From contig NZ_BSNQ01000003.1 in NCBI RefSeq assembly GCF_030160075.1, positions 2,148,383-2,212,382 on the forward strand: 64,000 bases of DNA. The letters are read 5' to 3'. The translations under genes and the position numbers were made by a program. Below are positions 1 to 64,000 of the stretch, piece after piece (the stretch's first letter is position 1; every line of letters begins with the position of its first letter). The notes under the pieces are model-generated. The model was given only the letters and a program-made list of their open reading frames with translations, had not been told where the DNA came from and searched no databases. Origin of the DNA: Dyella lipolytica (GTDB lineage Bacteria > Pseudomonadota > Gammaproteobacteria > Xanthomonadales > Rhodanobacteraceae).

Positions 1-843
1 GACTTGCTGGTGCGCGACGTGGATACGGAGCGGGCGGCCGCATTGTTGGAAGAACTCGGCTACGTCGAGTCGTTCGTGCAATGGAAGCATCGGGTATTCA
101 AACCATCGACCGGCGAAGCGTTTGCCGGCCTTGGCGAGCATCGCGATACCCCGATCAATATCGAACTGCATACGCGCATCCAGGAACGGTTGCCGATCTC
201 CACCGTCGACATCACCGCACGCATTTACCCACGGAAACCTCGCCCCGGGTTGAATCCCTACCCGTCCTCGGGCGCATTGATGAGCCACCTGCTGCTGCAT
301 GCCGCTGGCAATATCTGCGGCCGCAGCCTTCGCCTGATCCACTTGAACGACATCTCCCTGCTGGCCACGCGCATGACCGCCAACGATTGGGAGGCGCTAT
401 GGGATGAACACGCCACCGATTCGCCCTGGTGGGCGTTGCCGCCCCTGCGCCTGGTCGCACGTTACTACCGTGGAGCGATTCCCCGTTCGGTACTCGCGCG
501 TGTCGAGCGGGATTGCCATGCTCCGCTACGCATGGTCTCGCGCCGCCAGACGCTGACACAGGTTTCGTGTTCCGCGCTTTGGCTCAATGCATTGCCGGGC
601 ATCGAATGGTCGCGCTCGGTCGGCGAAGCCGGCCACTGCATCCGCAACCGCATCAGACCCACCGACGAAGCCGTCAAGGAACGCGCTGACATGGTGCGCA
701 CGCAAGTGTGGTTGCAGGGGCAAAGCTGGGTCACGTTGAATCACGGCCGTCGCATCCTGACCTGGCTGACGAACCCGGTGCCGCGCATGGATACCTTGTA
801 CGTGGTGCGCGCGGCGCTGGAGTCGACTACGCTCGCTGTTTAA
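1..843 (+). CDS. nucleotidyltransferase-family protein (5' end outside window)
   Basis: The reading frame is open from the first base, so the true start lies left of the window; about 280 residues are visible. The start (LLVRDVD, then a run of helices) and the segment HAAGNICGRSLRLIHLNDI resemble the uncharacterised nucleotidyltransferase family (PF14907 type) often found in exopolysaccharide loci. In that family an acidic motif (here DVD) would lie in the nucleotidyltransferase fold. It converges on the minus-strand polysaccharide operon: its stop at 841-843 overlaps the stop of the last glycosyltransferase gene. The family is judged by eye and the substrate is unknown. Confidence 0.65.
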   Translation, partial: DLLVRDVDTERAAALLEELGYVESFVQWKHRVFKPSTGEAFAGLGEHRDTPINIELHTRIQERLPISTVDITARIYPRKPRPGLNPYPSSGALMSHLLLHAAGNICGRSLRLIHLNDISLLATRMTANDWEALWDEHATDSPWWALPPLRLVARYYRGAIPRSVLARVERDCHAPLRMVSRRQTLTQVSCSALWLNALPGIEWSRSVGEAGHCIRNRIRPTDEAVKERADMVRTQVWLQGQSWVTLNHGRRILTWLTNPVPRMDTLYVVRAALESTTLAV

Positions 844-1970
844 CGCGCGACGTCCCAGCCGTCGTGGCAGCGGGCCGCCAGCAGCTGGCGATAAAGCGCT
901 TCGAACATGCCCGCGGTGTAGTCCGCATCCTCGGCAATGGCGCGACGCTGCGCTTCGCTCGCCAGATGAAGCCGTAGCTCTTCGTGCGCAAGCACGTGCT
1001 GGATGGTACGCGCCAATGCTTGCCAATCGCCCACCGGAACGGCGCACGCGGCCTGCGGCGACCATTCGGCGATATGCCCGACCGCCGTTCCGACCGTGGG
1101 CACACCCAGCACGGCGGCTTCTAGCAAAACGAGCGGCCCCGCTTCGTGCAGCGACGACATCACCAGCAGATCCGCCGATGCCATGATCGGCCGCAGTTCG
1201 CGTTGCGTCTTGAAACCGAGGAAACGAACGTGCGACGCCAGCCCAAGCTGTTGGGCGAGTCGCTCGGTCTCACCTTGCAAGGTATCGACACCGACGATAT
1301 CCATCTGGAATGCCACGCCTGCATTCATCAGTGCAGCCAGCGCGCGGAGCAACGTCGGCTGATCTTTGACGCGGTTGAGACTGGCGACATGGATAAGACG
1401 CGCCTGCGCATGGTTGCGGCCGCGCGGCGACATCGGCGGCCACCGCTTGAGGTCGACGCCGAGCGAGATGCGCTCCGCATGCAAGCCGAGATCGCGTAGT
1501 GAATCGATAATCGGCACGCTTGCCGCTGTGATCGCATCGGCGGCGCGCAGCACCAACGCTTCGCGCAATCGCCCTTTCCAACGCTGCCGCCCGCCATAGC
1601 CGATCTCGTGCAGCGCGACGAGCTCGCCGCCGGCAATGTGCACCACGCTAGGCAATCGCAATGACTTCGCCGCCGCCACGGCGACGAAGCTGCAGGAGCC
1701 CGAAAAGATCGCGTGCACGAGATCGAAGGGAACTTGTTGGTGTTCGGCGCGGATGGCTTTGATGGCGCGAAGACGCGGCCATCCGTCACCGATGTTGTGA
1801 ATGGTGGCGCCGGCGAGTTCCCACCGGCCAGGCTCGGCTTCCTGCCGCAAGGCAAAGACATGCACTTCATGCACGCGTGCCAGCCGCTCGATCAACGCCA
1901 GCAGTACGGGTATTACCCGGAATTCTCCGGTGCGATCTACCCCGCCTGGAACGACCAGCGCCAGCTTCAT
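840..1970 (-). CDS. glycosyltransferase family 4 protein
   Basis: A 376-residue GT-B fold glycosyltransferase of the GT4 type, predicted to transfer a sugar from a nucleotide donor during repeat-unit assembly on the cytoplasmic side of the membrane. The N-terminal domain starts MKLALVVPGGVDRTGE. The C-terminal donor-binding domain carries the E-x7-E pattern in HEAGPLVLLEA, followed by a glycine-rich turn. The frame stays open far upstream, but the ATG at 1970 overlaps the stop of the preceding glycosyltransferase as ATGA, which fixes the start and implies translational coupling. It is the last gene of the polysaccharide operon. Sugar specificity cannot be read from sequence. Confidence 0.9.
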   Translation of the reverse strand: MKLALVVPGGVDRTGEFRVIPVLLALIERLARVHEVHVFALRQEAEPGRWELAGATIHNIGDGWPRLRAIKAIRAEHQQVPFDLVHAIFSGSCSFVAVAAAKSLRLPSVVHIAGGELVALHEIGYGGRQRWKGRLREALVLRAADAITAASVPIIDSLRDLGLHAERISLGVDLKRWPPMSPRGRNHAQARLIHVASLNRVKDQPTLLRALAALMNAGVAFQMDIVGVDTLQGETERLAQQLGLASHVRFLGFKTQRELRPIMASADLLVMSSLHEAGPLVLLEAAVLGVPTVGTAVGHIAEWSPQAACAVPVGDWQALARTIQHVLAHEELRLHLASEAQRRAIAEDADYTAGMFEALYRQLLAARCHDGWDVAR

Positions 1971-3097
1971 CGCACACTCCGTGGCTGGCTGCCGAGTACT
2001 TGCGCATAGGCATCGGCCCACTGGCGCCCTACCGCGGTAAACGACAGCGTGGCATCGAAGTGCGCTCGCACGCATTCGGGCGACGCGCGATGCGTGGCCG
2101 CGTGAACCAATGCCTCGCCCAATCGCGTTGCATCGCCGCATGGCCACAGATGGCCGACGTCGCCGGCCAGTGCACGGAACGACGGGATGTCTGTGACCAC
2201 CGGCGTGACGCCGCACGCCATGGCTTCCAGCAAGGCATAACCGCAGCTTTCGCTGCGACTGCCCGAAACGAACAGATCTGCCGCACGCATCAGCAACTCC
2301 ACCCGCTGGTGCGCGACGCTTCCCAAGAGATGCACTCGCCCGGAAAGGTGCGGATCGCGGTCGATGCGTCGTTGTACGGCCGGCAGCAGCGGCGCGTTGC
2401 CGAAAACACACCACAGTTTCAGGCCCGGCAGTTTCGCCGCCGCCTTGGCAACGCCGTCGAGCACGGTCATCGGGTCCTTGCCCGCATTCAAATGTCCCAC
2501 CCACAGGATGCACGGATCGCCATAAAGTCCGGTCTCGGCGCGGGCGCGGGCGCGACTGCCGCGCGTGAAGCGGCAACTGGATTCGGGAATCGCGAACACC
2601 TGCGCACTGGGATCGAGCAAACCCGCATGGGTATAAGGCCATGCGAGTTCCGGCGCGGTGAACACCATGCCCGATGCAGCCTTGTACCAGCGCCGCCACT
2701 GTGCGCGTCGCCACCAGTGCGGTGGCCGGTTGGCGTGATCCTGGAAGACGATCGGCAAATGAGGAAGGCATTGCGAGATGGCGAACGCATCTTCGGCGAA
2801 ATCGAGGCCGTGCACATGCAGCACATCTGCCTTGATATCGTCGATCAGACTGGCGAAGCGTCGACCGCGAATCGCCACCGTATCCGCATCGCGAATGTCG
2901 CTGAAGTGATAGCCGATGCCGTTGCGGACCACGTGCACGGGACGCGTCGTGGCCTGAATCACCGATACGCGCGTGCCTGAACTGGCGACGGCCTCGGCAA
3001 CATCGACCAGCGACGGCCATTGCCTGAAAATATCGGTCGCGCCGAGGCCTACCGGCACCGGGACAAAATTGATTTGCGCAACGTGCAGCGCCGACAT
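1967..3097 (-). CDS. glycosyltransferase family 4 protein
   Basis: A 376-residue GT-B glycosyltransferase. The N-terminal part (MSALHVAQINFVPVPVGLGA) resembles the acceptor domain of GT4 enzymes, and the C-terminal half has the E-x7-E donor site in SESCGYALLEAMACGV. It shares length and fold with the next gene, which it overlaps by four bases (ATGA), so the two may act one after the other on the same lipid-linked oligosaccharide. It begins four bases after the radical SAM gene. Donor and acceptor are unknown. Confidence 0.9.
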   Translation of the reverse strand: MSALHVAQINFVPVPVGLGATDIFRQWPSLVDVAEAVASSGTRVSVIQATTRPVHVVRNGIGYHFSDIRDADTVAIRGRRFASLIDDIKADVLHVHGLDFAEDAFAISQCLPHLPIVFQDHANRPPHWWRRAQWRRWYKAASGMVFTAPELAWPYTHAGLLDPSAQVFAIPESSCRFTRGSRARARAETGLYGDPCILWVGHLNAGKDPMTVLDGVAKAAAKLPGLKLWCVFGNAPLLPAVQRRIDRDPHLSGRVHLLGSVAHQRVELLMRAADLFVSGSRSESCGYALLEAMACGVTPVVTDIPSFRALAGDVGHLWPCGDATRLGEALVHAATHRASPECVRAHFDATLSFTAVGRQWADAYAQVLGSQPRSVR

Positions 3098-3101
3098 CCG
3101 G

Positions 3102-4613
3102 TCAGAGACCTGAAACCTGCGGCATGCGCAGTTTCACTAGACGATTGGCAAGCTCCAACTCCCACGGCCGATCGTATTTGCGGTAGCTGTAGCGCCACGA
3201 TGCCGCGGCGCTGAGCGTGCGCTTGGCCCAGCGTGGCGAACGCAGATCCTGCGCGGTGGGATAGCGGCAACGCAGTACGGTCACGAAGTCACGGATGCGG
3301 CGCCGCAATTTGTCGGTCAACCATGGCGCGTCCGCGTGGCAGGCGTAGTCGACCCAGCGCTGCTGCGTCCATTCTTCCGGCGATTTCGGGAAGACCACCG
3401 GCTCGCCGTGCACATCGAGCAACGGCGCCGAAGGGCGTTTGCCCCGATCCTTCTCGTGACGGCTGCTCTCGGGCAACGGCGTGTAGACGTAGACGATGAT
3501 CTCGGACTGCGGATTGATGCGCTTCAACTCGCGAATGAATTCGAACGTCTGCTCGGTTTCTTCCTCCGTGTGTTCCGGTGGCCCGACCATGAACGACAAT
3601 TCGGGAATCACGCCATTGCGCCGGCACAGCTCGGCCACCTGCAAGGTCTGATCCGGCCGAGTGCCTTTGCGAATGTCCTTAAGCATCTGGCCGCTGGGCG
3701 ATTCCGCACCGATATACGCCATTCGCAGCCGACTCTTGCGCACTAGTTTCCAGGAGCTTTCCGAGAGATTCAGCAGCGCATCCGAACGCGCGTAGCACCA
3801 CCATGGCAGTTCGAGCTTGGCCATCACTTCGAGCAGCGGCACCATGTCTTCTTCGCGGTCGAAGAAGTTGTGGTCGAAATATTGAATCGAATCGGCACCC
3901 AATTCGTACTTGAGGTAGCTGAGTTCGCGCTCCAGACGCACGGCGGCCGGCAACGCCGTGGCGCCGCCGAACATGGCGGCCACGCCGCAGAAAGTGCAGC
4001 GAAAGCGGCATCCCACCGCGGCCTGATGCGCGGCGGTGCGTCGGCCGAGGAAGGTGCGCGCGAGATAGCGACGCGGATCGCCTAGCTTGTCGTATGGCAA
4101 CACCGTGCCGGGATCGGCCAGCGAAAAGCGGCGATTCGGGTTGTGGATCACCTCCTCGCCGTTCTTCCACGACAATCCGCCGATTTTCGCCAGCGAAGAT
4201 TCCTTTTTATCGCTGAGTGCCGTCATCAGTTCCGGAAAGCTCTCCTCGCCCTGCCCGCGAATGGCGTAATCGACATAAGGCGCAGCCAACGCCGTATCCG
4301 TGTAGAGCGTGGGAAAGTAACCACCCCAAACGATCGGCATGGCGGGAAAATGTTCGCGAACCGCCTTCGACAATTCGATGGCGGGCTCCATCTGCGGACC
4401 GCCCATCACGCTGATCCCCACGGCGTCGAAGCGGCGCTCCTGCAGCGCATGCAGCGTGTCGCCGACGAAATCACGATCGACATTGCCGTCGATGATCTCG
4501 CTACTGCCCGTTCGGTCCAGCGCAGCCGACAGATGCAGCAGGGACAACGGAAACCGCGCGCTGGAGCGCGAGGTGATAGTCGGGTTGACCAGCAGCGTAT
4601 GCGGGCGCGTCAT
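3102..4613 (-). CDS. B12-binding-domain radical SAM protein
   Basis: A 503-residue protein with an N-terminal Rossmann-like domain typical of cobalamin-binding radical SAM enzymes (residues about 5-140, including GISVMGGPQ and VWGGYFPT). A radical SAM barrel follows, with the cluster motif C-x3-C-x2-C at Cys202, Cys206 and Cys209. The family often methylates unactivated carbons or phosphorus, or rearranges carbon skeletons. No clear DxHxxG cobalamin-ligand motif is visible, which is common in this subgroup. It lies in the polysaccharide operon between a methyltransferase and two glycosyltransferases, so a role in modifying the glycan or its carrier is inferred only from position. Confidence 0.85.
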   Translation of the reverse strand: MTRPHTLLVNPTITSRSSARFPLSLLHLSAALDRTGSSEIIDGNVDRDFVGDTLHALQERRFDAVGISVMGGPQMEPAIELSKAVREHFPAMPIVWGGYFPTLYTDTALAAPYVDYAIRGQGEESFPELMTALSDKKESSLAKIGGLSWKNGEEVIHNPNRRFSLADPGTVLPYDKLGDPRRYLARTFLGRRTAAHQAAVGCRFRCTFCGVAAMFGGATALPAAVRLERELSYLKYELGADSIQYFDHNFFDREEDMVPLLEVMAKLELPWWCYARSDALLNLSESSWKLVRKSRLRMAYIGAESPSGQMLKDIRKGTRPDQTLQVAELCRRNGVIPELSFMVGPPEHTEEETEQTFEFIRELKRINPQSEIIVYVYTPLPESSRHEKDRGKRPSAPLLDVHGEPVVFPKSPEEWTQQRWVDYACHADAPWLTDKLRRRIRDFVTVLRCRYPTAQDLRSPRWAKRTLSAAASWRYSYRKYDRPWELELANRLVKLRMPQVSGL

Positions 4614-4638
4614 GGGCGGATATCAAGGGTAGGGAAAG

Positions 4639-5337
4639 TCATGGCGTCCGCCGCAACTGGAACACCAGCGCCACGGGAACATCCAGCGCGATGCGATCGA
4701 AGTTCGCGCCGTCGGGTATGTCTTCCGGATCGAGCATGGGTTCGAGCACTTGTTCGATGTCCAACCCGACGTTGGCGCAGGCCGCATGCCAATGGCTGTA
4801 GCGGTGCGCCTTGTGTTGCACGGCGTAGCGCTGCCCGTCGGACTTGAAATCGCGCAGCCATCCGAGCGCGTGACCGATCGGATGCACATCGCTGCACAGC
4901 ACTGTGCCGCCGGGACGCGTGACGCGACACAGTTCGGATAGCGACTGTTCCAGATTCTCGAGATGCCCGATCACCAGACCGCAGATGGTCAGATCCGCCC
5001 AGGCATCCGGCGTCGGCAGCGCAGTCAAACAACCCTGCACCAGGCTGATATCGGCGTCGAAGTGGTGTTCGCGCAATTCCAGTGCCGCGCGTTGCAGCAT
5101 ATCCACGGAGAGATCCACACCCTTCACGCGATGAGCGCCGCGATGGAGTGCATGAAGCATGTAACGACCGCTGCCGCAGCCGGCATCGAGCACGCTTTGT
5201 CCGTGCAATCCTTCCGGCATGAGCGCGAGCATCGCGCGCTCCTCGGCTTGCATCAGCGGATTGTGCGCGCGCGCCGGATAGTGGGGCGCCCACAATGCAT
5301 AGGCTTTCGCAGGTGTGAGAATCGGCGTGTTCGACAT
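4639..5337 (-). CDS. class I SAM-dependent methyltransferase
   Basis: A 232-residue protein with the AdoMet-binding motif I VLDAGCGSGRYML near residues 50-62, the acidic motif GVDLS after strand 2, and the LCRVTRPGGTVL post-motif of class I methyltransferases. An upstream in-frame start exists at 5370, but the ATG at 5337 overlaps the preceding stop as TGATG and is preferred. It sits between the amidohydrolase and the radical SAM gene. The substrate is unknown; O- or N-methylation of a sugar or of a small molecule made by the neighbours is possible. Confidence 0.85.
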   Translation of the reverse strand: MSNTPILTPAKAYALWAPHYPARAHNPLMQAEERAMLALMPEGLHGQSVLDAGCGSGRYMLHALHRGAHRVKGVDLSVDMLQRAALELREHHFDADISLVQGCLTALPTPDAWADLTICGLVIGHLENLEQSLSELCRVTRPGGTVLCSDVHPIGHALGWLRDFKSDGQRYAVQHKAHRYSHWHAACANVGLDIEQVLEPMLDPEDIPDGANFDRIALDVPVALVFQLRRTP

Positions 5338-6569
5338 CAGTAGTACCGAGCCTCCATGGCCATATCGCACTCACGCACATCCCCATCGGCGGCGCGTTCC
5401 AGTCCGGGTTCGAGTGCGATAAGGGCCGGTTCGGCGAGATGGCTGGCGAGCAATTTGGGTTTGCCGTCCAGTTTCACCCGCACCGCTTCCACACCCGTCA
5501 TCGCAAACCATTCGGCGAAGTCGGCATCGGCGATCTGGGGAACACCATCGCGCACTACCGCGCGGATCTGGTGGCGCTCGATGCCTACCAGGCTACGCAC
5601 TGCATCGCCGCCGAGATCTTCGACGACCACCAGGTCCGCATGCGCGCCGGGCGCAAGCGCACCACGCGAAGGCAAACGCAGGATATGCGCAGGTTGCGTC
5701 GTAACCAGGCCCAGCAACTGCGCGGCGCTGAGTTGGCACGTGTCGATGACAGCGCGCAATTCATCCAGCAGATCGCGCGCGCCGCTGAGTCGCGAATCGC
5801 TGCCCAGCGCAAGCCGGCCAGCCGCACACAAACGGCGCGGATCGAGCGAGCGGCCCAGCAAGGCGCGATTGCTGCCGGGACACCAGATCACCGCGGCGGC
5901 GCTGGCGATGACCCGCTCGATATCCTGCTCGCGCAAACCCACGCCATGGATCAGCACGCTGTTAGCCGAGAGGCAACCGAGCATATCGAGCTGCGCCAGC
6001 TCCGCCTGCGCTGTCGCATCGGTGCCCTCGGCCAGGTGAATCATCCACGGCCACTCGGCCGGCGTCGCCGAAAAACTTTGCTGTACGGGAGGGCCGTAAC
6101 CCGGCCACCCGAGCGCGTAGCTCCAGCCGTAGTTGCGTAGCAGCGCCACCGGAAAGTCCGGCGCATCGAGCGCGGGATGCCAGGGATCGTGATGTGCCAC
6201 GCAGGTGGTGCCTGCCAGCAGGTTCTTCAATGCGCCATGCCGCAGCCGCAGCGCCTTAGGTATCTGCAGTGCAGCAGAGACGGCGGCCTTCTCGAAATGC
6301 GATTGAAACGCCGCAATCCACGCATAGCTGTTGGGAAAGGGCGCGTCCGATGTCAACGGCGGGACCGCGTTGACATGCAGATGATCGTGCGCATTGATCA
6401 AGCCGGGAAAGATCAGGTGATCGCGGAGATCGAGCTGGTAGGCCCACGCCGCCTTCGACGAACCAATGCGTCCCGCTCGTATCGGCAACGGCGCTCGCGT
6501 CACGCCGCCGGGCGCGACCGAGGCCGCGTGGCATAGCGTAGCGTTCGTTCTTGCCGGAGGCGTGTTCAC
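5337..6569 (-). CDS. amidohydrolase-superfamily protein
   Basis: A 410-residue metal-dependent hydrolase. The HxH motif (HDHLH) follows the first beta strand. Later metal or catalytic residues fit IHLAEG, LIHGVGL and the aspartate of LGSDSR, the pattern of the cytosine deaminase/chlorohydrolase branch. An N-terminal and C-terminal beta-sandwich that typically frames the barrel is suggested by APLPIRAGRIG and by GALAPGAHADLVVV. The start is a GTG at 6569, five bases after the upstream gene, without a strong ribosome binding site. Presence in a polysaccharide operon is unusual; deamination or deacylation of a precursor is possible but not shown. Confidence 0.8.
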   Translation of the reverse strand: MNTPPARTNATLCHAASVAPGGVTRAPLPIRAGRIGSSKAAWAYQLDLRDHLIFPGLINAHDHLHVNAVPPLTSDAPFPNSYAWIAAFQSHFEKAAVSAALQIPKALRLRHGALKNLLAGTTCVAHHDPWHPALDAPDFPVALLRNYGWSYALGWPGYGPPVQQSFSATPAEWPWMIHLAEGTDATAQAELAQLDMLGCLSANSVLIHGVGLREQDIERVIASAAAVIWCPGSNRALLGRSLDPRRLCAAGRLALGSDSRLSGARDLLDELRAVIDTCQLSAAQLLGLVTTQPAHILRLPSRGALAPGAHADLVVVEDLGGDAVRSLVGIERHQIRAVVRDGVPQIADADFAEWFAMTGVEAVRVKLDGKPKLLASHLAEPALIALEPGLERAADGDVRECDMAMEARYY

Positions 6570-6573
6570 GGAT

Positions 6574-7422
6574 TCAGCGCCGACGCATCACGATAAGGAA
6601 GTGATCGCCCATGTCGCGCAGCAACGGCAGCGCGCCGAGGCGGTCGTCGAGCCGGCCCATACGCTCGTATCCGGCGCGGTGGCGCCGGTACACATCAACC
6701 AGGTAAGGCGGCGGCATGAACAAGCTCAGTGCGCGGTAGCTCTCCAGCGAAAAGTGACTGGCGAAGGCGCGATAGAACTCGCGCGGCAAGTAGTAATACG
6801 TCCAGATGGTATGGCGATTCATGCCCACCGCCGTGGCGCCGCGTGCGGCGCGAACGGCCGCGCGCTTGAAGCGCCCTTTCAGCGTGTAATAACCGAGCTC
6901 CCACGGACAGATTCGACCGATCACCGAAAACACCAGCGTGCCGCCCGGCCGAAGCAACCGCGCGCATTCGGCGGCGACGGCGCCGAGATCGGGCGCGCAG
7001 TTGAGCGGACCGAAGTTCGAATAGATGCCATCGAACGTATCGTCGAGCCGATCCAGCTGATGGACGCCAACGTGCACGGCTTTCACGCGCGCGGTCAGTC
7101 CGTGCTCGTTTGCGCGTGCGCGCGTACGCTCGACCATCTGCGGCGACCAGTCGGTGGCGACCACGTCATAACCACGGCGTGCGAACTCGGCCGCATCGAT
7201 ACCGGTGCCGCAACCCAGATCAAGCAGGCGCGAACCGGCGGGAAAGGTATGGCCCACCGTATCCCACAGCGTGAGCCGCATGCGCTGGATCAGTTCATTG
7301 TTGCCACGCGGACCGTCATAGTCGGCCGCCACGCTGTCGAAGGCGCGTTGCGTATCGAGCAATTGCGTCTCGTCCAGCGCGACCGTCCTGCTTCCGGTTT
7401 CAAGCTTGTATGCCCTGCTCAC
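6574..7422 (-). CDS. class I SAM-dependent methyltransferase
   Basis: A 282-residue methyltransferase with motif I LLDLGCGTGIDAAEF, the acidic ATDWSPQMV segment and a post-I LLRPGGTLVFSVIG strand. The C-terminal third contains an aromatic segment (TIWTYYYLPREFYRAF) likely to form the substrate lid. The start chosen is GTG at 7422 because a GGAG ribosome binding site lies six bases upstream; an ATG at 7449 would add nine residues. It follows the Wzz-like gene and may methylate the polysaccharide or a lipid precursor, but the substrate is not known. Confidence 0.8.
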   Translation of the reverse strand: MSRAYKLETGSRTVALDETQLLDTQRAFDSVAADYDGPRGNNELIQRMRLTLWDTVGHTFPAGSRLLDLGCGTGIDAAEFARRGYDVVATDWSPQMVERTRARANEHGLTARVKAVHVGVHQLDRLDDTFDGIYSNFGPLNCAPDLGAVAAECARLLRPGGTLVFSVIGRICPWELGYYTLKGRFKRAAVRAARGATAVGMNRHTIWTYYYLPREFYRAFASHFSLESYRALSLFMPPPYLVDVYRRHRAGYERMGRLDDRLGALPLLRDMGDHFLIVMRRR

Positions 7423-7468
7423 TTCGATCTCCGTTCCACCGGATGGCATGCGTCGGGATTGACGCTTT

Positions 7469-8368
7469 CTAATCCGTGAGTGCGGGAATGGGCTTTTTTG
7501 GTTGAATGCTTTTACCCCACACAGGCTGCGTCGCGGCGGCGCGCCGCAAGGCGTTGCGCGCAATCGCCGCCAGCGTTCCCAAAAACAAGCCCAGCACCAT
7601 GCCCACGGCCCACATCAACACAGGATTGGGAAACGCCGGATGGTCCGGCACGTAGGCGGGCCACATCAGCGAGGTGTCGTAGGTGTAGGTGGCGCTCAAG
7701 CGGTCAGCGAGATCGCTCTTGGTCTGTTGCAAGGTGTGTATCTCCTCGTTCTTGCTGGACAGCAGCGCGCTCGCCAACATCGGGCCCGGTGCGCTCTTGC
7801 TTGCTGCGTCATCCTTGTTCCCGGACGTAGCGGCTTGCACTAACCGATCGCGATCGGCCAGTGCGGCTTGCAGTTCCGCCTGCACCTCATCCAGACGCGC
7901 ACGTGCATGCGCCAGCGGTGTCGCCTCGATGCGTTGATGGATCGCTTCTAGCTGGTCCACCGTCGCGTTGGCGAGCTGAACGGCCTGCTTCGGCGAATAC
8001 GCGCGCAGTGTTATTTTGACGAGCGGCCCCGCATACGGCAGGGGATCGAGCTTCAGGCTCTTGCGATAGAGATGAGCCTCGCGCGTGGTGGGCAAAAGAC
8101 CGATGCTTTGCACGACGTCGTCCTGGAAGGGCACCAGCTGCAAACGCTCAAGCACGCGCGCCAGCGGTTCGGCCTTTGGATCCTGGCCCGGTGGTGCGGC
8201 ACCCACCTGGCCGATCTGGACCCACGCGGTCGCTTCCCATTGCGGCCTGGCGACGCGCATGAATGCGAATACGCACACCAGCACCAGCACCAGCATCGTC
8301 ACGAACCATTTCCACTCGCGGAGCAGTATCCGCCACGTGTCGATCAGATAAATTTCATTCTGTTCCAT
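7469..8368 (-). CDS. Wzz/chain-length-determinant family protein
   Basis: A 299-residue inner-membrane protein with the two-segment topology of polysaccharide co-polymerases: transmembrane helix 1 at about residues 20-38 (WFVTMLVLVLVCVFAF), a large periplasmic domain with a predicted coiled coil (residues about 140-230), and helix 2 at about 250-270 (VLMWAVGMVLGLFLGTLAAIA) preceded by a proline-rich stretch (PAYVPDHPAFPNP) typical of the family. No cytoplasmic BY-kinase domain is attached. Such proteins set glycan chain length together with Wzy. It follows the Wzy-like gene by ten bases. Confidence 0.85.
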   Translation of the reverse strand: MEQNEIYLIDTWRILLREWKWFVTMLVLVLVCVFAFMRVARPQWEATAWVQIGQVGAAPPGQDPKAEPLARVLERLQLVPFQDDVVQSIGLLPTTREAHLYRKSLKLDPLPYAGPLVKITLRAYSPKQAVQLANATVDQLEAIHQRIEATPLAHARARLDEVQAELQAALADRDRLVQAATSGNKDDAASKSAPGPMLASALLSSKNEEIHTLQQTKSDLADRLSATYTYDTSLMWPAYVPDHPAFPNPVLMWAVGMVLGLFLGTLAAIARNALRRAAATQPVWGKSIQPKKPIPALTD

Positions 8369-8378
8369 CGTCTTGGAC

Positions 8379-9539
8379 TCACTGGAAAGTGGGGAGAGAG
8401 ATTTCTTTTGCGGCGTGCGTCATGCCCATCGGCGGCGCTCTTCGATTCGGCAACCACGCTGCAAGTACCTGCATGACCAGGCACAGTGCGATAAAACCGC
8501 CATGGGTCCAGGTGAAGGCCTGCGGCGCGAACGGTGACATGACGCAGACATACGACATGCGCAGGAATATCAACCACGAGAACACGGAAATCGGTGAGCG
8601 AAGACGTCGCACGCTCCACCACAGCATGGCGTACAAGGCGAGGATCGAAGCCACCGCACCGACGGGCCCCAGCGCCATCAGAAACGGAAAAAATTCCGTG
8701 CCTACGTTGATATTCGGCGCATCCAGCGGAATGCCCGTTCCGGCGGTCGCGATGGACCCCGCCATCGGAACCACCTGATTGATGAGAAAACTCGCGTTCG
8801 AGTAGTGCTTGGCCAGCATGGCTCCGAAGTTGTAAGGACCTGCACTGACGTAGAGCAACAACCACTTCACTCCTTGCGGTGCCGCGCGATACATCGCACT
8901 GAATGGCAGCGTGACCGTATCGAGTGAGCCCGATCGCAACATGCCCAGTACTGAGAAGACCACGCCACCGGTCAGCGCCAGAAAGCCGACGGTCTTCCAC
9001 GGCAACGGCCTGGACTCGTCGCGGCGGAACATCACTACCAGCGCGAATGAAAACAGGGACGCAAAGATCCTGTTGCGATCAATGACCAGCACCGGAAAGA
9101 TCAGCCCAGCAGCGATGAGAAGGTTGCGCAGCCATTTGCTCCGCGCGCAGAGAAGACCGATGGGTGGAAGCGCCCAGCACATGTCGGAAATGTGCCGGAT
9201 ATGTTCGTGCCCGCCTTCCATGTTGGCGTAAGACGCCGGATTGTCGATCAGCGGAATCGGATACAGCGTCAGATCAAGCAGACAGAAAAACATCACTCCG
9301 CAGGCGAATGCCAAGGCGACGAATGCTTCGCGCGTGCCGACATAACCGTGCGCACGAAACTGGGCGAAGGTCGGAAGCCGTGCGCCGAACAGCAGATCCA
9401 CCAGCATGATGACGAACGCCGTCATCGCCAGCAGCAGTACACCTTCCAGGTAGCTGCCGGGCAGATCGTATGTAAGCAACGTCAGCCCGCAAGACAGCAA
9501 GATGGGAGGCGCGAGATAGGTGGAAGGAAGGCGCAACAT
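8379..9539 (-). CDS. polytopic membrane protein, probable polysaccharide polymerase (Wzy-like)
   Basis: A 386-residue, very hydrophobic protein with about ten predicted membrane helices and a larger loop near residues 250-290 (NQVVPMAGSIATAGTGIPLDAPN). Size, topology and a place between a glycosyltransferase and a Wzz-like gene fit an O-antigen or oligosaccharide repeat-unit polymerase. These proteins share little sequence, so the call rests on topology and context. A strong AAGGAGG ribosome binding site precedes the ATG at 9539, inside the end of the upstream gene. Confidence 0.7.
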   Translation of the reverse strand: MLRLPSTYLAPPILLSCGLTLLTYDLPGSYLEGVLLLAMTAFVIMLVDLLFGARLPTFAQFRAHGYVGTREAFVALAFACGVMFFCLLDLTLYPIPLIDNPASYANMEGGHEHIRHISDMCWALPPIGLLCARSKWLRNLLIAAGLIFPVLVIDRNRIFASLFSFALVVMFRRDESRPLPWKTVGFLALTGGVVFSVLGMLRSGSLDTVTLPFSAMYRAAPQGVKWLLLYVSAGPYNFGAMLAKHYSNASFLINQVVPMAGSIATAGTGIPLDAPNINVGTEFFPFLMALGPVGAVASILALYAMLWWSVRRLRSPISVFSWLIFLRMSYVCVMSPFAPQAFTWTHGGFIALCLVMQVLAAWLPNRRAPPMGMTHAAKEISLPTFQ

Positions 9540-9543
9540 CCTG

Positions 9544-10497
9544 TCAGGCCTCCTTTACCATCGAGTGGGACGCCGGCAATCCAAGCTTGGAGATCAGGAT
9601 CAGCGACAGATATACCGCCATGTGGAACATCAGCAGGAATAGGCGTCGCTGCAGGAAAGCGATCTTGGCGCCAATGAGATGCGCCTGCGCCTTGAGCAAG
9701 GTCCGGTAGGGTTCTTCGAACAGATGGGCTCTGCGCATGGCGACATAGCGCGACTCGACCAGATTGACCACCCGCGTTGCCCGATGCCGCGTCTTGCTTA
9801 AGTTCGCGCCGTGAAGACGGTATGCACAAACACTGACATCGATAAAGCCGAGCGCATCGAGCGCGGCCAGGCGCAGGAAGAAATCCCAATCGTCGATGCG
9901 CAAGCCTTCCGTCCAGCGGTCGACCGTATCGAGCGCATTCTTTCGGATCATGGCGACGGGTCCGCCGATAGCCCACTGGCTGATCACGGCGCGACGTATG
10001 CCTTCGTCGGAGCGATAGAGTCGCTTGTTCGCGCCGTGGAGATCGTGCATGCCGCTACCATGCAGGATGAGTCCGTTCTCATCGACGACGATCGAGTCGC
10101 CGACCACCGCTTTCTTGAACGGATGCGTCATCAGGTAGCGCACCTGGGCTTCCAGACCGCCCGGCAGCAGATAGTCGTCGCTCGCGCCCAACCGGAGAAA
10201 TTCACCCTGGGCGCGCGCCGCCAGCTCGTTCAAGGTCGCCGCAATGCCCTTGTTGCCGCGGCGCACATAATTCACGCGCAGCTTGCTGCCGTGCCTGGCG
10301 ATCCAATCGGCGATGCGCTCGGGCGTGCCGTCGGTGGAACCGTCATCGATGATGACGATTTCCTTGGACGGATACAGATCTTCCAGCACGCTATCCAGGC
10401 AGCGTTGCACGAAGCGTTCGTGGTTGAACGCAGGAATAAGCACCGAGACCAGCGGCATGGCCGGCGCATCCATCGGTGCGGCGTCGGATACCATCAT
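9544..10497 (-). CDS. glycosyltransferase family 2 protein
   Basis: A 317-residue GT-A fold enzyme. The N-terminal strand VSVLIPAFNHERFVQRCLDS leads to the nucleotide-binding motif IIDDGSTDGT, and the metal-binding DxD-like site is in RLGASDDYLLPGG. The C-terminal region ends in a hydrophobic helix (MFHMAVYLSLILISKLGL) that may anchor it to the membrane. The open frame runs much further upstream, but ATG at 10497 overlaps the flippase stop as ATGA and precedes the first conserved strand, so it is chosen. Predicted to add one sugar of the repeat unit. Confidence 0.9.
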   Translation of the reverse strand: MMVSDAAPMDAPAMPLVSVLIPAFNHERFVQRCLDSVLEDLYPSKEIVIIDDGSTDGTPERIADWIARHGSKLRVNYVRRGNKGIAATLNELAARAQGEFLRLGASDDYLLPGGLEAQVRYLMTHPFKKAVVGDSIVVDENGLILHGSGMHDLHGANKRLYRSDEGIRRAVISQWAIGGPVAMIRKNALDTVDRWTEGLRIDDWDFFLRLAALDALGFIDVSVCAYRLHGANLSKTRHRATRVVNLVESRYVAMRRAHLFEEPYRTLLKAQAHLIGAKIAFLQRRLFLLMFHMAVYLSLILISKLGLPASHSMVKEA

Positions 10498-11744
10498 GAG
10501 TCTCCCAGATAGCGTCGCGCGACCAGCACGTTGAACAAAAAATAGAAAAAGTAGTTGACCGCAAAGGCGTACATGGCACCCACGAGCCCGAAGTAGGTCG
10601 TGAAGAGATAAACCAGCGCGAGATAGCTGAGAGCGAACACACACTCGGATATCACGAACAGCCGGGTCATGGCCTTCGCCAGCATGAGGTACGACAGCAC
10701 GAACGATGCGATCTTGATCACGTCGCCGATCAACTGCGGACCGTAAAGCGCGTTGGCGGCCGTGAAGTCGACGCTGAATAGGAAATGCGTCACCCAGTTC
10801 CTCAGCACGTAAACCAACGCCGCAAGCGCAATGACGACAGGCAACAAGTGCCGATACGCGCCGCGCAATTCCTGCACCAGCGATGCGCGTTCGTGCGTAG
10901 ACGCCAGCTTGGGCAGGTAGTAGATGTTGATGGCCGTGGTGAGGAACAAGAGATACGCATCCGATACCTTGCTCACCGCCTGCCAGTAACCGACTTGCTC
11001 CCAGCCGAATTGGAGCGCGAGGTGGTTGCGTACCGCGATATTGATCAAGGGCGGCAACAGCGCCGAGGTGAGCGTCATCACCGAAAACGCCGCCAATCGA
11101 CCGGTCATCTCGCGGTCGAAGCGGATGCTTAGCATGCTGCGGCGAAAGTACGGACTGCGCCACCAGGCCGGCAAGCCGACGACGAGCGTCAGCACCTGCC
11201 CGACTACCAGCGCCAGCAGCGCACCGTAGAGCTGCAGCCACCGCGAGAGCTCGACCACCATCACCACGCCGATCGCCGAACCCAGCACCTGCACCAAGGC
11301 AAGCCGGCGCACATCCATGAAACCGTTGATGACCGCGAGAATATAGTTGACCAGCGCAATGCCGAGCTGCGCGATGGCGAGGATACGGATCAGGCTTTCG
11401 TAATGCGGATCACCTAGCAGCCACAGCGCGATACTGCGGCTGAACACCAGCGCCACGCATCCCATCAGGCACGACGCGCACAATGCATACCAGAGTGCCG
11501 CGGCAAGCAGGCGCGACAGCCGCTGCGCATCGTGGCGATACTCGGCGACGTATTTGACGACGCCCGCACTGATGCCGCCGCCGGCCAGCACGGCCAGCAG
11601 CGACATCAGGCTCATGAACTGCCCCAGCTTGCCAACGCCTTCGGGCCCTGCAAACCACGCGACGAGCTTGATCACGACCAGACCCGCGAGCAGCCGCGCC
11701 GCGGTGGCGATGGTCGTGTAGAAGCCGGTGCGCACGAAACTCAT
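10494..11744 (-). CDS. lipid-linked oligosaccharide flippase (Wzx-like)
   Basis: A 416-residue protein with about twelve predicted transmembrane helices, of the polysaccharide transporter branch of the MOP/MATE superfamily. The opening [20 protein letters not shown] and the following [16 protein letters not shown] resemble WzxE-type flippases that move lipid-linked repeat units across the inner membrane. The start at 11744 gives an ATGA overlap with the aminotransferase gene; an in-frame GTG at 11753 is also possible. Together with the Wzy-like and Wzz-like genes this makes a complete Wzx/Wzy-dependent export set. Confidence 0.85.
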
Positions 11745-12853
11745 GGCGGACACTCGAACGCTTGGCAGGCGGCAATGACCCGACCCACCTCGTCCTCGCG
11801 CAAGGTCGGTCCCATCGGCAGACTGAGCACTTCGTCGTGCAATTGTTCGGTGAGCGGCAGACGGACGTCCCGCAAGGACGCATAGGCTGATTGGCGATGC
11901 GGGGGCACCGGATAGTGCACCTGGCTTTGAATACCCAATCGCTGCAGCTGCTGCTGCAGGGCATCGCGATGGGCGCAGCGCACCACGAACAAATGCCAGG
12001 CGTGCTGCTCTTCGCTCGTCACTGCCGGCAAACGGATATCGGGATGTCGAATGCCCTGGCGGTAGCGTTGTGACACATGACGACGACGTGCGATGTCGTC
12101 GTCCAGGTACTTCAATTTCACGCGCAGCATGGCGGCCTGCATTTCATCAAGCCGCGAATTGACGCCTTGGAAGAGATGCCAGTATTTCACCTCGGAACCG
12201 TAGTTGCGCAGCGCGGCGACGCGACTCGCCAGCACCGTGTCGTTGGTGACGACCGCACCGCCGTCGCCAAGCGCGCCGAGGTTCTTGGCGGGAAAGAAAC
12301 TGAAAGCCGCTGCGTCGCCGAACGCGCCTGCCCTGCATCCGTTGCTGATCGCGCCATGCGCTTGCGCGGCGTCTTCGATCAGCAACAAGTTGTAGCGGCG
12401 TGCCAACGCGAGCAGTGCTGGCATGTTCGCCAGCTGACCGTAAAGATGCACCACCATGATCGCGCGCGTGCGCGGGCCGATGGCGGCTTCCACGCAGCCC
12501 GGGTCAAGATTGAAGCTCGTAGGATCGGGCTCCACCGGAACCGGTACCATGCGGTTTTCGGTAATGGCGAGAAAGGTCGCAATAAAGGTGTTGCCGGGCA
12601 CGATGATCTCGTCGCCCTCGCTCAGTGCACCGAGTTCCTTGTAGCCGCGCAGAATCAGCGCCAGCGCGTCCAATCCATTGCCTACCCCCACGGCGTGCCG
12701 CACGCCGCAGTAAGCGGCGAACTCGCGCTCGAACGCTGCCACTTCCTGGCCAAGTACGTACCAGCCCGAATCGATCACCCGTGCCGCAGCGGCTTTCAGC
12801 TCGTCGGCATAACGGGCGTTGATGTCCCTGGCGTTGAGGAACGGAACGTCCAT
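11741..12853 (-). CDS. DegT/DnrJ/EryC1/StrS-family sugar aminotransferase (FdtB/QdtB-like)
   Basis: A 370-residue PLP-dependent nucleotide-sugar aminotransferase. [14 protein letters not shown] forms the cofactor phosphate-binding region, [12 protein letters not shown] holds the aspartate that binds the pyridine nitrogen, and the Schiff-base lysine is expected in [14 protein letters not shown]. The overall pattern resembles FdtB/QdtB, which aminate C3 of dTDP-3-keto-6-deoxyhexoses. This matches the ketoisomerase and acyltransferase genes upstream. The start at 12853 overlaps the preceding stop as TGATG. A C4-aminotransferase role (WecE-like) is the main alternative. Confidence 0.88.
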
Positions 12854-13785
12854 CAAAGCTCCCACTCGTAAAAATCGTGCACGACGGCGCGCGCACCGAA
12901 GCGTTCCTTCTGCATGATCAGGCCGCCATTGAGATGCCGTCCTTCCTGCTCCGTCGAAATACCGAAACTGAAATAGACCCTATCTGCGTAAACAGCGCCG
13001 ATCAGCTCGCTAAGGAGCAGGCTGAGTGCATTGAGCTGGCGCCCCTCCTCCGACGTAGCCATGTATTGGGTGTGCACGGTCCGGCCGAAGTCGTAGACAA
13101 GTACCGCCGCCAGCAAGGTGTCGTCGACGCGCGCCTCGTGAAACACGATGCGATCGGGAAACCGCGCCTGCAGCAACTGCAATTCCTGCAAGCTGTGGGT
13201 CGGCGCGGCGTCGTGCTTGCGCAACGTCTCCGTCAGCAACGCGTGGAATGCCGCCAGGTCGACACCGACCTTCAACTGGATCCCCGCCTTCTTCGCCTTG
13301 TTGATCGAGCGTTTGCGGCCATCCGTAAAGCGGAAGGCTTCCTGCAGCGAAACGACGGATGAGATGTCGCGCCGCTTCAGCCGAGCTCCCATCCGATGCA
13401 GGGCGTAAAGATCCTCTTCGGCGGGATAGGCGTGGAAGACGTGCGGTATCGCCTTGTAGACGATTCGCTCGACGCCTTGCGCGCGATAGTGCTCGCTCAT
13501 CGTTTCGAACAGGGCAAGCGTCGCTTCGGCACGCACATCTTGCGTTGTAATCAGACCGGCATAAGTGAGGCCGCCGTGGCTTACCACGACGTTATCTTTC
13601 ACGTTGGCAGGAAAAACCGCCTCTATTTTGCCCTCGCGCTCGATCATCAGTGATCGATCCACGAAGCGATCGGCGTGGTAATCCATGTAGCCTCGCCGAT
13701 GCAGAAAGTTGCCGTTCCGCGACCGTTCGACCACCGCATCCCAAGCCTGCGCGTGAATCGGCGCATAGGGCTTAACCGTGTACAT
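12853..13785 (-). CDS. FemAB-like GNAT-fold acyl/aminoacyl transferase
   Basis: A 310-residue protein. The first part ([30 protein letters not shown]) and the late segment [20 protein letters not shown] match the FemAB-related GNAT group seen in polysaccharide loci. Members transfer acyl or aminoacyl groups, so decoration of the glycan is plausible, but the donor is unknown. The start at 13785 is chosen because GGAGGG lies just upstream; a longer open frame to 13836 overlaps the neighbour by more. It overlaps the propeller-protein gene by 14 bases. Confidence 0.7.
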
Positions 13786-14725
13786 GCAGCCCTCCACCCG
13801 TGGAAACGTCGCGCAGCTCGGCCACGCCGAATCCATCGACTCCCATGTCGTTGCCGTTGTAGAACATCAATAACTTGTCGCGATGACGAATCAGGGCGGG
13901 ATAACAGATGACGCGCGAATCCCAGCCGCTTTCGGAGAGCGTCACGCCTAGCGCTTCGTCGTGACGCTCCCAGGTGATGCCGTCGTCGCTGTAGGCGACG
14001 CCGGGAAAGTATTCGCCGGTGACATTGCCGCGCGTGAAGTACATGACGTACCGGTCGCCAAATCGATACACGCGCGGCCGGCCGATGCGGTATTCGCTGC
14101 CGCGTGGTTGCAGGCAGATCCGGTCGTTGCGCGGAAAGACCCTGGGATCGTCCGTTTCGGCATAGCGAATGTGGTAGCGCGGAAAGGGCCGGCCACCGAT
14201 GGTTTCCCAGTCGTCGCCGACGGCGTACCACATGCGCCAACGGCCGTTTTCCCGCATCACTGAATGCACCGCGCCGATGGTGCTGCGCCCGTGTGCGCGG
14301 TCCAGAATCGGCGTCTCCTGCGCGCGCTCGAAATGAAGCCCACCGTCGCGGGAGATCGCTAGGCCTGTAAAAGCAAGAAACTTCGCTTTCGCGACGCGCT
14401 GGAAGCCGACATAGAACATGTGCAGGCCGTCGGGTGCATCGACGATGTCGCCGAGGATCATGCCGTTGTCGTCGAAACAACCGCCCCGCCCGATATCGAG
14501 CACCGGTTCGGCGCCGACATGCACGATGTCCGTTGGGTCGTCCGCACGCAGATCCACATAACCGATACGACTGACACCGTCGGCATCACGGAAGCCCGCA
14601 TAGACGCGTATGAGCTCGCTACTTAGGCGATACGGCGTCGGCGTGAGCGCAGAGTGGCGCATCCACGCACCTACGCTGTGGTGCGCGGTTTCGAACACCA
14701 GGCCTTTTTTGATCCATGCGCACAT
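13772..14725 (-). CDS. five-bladed beta-propeller (GH43/GH32/GH62-like) protein
   Basis: A 317-residue soluble protein without a signal peptide. Repeated aromatic-rich blades such as HMFYVGFQ, RWRMWYAVGDDW, RYVMYFTRGN and KLLMFYNGND suggest the five-bladed propeller of glycoside hydrolase clan F enzymes, with acidic residues (DDNG near residue 86, FRDADG near 46) that could be catalytic. Similar cytoplasmic proteins occur in sugar-modification loci and some act as transferases rather than hydrolases. It sits between the acyltransferase and the FemAB-like gene. Fold reasonably supported; activity not. Confidence 0.6.
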   Translation of the reverse strand: MCAWIKKGLVFETAHHSVGAWMRHSALTPTPYRLSSELIRVYAGFRDADGVSRIGYVDLRADDPTDIVHVGAEPVLDIGRGGCFDDNGMILGDIVDAPDGLHMFYVGFQRVAKAKFLAFTGLAISRDGGLHFERAQETPILDRAHGRSTIGAVHSVMRENGRWRMWYAVGDDWETIGGRPFPRYHIRYAETDDPRVFPRNDRICLQPRGSEYRIGRPRVYRFGDRYVMYFTRGNVTGEYFPGVAYSDDGITWERHDEALGVTLSESGWDSRVICYPALIRHRDKLLMFYNGNDMGVDGFGVAELRDVSTGGGLHVHG

Positions 14726-14731
14726 GCGCGC

Positions 14732-15397
14732 TCAAAGCCTCACGGCGAGGCTGGACTTGTCCGGTATCGCGCGGGCCGGCGAACCCACGTAGATGCGACC
14801 TGGCTCGGTATCGTGCGTGACCAGGGCGCCGGCGCCGATGACGTTGTCCGCCGCGACCTTCACCTGATCGTTGAACGTGGCGTTGACGCCGATGAAGCTT
14901 CCCTCGCCGATCTCGCAATAGCCCGAAATGACCGCGTGCGAAGCGACGAATACGTTGTCGTGCACGACCGTGCGGTGCCCGACATGGTTACCGCTCCAGA
15001 GAATGCAGTTGTTTCCGATGCTGACGAAGGGTTGAATGACGTTATTCTCGAAGATGAAACTGTTTTCGCCCACTTCGGCATTGCGCCATACGAAGGCGTG
15101 CGTACTGACGTAGGTGGCGAACCGATAGCCTTTGCTTTTCGCGTCCTGATAAAAGCGCGTGCGCAGGCGGTTGAGATGTGTGGCGGGAATCGCGACGAAT
15201 ACGTCGTACTCCGCGGGAGGGTAGTGCGCCTCCAGCGTCTCGTACGCCACGACGGGTCGGTCCGCCAGCGTGGGCTGAGTGAGGTATTCGCGCTCGACGC
15301 TGAAAGCGACGACGTCGTACTCGCTGTCGTGCACGAAGTACTCGCAGGCGATCTGCGCAAACTCGCCCGCGCCGACGATCACTAACGGCCTACGCAT
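14732..15397 (-). CDS. NeuD/PglD-family sugar acyltransferase
   Basis: A 221-residue protein with an N-terminal Rossmann-like domain (LVIVGAGEFAQIACEYF) and a C-terminal left-handed beta helix of hexapeptide repeats (from about residue 105, for example VWRNAEVGENSFIFENNVI), ending in the typical GSPARAI. The family acetylates amino sugars with acetyl-CoA. With the ketoisomerase and aminotransferase it would complete synthesis of a dTDP-3-acylamino-3,6-dideoxyhexose, the role of FdtC or QdtC. It overlaps the ketoisomerase gene by 16 bases. The acyl group is inferred, not seen. Confidence 0.85.
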   Translation of the reverse strand: MRRPLVIVGAGEFAQIACEYFVHDSEYDVVAFSVEREYLTQPTLADRPVVAYETLEAHYPPAEYDVFVAIPATHLNRLRTRFYQDAKSKGYRFATYVSTHAFVWRNAEVGENSFIFENNVIQPFVSIGNNCILWSGNHVGHRTVVHDNVFVASHAVISGYCEIGEGSFIGVNATFNDQVKVAADNVIGAGALVTHDTEPGRIYVGSPARAIPDKSSLAVRL

Positions 15398-15819
15398 GCG
15401 GCCAAGTCCTCCCGAAGCATGGAACCTTTCACTTCACGCAGGAATTCTGCGTAGTCGGTGATGTAGTCGGTCGGGTCGTAGAATTGGTCGGCCAGCACCA
15501 TCAGCACGCAGTCTTCGCTGAAGTTGTAAAGCTCGCGCCATACCATGCAACCGATCAGCAATCCCTGCGCAGGATCGTCGAGCACCACTTCCACCGGCCC
15601 GTTGCCGTCGTCCAGCAAGATGGTGACCGAGCCCCGCACCGGCACCGCCAATTGATGCAGGTGCCGGTGCGCATGCTGGCCGCGATGCACATGGTTGTTC
15701 GTTGCGAACAGGTAGTACACGCGCCGGATTTGGAACGGCACGTTTCGATCCTGTTCCAACGCGATGAGCATGCCGCGGTCGTCGCCATGCTTTTGCAACT
15801 GGATTCGTTCGATGTCCAT
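15382..15819 (-). CDS. dTDP-4-keto-6-deoxyhexose 3,4-ketoisomerase (FdtA/QdtA-like, WxcM-like cupin)
   Basis: A 145-residue single-domain cupin. The motif RGMLIALEQ, the YYLFATNNHVHRGQHAH segment with its histidines, and CMVWRELYNFSEDCVLMVLAD are hallmarks of the FdtA/QdtA/WxcM family, which converts dTDP-4-keto-6-deoxyglucose to a 3-keto isomer. It is the first gene of the minus-strand polysaccharide operon; the promoter should lie in the 284 bases between it and the divergent cytochrome b561 gene, where I cannot identify a clear consensus. Whether the product has galacto (Fdt) or gluco (Qdt) configuration cannot be decided here. Confidence 0.88.
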   Translation of the reverse strand: MDIERIQLQKHGDDRGMLIALEQDRNVPFQIRRVYYLFATNNHVHRGQHAHRHLHQLAVPVRGSVTILLDDGNGPVEVVLDDPAQGLLIGCMVWRELYNFSEDCVLMVLADQFYDPTDYITDYAEFLREVKGSMLREDLAACVGR

Positions 15820-16103
15820 GTTTCAGGCCATGGCCTTGAATGCGTGAAGTTGACCCACGTACCTGAGTACCGCGTCGATGAGGAAAGGTTGTGTGGCGTC
15901 CGCACGCGACGCGACGCGATGCGTTGCGATCCGCACGCATTGCCCACGACGCTTTGTTAATTCGATGCAACCTTTCGCTCCATAACCGACACCCATACGC
16001 ACGAGGCCGTTTTCACTGCACCCAGGCATGCCGCTTCGGGCATGAGGCAGACGCAAGGCGGGCATGAGATCGGCAGGACGACGGCAACGCGGGCGACTGG
16101 GAT

Positions 16104-16742
16104 ATGGCATCGGAAAACAAGGCTGGGCCAAAGCAGGGGAAGAACGTGGCATTCATGCCCGGCGTGCAAGCCGACGCCGAGCATTTCGCACCGCGACCCG
16201 CGGAGACGACCGTCGTTGAGCGCCCGAGGAAACTGGTGGTCATGCATTGGTTGACCGTGCTTTGCGTGTGCACGGCGGCGACATTCATTCTGATCCGCGA
16301 TGAAGTCGACGGCCGCGCCCTGCGCCAATGGCTGCTCGAAGGTCATCGCCATTTCGGGTTGTTCGTACTCATTCTTTTCTTCTTGCGCGTGGCACTCCGT
16401 ATTCGGCTGGGCAAGCTGCCGCCCGCAAGCCATACGTCGTGGCCGATTCGCCTCGCCGCGGCGCTGACACATATCGCGTTGTACGCATTGATGCTTGCCC
16501 TGCCGATACTCGGTTGGGCCTTGAGCAATGCGGAGGACAAGCCGGTTCATCTGCTTGGCCTGACGCTGCCCACCCTGGTGGGTGGCGACGAAGATCTGGC
16601 CGATCGATTGCAGGCATGGCACCTCGACGCTGCCTGGTTGTTGCTGGCCCTGGTTTCGCTGCACATCGCCGCCGCGCTCTGGCACCACTTCGTGCTGCGC
16701 GATGGAACGTTGCGGCTGATGCTGCCCAAACGCCGACGCTGA
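16104..16742 (+). CDS. cytochrome b561-family membrane protein
   Basis: A 212-residue protein with a ~45-residue cytoplasmic N-terminus and four transmembrane helices (starting near residues 46, 83, 112 and 165). Histidines suited to bind two b hemes are present in VVMHWLTVLC, EGHRHFGLF, LTHIALYAL and LVSLHIAAALWHH, the pattern of prokaryotic cytochrome b561. Such proteins oxidise quinol or pass electrons to periplasmic partners. The gene precedes two c-type cytochrome genes by 50 bases, so it may feed or drain that pair. Confidence 0.88.
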   Translation: MASENKAGPKQGKNVAFMPGVQADAEHFAPRPAETTVVERPRKLVVMHWLTVLCVCTAATFILIRDEVDGRALRQWLLEGHRHFGLFVLILFFLRVALRIRLGKLPPASHTSWPIRLAAALTHIALYALMLALPILGWALSNAEDKPVHLLGLTLPTLVGGDEDLADRLQAWHLDAAWLLLALVSLHIAAALWHHFVLRDGTLRLMLPKRRR

Positions 16743-16791
16743 TGGAGAACGCTTTGTGTTCTGTCGCATCCGATCACGACAAGGAGATCTT

Positions 16792-18138
16792 ATGTCGCAC
16801 TCTTTGAACCGACGCTCGATGCGCCGGACGCATCGGGTTTACCTGTGGCTAGCCGTCGCCGCGCTACTGCTATTTGCCAGCACCAGCGTACAAGCCACTC
16901 CCGCTTATGCGCGGCAGACCGGCAATGCGTGCGCGGACTGCCATGCCGGTGCCTACGGTCCCGCACTGACACCCTACGGCATGCGCTTCAAACTCAACGG
17001 CTATACCGATACGGACGGCAACGGCTTCAAGATTCCCGTGGCCGTGCAGCTCATCGGCACGCATTCGGTACCGGCGCGCGGTCAGAACACTACGCAGCTC
17101 ACGGAAGCAGACATCTACGTAGCCGGACGCATCTCGGACAACATCGGCGGCTACGTCAAGATCGAAACGGACAACGATGGCCAGGACCACTTCAGCACCA
17201 AACTGAGCAATGTCGATCTGCGCTTCGTCGCCAAGGATCTGAAGCTCGGCAGCAAGGAAGCCACATTCGGCGTGAGCGTAAACAACAGTCCCGGATTCGA
17301 GGATGCGGTGTCCGATCTGCCGGACTCAACGCTACTGGGCCCGCCCGGTGTCACCGGCACGCTGCTCAACCCTTCCAGTCCCGACGCGCTTGCCAATCGC
17401 GTTGTCGGCGCAACCGCCTATGGCCTTTACGACTCCGATTGGTACGGCGAAATCGGCAGTTACACCTCGTTGCCGCAGTCCACGCAGAGCAATCTCGGCT
17501 ACGCGTTGTCGGGCGACCCGGGCAGGCTCAGCGACACCGGTTTTTTTCGCTTCGCGTACATGAAGGATCTGAAGAAGCAGTTCTTTTCGGCAGGCATCGT
17601 CGCGCTGACCGCTAAGCGCCAGCTTCCGCGCTCGGGTCCGGCCGACGACCTCACGGATCTCGGCTACGACGTGACTTACCAGTACATCGGCAATCGGGAA
17701 AACATCGTGCAGGCGAGTTTTGTCGATATTCTCGAACAACGCCGCTACGGCAGCCTTCCCCCCAGCCCGTTCCCGGGCATCACCGCGCAAACGCACGGCG
17801 CCGTGCACGACCGCACGTTTACGTTGACCTACACGTTCTTGCAGACCTACGGCCTCACGTTCTCGCATCTGGTGAGCACAGGAACGCGCGACATCGTTCG
17901 CTATCAACCGTACGGCGTTCCCGATACCACCAGCAACCTGCTCACCTTGTACTGGGCACCGTTCGGCAAGGACGACTCTTTTACAACGATCGCGAACCTG
18001 AAGCTCGCTGCCACGTGGTTCCATTTCAGTCGGTTCAACGGTAGCAGCACGAACATTTTCGGCGTGGGGCCAGGCCTCCCGGTGACCAATGCGCACGATC
18101 TCAACGCCTTTTCGCTAACGGCGAGTTTGGCTTTCTAA
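16792..18138 (+). CDS. single-heme cytochrome c fused to an outer-membrane barrel (Cyc2-like)
   Basis: A 448-residue exported protein. The start at 16792 follows a perfect AAGGAG site; an earlier in-frame ATG lacks one. A signal peptide (about residues 14-36) is followed by YARQTGNACADCHAG, giving one heme-c motif (Cys47, Cys50, His51), then LTPYGMRFKLNGYT. The remaining ~380 residues have alternating hydrophobic strands, many aromatic residues, and a terminal phenylalanine (SLTASLAF), as in an outer-membrane beta barrel. This layout, with the ARQTG and FKLNGY blocks, resembles the Cyc2 fused cytochrome-porins of iron oxidisers. Related proteins of unknown role are also common, so function stays open. 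Confidence 0.75.
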   Translation: MSHSLNRRSMRRTHRVYLWLAVAALLLFASTSVQATPAYARQTGNACADCHAGAYGPALTPYGMRFKLNGYTDTDGNGFKIPVAVQLIGTHSVPARGQNTTQLTEADIYVAGRISDNIGGYVKIETDNDGQDHFSTKLSNVDLRFVAKDLKLGSKEATFGVSVNNSPGFEDAVSDLPDSTLLGPPGVTGTLLNPSSPDALANRVVGATAYGLYDSDWYGEIGSYTSLPQSTQSNLGYALSGDPGRLSDTGFFRFAYMKDLKKQFFSAGIVALTAKRQLPRSGPADDLTDLGYDVTYQYIGNRENIVQASFVDILEQRRYGSLPPSPFPGITAQTHGAVHDRTFTLTYTFLQTYGLTFSHLVSTGTRDIVRYQPYGVPDTTSNLLTLYWAPFGKDDSFTTIANLKLAATWFHFSRFNGSSTNIFGVGPGLPVTNAHDLNAFSLTASLAF

Positions 18139-18160
18139 AAATGTGTACAGGAGTCAGAAA

Positions 18161-18562
18161 GTGACCAAGTTGCTTTGGGTACCGTTCCTACGGTGCGTTG
18201 CTGCCGTAGGGCTCTATCTGGGGGCGGCGTCGATGTCCCCTTTTGCCCTGGCCGGTGACGCGAGCGCCGGGTCGGATGTTTTCAAGACGGAATGCTCCGA
18301 GTGCCACAGCGTGAAAGAGGGGCGCAACAAGAAAGGCCCTAGCCTGTTCGGTATAGTCGGACGCAACGCGGGCACCGCACCGAACTACAAATATTCGGAT
18401 GCGTTGCTGCAAGCCAAATGGGTGTGGACCACGGACAAGCTGCACAGCTACCTGTCCCAGCCGGCCAAGCAGGCCAACCCTGGGACCAAGATGAAGTACG
18501 ACGGCTTGACCGATTCCAAGCAACTGGACGATCTCATTTCATACCTCGGCACGATTCACTGA
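18161..18562 (+). CDS. periplasmic class I c-type cytochrome
   Basis: A 133-residue protein with a signal peptide (about residues 1-31, ending in FALAG) and a heme attachment motif ECSECH (Cys45, Cys48, His49). GPSLFGIVGR and the late PGTKMKYDGL, supplying the axial methionine, place it with the c2/mitochondrial-like class I cytochromes. The start is a GTG at 18161 with AGGAG seven bases upstream, inside a slightly longer open frame. It begins 22 bases after the cytochrome-porin gene and is the natural soluble electron carrier for it. Confidence 0.9.
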   Translation: MTKLLWVPFLRCVAAVGLYLGAASMSPFALAGDASAGSDVFKTECSECHSVKEGRNKKGPSLFGIVGRNAGTAPNYKYSDALLQAKWVWTTDKLHSYLSQPAKQANPGTKMKYDGLTDSKQLDDLISYLGTIH

Positions 18563-18671
18563 TGACAGCTTCCCGCTCCACGGATGACATTTCCTCGTAT
18601 TACCGAACCGTCTATAGGTGCGGCATACCTGGCGCAGGGCGGCTTTCGTGCGTGTGAATGCATAGATCCCC

Positions 18672-19493
18672 ATGAAGAAGCGTCGCCCCTTTTGCGCTGG
18701 AGTCAGTGTGCACCGAGGCTTTGCCCGGCGCGCCCGTCATGATCCGCGCGGGCGGGGCATCTTGCGCGCGCGCGGGGCTCTCTCGCTCGCGTTGCTCGCG
18801 GCGACGGCATGCCTGGCGGCACCGCTTCATGCGCAGTCGGCCACGGTCAGCGGCGCGGTGGCGGTCAGTTCCCAGCTGGTGGATCGCGGCCAGGCGGTGA
18901 CGCCGGCTACGCCTATTTTGCAGGCCGCTGTGTCCTGGGCGCCCGCGCCGGGCTGGTCGCTTGGCCTTTCCGGAGGAACCGAAATACGCTCGCCCGGGCA
19001 TGTTTCCGAGGCCCTGGCCCAGGTGTCGCATTACTGGTCGCTCTCCAGCGACTGGCAGATGCAAGGGGATCTGCTCTATTACGACTACCCGGGCAATGCC
19101 CAGGCCCGGCTTTTCGATCGAACCGAAATAGGCGTTAACTGGATATACCGGGACATTCTGACGTTTGGCCTGTCGGGCATCTGTCTTATCAACGGAACCC
19201 GTCACGAACCACGAGGTGCCGCCGATATCAATTTCCACTGGCCGCTGGCCTGGCATTTTTCTCTTTCGCTGGGTGCGGGTGTCAGCCAATCCCTTGTTTT
19301 GAATAGTGGTTCCTACGGTTACGGTGAGCGCATCAACACCGCCGTCTATCGGTATGGACATGCCGGACTGCTATGGAGCTACGGCCCCTGGCGGGTGGAA
19401 CTGGACCGCGTGGCGACGAATCCGGCCATACCCAGGCATGCGGGTAACCTGGTCACCGCCCCCTGGGTGGGGACCATTTCCTGGTCTTTTTGA
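18672..19493 (+). CDS. TIGR02001-like outer-membrane protein
   Basis: A 273-residue protein with an unusually long, arginine-rich N-terminus ahead of a signal-type helix (about residues 37-55, LSLALLAATACLAAPLHAQ). The mature part begins ATVSGAVAVSSQLVDRGQA and continues as alternating strands ending in a terminal phenylalanine (WVGTISWSF), as expected for a small outer-membrane barrel. The SSQ..DRG pattern resembles the TIGR02001 family of unknown function. The real start may be internal. It lies between the cytochrome set and the sigma factor gene, and no role can be given. Confidence 0.6.
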   Translation: MKKRRPFCAGVSVHRGFARRARHDPRGRGILRARGALSLALLAATACLAAPLHAQSATVSGAVAVSSQLVDRGQAVTPATPILQAAVSWAPAPGWSLGLSGGTEIRSPGHVSEALAQVSHYWSLSSDWQMQGDLLYYDYPGNAQARLFDRTEIGVNWIYRDILTFGLSGICLINGTRHEPRGAADINFHWPLAWHFSLSLGAGVSQSLVLNSGSYGYGERINTAVYRYGHAGLLWSYGPWRVELDRVATNPAIPRHAGNLVTAPWVGTISWSF

Positions 19494-19569
19494 TTCAGGG
19501 GCAACCTTTCCGCGCCGATAGCGCACTTATGTGGAAACTCGCCGCTATCCGGTGACCTCCTCCAAACCT

Positions 19570-20154
19570 ATGAACGAAGCCACCATCGACGCCGACGCCA
19601 CCGATCGCATGCTGCTCCAACGCATGTCGACGGGTGACCGTGTCGCGCTGTCGACGCTGTACCACAGTTATCACGGCAGGCTGTGCCGCTTTCTGTCCCG
19701 GCTGACCCGACGCACCGATGTCATCGAGGAAGTGGTCAACGACTGTTTCTGGATCGTCTGGCAGAAATCCGGCGAGTTCCGCGGCGACTCGCGCGTGTCG
19801 ACCTGGATCATGGGCATTGCCTACCGCTGCGGACTCAAGGCGCTGCGACAACATGGCGACGAGCCGGTGGAAGACGATGCTTTGTCGGACGATCGCGCGC
19901 CGTCGTCGGATCCGGATGAAGATCGCGAATTGCGCGACTGGTTGAGCAAGGGCCTCGATCGTCTTTCGGCCGACCAGCGCGTGGTGGTCGAACTGGTTTA
20001 TGGTGTGGGCCATTCCTTGGACGATGTCGCCGCGATCATGCAATGCCCAGTGGGCACGGTGAAAGCACGCTTGTTTCATGCGCGCGTCAAGCTGCGCAAC
20101 GTGCTTCCCACTTTGGCGGGCGAATCACCTGTTATGAAAGAGAGCGTGTCATGA
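19570..20154 (+). CDS. ECF-type RNA polymerase sigma factor
   Basis: A 194-residue sigma factor. Region 2 spans about residues 18-85 (YHSYHGRLCRFLSRLTRRTDVIEEVVNDCFWIVW and the FRGDSRVSTWIMGIAYR block) and region 4 lies near 130-180 (LSADQRVVVELVYGVGHSLDDVAAIM followed by GTVKARLFHAR). A longer frame begins with GTG at 19531, but ATG at 19570 gives the usual N-terminus. Its stop overlaps the anti-sigma start (ATGA at 20151), so the two are translationally coupled. It probably controls its own operon, though no promoter consensus was recognised. Confidence 0.9.
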   Translation: MNEATIDADATDRMLLQRMSTGDRVALSTLYHSYHGRLCRFLSRLTRRTDVIEEVVNDCFWIVWQKSGEFRGDSRVSTWIMGIAYRCGLKALRQHGDEPVEDDALSDDRAPSSDPDEDRELRDWLSKGLDRLSADQRVVVELVYGVGHSLDDVAAIMQCPVGTVKARLFHARVKLRNVLPTLAGESPVMKESVS

Positions 20155-20783
20155 CCTACCCCATGGATACCGGCCAGGATTGTCTCCGCGCCTGGGAGGC
20201 AATGCCCTGGGTATTGCAAGAAAGCGCATCGCCCGAACAAAGCGAGTGGCTGGACTATCATCTTGTCCGCTGCGCATCGTGCCGCGCGGAATTCGAACAG
20301 CAGACTCGCCTACGGATTGCGCTGTCGCTGCCTACGGAAATTCAGCTCGATGCGAATGCCGGATTGAAGCGCCTGATGGATCGCATCGATGCACCCGAAC
20401 GCGAAGAAACCCCTCATCGCTTGCGTTCGGGCAGCTGGCTGACCCGCGGACTGGTTGCCGCGGTGCTGGTGCAGGCGATCGCCCTGAGCGCGCTGGGCGT
20501 GAAGCTCTGGTCGATAAACGACGCACCGGCCTATCGCACCTTGAGCCAGGTATCGGCACCCGTAGCGCCGGGCAGCATCCGCGTCGTGCCCGATGCAAGC
20601 ATGACGCTGACCGATTGGAATGCGTTGCTGCATTCTCTGCGCCTGCAGGTGGTGAGCGGCCCCAACGATGTCGGCGCTTACACGGTGGCGCCGACGAATT
20701 CCACGACGACCACGCCACAAATAGTGCAGCAGTTGCGCACTGCGCGAGGCATCCGATTGGCGGAGCCCGTCGTTACGCCATGA
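20151..20783 (+). CDS. membrane zinc-binding anti-sigma factor with propeptide-like periplasmic tail
   Basis: A 210-residue protein. The cytoplasmic part carries a zinc-binding anti-sigma motif H-x3-C-x2-C (His37, Cys41, Cys44). A single transmembrane helix follows at about residues 97-119. The periplasmic tail (about 142-207) has the order helix, LQVVSGP, GAYTV, helix, IRLAEPV, which resembles the inhibitor-I9 or fervidolysin-type propeptide region of subtilases, including that of the next gene. The start at 20151 overlaps the sigma stop as ATGA. The longer open frame upstream is the sigma gene read in another frame. Confidence 0.85.
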   Translation: MTYPMDTGQDCLRAWEAMPWVLQESASPEQSEWLDYHLVRCASCRAEFEQQTRLRIALSLPTEIQLDANAGLKRLMDRIDAPEREETPHRLRSGSWLTRGLVAAVLVQAIALSALGVKLWSINDAPAYRTLSQVSAPVAPGSIRVVPDASMTLTDWNALLHSLRLQVVSGPNDVGAYTVAPTNSTTTTPQIVQQLRTARGIRLAEPVVTP

Positions 20784-22090
20784 AGCGTCGCGTCTTTTTT
20801 CTGGTCGCCGTAGCAGCCCTATTGAGTGCATGCGCGCATTCGCCTTCCTTGGCATCCCAGGATCCTCCCACTAGCACCGGCGGTGCATCGGCGACCGACG
20901 TATCCACCATGGATAGTCAGCGCGACATCGTGCTGGCCGTTGCCAATCCGATCGATCCGCCCACGACGCATGCCGGCTCCAGTTTGCTCGGCTATGCCTC
21001 ACCCGCGCTTTACGGTGCGGGACAACGCGCCGTGTCCGAACTGGCGGCATTGAAACAGCAATATGGATTGCACGAAGTCACCGGCTGGCCGATCAAGGCG
21101 CTCAAGCTCTACTGCGTCGTGCTGGAGCCCCCGCCGGGGGTAGAACGCGACACGCTGCTCAAGGCACTCGCCAAAGACGATCGCGTGCAGCTCGCACAAC
21201 CCTTGCAAGACTACGCCGTCTACGCTGCCGCCGATCGTTCCGCCGACGCGCACCGATACAACGACCCCTACGTCAACTTGCAGCGCGGTTTCGTGGAAAC
21301 CGATGCGGCGCTCGCCCACAACACCAGCCAGGGCGTCGGCGTGCATATCGCGATCGTCGATACCGGCGTCGATGTCACGCATCCGGATCTTCAGGGACGC
21401 ATCGGCGATACGCATAACGAAGTCGATGGCGATGTGTCCTCGTTCAACCACGACAGCCACGGCACGGAAGTCGCCGGCATCATCGCTGCCGACGCCGACA
21501 ATCATCAGGGCATCGTGGGCATGGCGCCGAAGTCGGTCGTCAGCCTTTACAAGGCGTGCTGGTATCCGCAGGCGGCCCATAGCGGCGCACGCTGCAACTC
21601 CTTCACGCTGGCCAAGGCGCTGGCGGCGATCATCGATACGAATGCACGCATCATCAATCTGAGTCTGGGCGGCCCCCCGGATCCGCTGCTCGGCAAACTG
21701 CTCGATCAGTTGCTGAGCCAGGGCCGCATCGTGATCGCGGCACTGCCGCCGGATGGATCACGCGGCGGATTTCCCGATAACGCACCGGGTGTCATTGCCG
21801 TTCGCGTAAGCAGCGCATCGACGGCGCCACCCGGCGTATTGAGCGCGCCGGGCACCGACATCCTCACCACACAACCCGGCGGCGGATACGACTTCACCTC
21901 CGGATCGTCCATGGCTGCCGCTCACGTGAGCGGCATTGCTGCGTTATTGCTATCGCTCGCACCGAAACTGGACGCGCGTACCGTCCATGATCTTCTGTTA
22001 CGAAGCAGCAAAGTCTCCAACGGCGTGCTTCAGGTCAATGCCGCATCGGCCGTGACGGCGCTGCGCAGCGCGCGACAGGCCAATCGTTGA
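20780..22090 (+). CDS. S8 (subtilisin-like) serine peptidase, predicted lipoprotein
   Basis: A 436-residue protein with a lipoprotein signal (lipobox LSAC, Cys18). A propeptide-like segment lies at about residues 84-146 and the S8 domain at about 185-430. Catalytic residues are visible: Asp194 in IVDTG, His227 in HGTEVAG and Ser377 in GSSMAAAHVSG. The oxyanion-hole asparagine, normally in AAGN, is replaced: the segment reads IAALPPDGS, with Pro324 in that place. The start overlaps the anti-sigma stop (ATGA at 20780). Gene coupling suggests a role in the same signalling unit. Whether it is an efficient protease is uncertain. Confidence 0.9.
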   Translation: MKRRVFFLVAVAALLSACAHSPSLASQDPPTSTGGASATDVSTMDSQRDIVLAVANPIDPPTTHAGSSLLGYASPALYGAGQRAVSELAALKQQYGLHEVTGWPIKALKLYCVVLEPPPGVERDTLLKALAKDDRVQLAQPLQDYAVYAAADRSADAHRYNDPYVNLQRGFVETDAALAHNTSQGVGVHIAIVDTGVDVTHPDLQGRIGDTHNEVDGDVSSFNHDSHGTEVAGIIAADADNHQGIVGMAPKSVVSLYKACWYPQAAHSGARCNSFTLAKALAAIIDTNARIINLSLGGPPDPLLGKLLDQLLSQGRIVIAALPPDGSRGGFPDNAPGVIAVRVSSASTAPPGVLSAPGTDILTTQPGGGYDFTSGSSMAAAHVSGIAALLLSLAPKLDARTVHDLLLRSSKVSNGVLQVNAASAVTALRSARQANR

Positions 22091-22146
22091 TAGGCGGATC
22101 AACCGCATGAAGCCGCCTGGTCCCGCCACACATCCGGAACGTCATC

Positions 22147-23079
22147 GTGAAGAACATCCCCTATACCGCCGGCCTGATGCCTGATGTCGCTATTCAGGCG
22201 CAACCGCATCTGGCCGACGCCCTGGACTGGGTGGGGATGGACGGCATCGAAATGCCGGTGCGCTTCGACGCTGGCGATGGCGAGGTGCAATGCACCCGTG
22301 CCCAGGCCGGCGCCTTCGTCAACCTGATCCGTCCGGACCGTCGCGGCATCCATATGTCGCGCCTATACCTGTTGATGGACCAATACCTGAGCACTCGCAC
22401 GGTCGACAGCGCGATGCTCGAATCCTTGCTGCGCGCCTTCCTGGAATCGCACAAGGATCTGGCCGATCGCGCACGCGTCAGCATCCGCTTCGATCAACTG
22501 GTGCGTCGCGCTGCGCTGCGCAGCGACAACAGCGGCTGGCGTGCCTATCCGGTATCGATCGAAGCGAGCCTTTGCGCCGACAGCTTCCGCATGGAACTGG
22601 GTACGGAAGTGGTGTACTCATCCACCTGCCCCGCGTCGGCGGCGTTGTCGCGCCAGTTGATCCAGCAGCAGTTTGCGAAGGATTTCGACGCCACGCAGCC
22701 GGTGGATTACACAGCGGTGCTGGCGTGGCTGGGCAGCGAGAAAGGCATTGTGGCCACGCCGCATGCACAACGCAGCGTCGCGCGCTTGCTGGTGCGCTTT
22801 GTCGACGGCGCGCCGTTGAATCTGATCGACCTGCTCGATCGCGTCGAGCACGCGCTGGGCACGCCGGTGCAGACCGCGGTCAAGCGCGAAGACGAACAGG
22901 CGTTCGCACTGGCCAACGGCAGCAACTTGATGTTCTGCGAAGACGCCGCGCGCCGCATCCAGCGTGCGCTCGATGCCGACAACCGTATCGCCGACTTCCA
23001 CGTTCGTCTCGAACACCAGGAAAGCCTGCACGCCCATGACGCCGTGGCCTACACCTCAAAAGGCGATTGGGGACGTTGA
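22147..23079 (+). CDS. folE2: GTP cyclohydrolase I, FolE2 (type IB)
   Basis: A 310-residue enzyme that converts GTP to 7,8-dihydroneopterin triphosphate, the first step of folate (and in some bacteria queuosine) synthesis. Type IB features are visible: RRGIHMSRLY, YSSTCPASAALSRQL with the metal-binding cysteine, and an ATPHAQRS block supplying a histidine. Length fits the family (about 300). The start is a GTG at 22147 after a 56-base gap. FolE2 enzymes are less dependent on zinc than FolE and are often made under zinc limitation; I see no convincing Zur site upstream. Confidence 0.93.
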   Translation: MKNIPYTAGLMPDVAIQAQPHLADALDWVGMDGIEMPVRFDAGDGEVQCTRAQAGAFVNLIRPDRRGIHMSRLYLLMDQYLSTRTVDSAMLESLLRAFLESHKDLADRARVSIRFDQLVRRAALRSDNSGWRAYPVSIEASLCADSFRMELGTEVVYSSTCPASAALSRQLIQQQFAKDFDATQPVDYTAVLAWLGSEKGIVATPHAQRSVARLLVRFVDGAPLNLIDLLDRVEHALGTPVQTAVKREDEQAFALANGSNLMFCEDAARRIQRALDADNRIADFHVRLEHQESLHAHDAVAYTSKGDWGR

Positions 23080-23097
23080 AGCGTCACCCGATCGCCT

Positions 23098-23119
23098 GTC
23101 AAAGCATCACACCTTTGAC
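23098..23119. terminator. possible weak hairpin between convergent genes
   Basis: A 7-bp inverted repeat (GTCAAAG and CTTTGAC around an 8-base loop) lies between the convergent folE2 and symporter genes. There is no T-tract on either side, so it is only a candidate terminator. Confidence 0.3.
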
Positions 23120-23137
23120 TATGCGTCGACAGACATC

Positions 23138-24607
23138 CTAGCGATTTGCCCGAAGGCTAGTGGCCAGATGCACAACGCCCACGACCACCAAATTGATAAC
23201 GAGCGCCAATAAACCGGTATAGAGCGACAACCCCGCGCTGCCGATGGCGAGATGGTGAATCGGCTTCAGTCCATCGGACCAGATGAACCACGTCCCGCTC
23301 ACCAAACCGGCAAGCCAACCCGCCAGAAGCGACGAAGCCCGCAGGCTTTGCAGGAACAAACCAAACACCACAGCAGGCAGCGTCTGCAAGATCCACATGC
23401 CGCCCAGCAATTGCAGATCCAGCGCGAAATGCGTGGGCAGGTAAAGAGTGGCGAGCAAGGCCCCTATTTTTACGACCAACGACACGATCTTCGCCACTCC
23501 GGCTTCCGCTTCCGGCGTCACCGCGGGATTGACGTAAGCCTTCCAGAAATTGCGCGTGAACACATTGGCCGCACCGATACTCATGACCGCAGCGGGCACC
23601 AGCGCACCGATGCCGATGGCGGCAAACGCAAAACCGGCAAACCAGCTCGGAAACAACGTCTTGAACAACACCGGCACCACGTCGTTATTGCTCGCAAGCT
23701 GCAGATGCGCGGCGTGACCCATGTAGCCCAGCAGCGCGAGCAGTCCCAGCAACAACGTGTATGCCGGCAGGAGCATGGCGTTGCGACGAATGGTGTTGGC
23801 GCTCTTGCTCGCAAAGACACCCGTCAACGTATGTGGATACATGAAAGCCGCGAGCGCCGAACCAAGTGCCAGCGAGGCATACGGCAGGAATTGATCGGGC
23901 TTCAGCAAAATGCCGCCCGCGCCTTTGGCCTTGAAGGCGTCATCGGCGGCCGCAAAGACCGCGCCGTAACCACCGAGCTTGCTCGGTATCACCGCCACGG
24001 CGGCGATGACGGCGATATAGATCATCACATCCTTGACGAAGGCGATCAGCGCCGGCGCACGAATACCTGACGAATACGTGTAAACGGCCAGCACCACGAA
24101 CGCGATGATCAGCGGAATTTCGCCTTGCAGGCCCAATGCGGCCAGCACGGAAGCCATGCCGACCAGTTGCAGCGCGATGTACGGCATCGTCGCGACCACG
24201 GCCGTCAGCGCGACGGCGAGTTCCAACAGACGCGAACCGTAGCGCCCGTACACCACGTCCGCCGCCGTGACATAACCGTGTTGCTTGGCGATTCGCCAAA
24301 TCACCGGCATCACCGCGAAGACGAACGGATACACGATGATGGTGTACGGAAGCGCGAAGAATCCGTACGCGCCGACCGCATAGACCAGGGCCGGCACCGC
24401 AATGATGGTGTACGCGGTGTAGAAATCGCCGCCGACCAGAAACCAGGTGATCCACGTTCCGAACCGACGCCCGCCCAGACCCCACTCGTCCAGACTCATC
24501 GCTTCGGACGATTGTTTCCACCGTGCCGCCCAGAAGCCCATCACGGTGACGAGCAAAAAGAACGCGGCGAAGATACCGATCGCCACATAGTCGGGTTTAG
24601 TCGTCAT
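23138..24607 (-). CDS. sodium:solute symporter (SSS family)
   Basis: A 489-residue membrane protein with about thirteen helices. The start region (MGFWAARWKQSSEAMSLDEWGLGGRRFG), the WFLVGGDFYTAYT segment and the MAS-rich core match the solute:sodium symporters, in the branch that includes monocarboxylate and acetate permeases. It overlaps the DUF3311 gene by 11 bases, a pairing common for this branch. The substrate cannot be told from sequence; small organic acids are the best guess. Confidence 0.88.
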   Translation of the reverse strand: MTTKPDYVAIGIFAAFFLLVTVMGFWAARWKQSSEAMSLDEWGLGGRRFGTWITWFLVGGDFYTAYTIIAVPALVYAVGAYGFFALPYTIIVYPFVFAVMPVIWRIAKQHGYVTAADVVYGRYGSRLLELAVALTAVVATMPYIALQLVGMASVLAALGLQGEIPLIIAFVVLAVYTYSSGIRAPALIAFVKDVMIYIAVIAAVAVIPSKLGGYGAVFAAADDAFKAKGAGGILLKPDQFLPYASLALGSALAAFMYPHTLTGVFASKSANTIRRNAMLLPAYTLLLGLLALLGYMGHAAHLQLASNNDVVPVLFKTLFPSWFAGFAFAAIGIGALVPAAVMSIGAANVFTRNFWKAYVNPAVTPEAEAGVAKIVSLVVKIGALLATLYLPTHFALDLQLLGGMWILQTLPAVVFGLFLQSLRASSLLAGWLAGLVSGTWFIWSDGLKPIHHLAIGSAGLSLYTGLLALVINLVVVGVVHLATSLRANR

Positions 24608-24800
24608 GAGAAGTCCCCTGGTAGACCACCCAGATCAGAAGCACCGTGATAGGTACCCACAGCAGCTGATACCAGTAGAAGAAGGGAAAGCCGAACAGCG
24701 TGGGCTCCGCGACGTTGTACAACGACACGTCCAACAATCCCAGGAATGGCACCAGCAGAAGCAGCAGGATAGGACGCGGCCTGACGTGGTTCGTGTTCAT
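24597..24800 (-). CDS. DUF3311 small membrane protein
   Basis: A 67-residue protein with two hydrophobic helices (LLLLLVPFLGLLDVSLY and PFFYWYQLLWVPITVLLIWVVY) around the short LYNVAEPTLFGFPFFYWYQ signature of DUF3311. Members are encoded directly upstream of SSS symporters and probably act as an accessory subunit, as small partners do for related transporters. A CAGGAG ribosome binding site lies just ahead of the ATG at 24800. Confidence 0.85.
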   Translation of the reverse strand: MNTNHVRPRPILLLLLVPFLGLLDVSLYNVAEPTLFGFPFFYWYQLLWVPITVLLIWVVYQGTSHDD

Positions 24801-25055
24801 CGGTGGGCACTCCTGACGTTCACTTCGGAACGTTCTCGGTTACGGAAGATGGGCAACGATGCGATGGTATGGGACATGACGTTGCCGATGAAGCCCGAAT
24901 ACCGGAAATGTACCTCGGTTCGATCGGCGAATGCGGACACTGACCCCAATCCGTAGGCGCGGCATCCGCTCTTGCCTTGGATATTCATGACTGCGATCTC
25001 GTCGCAGTACTAGGGAGCGCCCGGTCCAAAAAACTTGCCGCCGGTCCTTTACATT

Positions 25056-25076
25056 ACGTACGTCATATCATATGAT
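25056..25076. promoter_or_regulatory. candidate TetR operator (two adjacent palindromes)
   Basis: The 327 bases between the DUF3311 gene (minus) and the tetR gene (plus) hold no convincing gene. Within them two short perfect palindromes lie three bases apart: ACGTACGT at 25056-25063 and ATCATATGAT at 25067-25076. They are about 50 bases ahead of the TetR start, in a locally AT-rich stretch, which suits an autoregulatory operator. The site is not proven. Confidence 0.35.
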
Positions 25077-25127
25077 GACAATAATTCAATCGCAAACGTT
25101 GCAAATCCAGCCATTGAGGTCAGGTCC

Positions 25128-25718
25128 ATGCGCTACGAAAAAGGACATAAAGAAGCCACCCGCCACCGTATCGTCGAAGCGGCAGGCGAGCGCTTCCGTA
25201 AAGAGGGTATTGCCAACGTCGGTGTGGCCAGCCTGATGAGCGAGATCGGACTGACCCAGGGCGGTTTCTACAACCACTTCGAGTCCAAGGACGACCTGGC
25301 GCGCGAGGCGCTCGCCGTGGGGCTGGAAGGCATGCGCGAGCGACTGCGCAAGGCGAGCACCAAGACGGGCGACGCGCGCCTGGAAGATCTGGTCAACGGC
25401 TATCTCAATGCGCGCCATCGCGACAACGTTGGGAGCGGATGCATGTTGGCCACGCTGGCCGTCGAGGCAGGTCGCAGTGAGGGACCTGTGCGTGCGCAGC
25501 TGACCGATGGCATCAAGGAAATGGTCAAGCTGGTCGGCTCGATCCTGCCCGAATCGCTGAAGCCTAAGCAGCGCGAGGCGGATGCCATGGCTGTGGCGTC
25601 CTGCCTGATCGGCACGTTAATCCTGGCGCGCGCCACCGACGATCCGCAGATGTCCGATCGCTTTCTGGACTCCGGTCGCCGCGCCGCCCTCGCTGTCGTG
25701 GAGGCCTCAGCCTCATAG
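25128..25718 (+). CDS. TetR/AcrR-family transcriptional regulator
   Basis: A 196-residue repressor. Residues about 8-55 form the TetR DNA-binding domain (TRHRIVEAAGERFRKEG, then the recognition helix region LTQGGFYNHFESKDDL). The C-terminal ligand domain is of the group with ARHRDNVGSGCMLATLA. The ATG at 25128 is chosen over an upstream in-frame start at 25035, because the extra residues would cross the palindromes and the family begins close to the helix-turn-helix. It precedes the MarR and efflux genes in the same direction, 21 bases before MarR, and may control them. Confidence 0.88.
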   Translation: MRYEKGHKEATRHRIVEAAGERFRKEGIANVGVASLMSEIGLTQGGFYNHFESKDDLAREALAVGLEGMRERLRKASTKTGDARLEDLVNGYLNARHRDNVGSGCMLATLAVEAGRSEGPVRAQLTDGIKEMVKLVGSILPESLKPKQREADAMAVASCLIGTLILARATDDPQMSDRFLDSGRRAALAVVEASAS

Positions 25719-25739
25719 CGCTCATGTCGGTATAGGTCC

Positions 25740-26333
25740 ATGGCCACTTCAAGAACCAGCAAGAAAGTAAGTGACGCACGCGTTAGCGGTGCACTGGCCG
25801 CGGCGCCCAAGCAGGGTGCCACGGCGCAAAAAGTAAGAGCGCGCCGATTCGCCGCGCGCAACCATCACGACAACGTTGCTCACGCCCTGGTGCGCACGTC
25901 ATCCGCTTTCAAGCGACTCACCACGCAGCGAATGAAAGAGGAATTCGACATCACCGGCATACAGGCCGAGATTCTGATGTTGCTCGCCTCCGAACCCGCG
26001 ATGCTAGGTAACGATCTCGCCGCGGTCGTGGGCGTCAATGCCAGCACGGTAAGTCATGCACTGGACGTGATGGAAAAGTACGGCCTGCTGACGCGCAGGC
26101 GTTGCACGGAAGATCGTCGCGTCGTGCGTATTGCGCTTACCGATCAGGCCAGGCGCATGGCTCGTCGCACGATAGAGATTACTCGCCACATTCTCGATGC
26201 CCTCACGACGGGCATCGGCAAGTCCGATCTACAGGCCCTGCAACTCGGCCTGAAGCAGATGGCAGACAACTGCCAGACACATGCCCGCTCTCCCCTGCGA
26301 AACCGCGATGTCCGCCTTCCGCGGAAACCGTGA
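25740..26333 (+). CDS. MarR-family transcriptional regulator
   Basis: A 197-residue protein with a basic N-terminal extension of about 45 residues. The winged helix-turn-helix follows, from about residue 60 to 150: EILMLLASEPAMLGNDLAAVVGVNASTVSHALDVMEKYGLLTRRRCTEDRRVVRIALT. MarR regulators commonly control EmrAB-type efflux operons and respond to phenolic or other aromatic compounds. The stop lies 43 bases before the start chosen for the outer-membrane factor gene, so it is probably in the same transcript. Confidence 0.9.
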   Translation: MATSRTSKKVSDARVSGALAAAPKQGATAQKVRARRFAARNHHDNVAHALVRTSSAFKRLTTQRMKEEFDITGIQAEILMLLASEPAMLGNDLAAVVGVNASTVSHALDVMEKYGLLTRRRCTEDRRVVRIALTDQARRMARRTIEITRHILDALTTGIGKSDLQALQLGLKQMADNCQTHARSPLRNRDVRLPRKP

Positions 26334-26376
26334 TGTCGCCAGACACGGTATGACCTTCCCCCGAGGTACACCTCTT

Positions 26377-27867
26377 ATGCACCCTTCCACATCTATCTCT
26401 TCTCGGCATTCGCGCAGATCACTGCGCGTGATCGTCGTGGCGATGCTGGTCACTGCTCTCGCCGCATGCGTGAATTATCGCGGTATTCGTAGTGACAGCC
26501 ATCCGGCGTCGATCGACGATTACTCGGCGGCTGTGAGCATCCCGACACAAGGCGGTGCGTGGCCGGCGATGGATTGGTCCGAACGATTCGGCGATCCGCA
26601 GCTTACCGCGCTGATCAACGAGGCCGTCGCCAACAGCCCTACCCTCGCGGAAGCCAAGGCGCGGGTCGAAAAAGCGTCGGCGTATACGGAACAGGCGCAC
26701 GCTGCGATAGGGCCGAAAGCGGACGTCAAGTACGCCTTCACGCGTGAGCATCTCAGTGGCAACACATATCTTCCACCTCCGGTCGGTAATAGCTGGCAGA
26801 GCGAAAACTCGCTGACGTTGGGCGCGTCCTATGAGCTGGATCTCTGGGGCAAGAACCATGAAGCGCTGCGTTCGGCGATCTCCGAGCGTAAAGCCGCCGA
26901 GGCCGAGGAGCAGCAGGCACGGCTTATTCTCTCGACGTCGGTCGCTCATGCGTACGTGCATCTCGCCTTGTTGTATGCCTTGCGCGATGTGGCCCAGAAC
27001 GAGGTGGCCAGCCGCACGTCGATTGGTTCGCTGACGCAGGCGCGCGTGCAAACGGGGCTCGACAATGAAGTCGAAAGCCGCACCGTGGATGTGACCATCA
27101 ACGCCACCCAGACCGATGTCTCGGAACTGGATGGAAAGATCGCAACCACGCGGTACCAACTCGCCGCGTTGCTCGGCAAAGGACCGGATCGCGGTCTGCA
27201 GATCACCCGCCCGGTGTTGCTCGATGCATCCGATGACGCCTTGCCGAGTAGCCTGCCGGCCGACTTGCTGTCGCGCCGCCCGGACGTGGTTGCTGCGCAT
27301 TGGCGCATCGATGCGACGGGGCATGACGTGAAAGTCGCCAAGGCCGATTTCTTCCCGGACATCAATCTGGTCGCTGCATTCGGCTACGACGCGTTCGGTT
27401 GGGGGCATCTGTTCGATGCCAGCAGTCGGCAAGTTCAGGCTGGCCCAGCGATTCATCTGCCGCTGTTCGACGGTGGCGCGCTACGCGCCCAGTTGAAAGA
27501 TCGCTATGCCGACTATGACCAGGCGGTTGCCGCTTACGATCAAACGTTGGTTGGCGCTTTGAACGAAGTCGCGACGCAAGTGGCCGCGATCCGTGCCGTC
27601 GAGCAGCAGCAGACCACCGCACAGCGCGCCTACGACGCCAGTCGGCGGGCCTACGACCTGGAAATCATCCGCTACAAGGCCGGACTCGATCCGCAACTGC
27701 AGGTGCTGTCGGCCGACGTTGCACGGCTCGAGCAGAGCCAACGTATTGCGACGCTGCGCATGCAACGACTGGATGCGCAGATTGCGCTGATCCAGTCACT
27801 AGGTGGTGGCTACACGACGTCGTCGAACGATGTCGCCGCCATCAACCGCGTGGCAGCGTCGCCCTGA
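26377..27867 (+). CDS. outer-membrane efflux lipoprotein (NodT/OprM-like)
   Basis: A 496-residue outer-membrane factor. The signal peptide ends in a lipobox (ALAAC, with cysteine near residue 30), then NYRGIRSD. Paired helical repeats follow, with the PTLAEAKARVEKASAYTEQA and YELDLWGKN blocks typical of the NodT family. The start at 26377 has GAGG upstream and gives a compact signal peptide; ATGs at 26281 and 26350 would extend it into the MarR gene end. It supplies the outer-membrane channel for the pump encoded by the next two genes. Confidence 0.9.
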   Translation: MHPSTSISSRHSRRSLRVIVVAMLVTALAACVNYRGIRSDSHPASIDDYSAAVSIPTQGGAWPAMDWSERFGDPQLTALINEAVANSPTLAEAKARVEKASAYTEQAHAAIGPKADVKYAFTREHLSGNTYLPPPVGNSWQSENSLTLGASYELDLWGKNHEALRSAISERKAAEAEEQQARLILSTSVAHAYVHLALLYALRDVAQNEVASRTSIGSLTQARVQTGLDNEVESRTVDVTINATQTDVSELDGKIATTRYQLAALLGKGPDRGLQITRPVLLDASDDALPSSLPADLLSRRPDVVAAHWRIDATGHDVKVAKADFFPDINLVAAFGYDAFGWGHLFDASSRQVQAGPAIHLPLFDGGALRAQLKDRYADYDQAVAAYDQTLVGALNEVATQVAAIRAVEQQQTTAQRAYDASRRAYDLEIIRYKAGLDPQLQVLSADVARLEQSQRIATLRMQRLDAQIALIQSLGGGYTTSSNDVAAINRVAASP

Positions 27868-27938
27868 TTGAACCATGCAGCCTGACATCGCGAACACACC
27901 TTTCCCCACTCATTCCTCACATTCCCCCGGAATTAGCC

Positions 27939-29177
27939 ATGAACGCTCAAGCCTCATCGAACCCCACCGACGGTGGCGATCTAACCGGTCGAGGTCGCCG
28001 CCGCCGTGTCCTCACCCTTATCACCCTCGGTGTTGCCGTCATCGCGGCGGCAGCTGTTGCTTACTATTTGACGGTCGCCCGCTACTACGAGTCGACGGAC
28101 GATGCTTACGTTAACGGCAACGTCGTGCAGGTAACCCCGCAAGTCGTCGGTACGGTCATCGCTGTCAACGCGGACAACACGCAAACCATCAAGCAGGGCG
28201 AACCTCTGGTGAAACTGGACCCGGCCGATGCCCGGATCGCCCTGCAGCAGTCTGAAGCGACGCTGGCGCAGACGGTGCGTCAGGTGCATACGTTGTATGT
28301 CGATAACCTGCAGTTCCGCGCTGTGCTCAATCAGCGCAAATCGGATCTGGCCCGCGCGCAGGAAGACTATCGCCGTCGCCTCGATATTGCCCAATCGGGC
28401 GCGGTGTCGACCGAAGAGATCACACACGCCCGCGATACGTTGACCGAAGCGCAGGCCGCCTACGATGCCGCCGAGCAACGTCTAGCATCGAATCAGGCGC
28501 TGACATGGAATGTCTCGATCGCCGATCACCCCGATGTGATGGCCGCCGCGGCGCACGTGCGTGATGCGTATCTTGCCTACGCACGCAATACCTTGCCGGC
28601 ACCGGTGACGGGTTACGTGGCGCAACGTGTCGTACAGGTGGGTCAGCGCGTGGCGCCGGGCACGCCGCTGATGGCGGTGGTGCCGCTCAATGAAATCTGG
28701 GTCGATGCCAACTTCAAGGAAGTGCAGCTGGAGCATATGCGCATCGGTCAACCCGTGGCGCTGCATGCCGACGTCTATGGTTCCTCGGTCACGTATCACG
28801 GCCATGTGGTCGGCTTCTCGGCAGGTACCGGCTCGGCGTTTGCTCTGTTGCCGGCGCAAAACGCTACCGGTAACTGGATCAAGATCGTGCAGCGTTTGCC
28901 CGTGCGCATTGCGCTGGACCCCAACGAATTGCAGGCACACCCGTTGCGCATTGGCCTGTCGGTGATCGCCGAGGTCGATTTGCACGACCAGAAGGGTGCA
29001 ACGTTGGAGAACGCGCCTAATACCGTCTATCAGACTCCGGTGTTCAAGGACTATGGCGCCGAGGCCAACGGCGAGATCGCACAGATCATCGTGCAGAACG
29101 CTGGTGGCGACACCGCGCAGGTGGCCGCAGCGTCTCGCACCTTGCGCGATACATCTAGCGTTGCCATCGCGCGCTGA
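27939..29177 (+). CDS. HlyD-family membrane fusion protein (EmrA-like)
   Basis: A 412-residue periplasmic adaptor with one N-terminal membrane helix (about residues 24-46). The signature YYESTDDAYVNGNVVQVTPQVVGTV is typical of EmrA-type adaptors. A coiled-coil hairpin spans about residues 95-190, and a lipoyl/barrel part follows (APVTGYVAQRVVQVGQRVAPGTPLMAVVPLNEIWV). It bridges the inner-membrane pump and the outer-membrane factor. It lies 71 bases after the latter and 11 before the transporter gene. Confidence 0.92.
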   Translation: MNAQASSNPTDGGDLTGRGRRRRVLTLITLGVAVIAAAAVAYYLTVARYYESTDDAYVNGNVVQVTPQVVGTVIAVNADNTQTIKQGEPLVKLDPADARIALQQSEATLAQTVRQVHTLYVDNLQFRAVLNQRKSDLARAQEDYRRRLDIAQSGAVSTEEITHARDTLTEAQAAYDAAEQRLASNQALTWNVSIADHPDVMAAAAHVRDAYLAYARNTLPAPVTGYVAQRVVQVGQRVAPGTPLMAVVPLNEIWVDANFKEVQLEHMRIGQPVALHADVYGSSVTYHGHVVGFSAGTGSAFALLPAQNATGNWIKIVQRLPVRIALDPNELQAHPLRIGLSVIAEVDLHDQKGATLENAPNTVYQTPVFKDYGAEANGEIAQIIVQNAGGDTAQVAAASRTLRDTSSVAIAR

Positions 29178-29188
29178 GGAGTGTCGCC

Positions 29189-30751
29189 ATGAGCGAGACA
29201 CACATCGACCATCCACCCTTATCGGGCGCAAAGCTTGCCATCGGCACGATTGCCGTGTCGTTGGCGACGTTCATGAACGTGTTGGATACGTCGATCGCCA
29301 ACGTTTCGATTCCCACGATTTCCGGCAATCTCGGCGTTTCCTCGGACCAAGGCACCTGGGTGATTACCTCCTTTGCAGTGTCCAACGCCATCGCGTTGCC
29401 ATTGACCGGATGGTTGTCGCAGCGCGTAGGACAGGTTCGGCTTTTCATTAGCGCCACGGTGCTGTTCGTCATCGCGTCGTGGCTATGCGGTATTGCGCCG
29501 ACCTTGCCGGTTCTTTTGTTGGCGCGTGTACTGCAGGGCGCAGTAGCGGGCCCGATGATCCCGCTGTCGCAGTCTCTGTTGCTGGCGGCTTTCCCACGCG
29601 CCAAGGCGCCCGTGGCGTTGGCGTTGTGGTCAATGACAACACTGACGGCTCCGGTGGCCGGACCGATTCTCGGTGGTTGGATTTCCGACAACTACACGTG
29701 GCCGTGGATTTTCTACGTCAATATTCCGGTGGGCATCCTTGCCATCGCCGGTACGTGGCTGATCTTCCGCGATCGGGAATCGGTCACGCACAAGCTGCCG
29801 ATCGACAAGCTCGGCCTCGTGCTTTTGGTCATTTGGGTCGGCGCATTGCAGATCATGCTGGACAAGGGCAAGGATCTGGACTGGTTCAACTCGCCCGTGG
29901 TTATCGCTTTGGCTGCCACCTCCGCGATCGCATTCGTGTACTTCGTAGCGTGGGAGTTGACCGATCGTCATCCGATCGTCGACCTCAGTCTGTTCAAGCT
30001 GCGTAGTTTCAGCGCAGGCACGATTGCGTTATCGGTAGCCTATGGTCTGTACTTTGCCAACATCGTGTTACTGCCGTTGTGGCTGCAGACAGACGTCGGC
30101 TATCGCGCAACAGACGCGGGCTTGGTGTTGGCACCTGCGGGGCTGGTGGCCGTCGCACTTACACCGTTTACGGGTAAGTTGGTGGGACGCATCGATCCAC
30201 GCCTGATTGCATCCGTATCACTGCTGGCATTCGCCGCCTGTTTCTTCTGGCGCGCCAATTACACCAGCGACGTGGATACTAGATCGCTGATGATACCCAC
30301 CCTGATACAGGGGATTGGTCTGGCGACGTTCTTTGTACCCTTGCTAGGTATCACCTTGTCAGGCCTGCCGGCGTCGCGCATCGCAGCCGCGTCGGGTTTG
30401 TCCAACTTCCTGCGCATTCTGTGCGGCGGTATCGGCACGTCGATTTTCCAGACTGCCTGGGACCACCGTTCCATTCGTCATCACGCGCAGCTCAATGAAG
30501 TGACGACCAGCTACAACCCCGCATTTCAGCAATTCACGAGTCAGGTGCAGAGAATCGGCGTTGACCACCAGCAGGCCTACGGCGTGTTCAATCGCGTCAT
30601 GGATCAACAGGCGGCACTGCTGGGCGTGGATGATCTTTTCTACATCTCGGGTATTCTGTTCGTCGCGCTTATCGCGCTGATTTGGATTGCGAAAAGGCCG
30701 GGGCATGGCGGTGGTGGCGATGCATCCGCTGCGGCATCGGGCGCCCATTAG
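29189..30751 (+). CDS. DHA2-family MFS multidrug transporter (EmrB/QacA-like)
   Basis: A 520-residue protein with about fourteen predicted helices, the DHA2 class of drug:proton antiporters. Motifs include LATFMNVLDTSIANVSIPTI in helix 1, GWLSQRVGQVRLF (motif A) and APVAGPILGGWISDNYTWPW (motif C). With the adaptor and outer-membrane factor it forms a tripartite pump for hydrophobic toxins; the substrate is not known. The gene ends close to a strong hairpin shared with the convergent SDR gene. Confidence 0.92.
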   Translation: MSETHIDHPPLSGAKLAIGTIAVSLATFMNVLDTSIANVSIPTISGNLGVSSDQGTWVITSFAVSNAIALPLTGWLSQRVGQVRLFISATVLFVIASWLCGIAPTLPVLLLARVLQGAVAGPMIPLSQSLLLAAFPRAKAPVALALWSMTTLTAPVAGPILGGWISDNYTWPWIFYVNIPVGILAIAGTWLIFRDRESVTHKLPIDKLGLVLLVIWVGALQIMLDKGKDLDWFNSPVVIALAATSAIAFVYFVAWELTDRHPIVDLSLFKLRSFSAGTIALSVAYGLYFANIVLLPLWLQTDVGYRATDAGLVLAPAGLVAVALTPFTGKLVGRIDPRLIASVSLLAFAACFFWRANYTSDVDTRSLMIPTLIQGIGLATFFVPLLGITLSGLPASRIAAASGLSNFLRILCGGIGTSIFQTAWDHRSIRHHAQLNEVTTSYNPAFQQFTSQVQRIGVDHQQAYGVFNRVMDQQAALLGVDDLFYISGILFVALIALIWIAKRPGHGGGGDASAAASGAH

Positions 30752-30789
30752 TTTTCGTGGCGGCAGTTCGCTGTGCTTCGGCGAATGAC

Positions 30790-30824
30790 ACGCAAGGCGG
30801 CATGGAGTCCATGCCGCCTTGCGT
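30790..30824. terminator. perfect 16-bp hairpin between convergent genes
   Basis: ACGCAAGGCGGCATGG pairs exactly with its complement around a three-base loop. It lies between the convergent MFS transporter and SDR genes, 39 bases after one stop and 22 before the other. No T-tract follows, but the strength and place suggest a bidirectional transcription barrier. Confidence 0.6.
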
Positions 30825-30845
30825 TGACTTGAGTTGATGCCGATC

Positions 30846-31757
30846 TCAGTCGGCGGAATGTGCCACCTCGCTTGGGTGCAGCAAGTCTTCCAACCCAATG
30901 CGCCGAAACATCTCCGCACGAACACGATCGGCGACACCGTTGACGATCTCGCAACCGTCCTGTGATGGGTCGATATGCATGCGAAACGGGCGTTTGCCGA
31001 ATGGCGTGTCTACGACATGCACGATCGCGTCCGCCACGGCACCCACGTCAGCGTCGGCGGGTTCCAGCGAAGCGAGACCCTTGAGGCTCTGTTCCGGAAG
31101 GCCGGCATAAGGACCCTGATCGTATTCGGCAGCGCGGGCTTTATCGGCGGGAGAGCCCGAATGGACGAAATGATTGGTGCCCTTGGTAAACGCACCCGGC
31201 ACGATGACCGAGGTTTCGATGCCCCAGCGGGATAGCTCGCTGGCGTAGCTGACGGCGAGCGAATCCATCGCCGCCTTTGCGGCAAAGTACGGCGAAAGAT
31301 AAGGCGGCGTGCCGCCACGCGCACTGCTGCTGGAAACCCAGATCACCAATCCGCGACCCTGTTTGCGCAGCTGCGGAAGCGCGGCACGATTGACGCGCTG
31401 CGTGCTCAGCACGTTGATGTCGTAGAGCTGGGCGAATTGCTCTGGCGTAAAAGCCTCGGCGGGACCGAACGACATGTGGCCGGCGTTGTGGATGATCACA
31501 TCGAGCCTTCCGTGCGCCGCAATGATCTCCTGGATGCCCGTTTCGCAGGAGGCCTCCGAGGCGACATCCAGCTCGACCGCACGCAGGTCGACAGCATGCT
31601 CGGCCGCGTACTGTTGCACAGCGGCAACCTGGGGTGCATTGCGGCCGGTGGTTTCACGCATGCTGGCGTAGACGGTGTGGCCGGCATGGGCAAGAGCCCG
31701 TGCGGCAAGCGCACCAAAGCCACTGGATGCACCGGTGATGACGATGACTTGTTTCAT
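30846..31757 (-). CDS. short-chain dehydrogenase/reductase (classical SDR)
   Basis: A 303-residue SDR. The cofactor motif is TGASSGFG (glycines near residues 8-14), NAG lies in IIHNAGHMSF, and the active site has serine in WVSSSSARGG and Y-x3-K in YFAAKAA. A C-terminal extension beyond 250 residues (HPSEVAHSAD end) is longer than usual. The start at 31757 follows AAGGAA. It lies 65 bases after the second SDR gene in the same direction. The substrate is unknown. Confidence 0.88.
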   Translation of the reverse strand: MKQVIVITGASSGFGALAARALAHAGHTVYASMRETTGRNAPQVAAVQQYAAEHAVDLRAVELDVASEASCETGIQEIIAAHGRLDVIIHNAGHMSFGPAEAFTPEQFAQLYDINVLSTQRVNRAALPQLRKQGRGLVIWVSSSSARGGTPPYLSPYFAAKAAMDSLAVSYASELSRWGIETSVIVPGAFTKGTNHFVHSGSPADKARAAEYDQGPYAGLPEQSLKGLASLEPADADVGAVADAIVHVVDTPFGKRPFRMHIDPSQDGCEIVNGVADRVRAEMFRRIGLEDLLHPSEVAHSAD

Positions 31758-31822
31758 GATACGGATTCCTTGCATTGAGAGTTGGAAAATACGCGACGGT
31801 TTGCGCTGATGTCCGCGTGTGA

Positions 31823-32563
31823 TCAGATGATTCCGCCGTTGGCGCGCAACACTTGGCCGTTGACCCAGCTGCCGTCCGGACCGGCCAGGAAGGCGACGGT
31901 ATTGGCGATATCCTCCGGCTGCCCCAACCGCTCCAAAGGAGCCAGCTTGGCGAGGCGCTCGACCATTTCCTGCGGCTTGCCTTTAAGGAACAAATCCGTG
32001 GCAGTCGGACCCGGCGCAACGGAGTTGACGGTGATATCGCGTCCACGCAACTCCTTGGCAAACACACTCGTCATCGCTTCGACACCGGCCTTGGTGGCGG
32101 CATACACCGCATAGGTCGGCTGCAACAGCGCGACGACGCTCGAGGAGAAATTGATGATGCGGCCACCTGCGCGCAAACGCGCCGCCGCTTCGCGCAATGT
32201 GTTGAACGTACCTTTCAGATTGACGGCTATCTGGCGATCGAACGAGGCATCGTCGGCATCGGCAATGCTGGCGAGGCTCATAATTCCGGCGTTGTTGACC
32301 AGCACATCCACGCCACCGAAAGCGGTTTCCGCAGCATCGAACAATCGACGCACATCCGCGGCATCACTGACATCCGCTTTTGCTGCCAGTGCATGGCCGC
32401 CAGCCTGTTCGATCGTGCGCACTAAGGCTTCGGCCGGTGCGGCGTTTTCCGCGTAATTGACGATGACGGTGAAACCGTCGCCCGCCAGACGTTGTGCGAT
32501 GGCGGCGCCGATGCCACGCGAAGCGCCAGTTACCAGGGCGACTTTCTGAGTTTGCTTGTTCAT
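31823..32563 (-). CDS. short-chain dehydrogenase/reductase (FabG-like)
   Basis: A 246-residue classical SDR with TGASRGIG, NNAGIMSL, the catalytic serine in INFSSSVV and Y-x3-K in YAATKAG. The ARLRAGGRIINFSS segment and C-terminal GSWVNGQVLRANGGII are typical of FabG-like oxidoreductases found beside LysR regulators. GGAG stands about ten bases ahead of the ATG at 32563. It is divergent from the LysR gene, its probable regulator. Confidence 0.9.
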   Translation of the reverse strand: MNKQTQKVALVTGASRGIGAAIAQRLAGDGFTVIVNYAENAAPAEALVRTIEQAGGHALAAKADVSDAADVRRLFDAAETAFGGVDVLVNNAGIMSLASIADADDASFDRQIAVNLKGTFNTLREAAARLRAGGRIINFSSSVVALLQPTYAVYAATKAGVEAMTSVFAKELRGRDITVNSVAPGPTATDLFLKGKPQEMVERLAKLAPLERLGQPEDIANTVAFLAGPDGSWVNGQVLRANGGII

Positions 32564-32619
32564 GAGTTTTCTCCAGGACCAGCACCGTGCCGGCTTGGAA
32601 GAACTCTAGGCTTTCTAAA

Positions 32620-32648
32620 TGAGTAAATAATCAGTGCTAATCTGGCAA
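32620..32648 (-). promoter_or_regulatory. candidate sigma-70 promoter of the SDR gene
   Basis: Read on the minus strand, TTGCCA and TACTCA are separated by 17 bases, in the 118-base gap between the divergent SDR and LysR genes. The -35 is a good match and the -10 only fair. An AT-rich stretch at the spacer could also bind the LysR protein. Confidence 0.35.
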
Positions 32649-32681
32649 CAGAATTCTCCATGAGCGAACAATGAGGCTGAT

Positions 32682-33587
32682 ATGGACCGCCTGGACGTCA
32701 TGCGTTTATTCACCCGGATCGTCGAGCGGCATAGCTTCACCCTGGCCGCCCAGGATCTTGAATGGCCTCGCTCAACGGCCACGCAGGTCATCCAGGATCT
32801 GGAAAAGCGGCTAGGCGTGCGACTGCTGCAGCGGACCACCCGCCATGTAAAAGCCACGCTGGACGGCGAAGCGTATTACCGCCGGTGCGTAACCATTCTG
32901 GGCGAGGTCGAAGATGCCGAGGCGGCCTTCAGCGACGCCAAGCCACGGGGTCTATTGCGGATCGATGTGCATGGCACGCTAACGCGTCACTTCGTGCTGC
33001 CGGCACTCCCCGCTTTTCTTGCCAAGTATCCGGACCTTCAACTTCATATCGGCGAAGGGGATCGGCTTGTCGATCTGGTGCGTGAAGGCATCGATTGCGT
33101 ATTGCGCGTCGGTGACCTGCAGGACAGCGCGATGATCGGACGACGCGTTGCCCTGCTCGAAGAAGTGACCTGCGCCAGTCCTGCCTATATGGCGCATCAC
33201 GGCACCCCTGTCAGCGTCGACGATCTCGCGGGACACGTCAGCATCGGTTTCATGTCTTCAGCCAGTGGTATGGCATTGCCGCTTGAATTCACCGTCAACG
33301 GCGAGCTGCGAAACGTCAACTTGCACTCGACAGTGACCGTGACCAGCGCGGAAACCTACGTCGCAGCGGCCAAGCTCGGACTCGGATTGATCCAGGTACC
33401 TCGATACCACGTTCAAGCAGACCTGGCTGCGGGAACACTGGTATCTGTCCTTCCCGATTTTCCACCCTCGCCGACGCCGGTATCGCTGCTTTATCCGCAT
33501 AGTCGACAACTCTCACCGCGTGTCCGCGTCTTTATCGACTGGGTGACGCAAGCATTGGCCCCTTCACGTCAAGACATCCAGCACTAA
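32682..33587 (+). CDS. LysR-family transcriptional regulator
   Basis: A 301-residue regulator. The N-terminal helix-turn-helix is MDRLDVMRLFTRIVERHSFT followed by AAQDLEWPRSTATQVIQDLE, with LLQRTTRHVKAT closing the wing. The C-terminal effector domain starts near residue 90. It is divergent from the FabG-like gene and precedes an epimerase-like gene in its own direction, the usual layout for a regulator of adjacent redox enzymes. Confidence 0.92.
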   Translation: MDRLDVMRLFTRIVERHSFTLAAQDLEWPRSTATQVIQDLEKRLGVRLLQRTTRHVKATLDGEAYYRRCVTILGEVEDAEAAFSDAKPRGLLRIDVHGTLTRHFVLPALPAFLAKYPDLQLHIGEGDRLVDLVREGIDCVLRVGDLQDSAMIGRRVALLEEVTCASPAYMAHHGTPVSVDDLAGHVSIGFMSSASGMALPLEFTVNGELRNVNLHSTVTVTSAETYVAAAKLGLGLIQVPRYHVQADLAAGTLVSVLPDFPPSPTPVSLLYPHSRQLSPRVRVFIDWVTQALAPSRQDIQH

Positions 33588-33631
33588 TCTCGTGGATATC
33601 CTGCAGCCACGCATCAACTCGGAGAAATGCC

Positions 33632-34624
33632 ATGCGAATGGCAGTCATAGGCGCATCGGGATTGCTTGGACGCCATACTGTTCAAGCGGCATTGACGGCC
33701 GGACATGAAGTCGTGGCTATCGGTCGCAGCAAGACGTCTTTGATGGCGATCGAACAGCCGAATGTCGCGCTGCGTATTTCGGACATGGGTGACGCGGCGT
33801 CGCTTCGCGCCGCGCTAGAAAACGTTAACGCCGTGATTAACTGCGCTGGCTACTACCCAACCGTGCCACGCCCTTGGCAGGAAGAAGTCGATGCCGCTTT
33901 GCGCGGGATGAAGACGTTTTACGAGGTGTGCGAATCGCTGCCACTGACCAAAGTGGTCTACGTTGGCGCCGCCATCGCACTTCCAAGAGACCCCTCAGGC
34001 AGACCCGGTACCGAAGCGCTCGATTACGCTGAGCCTCCGAGCCATCACAGCCCGTATCTGCAAGTGAAGTGGGCGCTGGATAAGCAGGCGCGCGAAGCAG
34101 CGATGCGAGGTTTGCCAGTCTCCATCGGTATTCCGACGATGAGTTTTGGCGAATACGACGTGGGTAAGACGACAGGTCGCCTCATTCTTGAGATGGCCAA
34201 TAACACCCTGCCCGGCTTTGTCGAGGGTCGTCGCAATGTGATCTACGCTGGCGACGCTGGTCGCGGCCTCGTGCGAGTCGCGGAAGACGGCGCGGTTGGC
34301 GAACGCTATTTGCTTGCCGGTGAGAATCTCACCATGTCCGAGCTGATGGCCAAGATCTCAAAGCTCACGGGTACGGCGATGCCGAAGCGTATTCCTTTGC
34401 CCGTTGCGCGCCTCATCAGCAGTATCCAATCGGCGCGTTACAAGTTCCTCAGCGGCCCGGAACCGACCGTCAGTGAAAGCGCCATCGCGGTGATGGCGTC
34501 TGGCCAATTCATCAGCGGCGAGAAAGCAAAGCGCACTCTCAACTTTGCCTCGCAGGTGAACGTCGATGAAGCGATCGAGCGCACGCTCGCTTGGTTCAAG
34601 AAGCTTGGCCTCGTGACGCGATAG
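33632..34624 (+). CDS. NAD(P)-binding epimerase/dehydratase-like (extended SDR) protein
   Basis: A 330-residue protein with the N-terminal dinucleotide site VIGASGLLGRHTVQAAL (GxxGxxG) and an extended-SDR layout. The active-site area reads VVYVGAAIALPRDP, and Y-x3-K appears as YLQVK. IPTMSFGEYDVG and the AGDAGRGLVRVAE block resemble dihydroflavonol reductase-like and nucleotide-sugar epimerase-like proteins. GGAGA lies just upstream. It is 44 bases after the LysR gene; the substrate is unknown. Confidence 0.82.
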   Translation: MRMAVIGASGLLGRHTVQAALTAGHEVVAIGRSKTSLMAIEQPNVALRISDMGDAASLRAALENVNAVINCAGYYPTVPRPWQEEVDAALRGMKTFYEVCESLPLTKVVYVGAAIALPRDPSGRPGTEALDYAEPPSHHSPYLQVKWALDKQAREAAMRGLPVSIGIPTMSFGEYDVGKTTGRLILEMANNTLPGFVEGRRNVIYAGDAGRGLVRVAEDGAVGERYLLAGENLTMSELMAKISKLTGTAMPKRIPLPVARLISSIQSARYKFLSGPEPTVSESAIAVMASGQFISGEKAKRTLNFASQVNVDEAIERTLAWFKKLGLVTR

Positions 34625-34745
34625 CCATTGCGGCTTTCCCTCCTTCATCCCTCGGCAGGTTTCATGCGGGCTGTTCCCCACTGGTTACTACTGTTGCGGG
34701 CTCTCATTTGAAATTGACCGTTCGTCAGCGCAGAACGAACGACAC

Positions 34746-34780
34746 AAAAAAACCCGCACAGCCTGATGCCGTGCGGGTTT
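34746..34780 (-). terminator. rho-independent terminator of the queC/tRNA-Lys unit
   Basis: On the minus strand a hairpin with 7-bp GC-rich stem (CCCGCAC with GTGCGGG, extended by A-T pairs) is followed by seven T residues. It begins six bases after the tRNA 3' end and is a classic intrinsic terminator. Confidence 0.85.
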
Positions 34781-34785
34781 CGAAT

Positions 34786-34861
34786 TGGTGGGTCGTCCGA
34801 GATTCGAACTCGGGACCAATAGATTAAAAGTCTACTGCTCTACCGACTGAGCTAACGACCC
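34786..34861 (-). tRNA. tRNA-Lys (anticodon TTT)
   Basis: A complete 76-base cloverleaf on the minus strand with GGGTCGT/ACGACCC acceptor pairing, D-arm AGCTCAGTCGGTAGAGC, anticodon loop around TTT, T-arm with GTTCGAAT, and an encoded CCA end. It lies 53 bases after queC and is followed by a strong terminator. Confidence 0.97.
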
Positions 34862-34914
34862 GGTAAAAAGTTAGTCGGTAATTTTATTGCCTTGCCGCCT
34901 GCGACACAAGCTAA

Positions 34915-35595
34915 TCAGGCGTATCGGGTGGGATCGGGCAGTCCAGCGTCGCGGAAACCCTGCGCGCGAAGGCGGCAGGCGTCGCAATGGCCGCAGGCGC
35001 GGCCTTCGGCGTCGGCCTGGTAGCAACTGACGGTGGCAGCGAAATCGATGCCCAGGCGTTGGCCTTCACGTGCGATATCGGCCTTGCTCATGGCCATCAG
35101 CGGCGCATGGATGCGGATGCTGGCGCCTTCGACTCCCGCCTTGGTGGCCACGTTGGCGAGACGCTCGAACGTTTCGATGAAGGCGGGGCGGCAATCGGGG
35201 TAACCGGAGTAGTCCACCGCATTGACACCGCACCAGATATCGGTGGAACCCAGCACTTCGGCCCAACCCAGCGCTATCGACAGCATGATGGTGTTGCGGG
35301 CGGGTACGTAAGTAACAGGAATGCCTTCACCGCCCTCTTCCGGTACGTCGATATCGGCGGTAAGCGCGGAACCGCCGATGCTGCGCAGATCGACGTGCAC
35401 CGTTTTGTGTTCGACGGCACCGAGCATGTGCGCCACGCGTGCCGCGGCTTCGAGTTCGGAACTGTGCCGCTGGCCGTAAGCCACGCTCAGCGCGTGGATC
35501 TGATAACCCTGCTGACGAGCGATGGCGAGTGTGACGGCCGAATCCATACCTCCGGAAACGAGGATGACGGCCTTGCGGGGAGTGGGTCCTGACAT
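34915..35595 (-). CDS. queC: 7-cyano-7-deazaguanine synthase
   Basis: A 226-residue ATP-dependent enzyme that converts 7-carboxy-7-deazaguanine and ammonia to preQ0 in queuosine synthesis. The PP-loop [13 protein letters not shown] lies near the N-terminus and the zinc site is C-x8-C-x2-C-x2-C ([17 protein letters not shown]). YVPARNT and [15 protein letters not shown] are QueC signatures. It follows queE by 112 bases and precedes tRNA-Lys, all on the minus strand. Confidence 0.96.
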
Positions 35596-35707
35596 AAATA
35601 GATTCCAACGTGCTGAAACAACCGGTCACCGGTTGGGAAACGCTAACGGCGACACAGGCCGATGCGCATGAAACGTGTGCCCTCCCCTGCGTGCAGGGAA
35701 AGATCGA

Positions 35708-36418
35708 TCAGTGGCCAGGCGCGTCATGCCAGAGCAACTTGTGCAGCTGCAGCTGGAAACGCACCGGTAATTTGTCTTCGATGATCCATTCGGCCAGCGC
35801 ACGCGGCTCGACTGCGCCGTGCACGGGCGAGAACAGCACCATGCAGCGTTGATCGATGGCGTGCTCTGCCACGGCGTTGCGCGCCCATTCGTAGTCGGCA
35901 CGACTGGCAATCACGATCTTCACCTGGTCGTGCGGCAACAGCTGATCCAGGTTGGACCACAGGTTGCGCCTGCTCTCGCCGGAATCCGGTGCTTTCAGGT
36001 CCATCACCTTGCGCACGCGCGGATCCACTAGGGAAACATCGAGTGCGCCGGATGTTTCCAGCGACACCTCGTAACCGGCATCGCACAGCTTCTGCAGCAG
36101 CACGAGGCAGCGCTTCTGCGCTAACGGCTCGCCGCCGGTAACGCAGACATGCCGTGCACCGTGCGAAGCGACCTCGGCAAGAATGTCGTCGATATCGCGC
36201 CAGTTGCCGCCATAGAACGAATACTCGGTATCGCACCACACGCAACGCAGCGGACAGCCAGTAAGACGCACGAATACGGTGCGCCAACCGATAGCATCGG
36301 CTTCGCCCTGAATCGAATGAAAGATCTCGGTGATGCGCAACCGCTCGGTCGACACCGCGGATGAAACCGTAGCCGACGTGGCGATATCCACGCTTGCCTT
36401 GCTGCCACTCACGACCAT
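35708..36418 (-). CDS. queE: 7-carboxy-7-deazaguanine synthase
   Basis: A 236-residue radical SAM enzyme making 7-carboxy-7-deazaguanine from carboxytetrahydropterin. The N-terminal block RITEIFHSIQGEADAIG leads to the cluster motif C-x3-C-x2-C at Cys55, Cys59 and Cys62, followed by DTEYSF. VCVTGGEPL is the glycine-rich SAM-binding motif. About 27 residues precede the conserved start, so the real start might be a later codon. It is four bases after cpoB, at the end of the tol-pal cluster. Confidence 0.95.
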   Translation of the reverse strand: MVVSGSKASVDIATSATVSSAVSTERLRITEIFHSIQGEADAIGWRTVFVRLTGCPLRCVWCDTEYSFYGGNWRDIDDILAEVASHGARHVCVTGGEPLAQKRCLVLLQKLCDAGYEVSLETSGALDVSLVDPRVRKVMDLKAPDSGESRRNLWSNLDQLLPHDQVKIVIASRADYEWARNAVAEHAIDQRCMVLFSPVHGAVEPRALAEWIIEDKLPVRFQLQLHKLLWHDAPGH

Positions 36419-36422
36419 GGCC

Positions 36423-37268
36423 TCAGTGAGCCGGCTGCTGCGAGAGCCGGCGCAGTCGTTCCTGGGCCAGCTTGGCCGCGTTGGAATTGGGATACTTGGC
36501 CGGCACCGATTTCAGGGTCGCGATACCCGCATCCGTCTGCTTCATCTCCAGCTGGCTGTAGCCGAGCTTGAGCGTGGCGTCCGGCACCTTGTCGCTCTGC
36601 GGGTACTGACTCAAAAGATGCTTGAAGGCTTCCACGGCGACCGGGTAGTTGGTCGTGGCGTAATACGACTCGCCTAGCCAGTAGAACGCATTCGAAGTGA
36701 GGGCATCGTTCGGGTATTTCTGGATGAATTCCCGGAACCCGCGCGACGACGATACGTAATCGCCAGCGCGCAAGGACTTGAATGCGGCGTTGTAAGCGGT
36801 AAGCGCTGCGGCCTTGTCGGCAGCCGATTCTGCAGGCGCCGATGGCGTGGGCGATGCAACAGGCTTAGTAGACGCGTTGCTCGGCGCGGAGGCGGCGGGC
36901 GCAGGTCCGCTGCTCGAGGCAGCCGAGGCCGGATTGGCGCTCGCACCCTTCTCCAGGCGTCCGAGGCGGCTGTCCGCGTCCGTGTACTGGGCTTTGCTTT
37001 GATCCTGCAACTGCTGCAGCTGGTGCTGCAGTTCTTCGATCTGACCTTGCATCTGCTGCATCTGCGTTTGCATCTGCTGCAGCTGACTGAGCTGATCGAC
37101 GCGGTTCTGACCCTGGTTCTGCGACTGCTGCTCGAGCCGGGCAACCCGGTCGGCCAGGCTCATCGGGGAGTTCTGCGCATGTGCGGGGGCCACAAACAGC
37201 AAGGCGGACGCCAAGGCGCCCGCCATGCTGATACTGGCCGTGAAGCGATTAGCCAGCCAAACCGTCAT
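36423..37268 (-). CDS. cpoB: Tol-Pal system protein CpoB (YbgF)
   Basis: A 281-residue periplasmic protein. A signal peptide (to about residue 32, ending in PAHAQ) is followed by a glutamine-rich trimerising coiled coil (about residues 40-100), a low-complexity Ala/Pro/Ser linker, and C-terminal TPR repeats starting near residue 160 (AYNAAFKSLRAGDYVSSSRGF). CpoB links Tol activity to peptidoglycan synthesis at division. The start at 37268 overlaps the pal stop as TAATG, so the longer open frame is rejected. Confidence 0.95.
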   Translation of the reverse strand: MTVWLANRFTASISMAGALASALLFVAPAHAQNSPMSLADRVARLEQQSQNQGQNRVDQLSQLQQMQTQMQQMQGQIEELQHQLQQLQDQSKAQYTDADSRLGRLEKGASANPASAASSSGPAPAASAPSNASTKPVASPTPSAPAESAADKAAALTAYNAAFKSLRAGDYVSSSRGFREFIQKYPNDALTSNAFYWLGESYYATTNYPVAVEAFKHLLSQYPQSDKVPDATLKLGYSQLEMKQTDAGIATLKSVPAKYPNSNAAKLAQERLRRLSQQPAH

Positions 37269-37777
37269 TATTGAGCCGTGTAAACGATCTCGACGCGACG
37301 GTTCTTGCTCCAGCAATCTTCGTTGTGCTGACGGCACACCGGCTTCTCTTTGCCGTAGCTGATCACGCTGAGCTGGCTGGCGGAGCCGCCATTAGCCTGC
37401 AGCGCGCTGGACACGGCGTTGCCGCGGCGCTCGCCGAGGCCAAGGTTGTACTCACGCGTACCGCGCTCGTCGGTATTGCCTTCCAGACGAATCTGAGCGG
37501 TCGGGCGATCCTGCAGGTACTTGGCGTGGCACTGCATGATCTGCTGGAACTCCGGCTTCACTTCGTCCTTGTCGAAATCGAAGTAAACGACGCGCTGACG
37601 CAGGCAAGCGTCGGTGTCGAGGTCAGCCGGGGTGTACTTGGCGGGACCCGACGGCTGCTGGGTTTCCTGGGTGGTTTCCGGAGCCTGAGCCTGGGGCTTC
37701 ACTTCTTGCTTCTTGGAGCAGGCCGCCGCGCCAACGCAAAGCAGGGCGACCAGAGCGATACGAACGGTCTTATTCAT
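37268..37777 (-). CDS. pal: peptidoglycan-associated lipoprotein Pal
   Basis: A 169-residue outer-membrane lipoprotein with lipobox GAAAC (Cys20), a proline/glutamine-rich linker and an OmpA-like peptidoglycan-binding domain from about residue 55 (VVYFDFDKDEV, then LEGNTDERGTREYNLGLGERR). It anchors the outer membrane to peptidoglycan and interacts with TolB. It is the first gene after a 254-base gap from tolB, so a separate promoter is possible. Confidence 0.97.
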   Translation of the reverse strand: MNKTVRIALVALLCVGAAACSKKQEVKPQAQAPETTQETQQPSGPAKYTPADLDTDACLRQRVVYFDFDKDEVKPEFQQIMQCHAKYLQDRPTAQIRLEGNTDERGTREYNLGLGERRGNAVSSALQANGGSASQLSVISYGKEKPVCRQHNEDCWSKNRRVEIVYTAQ

Positions 37778-37955
37778 GGTGACGTTCCTTCAAACGGGTT
37801 TGATTTCCGACAGTCAATGACGATTGCGGTTACGGGACAGTGATCGCCGGTAGACCGGCTGTTGTATTTATTTTTTCACACTTCAATTTACAGCCACGCA
37901 TTGTACTGCTTACGGCCTGTAAACGGGACGTGGCAAAGCACCGCGACCCTGGTAG

Positions 37956-37978
37956 CCGGAACGCTTCAAGCATTCCGG
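37956..37978. terminator. possible hairpin between tolB and pal
   Basis: A 9-bp stem with one wobble pair (CCGGAACGC and GCATTCCGG, 5-base loop) lies in the 254-base gap after tolB. There is no T-tract, so it may be an attenuator or RNA-stabilising hairpin rather than a true terminator. Confidence 0.3.
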
Positions 37979-38031
37979 ACCCCTCCTCAGGTCATCCGGA
38001 CGTACCCCCAGGGGACACGGCCGGATCGAAT

Positions 38032-39366
38032 TCAGTTTTTACGATAGGGTCCCCACGCCGGCTGGCGGACGTCGCCGTTGGCTAGAACCAGACGCTGCCT
38101 GACCATGCCATCGTCAGAAACGGCATAAAGCACGTCCTGGGCTCCATCAGTGGCGGCGTATATCAGCATGCTAGCGTTCGGTGCGAAGCTTGGCGACTCG
38201 TCAATCGGACCGGGCGAGATGTAGCGCACCTGCCCACCGAGGTTTTGGTCAGCGATAGCAATACGATACACGTTCCCGTTGGCCTGCACCATGGCAATCT
38301 GCTTGCTGTCGTAGCTGACCGCTGCGTCCAGATTCTGCTGGCCCTGGAAGCTGACGCGCTCCGGTGTGCCGCCAGCGGCGGACATGCGATAGATCTGCGG
38401 GCGACCCGACCGATCCGAGGTGAAATAGATGCTCTGCCCGTCCGGCGACCAGACCGGCTCGGTGTTGATCGCCAGGCTGCGGGTCAAGCGCGTTTCCTGG
38501 CGGGAGGCCATATCCATCACGTAGATTTCCGGGTTACCGGAATAGGACAGGGACAACGCAAGTTTGGTGCCATCCGGCGACCAGGCCGGCGCACTGTTGA
38601 TACCCCGGGCGCGTCCGGAAATCAGCTGACGGGCACCGGTCGATATGTTCTGGATATAGATGGCCGAGTTGCCGCTTTCAAACGACACGTAGGCAATGCG
38701 GCTACCGTCCGGCGACCACTTCGGTGACAGCAGCGCTTCATGCGAGCGCGCCACGACCTGCGGGTTGTAGCCGTCCGAATCGGCCACGATCAACGAATAG
38801 CTCATGTTGTTGCCGGTACCGACCGCCGTGATGTAGGCGATACGAGTCCAGAAAGCGCCGGGGATGCCGGTGATCTGCTGGAAGATGGCGTCGGCAGTCT
38901 TGTGCGCGGCATTACGCAAGTCGGCCGACGACGATGCATCGACGGTGCCCGAAAGCAGACGCTGCTGCCGATTGACATCCCACAACTCGTACTCGACTTG
39001 CAGCCCGCCGCCGCCCGCATCCTTGATGCGGCCGATCACGATGTAATCCTGCTTGAGCAGACGCCAGGTGGCGAATTTGATATCCGAGCCCTGACTGGGC
39101 TGCTCGACGATTTCGCTGACCGCCAGCGAGCGGAATTTGCCGCAGCGATTGAGGTCGTTGCGGATCACGTCGGCGACGTCGGTCGGCAGCGGGGCGCCCC
39201 CCTGTTGCGCAAACGGCACAACCGCGATGGGCGTCGCTGTTTTCAGGCCGCCCACGATTTGCACATTCAGCGTTTGCGCCGCTGCGGGGCCGGCGACCAG
39301 GCCAGCAATCAACATCAGGATAAGAGTAACTAGTGATCGGGATGATCTGCGCATGGGCTTGCTCAC
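38032..39366 (-). CDS. tolB: Tol-Pal system periplasmic protein TolB
   Basis: A 444-residue protein with a signal peptide (about residues 1-30, ending in PAAAQ), an N-terminal alpha/beta domain and a six-bladed propeller whose repeats are clear: WSPDGSRIAYVSF, WSPDGTKLALSLS and WSPDGQSIYFTSD. TolB binds Pal and the TolA system during cell constriction. It overlaps tolA by four bases (ATGA). Confidence 0.97.
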   Translation of the reverse strand: MSKPMRRSSRSLVTLILMLIAGLVAGPAAAQTLNVQIVGGLKTATPIAVVPFAQQGGAPLPTDVADVIRNDLNRCGKFRSLAVSEIVEQPSQGSDIKFATWRLLKQDYIVIGRIKDAGGGGLQVEYELWDVNRQQRLLSGTVDASSSADLRNAAHKTADAIFQQITGIPGAFWTRIAYITAVGTGNNMSYSLIVADSDGYNPQVVARSHEALLSPKWSPDGSRIAYVSFESGNSAIYIQNISTGARQLISGRARGINSAPAWSPDGTKLALSLSYSGNPEIYVMDMASRQETRLTRSLAINTEPVWSPDGQSIYFTSDRSGRPQIYRMSAAGGTPERVSFQGQQNLDAAVSYDSKQIAMVQANGNVYRIAIADQNLGGQVRYISPGPIDESPSFAPNASMLIYAATDGAQDVLYAVSDDGMVRQRLVLANGDVRQPAWGPYRKN

Positions 39367-40307
39367 TGCGGTGTAAAGGTGAAGTCAATTTCACGCTGGA
39401 ACACGCTTTCGAAGCCCTGGTAGGGCAGCGGCTGCGCGCGCAGCACGGCATTTTCGACGGATCGCTTGCCAGCCTCGTCATACGGACAACTGGGTGACAC
39501 CTTGGCGCTCATCACATTGCCGCCGGGTAGCTGCACAATGTGCACGACACATGGAAGGTTAGGCATGTTATCCGGACGAGTCCAACTCTGTGTGACGGCG
39601 TTCTGAATCGCTGCCAGGTATTGCGACAGCAGACTGCTGTTGGCGGCATTGTTGCCTGACTGGCGCTGTGCGGCGTTAGGCAGATCGGGCAGACCGTTTT
39701 CCTGTGCATTCTTCAGATCGGCTAGCTGCTGCTTCGCCTGCTTGGCCTTGGTGTCGAGTTTTTGTGTTTGTGCGGAAGCTGCGTCCATCTGCTTGAACAG
39801 CTCATCCACTTTCTCCTGCTCCGCCTTCTTTTTAGCCGCCTGGGCGTCCAGCTCGGCCTGGCGCTGACGCTCCTTCTCTTCCTGCTCCTTCTTGGCGTCT
39901 TCGGCTTTCTGCAGCGCATCCTGCACCACGCGCTCCTGATCCACCGTGTCCGGATGCTCGGGCGGCGGCGGCAATTGGCTTGGTGTTTTCGGCGGCTCGA
40001 CCTGGGGCGGAGTGGGCGGCGGTACCGATGGTGGCGGTGGCACGGTATTGGGCACCGGCGTCACCTTCACCGCTTTGGGTGGTGGTGCGCCCGTGTTACC
40101 GATCAACGTGGCTTCGATCACCGGGCCGGTCAATTGCAACGGTGGCGGCGTGCAAGAGATCGGATTGGGCAGACCCACTGCACTCAGGAACTTGTCGTAC
40201 GTCGTGCACGACAACATCGCCAGAAACAGAAACGCCACGATGCCCAAATGCAGAATGGCGGAGAGCACTACCGCGATCGGGGTGCCTTTGGGGTTACGGT
40301 CGTCCAT
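39363..40307 (-). CDS. tolA: Tol-Pal system envelope protein TolA
   Basis: A 314-residue protein with an N-terminal inner-membrane anchor (about residues 10-32), a proline-rich stretch (VPPPPSVPPPTPPQVEPP), a long charged helix rich in Lys, Glu and Gln (about 115-215) and a C-terminal periplasmic domain near 230-314 (QNAVTQSWTRPDNM). It transmits the proton-motive-force-driven motion of TolQR to TolB/Pal. It overlaps tolR by 14 bases. Confidence 0.95.
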   Translation of the reverse strand: MDDRNPKGTPIAVVLSAILHLGIVAFLFLAMLSCTTYDKFLSAVGLPNPISCTPPPLQLTGPVIEATLIGNTGAPPPKAVKVTPVPNTVPPPPSVPPPTPPQVEPPKTPSQLPPPPEHPDTVDQERVVQDALQKAEDAKKEQEEKERQRQAELDAQAAKKKAEQEKVDELFKQMDAASAQTQKLDTKAKQAKQQLADLKNAQENGLPDLPNAAQRQSGNNAANSSLLSQYLAAIQNAVTQSWTRPDNMPNLPCVVHIVQLPGGNVMSAKVSPSCPYDEAGKRSVENAVLRAQPLPYQGFESVFQREIDFTFTPQ

Positions 40308-40740
40308 TCGGGCTGCCCGACTCCGGCGCGCTCATCAAACCCACCTTGGCCACGCCTGCCTGCTGCAGCAAGGCCAGCACCTGATAGACACCGTCATACT
40401 TGCCATCGCGATCGCCCGCGACCAGCACGCTGACATCCGGATTCTGCTGCACGAAAGCGCCCACCTTCACTTTCAACGCGTTGGCATCGATCGGCTCTTT
40501 CTTGCTGGTGCCCAGGGTCAGATACATCTGCCCCTGGCTGTCGACCGAGATGATCACCGGCTCTTTCTTGTCGTGCAGCGACTTGGCATTGGCCTGCGGT
40601 AGGTTCACGTCGACGTTCGCATTGAGCATCGGCGCGGTCACCATGAAGATGATCAGCAACACCAACATCACGTCGATGTACGGCACGACGTTGATCTCGG
40701 ACTTCAGCTTTAAGCGCTTGTGGCGCGCTGCATTACGCAT
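40294..40740 (-). CDS. tolR: Tol-Pal system protein TolR
   Basis: A 148-residue ExbD/TolR-family protein. After a basic cytoplasmic start there is one membrane helix with the functional aspartate in INVVPYIDVMLVLLIIFMV, then a periplasmic domain. With TolQ it forms the proton-driven motor. It lies 12 bases after tolQ. Confidence 0.96.
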   Translation of the reverse strand: MRNAARHKRLKLKSEINVVPYIDVMLVLLIIFMVTAPMLNANVDVNLPQANAKSLHDKKEPVIISVDSQGQMYLTLGTSKKEPIDANALKVKVGAFVQQNPDVSVLVAGDRDGKYDGVYQVLALLQQAGVAKVGLMSAPESGSPNGRP

Positions 40741-40752
40741 GATCGCCTCCGC

Positions 40753-41439
40753 TTAGTTGGTGTCGTCGATCTGGATCTGCCGCTGCAGCACGGAAGAAAA
40801 CTCTTCCTGGAATACCTCGTAGCGCGAGGCGACCCGCTCGACCTTGTTGGCGTAGCGGTTATAGGCCCACACAGCCGGGATCGCAGCGAACAGACCCATG
40901 GCGGTAGCGATGAGTGCCTCGGAGATGTGCGGCGCGACCACGGCGATGGTCACATCCTTCATCTCGCCCAGACCCTGGAACGCACCCATGATGCCCCACA
41001 CGGTGCCGAACAGGCCCACGTAGGGGCTGATCGAACCGACGTTGGCGAGGAATTCCAGATTGCGCTCCAGCGCACCGATTTCCTTGGTGCCCGTGACACG
41101 CATCGCGCGCTCGGAGCCCTCGATCACCGTGCGCATGTCCTGCGTGCGGCGCTGACGCTGGCGTGCGAATTCGCGGAAGCCGGACTCGAAAATGTTTTCC
41201 ATGCCGCCGTTGTCGCCGCCGTTGTTGCTGACCTCGCGGAACAGCTGCGCCAGGTCCGTGCCGGACCAGAAGCGCTCCTCGAAGGATTCGGCGTTTTCCA
41301 TCGCCGCCTTCAGCTGCGAATACTTGCGGATGATGATCACCCAGGACAGGAAGGAGAAGATCAGCAGCGCCAGCATCACCAGCTTCACCGGCCAGCTTGC
41401 GTCCGCAAGGATCTCGAAAACGTTCAGTCCACCGTTCAT
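40753..41439 (-). CDS. tolQ: Tol-Pal system protein TolQ
   Basis: A 228-residue MotA/TolQ/ExbB-family proton channel with three membrane helices: near residues 15-35, 130-155 (VGLFGTVWGIMGAF) and 165-190 (EALIATAMGLFAAIPAVWAYNR). The ATG at 41439 gives the usual N-terminus; an upstream in-frame GTG at 41457 adds six residues. It follows ybgC by 42 bases. Confidence 0.96.
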   Translation of the reverse strand: MNGGLNVFEILADASWPVKLVMLALLIFSFLSWVIIIRKYSQLKAAMENAESFEERFWSGTDLAQLFREVSNNGGDNGGMENIFESGFREFARQRQRRTQDMRTVIEGSERAMRVTGTKEIGALERNLEFLANVGSISPYVGLFGTVWGIMGAFQGLGEMKDVTIAVVAPHISEALIATAMGLFAAIPAVWAYNRYANKVERVASRYEVFQEEFSSVLQRQIQIDDTN

Positions 41440-41481
41440 GGCTTGGGGGTTCTCCACCGCATGGGCATGTCTAAAGGATGT

Positions 41482-41895
41482 TCAATGGCGATCGATCCGG
41501 CCGGTAATGTCGTCCGGGATCCGAGCAGGCTGCATTCGTTTCAGATCCACGCACGCCGCGCGTACTTGCGCCTGGATCAGTGCGGTTCCGTCCGCCCGGG
41601 TGATCGTCTGGGCGAAAAGGATACTGGCTGCGCGCCTTTCTTTGACTTCCACCGTCACCGTCAGTTCATCGTCCAGCAGGGCGGGCCTGAGGAAGTCGAT
41701 CTCCATCCGGTGCACCATAAAGGCCAGTCCGGTGGTTTCCTTGAACGCCATCTGGTCCACGCCCAGGTCGCGCAGCCATTCGGTGCGGGCGCGCTCCAGG
41801 AAGCGCAGGTAGCTGGCGTGGTAGACCACGCCACCGGCATCGGTGTCTTCCCAGTAAACACGGACGGGCCAGTCGAAAACCTTGGTTTCAGGCAT
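41482..41895 (-). CDS. ybgC: acyl-CoA thioesterase YbgC
   Basis: A 137-residue hot-dog-fold thioesterase with the signature [29 protein letters not shown], whose aspartate is catalytic. It is the first gene of the tol-pal cluster in many proteobacteria and acts on short acyl-CoA or acyl-carrier substrates. It overlaps ruvB by 8 bases. Confidence 0.96.
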
Positions 41896-42937
41896 CGCCG
41901 TCGCCCACGCCGAACAGATCCGCCGCCTGCGACTGGCGCGGCGGCGGCGTCAGCCCCAGGTGCCGCCAGCCCTTGGCGCTGGCCATGCGGCCGCGAGCCG
42001 TACGTACCAGGAAACCTTGCTGGATGAGGTAGGGTTCGACCACGTCTTCCAGCGTGCCGCGATCTTCGCTGAGCGCGGCGGCCAACGATTCGACGCCGAC
42101 CGGGCCGCCGTCGAAATTTTCGATAATGACCGTCAGCAGACGCCGATCCAGCTCGTCGAAACCTTCGGCGTCGACCTTCAGCATAGTCATGGCCGCCTGC
42201 GCTGCATCGCGTGTGATGTGCCCTGCCGCACGCACTTCCGCGTAATCGCGTACGCGACGAAGCAACCGGTTGGCGATACGCGGCGTACCGCGCGAGCGGC
42301 GTGCGATCTCTTGCGCGCCGTCAAGCTCGCATGGGATGCCCATAATGCGCGCCGAACGACGCACGATCGCGGTCAGTTCTTCCGGCGAATAGAACTCCAG
42401 CCGCTGCACGATGCCGAAACGGTCGCGCAACGGCGCGGTAAGCAAGCCTGCGCGCGTCGTGGCGCCGATGAGTGTGAAAGGCGGCAGATCCAGCTTGATC
42501 GAACGCGCGGCCGGGCCCTCGCCGATCATGATATCGATCTGGAAATCCTCCATCGCCGGATAGAGCACTTCCTCAACGATCGGCGACAGACGATGGATCT
42601 CGTCGACGAACAACACGTCGTGCGCTTCGAGGTTGGTCAACAGTGCAGCCAGATCGCCCGCGCGCTCCAGCACCGGGCCGGACGTGGAACGCAGATTGAC
42701 ACCCAGCTCGTTGGCAATGACATGGCTCAGCGTGGTCTTGCCCAAACCCGGCGGTCCGAAGATCAACACATGATCGAGCGCCCCGCCGCGTTTCTTCGCT
42801 GCTTCGATATAGATCGACAGCTGCTCGCGCACCGCCTGCTGGCCGAGGTATTCGCTCAGCCGCTTCGGACGGATCGATGCCTCCAGCGCCTCGTCGTCGA
42901 GCTGGGCGGCTGAAGTGATGATGCGATGCTCAGTCAT
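41888..42937 (-). CDS. ruvB: Holliday junction branch migration helicase RuvB
   Basis: A 349-residue AAA+ motor. Walker A is GPPGLGKT, Walker B is FVDEIH, sensor regions include LIGATTRAG, and a C-terminal winged helix ends with [17 protein letters not shown]. It drives branch migration together with RuvA. It is separated from ruvA by the kup gene, unlike the usual ruvA-ruvB pairing, and has a 125-base upstream gap. Confidence 0.97.
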
Positions 42938-43062
42938 GGGGCGATTATGACGGACGAGTGCAAGGACAGCGAATCAGGGGCGCGATATGAGAAACGAGAC
43001 ACGAAAAACCCGCAAAACCTCGACCATGCGCCCCCGCTACTGGCGTCTTTTTCCTACTTAGA

Positions 43063-44964
43063 TCAAATCTCCACCTGCGTTCCCAACTCGATCAGGCGAT
43101 TGCCTGGAATCTGGAAAAACGCCGTCGCCGGCAAAGCATTGCGCGACATGAAGGCGAACAGGCGATCACGCCACAGTGCCATGCCCGGGCGGCGCTCATC
43201 GGCAACGACGTTTTCGCGCGAGAGGAAGAAGGTGGTGTCCATCAGATCGAAAGGCAGTCCGCTGCGCGCGCATCGGGAGAGAGCGAGCGGGATGTTCGGA
43301 TCCTCGGCGAAACCAAAGCGCAACTCCAGGCCGTAGAAGTCGCCTTCCAGCGGCGTCAGGTGAATGCGCTCCTCGGGATCGGCGACCGGTGTTTCGAGAA
43401 CTTCCACGGTGAGCATCACATTGCGCTCATGCAGCACCTTGTTGTGCTTGAGGTTATGCAACAAGGCATGCGGCACCGCGTTCTGGTTGGCAGTGAGGAA
43501 GGCCGCCGTACCCGGCACGCGCAGCGGCGGATGCTCGGTGATGTTCTCGATAAACGGAGCCAGCGCCAGACCGCCCTGCTTGATCTCGCGCACCACCAGT
43601 TCGCGGCCGCGACGCCAGGTGGTCATGACGATGAACACGGCCAGACCCAGCACCAGCGGGAACCAGCCGCCGTATTCGACCTTGATCAGATTGGCGCTGA
43701 AGAACGAGATGTCGATGATCAGGAAGAATGCGCCCGCTACCAGCACCACCGGCAAACTCCAACCCCATTGATTGCGCGCCACGAACAACGCCAATACCGT
43801 GGTGATCGTCATCGTGCCTGTCACTGCAATGCCGTACGCGGCACTAAGACTGTCCGAACTGCGGAAGCCGATCACCGCGACCAGCACCATGACCAGCAAG
43901 AAGCTGTTGACCCACGGTACGAAGATCTGCCCGGACATCTCGCGCGAGGTGTGCACCACTGGCATGCGCATCGAGTAACCCAGCGACATCGCCTCGCGCG
44001 TCATCGAGAACGCGCCTGAAATCACCGCCTGCGAGGCAATCACCGTTGCCGCTGTCGCCAAGCCGATCATGGGGTACAGCAACACTGACGGCACCGTTTT
44101 GAAGAACGGGTTGTCGATGGCGTCGGGGTGCGCAAGCAAAAGTGCACCCTGACCGAAATAGTTGAGGATCAGTGCAGGCAGCACGAAATTGAACCAAGCA
44201 AGTCGGATCGGCCGCTTCCCGAAATGCCCCATGTCAGCGTAGAGGGCCTCCGCACCGGTCAACGCCAACACCACGCTACCCAGTGCGATAAATCCTTGCA
44301 CACCGTGGTTGATGAAAAAGCGCATGCCGTAGTAGGGATTGATCGCCGTCAAAATATGGGGGTTTTGCAGAATCATCCTGCCGCCCAGCACGGCGATCGT
44401 AATAAACCAGATCACCATCACGGGACCAAACAAGCGCCCCACCCGCTCCGTACCGTGACGTTGCAACGCAAACAGGAAGAACAGGATCACAGCGGTCACC
44501 GGCACCACCCAGTGCGCAAGCCCCGGCGCGGCCACCTTCACGCCTTCGACGGCGGAAAGCACCGAAATCGCCGGAGTAATGACGCCATCGCCGTAGAACA
44601 GCGAGGCGCCAAAGATGCCGATGATGGCCAGCAGCCAGCGCGTTTTCGGTTTGTCGCGCACCGTGCGCAGCGCCAGCGCCATCAGCGCCATGATGCCGCC
44701 TTCGCCCTTGTTGTCGGCACGCATGATGAACACCACGTACTTTAGCGACACCACGAAGATTTGCGCCCAGAAGATCAACGACAACACGCCGTAAATGCTT
44801 TCGGCCGTGGGCCGCATGCCGTCATGGCTTAGCGCTGTCTGCAACGTATAGAGAGGACTGGTACCGATATCGCCGTAGACGACGCCAATGGCACCTAGTG
44901 CAAGGGTAGCCAAGCGACGCTTGGTCTCCGTCTCGCTCATGCCCTGATGGATTTCGTGACCCAC
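43063..44964 (-). CDS. kup: KUP-family potassium transporter
   Basis: A 633-residue low-affinity K+ uptake protein with about twelve membrane helices, starting with the signature ALGAIGVVYGDIGTSPLYTL, and a cytoplasmic C-terminal domain of about 180 residues. The start is GTG at 44964 with GGGAG seven bases upstream; an ATG at 44940 has a weaker site. It begins three bases after the ruvA stop and sits between ruvA and ruvB, so it is probably transcribed with the DNA repair genes. Confidence 0.95.
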   Translation of the reverse strand: MGHEIHQGMSETETKRRLATLALGAIGVVYGDIGTSPLYTLQTALSHDGMRPTAESIYGVLSLIFWAQIFVVSLKYVVFIMRADNKGEGGIMALMALALRTVRDKPKTRWLLAIIGIFGASLFYGDGVITPAISVLSAVEGVKVAAPGLAHWVVPVTAVILFFLFALQRHGTERVGRLFGPVMVIWFITIAVLGGRMILQNPHILTAINPYYGMRFFINHGVQGFIALGSVVLALTGAEALYADMGHFGKRPIRLAWFNFVLPALILNYFGQGALLLAHPDAIDNPFFKTVPSVLLYPMIGLATAATVIASQAVISGAFSMTREAMSLGYSMRMPVVHTSREMSGQIFVPWVNSFLLVMVLVAVIGFRSSDSLSAAYGIAVTGTMTITTVLALFVARNQWGWSLPVVLVAGAFFLIIDISFFSANLIKVEYGGWFPLVLGLAVFIVMTTWRRGRELVVREIKQGGLALAPFIENITEHPPLRVPGTAAFLTANQNAVPHALLHNLKHNKVLHERNVMLTVEVLETPVADPEERIHLTPLEGDFYGLELRFGFAEDPNIPLALSRCARSGLPFDLMDTTFFLSRENVVADERRPGMALWRDRLFAFMSRNALPATAFFQIPGNRLIELGTQVEI

Positions 44965-44967
44965 GAA

Positions 44968-45564
44968 TCAACTCCCGAGTGCGGCGCGCAGCGCCTTACG
45001 GATAATGGTTTCGGCACTGTCGCCCTGCTCGGCGACTTTTTGCACCAATCGGGTAACTTCGGCCGGCTTATAGCCGAGTTGCTGCAGCGCCACTGTGGCT
45101 TCGCCGGCTGGATCGAGCGGCGCGCTGGATGTCGCGGATCGGCCCGGCATGCTTATGCCGAGACCGTCCACGCGATCGCGCAGTTCCACCACGATGCGCT
45201 CGGCCGTCTTTTTGCCGATACCCGGAATTTTCGTCAACGCAACCACGTCGCCGGCTTGCACGAGGCGAGCGAAATCCTGCGTCGAAACACCGGACAACAC
45301 GGCCAACGAAATCTTCGCGCCAATACCGCTGACTTTTTGCAAATTTCGGAACAAGGTGCGCTCGGATTCGTGCAGAAAACCGTACAGCGCGACGCTGTCT
45401 TCCTTTACCGCGTAATGGGTGAGCAGCGTTACTTCCTTGCCGGTTGCCGGCAGGTCGTAGATGGTGGACATCGGCGCTTCCAGCTCGTAGCCGACGCCGC
45501 CGACTTCCACCAGCAACCACGGCGGCTGCTTGGAAACGAGGATGCCCCTAAGTCGACCGATCAT
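44968..45564 (-). CDS. ruvA: Holliday junction DNA-binding protein RuvA
   Basis: A 198-residue protein starting MIGRLRG, with the N-terminal OB domain, tandem helix-hairpin-helix motifs ([14 protein letters not shown] and [16 protein letters not shown]) and a C-terminal domain that contacts RuvB ([19 protein letters not shown]). The start at 45564 overlaps the ruvC stop as ATGA. Confidence 0.97.
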
Positions 45565-46082
45565 CGGCGACGCCTCCAAGCGGTACGCGGAATACCGACA
45601 CGCTCAAGGCTGGAACGCGTATGCGCATGCGTCACGGCAATCGCGAGCGCATCCGCCGCATCGGCCTGGATGGGGCCTTTGACGCCCAGCAAAATACCGA
45701 TCATGTGCTGCACCTGGGTCTTGTCGCTGCGACCGCTGCCCACGATGGACTTTTTCACTTCCGTTGCTGCGTATTCGTGCACTGCGATCCCCCGATTGAC
45801 CACCGCGCAAATCGCCGCGCCCCGCGCCTGCCCGAGTTTAAGGGCCGAATCGGCATTGCGCGCCATGAATACGCGCTCGATGCCGCACTCGACCGGACGA
45901 TGCTCCGCGATGATGTCACTGATGCCATCAAAAATACGTTTCAGCCGCAGCGGAAAGCTTTCTTCGTCGGCCACGACCAGCGCTTCATGAAAAACATGTG
46001 ACAGTTTGCCGGCGGCATCGACGTCGACGATGCCGATGCCGGTGCACTGGCTTCCTGGATCGATGCCGATAATGCGGATCAT
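45561..46082 (-). CDS. ruvC: crossover junction endodeoxyribonuclease RuvC
   Basis: A 173-residue resolvase of RNase H fold. Catalytic acidic residues are visible in [25 protein letters not shown] and the late [17 protein letters not shown] at 46082 is preferred to a GTG one codon earlier. It follows yebC by 26 bases. Confidence 0.97.
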
Positions 46083-46108
46083 CACGAGCTGGCTTGAGCG
46101 CGTGCCAC

Positions 46109-46840
46109 TTACTCGGCGTCGGCCGGCAGCGCGGCGTTGTGATAGACCTCGCTCACGTCGTCGAGGGCATCGAGCTTTTCGAGCAGGTCGGTGAGCGTGT
46201 CCAGTGCTTCGCCGGTGACCGCGGTGCGATTATTCGGCCGCATCACCACGCCAGCGTGCTGCGCATCGAGACCGGCTTGGATCAACGCCTGCTGCACCGA
46301 TTCGAAAACGTCCGGCGCGCACAGCACGGTGCTCTCGCCGTTTTCGTTGATCACGTCGTCGGCGCCGGCTTCGAGCGCCGCTTCCAGCACCTTTTCTTCC
46401 GCAGCAGCATGGCCACCGGTAGCGAACACCAGTTCGCCGCAGCGGGTGAACTGAAACGCTACCGAGCCGCTGGTACCGAGATTGCCACCGTGCTTGGTCA
46501 GCGCATGGCGCACATCGGCCACGGTGCGGGTGGGATTGTCGGTAAAGCACTCGATGATCAGCGCGATGCCGGCCGGGCCGTAGCCTTCGTAGCGCAACTC
46601 TTCCATCTTCGCGCCGCCGTCGGCGCCGGAGCCGCGCTTGATCGCACGCTCGATGGTGTCCTTGGACATGTTGGCGGTGAGCGCCTTGTCCACCGCCGCG
46701 CGCAGTCGCGGATTGAGCGCGGGGTCTGCCACCCCGGCACGCGTGGCGACGGTGATTTCACGGATCAGCTTGGTGAACACCTTGGCGCGCTTGGCGTCTT
46801 CGGCGTTCTTGCGACCTTCGATGGACGGGCCTCTACCCAT
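46109..46840 (-). CDS. yebC: YebC/PmpR-family protein
   Basis: A 243-residue three-domain protein with the usual start ([22 protein letters not shown]) and the [25 protein letters not shown] and [10 protein letters not shown] blocks of the TACO1/YebC family. These proteins act in transcription control or in translation of difficult motifs. AGGAA lies eight bases ahead of ATG 46840. Conserved next to ruvC. Confidence 0.95.
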
Positions 46841-46917
46841 GACGATTCCTGGCTGGATCAAATGACAAGCGGGCGATTTTACTGCATCCCCGGGGATATC
46901 TCGGCAATCGGCCTATT

Positions 46918-47571
46918 TCAGCCCAGATCAGCGGGTTGCACGGCGTGGACGTGACCAAACCGGCCTTCACGCAAAAACTGGGTGGTAAGCCGCGCCACCT
47001 CTGCCGAGAGTAGCAAGCCGGTGTGAGTGGTTTCGACCACACAGTGGGCAGTAAGGCCCGGCAAGCAGGTCTCCTCAACCGCCACCGTGCCATCGTGTTC
47101 CCCCGAGATATGGCTAAGCATGGCACCCAGGCCGATCGGCATGCGGCCGGCCACCATGCCGACTTCGCGCGGTCCACTCCACGCCTCGAAGCCCTGTTGT
47201 AGCAACACGCGATTGTGCCCTAGCAACACCTCACTACCGCGTCCCCAGCTGGCGAAGGCGCGCGCCGCGGCACTTCCTTTCAGTGGTGAACCCAGGCAGA
47301 CGATGCGGCCCGGCGGGAGGTCCCGCGCTTCAACACAAGCGCGCAGCGCCAACAGACCGCCGAGGCTGTGTCCCACCAGATGCACCGGTTCGGGTGCGTA
47401 CTCGTTCATCGCCGCATTCAGCCGCGCCAGGATGTGCTGCTGCGTCGCCGCCACGCTCATGTAGTCGAGGCGATGGACACGGAAGCCGTCTTCCATCAGG
47501 CGCCGATGCAGCAAGCCCAGCGCGAAACCGCGCATCCAGAGGCCGTGCAGCAGAATGATGTGTTCAGTCAT
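46918..47571 (-). CDS. alpha/beta hydrolase, lipase-like
   Basis: A 217-residue hydrolase. It starts MTEHIILLHGLWMRG, and the nucleophile elbow is VGHSLGGLLAL (serine near residue 82). The acid and histidine are probably in GEHDGTVAVEE and ETTHTGLLL. A longer open frame runs back through the repeat element ahead of it, but the short form fits the fold and lacks repeat-derived residues. It lies between aspS and yebC. Esterase or lipase activity is inferred from the fold. Confidence 0.85.
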   Translation of the reverse strand: MTEHIILLHGLWMRGFALGLLHRRLMEDGFRVHRLDYMSVAATQQHILARLNAAMNEYAPEPVHLVGHSLGGLLALRACVEARDLPPGRIVCLGSPLKGSAAARAFASWGRGSEVLLGHNRVLLQQGFEAWSGPREVGMVAGRMPIGLGAMLSHISGEHDGTVAVEETCLPGLTAHCVVETTHTGLLLSAEVARLTTQFLREGRFGHVHAVQPADLG

Positions 47572-47599
47572 CTCTTCAGGCGGTTGGGTGAGAACAATG

Positions 47600-47783
47600 C
47601 CTTCTCCCTTTGGGAGTACGCGGGGAGGAGCCATGGATGGCTCCGGTTTTGAGGAGCGAGGAAGGTGCCCGAAGGGCGGATGAGGGTGCGAGCGGAGCGC
47701 GATAACCAAAGCCTTGCGCGAGAACTCAATACCGCGCGCTGCTCCTACCCTCACCCCAACCCCTCTCCCGGAGGGAGAGGGGC
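47600..47783 (+). repeat. structured repeat, copy A (plus orientation)
   Basis: An intergenic element of about 184 bases downstream of aspS. It begins CCTTCTCCC, contains a hairpin GGAGCC-ATGGAT-GGCTCC (47627-47644), then TTTGAGGAGCGAGGA, a divergent middle, and ends in CCCTCACC plus a 10-bp hairpin at 47760-47782 (CCCCTCTCCC, loop GGA). A second copy lies inverted at 49659-49834. It holds no convincing gene. Confidence 0.85.
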
Positions 47784-47793
47784 AACATCGGCA

Positions 47794-49566
47794 TCATGCC
47801 TTGGCGGGATCGGTGACGGACACCGCCACGTGCAATTCTTTCAACTGCGCACCACCGACCGTCGACGGCGCATCGGTCATCAAGTCTTGTGCGCTCGTGG
47901 TCTTCGGGAACGGGATCACGTCGCGGATCGATTCGGTACCCGCCATCAACGCTGCGATACGGTCGATGCCGAAGGCCAAGCCACCGTGTGGCGGCGCGCC
48001 GAACTTCAGCGCCTTGAGCAGGAAGCCGAACTTCATCTGCGCCTCTTCCGCGCCGATGCCGAGCAATTCGAATACCGCGCTCTGCATGTCCGGACGATGG
48101 ATACGAATCGAACCGCCGCCGATCTCGTTGCCGTTGAGCACCATGTCGTAACCGCGACTCACCGCATTGGCTGCATTCGCGCGCAAATCGGCGATATCGT
48201 CGACCTTGGGCGCGGTGAATGGGTGATGCAGGGCGACGAAGCGCTTTTCTTCCTCGTCGTACTCGAACATCGGAAAGTCGGTCACCCACAGCGGCGTCCA
48301 GCGATTTTCGACCAGGCCGCGATCTTTGCCGACCTTCAGGCGCAGCGCGCCCATGAAATCCGTGACGGTTTTCCACTTGCCCGCGCCGACAAACACCATG
48401 TCGCCCGATTGCGCGCCGGTTGCCTTGAGCACCGCATCGAGTGCCGCATCATCGAGAAACTTCGCGACGGGCGAGTTGATGCCCTCGCGGCCCTTGGCGA
48501 GATCTTCCACCTTGATCCAGGCCAAACCTTTCGCGCCGTACTTGGCGACGTATTCGGTGAGCTGATCGATTTCCTTGCGGCTAAGCGTGGCGCCGCCGGG
48601 CAGACGTAGCGCGGCCACGCGGCCAGCGGGATCGTTGGCCGGTTCGGCGAACACCTTGAACTCGACGTGCTTCAGCGCATCGGCGACGTCGGCCAGTTCC
48701 AGCGCAATGCGCAAGTCCGGCTTGTCCGAACCGAAACGGCGCATGGCCTCTTCCCAAGTCATGCGCGGGAAGGCGGCGGCCAATTCCACGCCGATCACTT
48801 CCTTGAACACATGACGGATCAGCGCTTCGACGAAATCTTGCACGTCCTTCTCTTCGACGAAAGCGAATTCAAGGTCGAGCTGAGTGAATTCCGGCTGGCG
48901 ATCGGCGCGCAGGTCTTCGTCGCGGAAGCAACGGGCGATCTGATAGTAACGGTCGAAGCCCGCCATCATCAGGATCTGCTTGAACAGCTGCGGCGATTGC
49001 GGCAACGCATAGAACTGGCCCGGATGCACGCGGCTGGGCACCAGGTAATCGCGCGCGCCTTCCGGCGTGGCCTTAGTGAGGATCGGCGTTTCGATGTCCT
49101 GGAAACCGCGCGCGTCGAGGTAGCGGCGCAGCGCCTGCACCAGTTTGATGCGCGTACGCATCATGGTTTGCATCTCGGGACGACGCAGGTCGAGGTAGCG
49201 GTAGGTCATCCGCATGTCCTCGTTCGGGTTCTCGTGCAGCGCGAAGGGCAGATCCTTCGCGGCATTGAGAATTTCCACGGTGTCGGCCAGCAGCTCGACC
49301 GTGCCGGTCTTGAGCTTGTCGTTGGCCGCCAGGCGCTTGCGGATGCTGCCGGTGACGCGCACGCAATATTCGTAACCCAACTCGCCGGCGACGGCAAAAG
49401 CGGCGGCGTTTTCACGCTCGATAACCACCTGGGCCAAGCCCTCGTGGTCGCGCAGATCGACGAAGGCGACGTGGCTCTGCAGGCGCAGGGTGTTGACCCA
49501 GCCGCACAGGGTGACGGTCTGACCGACTAGCGACTCGTTGATGAGGCCGCAGTAATGCGTGCGCAT
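47794..49566 (-). CDS. aspS: aspartate--tRNA ligase
   Basis: A 590-residue class II synthetase. It starts [16 protein letters not shown] with the OB anticodon-binding domain. Motif 2 is [20 protein letters not shown] (flipping-loop region) and motif 3 is [15 protein letters not shown]; a bacterial GAD insertion lies between. ATG 49566 is the family start; the longer open frame upstream crosses a repeat. It is flanked on both sides by copies of the same repeat. Confidence 0.97.
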
Positions 49567-49658
49567 ACGCTTGGAACTCCGGGCCGCCTGGGCGGCAAAA
49601 AGCGTGGAAAAGGCCCGGAATCTTAACACCGCTTGAGCACGGCTCTTTGCTTTCGCCT

Positions 49659-49834
49659 CCTCTCCCCTTCGGGGAGAGGATTGAGGTGAGGGGCTGGGGC
49701 CCGCTCCGATCTTCATCGGAGCAGGCTCCGAATCACCAATCACGCGAGATTGGCCCCTCATCCCAACCTTCTCCTCGCTCCTCAAAGCCGAGCACATCCA
49801 TGTGCTCTCCCCGCGTGCCCCGGAGGGGAGAAGG
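49659..49834 (-). repeat. structured repeat, copy B (minus orientation)
   Basis: The inverted counterpart of the element at 47600-47783, about 176 bases, between fmdB and aspS. Read on the minus strand it begins CCTTCTCCC, has the hairpin GAGCAC-ATGGAT-GTGCTC (where copy A has GGAGCC and GGCTCC, so both arms changed together), then TTTGAGGAGCGAGGA, a different middle with a hairpin (49703-49722), and ends with CCCTCACC and a 9-bp hairpin (49659-49679, CCTCTCCCC). Confidence 0.85.
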
Positions 49835-49849
49835 GGTTCGACTCTCGGA

Positions 49850-50149
49850 CTATTCGGCGTTGCTCGGCGCGCTTGCAGGCTTCGTTTCAGCCTTCACCGC
49901 AGGAGTAGCGCCCTCGGCAGGCTTGCTGGCCGCGGCATCGCCGGCCAGGTTGCGCTTCTTGTCGCCGTCTTTCTTGAAATCGGTCTCGTACCAGCCGCCG
50001 CCTGCAAGACGGAACGATGGCGCGCTCACCTGCCGCTGCACCTGGGGTGCATCGCAGTCGGGGCAAACGGACGGATCGGGATCGGACAGTTTCTGCAACC
50101 GGTCGAAGCGGTGGCCGCAGGCGCTGCATTGGAATTCATAGATAGGCAT
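49850..50149 (-). CDS. FmdB-family zinc ribbon protein
   Basis: A 99-residue protein. Residues 1-45 form the FmdB zinc ribbon ([15 protein letters not shown], then [13 protein letters not shown]), with two CxxC pairs. The rest is a low-complexity Ala/Pro/Lys tail. The start at 50149 has CGGAG upstream. The family is often beside aspS; its role is not established, and a regulatory function is only proposed. Confidence 0.88.
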
Positions 50150-50240
50150 GGACACACTCCGCGATGCCGGCAGCCTAACAGCTGCTGGCAGCCCGTCATT
50201 ATCGGGTCGCGAAGGCGGATTTCAACCAACCGCACCGGCC

Positions 50241-50963
50241 TCAACGCAGGGCGAGTACCACCAGCACGGCCACTTCGACCATTTCCGCCAGGGCTCCCGC
50301 CGTATCGCCGGTGAATCCGCCCAACCGGCGCAGGCAGGCCATGCGCCACACGCCAAACACTAGCGTGGCGGCCGCGAGCGCTAGCAGGCCGCGCCAGCCG
50401 CCCAATAGACAGAGTCCTGCAGTGATCGCCAGGGCAACGAAGCACGTCCCGCGCGGTGCGTTGGTCAACACCGTCCCGAGTCCGCCGCCGCGCACATAAG
50501 GCATGGTGAGGAACAACGCCGTCAAACCAGCCCGCGCCAGCAAGGGCGCCAACAGCAGGGCCGACCATGGCACGACCGGCAGGCTCGCAAGCGCAGCGAA
50601 CTTCAACAGCAGCGCCAGCACCAGCGCCACCACGCCTGCCGGACCGCAACGCGGGTCCTTCATGATCGCCAGCGTCTTCTCGCGATCACCCAGACCGCCG
50701 ATCCACGCATCGGCGCTGTCGGCCAGTCCGTCCAGATGCAGTGCGCCCGTCAAGGCGACCCAAGCGACGACGACAAGGCCGCTCGACAACAGCGAAGGCG
50801 TGTCACGCAGCAGCCAAGCCAATGCACTTAACAACGCTCCCAGCAACAACCCCACCAACGGATACCACGCCAAGGACGCAGCCTTGGCGCGCTCATCGTC
50901 GAACACATCCGCCGGCACCGGCAGCCGAGTGAGGAAACCGATAGCTGCAAGCAGGCTGCGCAT
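50241..50963 (-). CDS. cobS: adenosylcobinamide-GDP ribazoletransferase
   Basis: A 240-residue integral membrane enzyme that joins adenosylcobinamide-GDP and alpha-ribazole in the last steps of cobalamin assembly. Signatures are GFLTRLPVP, the acidic GALHLDGLADSADAWIGG, and DPRCGPAGVVALV. It overlaps cobC by one base (TGATG). The longer open frame is not used. Confidence 0.95.
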   Translation of the reverse strand: MRSLLAAIGFLTRLPVPADVFDDERAKAASLAWYPLVGLLLGALLSALAWLLRDTPSLLSSGLVVVAWVALTGALHLDGLADSADAWIGGLGDREKTLAIMKDPRCGPAGVVALVLALLLKFAALASLPVVPWSALLLAPLLARAGLTALFLTMPYVRGGGLGTVLTNAPRGTCFVALAITAGLCLLGGWRGLLALAAATLVFGVWRMACLRRLGGFTGDTAGALAEMVEVAVLVVLALR

Positions 50964-51514
50964 CAGGCGATCACCGTGGCAGGCCACACAAGACGATGCA
51001 GCGAAGCATGCGGTACATCGATACTGGCCATGTCGCCATAGCCGCGTTTTTCCAGCAAACAGCGCAGCATGCGGATCGCGCCGCCGTGCGTGATCACCAA
51101 TACACGCTGACCGCCGGCTTCGGCAGCAAGGTCGTCGAGCGCCGCACACAGACGATCGCGAAAAGCATCCAAGGGTTCCGCGTTCGGTGGCGGATGCGCC
51201 ACCGGATCTGCCCAAAAGCGCGCCAATGCATCGCCCTGCTCTTCAGCGATCTGTTCCATCGGCACGCCCTGCCAACTTCCGAAATGATATTCGGCCAGCC
51301 GCGCATCGAGACGCAACGGCAAACCGCGCGCAAGCGCCAGGTCGCGCGCGAACAAGGCGCAACGTTGCAGCGTCGAGGAGGCGATGATGTCCCATGCATG
51401 CCCCGCCACCGCGTCGCGCAATTGCATCCATCCCGCATCGCTCAACGGATCGTCGAGCTGGCCGCGGTAACCACGCTGCCCGGTGTCGCCGTGGCGCAGC
51501 AGTTCGATAGACAT
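50963..51514 (-). CDS. cobC: alpha-ribazole phosphatase (histidine phosphatase family)
   Basis: A 183-residue phosphoglycerate-mutase-like phosphatase with LLRHGDTG near the N-terminus (catalytic histidine) and a second histidine in VLVITHGGAIR. Inside a cob cluster it most likely dephosphorylates alpha-ribazole phosphate. The start is ATG 51514, or GTG 51520 which would overlap the cobT stop as GTGA. Confidence 0.88.
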   Translation of the reverse strand: MSIELLRHGDTGQRGYRGQLDDPLSDAGWMQLRDAVAGHAWDIIASSTLQRCALFARDLALARGLPLRLDARLAEYHFGSWQGVPMEQIAEEQGDALARFWADPVAHPPPNAEPLDAFRDRLCAALDDLAAEAGGQRVLVITHGGAIRMLRCLLEKRGYGDMASIDVPHASLHRLVWPATVIA

Positions 51515-51516
51515 AG

Positions 51517-52563
51517 TCACGCAGTGGATACGCCGGCCTGCGCAAACGTCGCCATGCCGTTGTGCAGGGCACAGGCCAGCCGCAGCAGAGGCACGGCCGT
51601 TGCCGCACCGCTGGCTTCACCGAGACGCAGGCCGAGATCGAGCACGGACTCGGCATCCAACGCGCGTAGCAATCGCGCGTGTCCGTGCTCCTTGGAACGA
51701 TGTGCGAACAACAACCACGGGCGCAGATCCGGACGCATCGTGACTGCCGCTAGCGCTGCGGTGGTAGTGATGAAACCGTCCACCAGCACCGGTATCCCAG
51801 ATTGCGCAGCAGCGATGTACGCGCCAACCAATGCGGCAATTTCGAAACCGCCCAGACAACGCAGTTGTTCCAACGGTGTGGTGGCGCCGACGTGCAGCGC
51901 CAACGCGCGCTCGAGCACGGTGACCTTGTGCATGACGCCAGCCGCATTAAGGCCGGTGCCTGCACCCGCAAGCGTCGACGGCGGCTCGTTGAGCAACGCA
52001 CTCGCCAAGGCCGCGGCCGACGTGGTGTTGGCGATTCCCATTTCACCGCCGATAAAAAGCTGCGCACCCGATGCTTTTGCCGTCCGCACACTTTCCGCGC
52101 CGACCGCCAAGGCCGTTTCCAGCTGCGTCATCGTCATCGCTGGGCCAAGGCAAAAATTGGCCGTGGACGGTGCAATGATTGCCCGTCGCACAGAGGGAAT
52201 CTCACCCGGATCGTTCACCGTGCCCAGGTTCACCACCTCCAGGTCGGCGCCCAGGCTACGCGCCAGCACGCTGATCGCTGCACCGCCGGTCGCGAAGTTG
52301 CGCACCATTTCGCCGGTGACGACCTGCGGAAACGCCGACACGCCCTCGTCCGCCACGCCATGATCGCCGGCAAACACACTGATCCACACGCGATCCACCG
52401 CGGGCTGCGCTGTGCGCTGTAAAGACGCCAGCTGGATCGCCAGCGCTTCCAGCATGCCGAGCGAACCCGGCGGTTTGGTCAACTGGGATTGGTGCGCATG
52501 TGCAGCTTCTGCCAAGGCCGCATCGGGCTGTGCGCAAGGCGCGGTGAGCCAGTCGATACTCAT
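51517..52563 (-). CDS. cobT: nicotinate-nucleotide--dimethylbenzimidazole phosphoribosyltransferase
   Basis: A 348-residue enzyme that activates the lower base of cobalamin. It shows [30 protein letters not shown], the catalytic glutamate in [12 protein letters not shown], and [10 protein letters not shown]. The ATG at 52563 overlaps the cobU stop as TGATG. Confidence 0.96.
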
Positions 52564-53090
52564 CAAAGGGTTCCTTTCAATACAAGTGGCAGACCTGCGG
52601 CGACGAAGAGCACACGCTCACTGATCGCCGCAATGGATTGATGCAAACGCCCCGCTTCATCGACGAAGCGGCGCGTCAACGCGCCCAACGGCACGATGCC
52701 GAGGCCGACTTCATTGCTGACCATCAACACCTCGCCAGGCAACGTCGACCATGCATCCAGCAAGAGAGCACGCTCCTGTTCGAAACGTTGCGCATCGGCA
52801 TCGCCGAGAAGATTGCTGAGCCAGAGTGTGAGGCAGTCGACGAGAATGCAGCGGTCGGCGCGCGCATGTTCATGCAACACGGCAGCGAGGCGCAGCGGTT
52901 CTTCCACGCACAACCACGACACCGGGCGACGCGCCCGATGGTGAGCGATACGCACCGCCATTTCCTCGTCGCCCGATTGTGCGGTGGCGATGTACACCAC
53001 GTCGCGTCCGCTTCCAACAGCCAGCCTCTCGGCCAGCGCGCTCTTGCCCGAGCGGGCGCCGCCAAGGATCAAAGTACGCATCGCACTCAT
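52563..53090 (-). CDS. cobU: adenosylcobinamide kinase/guanylyltransferase
   Basis: A 175-residue bifunctional enzyme that phosphorylates adenosylcobinamide and then attaches GMP. The P-loop is [22 protein letters not shown] carries the region near the guanylated histidine (IAHHRARRP), and NEVGLGIVP is a family mark. Start 53090 overlaps the cobB stop as ATGA; a long upstream frame is noncoding extension. Confidence 0.95.
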
Positions 53091-54382
53091 GGCAGAAACA
53101 GTCGCTGCGCGGCCAGCGGATTCGAGGGAAAGTAGAAGTGGACGAAGCTGGCCGTGAGCCGGCGCGTGCGGTACACCGCTTCCTGACATGGACCTTCGTT
53201 TGGGTTGGATGCCTGTGCCAGCGGCTCGGCGACGATCCATGCACGCGCATAGTGGAAGGTATGGCCGCGCAGCGTGCCTTCGGGCAACTCCACACTTTGC
53301 AGGCCCAGTGCTGCCAGGCGCGATTGCAGCACCGCGCGACCGGAGAGCAAACCGGCCATGGGCGCCTCGTCACCGTCGCGATCGGCCAACGATTCCAGAG
53401 CGAACAGCAAGCCGCCGCACTCCGCCAGGATGGGTTTGCCGGCATCGCGATGGGCGCGCAGCGAAGCGTGCAAGTCATGTCGCCTCGACAACGTGGCGAG
53501 ATGCAATTCCGGATAGCCCCCCGGCAGCCAAACCGCATCGCAATCGGGTAACGCATCGTCTGCCAACGGCGAGAAAAAACGCAACTCGGCGCCGGCTTCA
53601 CTGAGCAGATCGAGATTGGCCTGATACAAAAAGCAGAATGCCGCATCGCGCGCCACGGCAATACGCTGCCCCTTCAACAGCAAGGGAATGGGATCGGTCG
53701 CCGGCGCCTCGAAAGCCATGGGCGGCGGCAGCGCAGTCGCTGCGTGCTGCGACCATGCGTCGGCCAGTGCATCGAGCCGCGCATCGATGTCGGCCAGTTC
53801 GTCCGCGGCAATCAATCCAAGATCGCGTTCCGGCAAGGCCAAGGTTTCGTCATACGGCAAGGCACCCAGCCAATGCAATGATGGCGGCACGCTCTCTTGC
53901 AGCAACTGCGCGTGGTAAGCACCGCCGATACGATTGGCAGCGACGCCATACATCGACAGCCCTTCGCGATAGGCGGCCAACCCGCAGGCGAGCGCGCCGA
54001 AGGTCTGCGCCATCGCCGAGCCATCGATCACGGCCATCACCGGCAAGCCGAGCTGTTGGGCCAGATCGGCGCTGGACGGTGCGCCGTCAAACAAACCCAT
54101 CACACCTTCCACCAGGATCAGGTCGGCGGCGCCAGCGGCATCGAACAAACGCATGCGCACATCCGCATCGCCGCACATCCACAGATCCAGCTGGTACGCC
54201 GGCGTGCTTGCCGCGCGCTCCAGCATCATGGGATCGAGAAAATCCGGGCCGGTCTTGAACACGCGTACGCGCCGGCCCTGCCGTGTGTGCCAGCGCGCCA
54301 GCGCAGCGGTGACCGAGGTCTTGCCTTGCCCTGATGCCGGTGCGGAGACCAACAGCGCGGGACAGTGGCGAACTGTATTCAC
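53087..54382 (-). CDS. cobB: cobyrinate a,c-diamide synthase
   Basis: A 431-residue glutamine-dependent amidotransferase (CobB/CbiA). The N-terminal ATPase domain has SAPASGQGKTSVTAAL and FKTGPDFLDP. The C-terminal class I-like glutaminase has AECGGLLFALE with the nucleophile cysteine and GYPELH. GTG 54382 is chosen because the family begins just before the P-loop; an ATG at 54448 with GGAGG upstream would add 22 residues. First gene of the cob run. Confidence 0.92.
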   Translation of the reverse strand: MNTVRHCPALLVSAPASGQGKTSVTAALARWHTRQGRRVRVFKTGPDFLDPMMLERAASTPAYQLDLWMCGDADVRMRLFDAAGAADLILVEGVMGLFDGAPSSADLAQQLGLPVMAVIDGSAMAQTFGALACGLAAYREGLSMYGVAANRIGGAYHAQLLQESVPPSLHWLGALPYDETLALPERDLGLIAADELADIDARLDALADAWSQHAATALPPPMAFEAPATDPIPLLLKGQRIAVARDAAFCFLYQANLDLLSEAGAELRFFSPLADDALPDCDAVWLPGGYPELHLATLSRRHDLHASLRAHRDAGKPILAECGGLLFALESLADRDGDEAPMAGLLSGRAVLQSRLAALGLQSVELPEGTLRGHTFHYARAWIVAEPLAQASNPNEGPCQEAVYRTRRLTASFVHFYFPSNPLAAQRLFLP

Positions 54383-54678
54383 AGCGTCCTGCCTTATTCC
54401 CGTTTCAACCGCCGGCACAACGCCGACAGTCACCTCAAGCCGGGGCATGGTAGTGCCTGCCTCCCTGCGCGCCTAGCCCAATCGCTCACGAGGTCAACGG
54501 TGCCTCTCGCGCTCGTCAGCAGCCCGATACCCCCGCGGAATACGCGGGTAACTATGTGTTCGATATGGATATTCCTATTTGGACTTTTAGATGCCCAAAC
54601 ATCGGTTGATGCCAGGCTGCGCTGTCACTAATCTGAAATTGCTGCAAAGCACAAAATAAGCGCTAGGGGATATACCGC

Positions 54679-57138
<2,460 letters not shown>

Positions 57139-57181
57139 TTCGACCCACTGCCAAACTCCTGCGATGCATCGCATCGAACAT

Positions 57182-57206
57182 CCCGGCTCCGGCCGGGATT
57201 TTTTTT
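57182..57206 (+). terminator. rho-independent terminator of the TonB receptor gene
   Basis: CCCGGC and GCCGGG form a GC-rich stem with a four-base loop (TCCG), followed one base later by eight T residues. It starts 44 bases after the receptor stop. Confidence 0.9.
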
Positions 57207-57243
57207 GCGCGGCGCGTGCACGTCGTGCCGGAAACCACGACAA

Positions 57244-57274
57244 CCCCGGACTCGTTGATCGAACGAGTCCGGGG
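57244..57274 (-). terminator. strong hairpin downstream of clpB
   Basis: A perfect 13-bp stem (CCCCGGACTCGTT with its complement, loop GATCG) lies 23 bases after the clpB stop. On the minus strand it is followed only by a T-rich, broken tract, so it is a likely but imperfect intrinsic terminator. Confidence 0.65.
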
Positions 57275-57296
57275 CCACATCATCACGCCATGCCGG

Positions 57297-59879
<2,583 letters not shown>

Positions 59880-59927
59880 CGGAGTATCCCCAAAAAGGTT
59901 TGGCGGACACGCCGCCACTGGCCGAAG

Positions 59928-59955
59928 AGATGCGGACAGCGCGGGGCGATTCAAG
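59928..59955 (-). promoter_or_regulatory. sigma-32 (RpoH) type heat-shock promoter of clpB
   Basis: On the minus strand, CTTGAA (-35) is followed after 14 bases by CCGCATCT, which matches the -10 consensus CCCCATnT at seven of eight positions. It lies 49 bases ahead of the clpB start, in the gap after pgeF. Confidence 0.75.
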
Positions 59956-60013
59956 CGAACCCAAGCATGGCACTCCGGCGCGGCTTCAGCCAAGAGCAGG
60001 GAAACGGCCGTTA

Positions 60014-60763
60014 TCAGCTATCGGCAAGCCATATCAGGCTGGCGAAACGGCCGCTGCGCGCACCCTCGCGGCGATACGAATAAAAGCGCGCATCCGTGCG
60101 GGTATCGAATCCGCCGCCATAAATGCGCGTGATACCAGCCGCCAGCAGGCGCTGTCGTGCCAGTACCGCCAGATCGCACAACCAGTGCCCGGGACGCGTC
60201 GCAGTGAAGGCGTCGGTGGCAGCGGCATCCTGCTCGATGAAGGTTTTGCGTACTTCTTCGCCCACCTCGTACGACGCCGCGCCGATGCAGGGCCCGAGCC
60301 ATGCCATCAGACCGGCGGCGGGCTGCTGCATCTGCTCGATGGTTTCCTCCAATACGCCGGCAGCCAACCCGCGCCAACCGGCGTGAGCCGCGCCGATGGC
60401 GCTGCCGTCGTCGGCGCAGAACAGCACTGGCAGGCAGTCGGCGGTGAGTATCGCCAGCACGGTGCCCGGCAGACGCGAGACCGCCGCATCTGCTTCGGGT
60501 TCATGGGCACTCGGCAAAGGGCCCAGCTCGGCGACGGCCGTACCGTGCACTTGCCGCAACCAACGCGGCTCGGCGGGCAAATCCAGCGATTGGTGTAGCG
60601 CACTGCGATTGGCGCGCACGGCCTGCGCATCGTCCCCACTGCGCAAGCCAAGATTGAAACGGCCGAACGGCGCTTGCGAAATGCCAGGACCGTTGCGCGT
60701 CGTGACCGCCGCATGTACGCGATTCGGTGCGGGCCAATCGGGGAAGATCCAAGCGTCGGTCAT
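60014..60763 (-). CDS. pgeF: PgeF/YfiH-family protein (laccase-domain purine nucleosidase/peptidoglycan editing factor)
   Basis: A 249-residue protein with the family marks [39 protein letters not shown] and [14 protein letters not shown]; histidine and cysteine residues bind zinc. Family members have been reported as purine nucleoside phosphorylases or as editing factors for peptidoglycan precursors. ATG 60763 is chosen; an in-frame TTG at 60781 would overlap the rluD stop. It follows rluD, as in many genomes. Confidence 0.93.
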
Positions 60764-60777
60764 GGAAGTCACCGCGA

Positions 60778-61752
60778 TCAATACTCGTCCGGGCCATTGG
60801 CGGCCAGATCGGCGCGAAGCGTGGCGATCAGCGTTTCCAGGTCTGCTGGGCGCGGCGCTTCGAACGCCATCGTGGCTCCGCCAACCGGATGCTGGAACGA
60901 CAAACGCTCCGCATGCAACGCCTGTCGCCGAAAACCTCGCAGTGCCGCAGTGAGCTCAGGCGTCGCGCGTTTGGGTAGCTTCAAACCACCGCCGTACAAC
61001 GGATCACCTACCAACGGATGATTGATATGCGCCAGATGCACGCGGATCTGATGCGTACGCCCCGTTTCCAGATTGCACTGAATCAAGGTGTGGGCGCGGA
61101 AGCGTTCGCGCAAACGGTAGTGAGTGACCGCATGCTTGCCATCTTCCTCGTCGCGCACCGCTTGACGCAGGCGGTCGCCAAGGTGGCGGCCGATCGGCGC
61201 ATCGACGGTGCCGCCCGCGATCAGCGTGCCCAGCACAATGGCCTCGTACTGCCGCTCTACGTCGTGACGGGACAGCATGTCGACCAGGGCCGTATGCGTA
61301 GCGAGCGTCTTGGCCACCACCATCAGGCCGGAGGTTTCCTTGTCCAGCCGATGCACGATGCCGCCGCGCGGCAATTCAGCGAGCTTCGGATCGTGGTGCA
61401 GCAAGGCGTTGAGCACCGTGCCCGCCGGGTTGCCGGCGCCGGGGTGCACCACCAGGCCGGCCGGCTTGTTGATCACCAGCAGGTGCGGATCCTCGTGGAC
61501 GATGTCCAGCGCGATGGCCTCGGGCGCGCTGGCGACCTCGGTCTCCAGCTCCGCTTCCAGCCGTACCTGCTCACCGCCCCGCAGCAGTTGGCGCGGCGGG
61601 GCCGGCGCTCCGTCCAGGGTCACCGCGCCGGCCTTCACCCACGCGGTGAGGCGGGAGCGTGAATAGTCCGGGAACATCTCGGCCAATGCCTGGTCGAATC
61701 TCCGACCTGCGGCAGACAGGGGGACGATCGCCTCATGACGAATGATGGTCAT
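60778..61752 (-). CDS. rluD: 23S rRNA pseudouridine synthase RluD
   Basis: A 324-residue enzyme with an N-terminal S4 domain ([21 protein letters not shown]) and the RluA-type catalytic motif [17 protein letters not shown], whose aspartate is the nucleophile. [18 protein letters not shown] is the second signature. It modifies uridines in helix 69 of 23S rRNA. It is divergent from bamD across 71 bases, a common arrangement. Confidence 0.95.
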
Positions 61753-61823
61753 CCCTGCTCCCCCGGCTGAAGGCCGGTTTCGGCTATGATCCCTTTTCGC
61801 TCAAACATCTGAACCCCTTACTC

Positions 61824-62684
61824 ATGCGCGTAACCAAGCTGCCGGCCGTCCCGACATCTGCCCTTAAAGTACTGATCGTGCTCGTCCTGGCTTTGACGAT
61901 GAGCGCCTGCTCGTGGTTCCGGCACAACGGCGACCCGCTCGATACCTTGCCGCTGCCGCAGCTTTACGCCAAGGCACACAATGATCTGATGCATGCCGAT
62001 TATTCGGCGGCCGAGAAAGCCTACCAGCGCCTGATCGCCCGTTTCCCGTCCGGCCCGTTCAACCAGCAAGCCCAGCTGGAACTGGCCTACGCGCAGTACA
62101 AGAACAACAAGCCGGACGACGCTTATTCCACGGTCAACCGCTTCATCAAGGCCAATCCGCTCAACGACCATGTGGATTATGCCTATTACTTGCGCGGTCT
62201 GATCAACTTTGATCGCACCAGCGGTGTGATCGAGCGCGCTTTCGCTAGCGAGCGCACGGGTGCCCAGACGCGTCGCGACCAGGGTTTCAACCTGAAAGCG
62301 TTCGATGATTTCTCCGAACTCACCCGCCGCTTCCCCGACAGCGCCTACTCCGCCGATGCACGCCAGCGCATGATTTACCTGCGCAACGTGCTAGCCCAGT
62401 TCGAAGTCAACGTGGCGGACTTCTATATCCGCAATAAGGCTTACGTGGCCGCGGCCGACCGCGCCCAGTACGTGATCGAGCATTACCAGGAATCTCCGCA
62501 GGCCGGCGATGCACTCGCTATTCTTTGCCGCAGCTACCTGGCGCTGGGTCAAAAAGATCTGGCCGCGCAGACTCGCAGCGTGCTTGTGCTCAACTATCCG
62601 GATCATCCGTACCTGAAAGATCCCAAGTGGCCGCACTCGCCGTCGATGCTGCGCAAGATGATTCCGTTCTCGGGCCATTACTGA
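61824..62684 (+). CDS. bamD: outer-membrane assembly lipoprotein BamD
   Basis: A 286-residue lipoprotein with lipobox MSAC (Cys29) and five TPR-like repeats starting near residue 48 (LYAKAHNDLMHADYSAAEKAYQ, FPSGPFNQQAQLELAYAQY, FPDSAYSADARQRMIYLRN). BamD is an essential part of the BAM complex that inserts outer-membrane barrels. Ends 27 bases before a bidirectional terminator. Confidence 0.96.
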   Translation: MRVTKLPAVPTSALKVLIVLVLALTMSACSWFRHNGDPLDTLPLPQLYAKAHNDLMHADYSAAEKAYQRLIARFPSGPFNQQAQLELAYAQYKNNKPDDAYSTVNRFIKANPLNDHVDYAYYLRGLINFDRTSGVIERAFASERTGAQTRRDQGFNLKAFDDFSELTRRFPDSAYSADARQRMIYLRNVLAQFEVNVADFYIRNKAYVAAADRAQYVIEHYQESPQAGDALAILCRSYLALGQKDLAAQTRSVLVLNYPDHPYLKDPKWPHSPSMLRKMIPFSGHY

Positions 62685-62710
62685 GCCAGCGGATCACCGC
62701 CAAAAACACG

Positions 62711-62743
62711 AAAGCCGGTGCGCCTTGGGCCACCGGCTTTTTT
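62711..62743. terminator. bidirectional terminator between bamD and nadE
   Basis: AAAGCCGGTG pairs exactly with CACCGGCTTT around a ten-base loop, with T residues continuing on the plus strand (TTTTTT in total) and a short A/T run on the other side. It serves the convergent bamD and nadE. Confidence 0.85.
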
Positions 62744-62786
62744 GTGTGGCGATGAATGACGAAAACGCTCTAGCCGACGCGGCCGA

Positions 62787-64000
62787 TCACTTCCACCCCG
62801 AGGTAATCGGATAACGCCGCTCGCGGCCGAATGCGCGCGTGGTGACGCGTGGCCCAGGGGCCGACTGACGACGCTTGAATTCGTTGACCAGCACCAGCCG
62901 CACCACACGGTGCACGGTGTTTTCGTCATAGCCGGCCGCGATGATTTCCGATTGCGATTGTTCGTCTTCAATAAAGCGGGCGAGGATGGCGTCGAGTTCG
63001 TCGTAAGGGGGAAGCGAATCCTGATCGGTCTGGTTGTCGCGCAGCTCGGCCGAAGGCGGACGATCGATCACCGCCGGTGGAATCGCCCAGTCGCCCGCGT
63101 TGCCCGTTCCCCGCTGTTTGGCTTCATTGCGCCAGCGCGATAGGCGATAGACCTCGGTCTTGTAGACATCCTTGAGCGGTGCGTAAGCGCCGCACATATC
63201 GCCGTACAGCGTGGCATAACCCACCGCCATCTCGCTCTTGTTGCCGGTCGCCAGCAACAAGCGGCCGTGCTTGTTGGACAAAGCCATCAACATCACGCCG
63301 CGCGTGCGCGACTGCAGGTTCTCTTCGGTGGTATCGGGCTGCTTGCCGCCGAACAACGGCGTCAGGGCGGTCATGAATGCGTCGTAGGTCGGTTCGATAT
63401 CGATGACGTGATATTCCACACCCAGACGCTCGGCCTGTCCGCGCGCACCGTCCAGCGAGAGTTGCGAGGTGTAGCGCATCGGCATCATCACCGCCGTGAC
63501 GCGGCCCGGACCCAGTGCATCCACTGCCAGCGCCAGTGTCAGGGCCGAATCGATGCCACCGGACAAGCCCAGCAACACGCCGCCGAAACCGTTCTTGTCG
63601 ATGTAATCGCGAATGCCTCGCACGAGCGCGGCGTATAGCGTTGCTTCGCGCGATGTATCTGCAGCGATCGGCCAATCGCTGGCATGCAAAGTTCGATCGG
63701 CCGGATCAAAGTCCGCCCACAGCAAAGCATCGACGAAAGCCGGCGCGCGTGCGGCAATGCTGCCGTCGCCGTTCACCATCAATGACCCGCCGTCGTAGAC
63801 CACTTCATCCTGACCGCCGACAAGATTGAGATAGATCAGCGCGCAACCGGTTTCCTTGGCGCGAGCGACCAACACCTCTTCGCGCGTCGCTTGTTTGGCA
63901 TCGTCCCAGGGCGAGGCGTTGATCACCACGATCAGCTCCGCGCCCGCGGCGGCGGCGGCAGCCGCGGGTTCGGCCTGCCAGATGTCTTCGCAGATCAAGT
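62787..64000 (-). CDS. nadE: glutamine-dependent NAD+ synthase (5' end outside window)
   Basis: The visible part is about 404 residues, the C-terminal portion. Read from the right edge it begins LICEDIW, which holds the catalytic cysteine of the N-terminal glutaminase (nitrilase-type) domain, so the start lies beyond the window. The synthetase domain has the PP-loop LGLSGGIDSALTLALA, the ATGNKSEMAVGYATLYGD block and TRAFGRERRYPITS at the end. It amidates nicotinate adenine dinucleotide with ammonia from glutamine. Confidence 0.95.
   Translation of the reverse strand, partial: LICEDIWQAEPAAAAAAAGAELIVVINASPWDDAKQATREEVLVARAKETGCALIYLNLVGGQDEVVYDGGSLMVNGDGSIAARAPAFVDALLWADFDPADRTLHASDWPIAADTSREATLYAALVRGIRDYIDKNGFGGVLLGLSGGIDSALTLALAVDALGPGRVTAVMMPMRYTSQLSLDGARGQAERLGVEYHVIDIEPTYDAFMTALTPLFGGKQPDTTEENLQSRTRGVMLMALSNKHGRLLLATGNKSEMAVGYATLYGDMCGAYAPLKDVYKTEVYRLSRWRNEAKQRGTGNAGDWAIPPAVIDRPPSAELRDNQTDQDSLPPYDELDAILARFIEDEQSQSEIIAAGYDENTVHRVVRLVLVNEFKRRQSAPGPRVTTRAFGRERRYPITSGWK

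Follow-up and report, generated by a model that had tools for sequence, protein, structure and literature searches.

The locus described here raises the question why the gene of a membrane anti-sigma factor lies between those of an ECF-type sigma factor and a subtilase, and what its product has in common with the protease encoded next to it. The window, i.e. the whole stretch of 64,000 nucleotides of Dyella lipolytica DNA that was analyzed, carries the three genes (the trio) on the forward strand: the ECF-type RNA polymerase sigma factor (19570-20154; Pfam regions 2 and 4 over the cut-off, start codon picked by eye on the translation), the anti-sigma factor (20151-20783) and the S8 subtilase (20780-22090). 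The sigma stop codon at 20152-20154 overlaps the anti-sigma ATG at 20151, and the anti-sigma stop codon at 20781-20783 overlaps the subtilase ATG at 20780, so that the two ATGA overlaps described in the first-pass annotation were both recovered when the coordinates were checked. ATGA-like (-4) junctions were also common among the loci from relatives and the own genome (47/52 between sigma and anti-sigma, 41/49 between anti-sigma and subtilase), in counts that used the start codon nearest to the upstream stop and are thereby biased towards overlaps. The closest named relatives of the window anti-sigma factor come from Dyella and then from Rhodanobacter, and a further complete trio, the paralogue L002, is present in the same genome as the window. 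By conservation, a promoter-like box with a GGCAACCT core was found 5' of the sigma gene (19498-19511, forward strand), the exact GGCAACCT being present upstream of sigma in 15/28 close loci; this box is possibly an autoregulated promoter. The ECF26-like promoter pattern GGAA..GT was absent upstream of sigma in the window and present in 2/28 close loci.

The anti-sigma factor has 210 amino acids and is recognized by a weak zf-HC2 match together with structural matches. The zf-HC2 model (PF13490) gave 14.7 bits compared with the Pfam cut-off of 22.2 and close relatives exceed the cut-off; H37, C41 and C44 are invariant in the alignment, and the structural matches of residues 9-80 include anti-sigma complexes with RsiW and MucA. 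The N-terminus is a zinc-finger-like domain, followed by a predicted membrane-spanning helix (residues 95-121, 20433-20513; helical in the AlphaFold2 model and hydrophobic by inspection) and a tail that should be located in the periplasm. This prodomain-like tail comprises residues 143-210 (20577-20780), as outlined by profiles, Pfam, AlphaFold2 and structure comparison, and was modelled with a pLDDT of 85-96 by blocks in a chain whose overall pTM was 0.39.

The subtilase (436 amino acids) scored 120.4 bits against the S8 model (PF00082, cut-off 21.8). It begins with a lipobox-like LSAC, identified by pattern, that ends at Cys18. Since a lipobox-like pattern was seen in only 25/49 trio subtilases, the term lipoprotein, used for this enzyme in the first-pass annotation, does not extend to the group as a whole. 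Residues 50-141 (20927-21202) form the predicted prodomain, and the AlphaFold2 model (residues 48-430) matched the subtilisin pro-form 3wiu_C with a Z of 39.3 (336 aligned, rmsd 3.3) and pro-Tk-subtilisin (2e1p) with a Z of 38.9. A predicted autoprocessing site follows, Y145-A-V-Y148 (21212-21223), with a P4-P1 register that we assume by analogy to the subtilisin BPN' prosegment. P4 is Y or F in 127/127 and P1 is Y, L or F in 126/127 trio subtilases, as expected of a prodomain passing through the active site; the 127 sequences are 49 from relatives and 78 from named loci, two sets that overlap and come partly from the same contigs. In the catalytic domain (21335-22021, by Pfam and alignment) the triad D194, H227 and S377 is intact, as it is in 126/126 complete trio subtilases. 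The AAGN-block Asn, which forms the oxyanion hole in subtilases, is missing at 322-324 in the window and in 0/126 was it found there, with an Asn one position on (325) in 24/126. The usual Pro after the catalytic Ser motif is replaced by Ala (Ala381 in the window, 117/126 overall); the same exchange is one of two by which subtiligase was made. Because the curated S8 model is passed, the absent AAGN Asn is taken as variation within S8. Distant partner subtilases were divided in this respect, with an AAGN-like string in 22/30 by pattern search (that of L140 lies elsewhere).

The first-pass annotation had pointed to a common order of motifs in the anti-sigma tail and the N-terminal segment of the subtilase. 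All of these motifs were present in that order, i.e. LQVVSGP at 165, AYTV at 176 and IRLAEPV at 201 in the anti-sigma factor and LHEVTGW at 97, LYCVV at 110 and VQLAQPL at 136 in the subtilase. Two-sequence BLASTP showed no likeness between the two proteins (E=10), and the kinship is therefore visible by profiles only. When 50 tails were compared with 49 subtilase N-terminal segments in hhalign the score was 36.3 (probability 87.8, P 3.3e-6; 31.0 with the arguments swapped), in the register first proposed. As controls, nine further, partly overlapping segments taken from these two proteins scored no higher than 18.8. The subtilase segment, column-shuffled six times and reversed once, stayed at or below 14.9, and 60 more column shuffles gave 15.3 at best, while other ferredoxin-like families scored 20.2 (ACT), 19.0 (HMA) and 12.2 (AsnC) against the same tail profile. 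The AlphaFold2 models gave the same fold for both segments, beta-alpha-beta-beta-alpha-beta, where unrelated folds would have spoken against the proposal. The likeness is thus beyond chance, as the profile score lies above the controls and the models share a fold. This was further supported by a VIA structure comparison with the anti-sigma model, where the first six rows were S8 prodomains (Z 8.9 to 7.8), among them those of PC1/3, subtilisin BPN' and pro-subtilisin E; values of Z below 8 can stem from an arrangement that many proteins share, and further ferredoxin-like proteins score only slightly lower.

Of the two kinds of propeptide named in the first-pass annotation, I9 and fervidolysin-type, it was the second that the tails matched. 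Pfam family PF22148 (Fervidolysin_NPro-like) was matched at E<=0.1 by 24/50 tails and 7/49 subtilase N-terminal segments, and in a diverse set of 37 tails by 13 at E<=0.01. Scores above the curated cut-off (21 bits) were obtained for L036 (29.1), for the own-genome paralogue L002 (22.6) and, in another comparison, for three tails (28.3, 26.7 and 23.0). The window's own tail matched no Pfam family, PF22148 (cut-off 21 bits) included, and it is assigned to the family through its homologues. Inhibitor I9 (PF05922) was not among the families matched by the 50 tails at E<=0.1, and its hhalign score of 18.9 was at control level. A set of 57 diverse tails scored 41.5 against five fervidolysin-type sequences and 30.3 against the co-encoded prodomain. 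Column-shuffled fervidolysin profiles (n=60), derived from a profile of only five sequences, gave one anomalous score of 131.7 over 17 columns and then 17.2 as the next best. Comparison of profiles and of models hence supports the view of the tail as a prodomain-type domain, which in fervidolysin-type proteases forms the N-terminus of the enzyme whereas here it would stand at the C-terminus of a membrane anti-sigma factor, with the fold and profile in common and several tails above the curated cut-off.

The idea that the tail had been captured from the co-encoded subtilase was considered and found to be unsupported, because the diverse tails score higher against the fervidolysin-type sequences than against the neighbouring prodomain. 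Prodomain regions were also taken from AAGN-type partner subtilases, in two groups of 8 sequences (L267 yielded none), and compared with the tails. Their scores were at control level, 18.8 and 20.6 with the 50 tails and 13.7 and 19.8 with the 57 tails, but the trio prodomain itself scored 46.0 against one of these groups. Mirror-tree analysis gave partial correlations of the tail with the catalytic domain of 0.18, 0.25 and 0.53 in three sets, and with sigma of 0.13, 0.26 and 0.05, a weak signal that is confounded by common descent.

Co-occurrence of the tail with S8 subtilases extends well beyond the genus, which bears out the association expected from the window. An anti-sigma match was found in 41/100 genomes searched (the window's own included). 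Genera with the trio include Dyella, Rhodanobacter, Luteibacter, Frateuria and Xanthomonas. From the own genome and relatives 52 distinct loci were obtained, with a sigma gene in 52/52 and an adjoining subtilase in 49/52; of the remaining three, L011 is cut by a contig end, L053 lacks the subtilase and L050 is a 23-bit match that is probably unrelated. Named loci, partly on the same contigs as the relatives set, had the complete trio in 78/80, the two exceptions being the L053 strain and a locus at a contig end. Searched for class-wide, the tail was found in 20/369 genomes, with an S8 gene adjacent in 12/20 loci examined. L156, L157 and L158 reach contig ends, L152 has a caspase-domain gene, and L142, L144, L146 and L147 have neither an S8 nor a caspase-domain gene beside the tail gene, and no contig end. 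Phylum-wide, 38/398 sampled genomes gave 42 matches; 20 of these loci were inspected over an 8-kb stretch, with S8 in 18/20 and caspase-domain genes in the other two. The zf-HC2 control (30 loci of 37 matches) was cleanly divided, in that S8 lay within 1.5 kb in 12/12 loci with the tail and 0/18 without it. The trio-subtilase profile, run against seven whole genomes, found nothing in G189 and G410, where the tail is present with no adjacent S8. As some tails adjoin caspase-domain genes instead of S8 genes (three loci, one class-wide and two phylum-wide), the data suggest that the general principle may be a tail plus a protease, with S8 as the common partner.

Between the membrane helix and the tail lies a conserved tetrapeptide, Y128-R-T-L131 (20532-20543), which by its conservation and its rank in a scoring matrix is a candidate cleavage site for the subtilase. 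Across 50 sequences the columns are Y 49/F 1, T 48/A 2 and L 47/Y 2/F 1, in a linker that is otherwise variable and modelled with low confidence (pLDDT <50 at 126-130). A looser form of the motif occurred in 14/19 class-wide linkers (3.1 expected), counting L155 where it sits at the tail start outside the linker, and in 16/20 phylum-wide linkers (4.5 expected), the expectation being obtained by shuffling each linker. The linker Y-x-T-L is similar to the subtilase's own predicted site, [YF]-x-[VT]-[YLF]. Scored with a matrix built from 49 subtilase sites on the background of anti-sigma composition, the linker ranked first of about 88 periplasmic tetrapeptides, and also first protein-wide, in 47/49 anti-sigma factors; since these proteins are related to each other, this does not amount to 47 independent events. 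Scores of at least 9.3 were reached by 43/49 linkers and by 0/16 tail-less control anti-sigma factors (best 6.26). The linker was the best-scoring tetrapeptide in 9/9 distant loci labelled as lacking AAGN (L139, L140, L141, L143, L145, L148, L268, L272 and L276; L140 placed there by hand), of which only three score at least 9.3 and the other six (4.2-6.0) fall inside the control range. With AAGN-labelled partners it was best-scoring in only 5/20.

In L036 the linker and the subtilase site are identical over five residues (YRTLG). The third position is Ala in two linkers, L041 and L045, and these pair with the two subtilases that have Ala there. Over all 49 pairs the cognate-site agreement was above that of shuffled pairs (0/20000 shuffles reach it), which largely reflects clades, as there was none inside the window clade (16535/20000 shuffles reach it) and a modest one in the paralogue clade (166/20000).

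Related arrangements are known. Protease, anti-sigma factor and sigma factor are encoded together in the CRISPR-linked CalpL-CalpT-CalpS system, which is like the trio in its joint coding and differs in being cytoplasmic, Lon-type and activated by a cyclic nucleotide. There is a likeness to the RpoE6-EcfR6-SMa0142 system of S. meliloti (ECF26), where genes for an ECF sigma, a membrane anti-sigma factor and a serine protease lie side by side; the comparison is one of arrangement. According to the parts of the source covered here, rpoE6 is divergent from the serine protease gene, which is itself an RpoE6 target, and this neighbourhood is widely conserved among ECF26 sigma factors (PMC6180224). 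The system thus differs from the trio in the divergent protease gene, and also in that the pSymA ORF at the corresponding position is an S8 enzyme with an AAGN block; the pSymA genes were identified by arrangement, because the record carries no annotation there. The tail profile found no match in the anti-sigma ORF at the RpoE6 place, and prodomain kinship is not mentioned for the ECF26 arrangement in the parts covered of PMC6180224. In ECF54 a subtilase gene likewise lies near the ECF sigma gene, and proteolytic control has been proposed, as far as covered in PMC8999054. RseA/DegS/RseP, a case of regulated intramembrane proteolysis, has in common with the proposal for the trio that a membrane anti-sigma factor is the target of a site-1 protease in the periplasm (PMC8103513, in the part covered). 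DegS is HtrA-type with a PDZ domain, whereas the trio has an S8 enzyme with a proposed prodomain-type docking. The first-pass annotation knew of no described system built like this one, and that needs to be divided: the protease neighbourhood had already been published for ECF26 (PMC6180224, as covered), so that the gene neighbourhood is partly known, but no prodomain-like anti-sigma tail was among the matches listed in the open literature, most subscription journals being outside its scope. The open literature covered, in part only in excerpts, described neither a relation between such a tail and a prodomain nor the altered oxyanion block nor the common cleavage motif, and these would be new.

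Taken together, gene order, fold and profile kinship, conservation and the linker motif, all directly observed, are the basis on which we read the three genes as a single signalling cassette, and from them we infer docking, cleavage, the order of events and a signal. The anti-sigma factor would keep the ECF sigma factor at the inner membrane, and its periplasmic part would hold two zymogen elements, a protease recognition site (Y-x-T-L) and a prodomain-type tail. The subtilase would mature by a self-cut after its own prodomain and, before the signal, be silenced by that prodomain or by the docked tail. With a free prodomain-binding face it would dock on the tail and cut after Leu131 (site-1 cleavage), and an intramembrane protease would next release the sigma factor. 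For the proposal that sigma release starts with docking of the subtilase on the tail and a cut in the linker, we consider the chances to be evenly balanced. Several features of the proteins count against it. The order is reversed, with the site after the prodomain in the zymogen and before the tail in the anti-sigma factor; the aromatic P4 residue at the C-terminal end of prodomains is missing from the tails on inspection of the alignment, and window-clade tails stop only 4-5 residues past the last strand; and the lost oxyanion Asn could mean weak or no proteolysis. The tail loci without S8, the caspase-domain neighbours and the published ECF26 serine protease gene were also counted on that side, as were the control-range linker scores in six of the nine distant loci, the 5/20 with AAGN-labelled partners and the weak agreement of cognate sites inside clades. 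A more specific version, which we regard as conceivable and somewhat doubtful, is that both cis elements of the partner's zymogen, processing site and prodomain, are present in the anti-sigma factor with their order swapped. The subtilase, whose oxyanion hole is altered, would be a slow protease reserved for signalling, and its docking on the anti-sigma factor would stand in competition with its own maturation.

The same tail might serve purely to inhibit. Stand-alone prodomain-type inhibitors exist, and the structure comparison with the tail brought up one of them, POIA1 (1itp, Z 6.8). In 17/50 sequences, mostly of the paralogue clade, the tail ends exactly 7 residues past the last strand, as a processed propeptide does; window-clade tails stop earlier (4-5 residues). 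The tail would then be a tethered inhibitor on the prodomain face that silences the membrane-bound subtilase, another protease would free sigma once the subtilase leaves, for instance to an external substrate, and the linker motif would be structural or meant for that other protease. A pure inhibitor has no need of a linker that resembles the subtilase's own site, however, and the missing aromatic P4 speaks against this arrangement too, which makes it unlikely in our view.

We find it similarly improbable that the subtilase is a mere output gene of sigma and that the tail is a prodomain-derived sensor for another ligand. SMa0142 is a reported RpoE6 target (PMC6180224, as covered), the ORF at the place that fits SMa0142 matches the S8 profile next to an anti-sigma ORF without a tail match, and tails persist in G189 and G410 and beside caspase-domain genes; set against this are the 12/12 versus 0/18 of the zf-HC2 control, the tight gene overlap and the linker motif. 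Least of all would we expect the likeness to be a matter of the common ferredoxin-like fold without functional meaning, which we consider very improbable. Foldseek with the whole anti-sigma model returned nothing at E<=0.001, and EF-1 beta and ACT, other ferredoxin-like proteins, were top by E-value, so that S8 prodomains stood out by target-normalised TM-score only (9fid_D, 0.73) and in the second look with VIA. A sequence search of the PDB with the tail profile gave four matches (best E 0.61) with no prodomain among them. These results would agree with a shared fold alone, but PF22148 is above its cut-off in several tails, the six leading structural rows are S8 prodomains, and the 57 diverse tails score only 22.0 against ACT, 21.9 against HMA and 14.7 against AsnC, compared with 41.5 for the fervidolysin-type sequences.

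If docking of the subtilase on the tail and cleavage of the linker are confirmed, a bacterial sigma factor would have a site-1 protease of the S8 type; among S8 enzymes the eukaryotic S1P is, to our knowledge, the only other one in this role. For many ECF sigma factors no trigger is known. Should the protease read the anti-sigma factor through its own zymogen code, the trigger could here be tested at a single peptide bond and a single docking face, and a propeptide domain would have been reused for wiring a protease into gene control.

Three cysteines are conserved in the subtilases of these trios of adjoining ECF sigma factor, membrane anti-sigma factor and S8 subtilase genes. Cys112, encoded at window 21113-21115, lies within the prodomain and is invariant in all of the trio subtilases (127/127), while Cys260 and Cys272 of the catalytic domain are likewise invariant in 126/126. 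Within the prodomain, Cys112 is the lone conserved thiol.

The genome of the window (G000) carries a further complete trio, L002, at about 98.7-101.3 kb of G000:C3, and its anti-sigma factor shares only 22% identity with that encoded in the window. Another complete trio (L318) was found on the 1.28 Mb plasmid pTomTYG65a of Sphingobium sp. TomTYG65, where the annotation of the three genes gives a sigma factor, a hypothetical protein and a serine protease.

Genes encoding a caspase domain (Peptidase_C14) rather than S8 genes adjoin the genes for tail-bearing anti-sigma factors at three loci (L152, L275 and L278). Dyella subtropica (L053/L185) has retained the sigma and anti-sigma genes; an adjoining subtilase gene is absent, and only the start of a short ORF is present at that place.

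Upstream of the sigma gene in the window lies a gene of 273 aa (18672-19493) for which a Pfam search at E<=0.01 gave no match. Close relatives seem to retain the 3' end of this gene ahead of their sigma gene. After the subtilase gene follows a gene with a match to folE2, GTP cyclohydrolase type I (22147-23079), which is apparently unrelated.

Prodomain-like sequences were also found in two small ORFs, L085 and L086 (118 and 150 aa), which match the fervidolysin prodomain (PF22148) with 45 and 44 bits, respectively, and end shortly past the match. These look like free-standing candidate inhibitors of the prodomain type.
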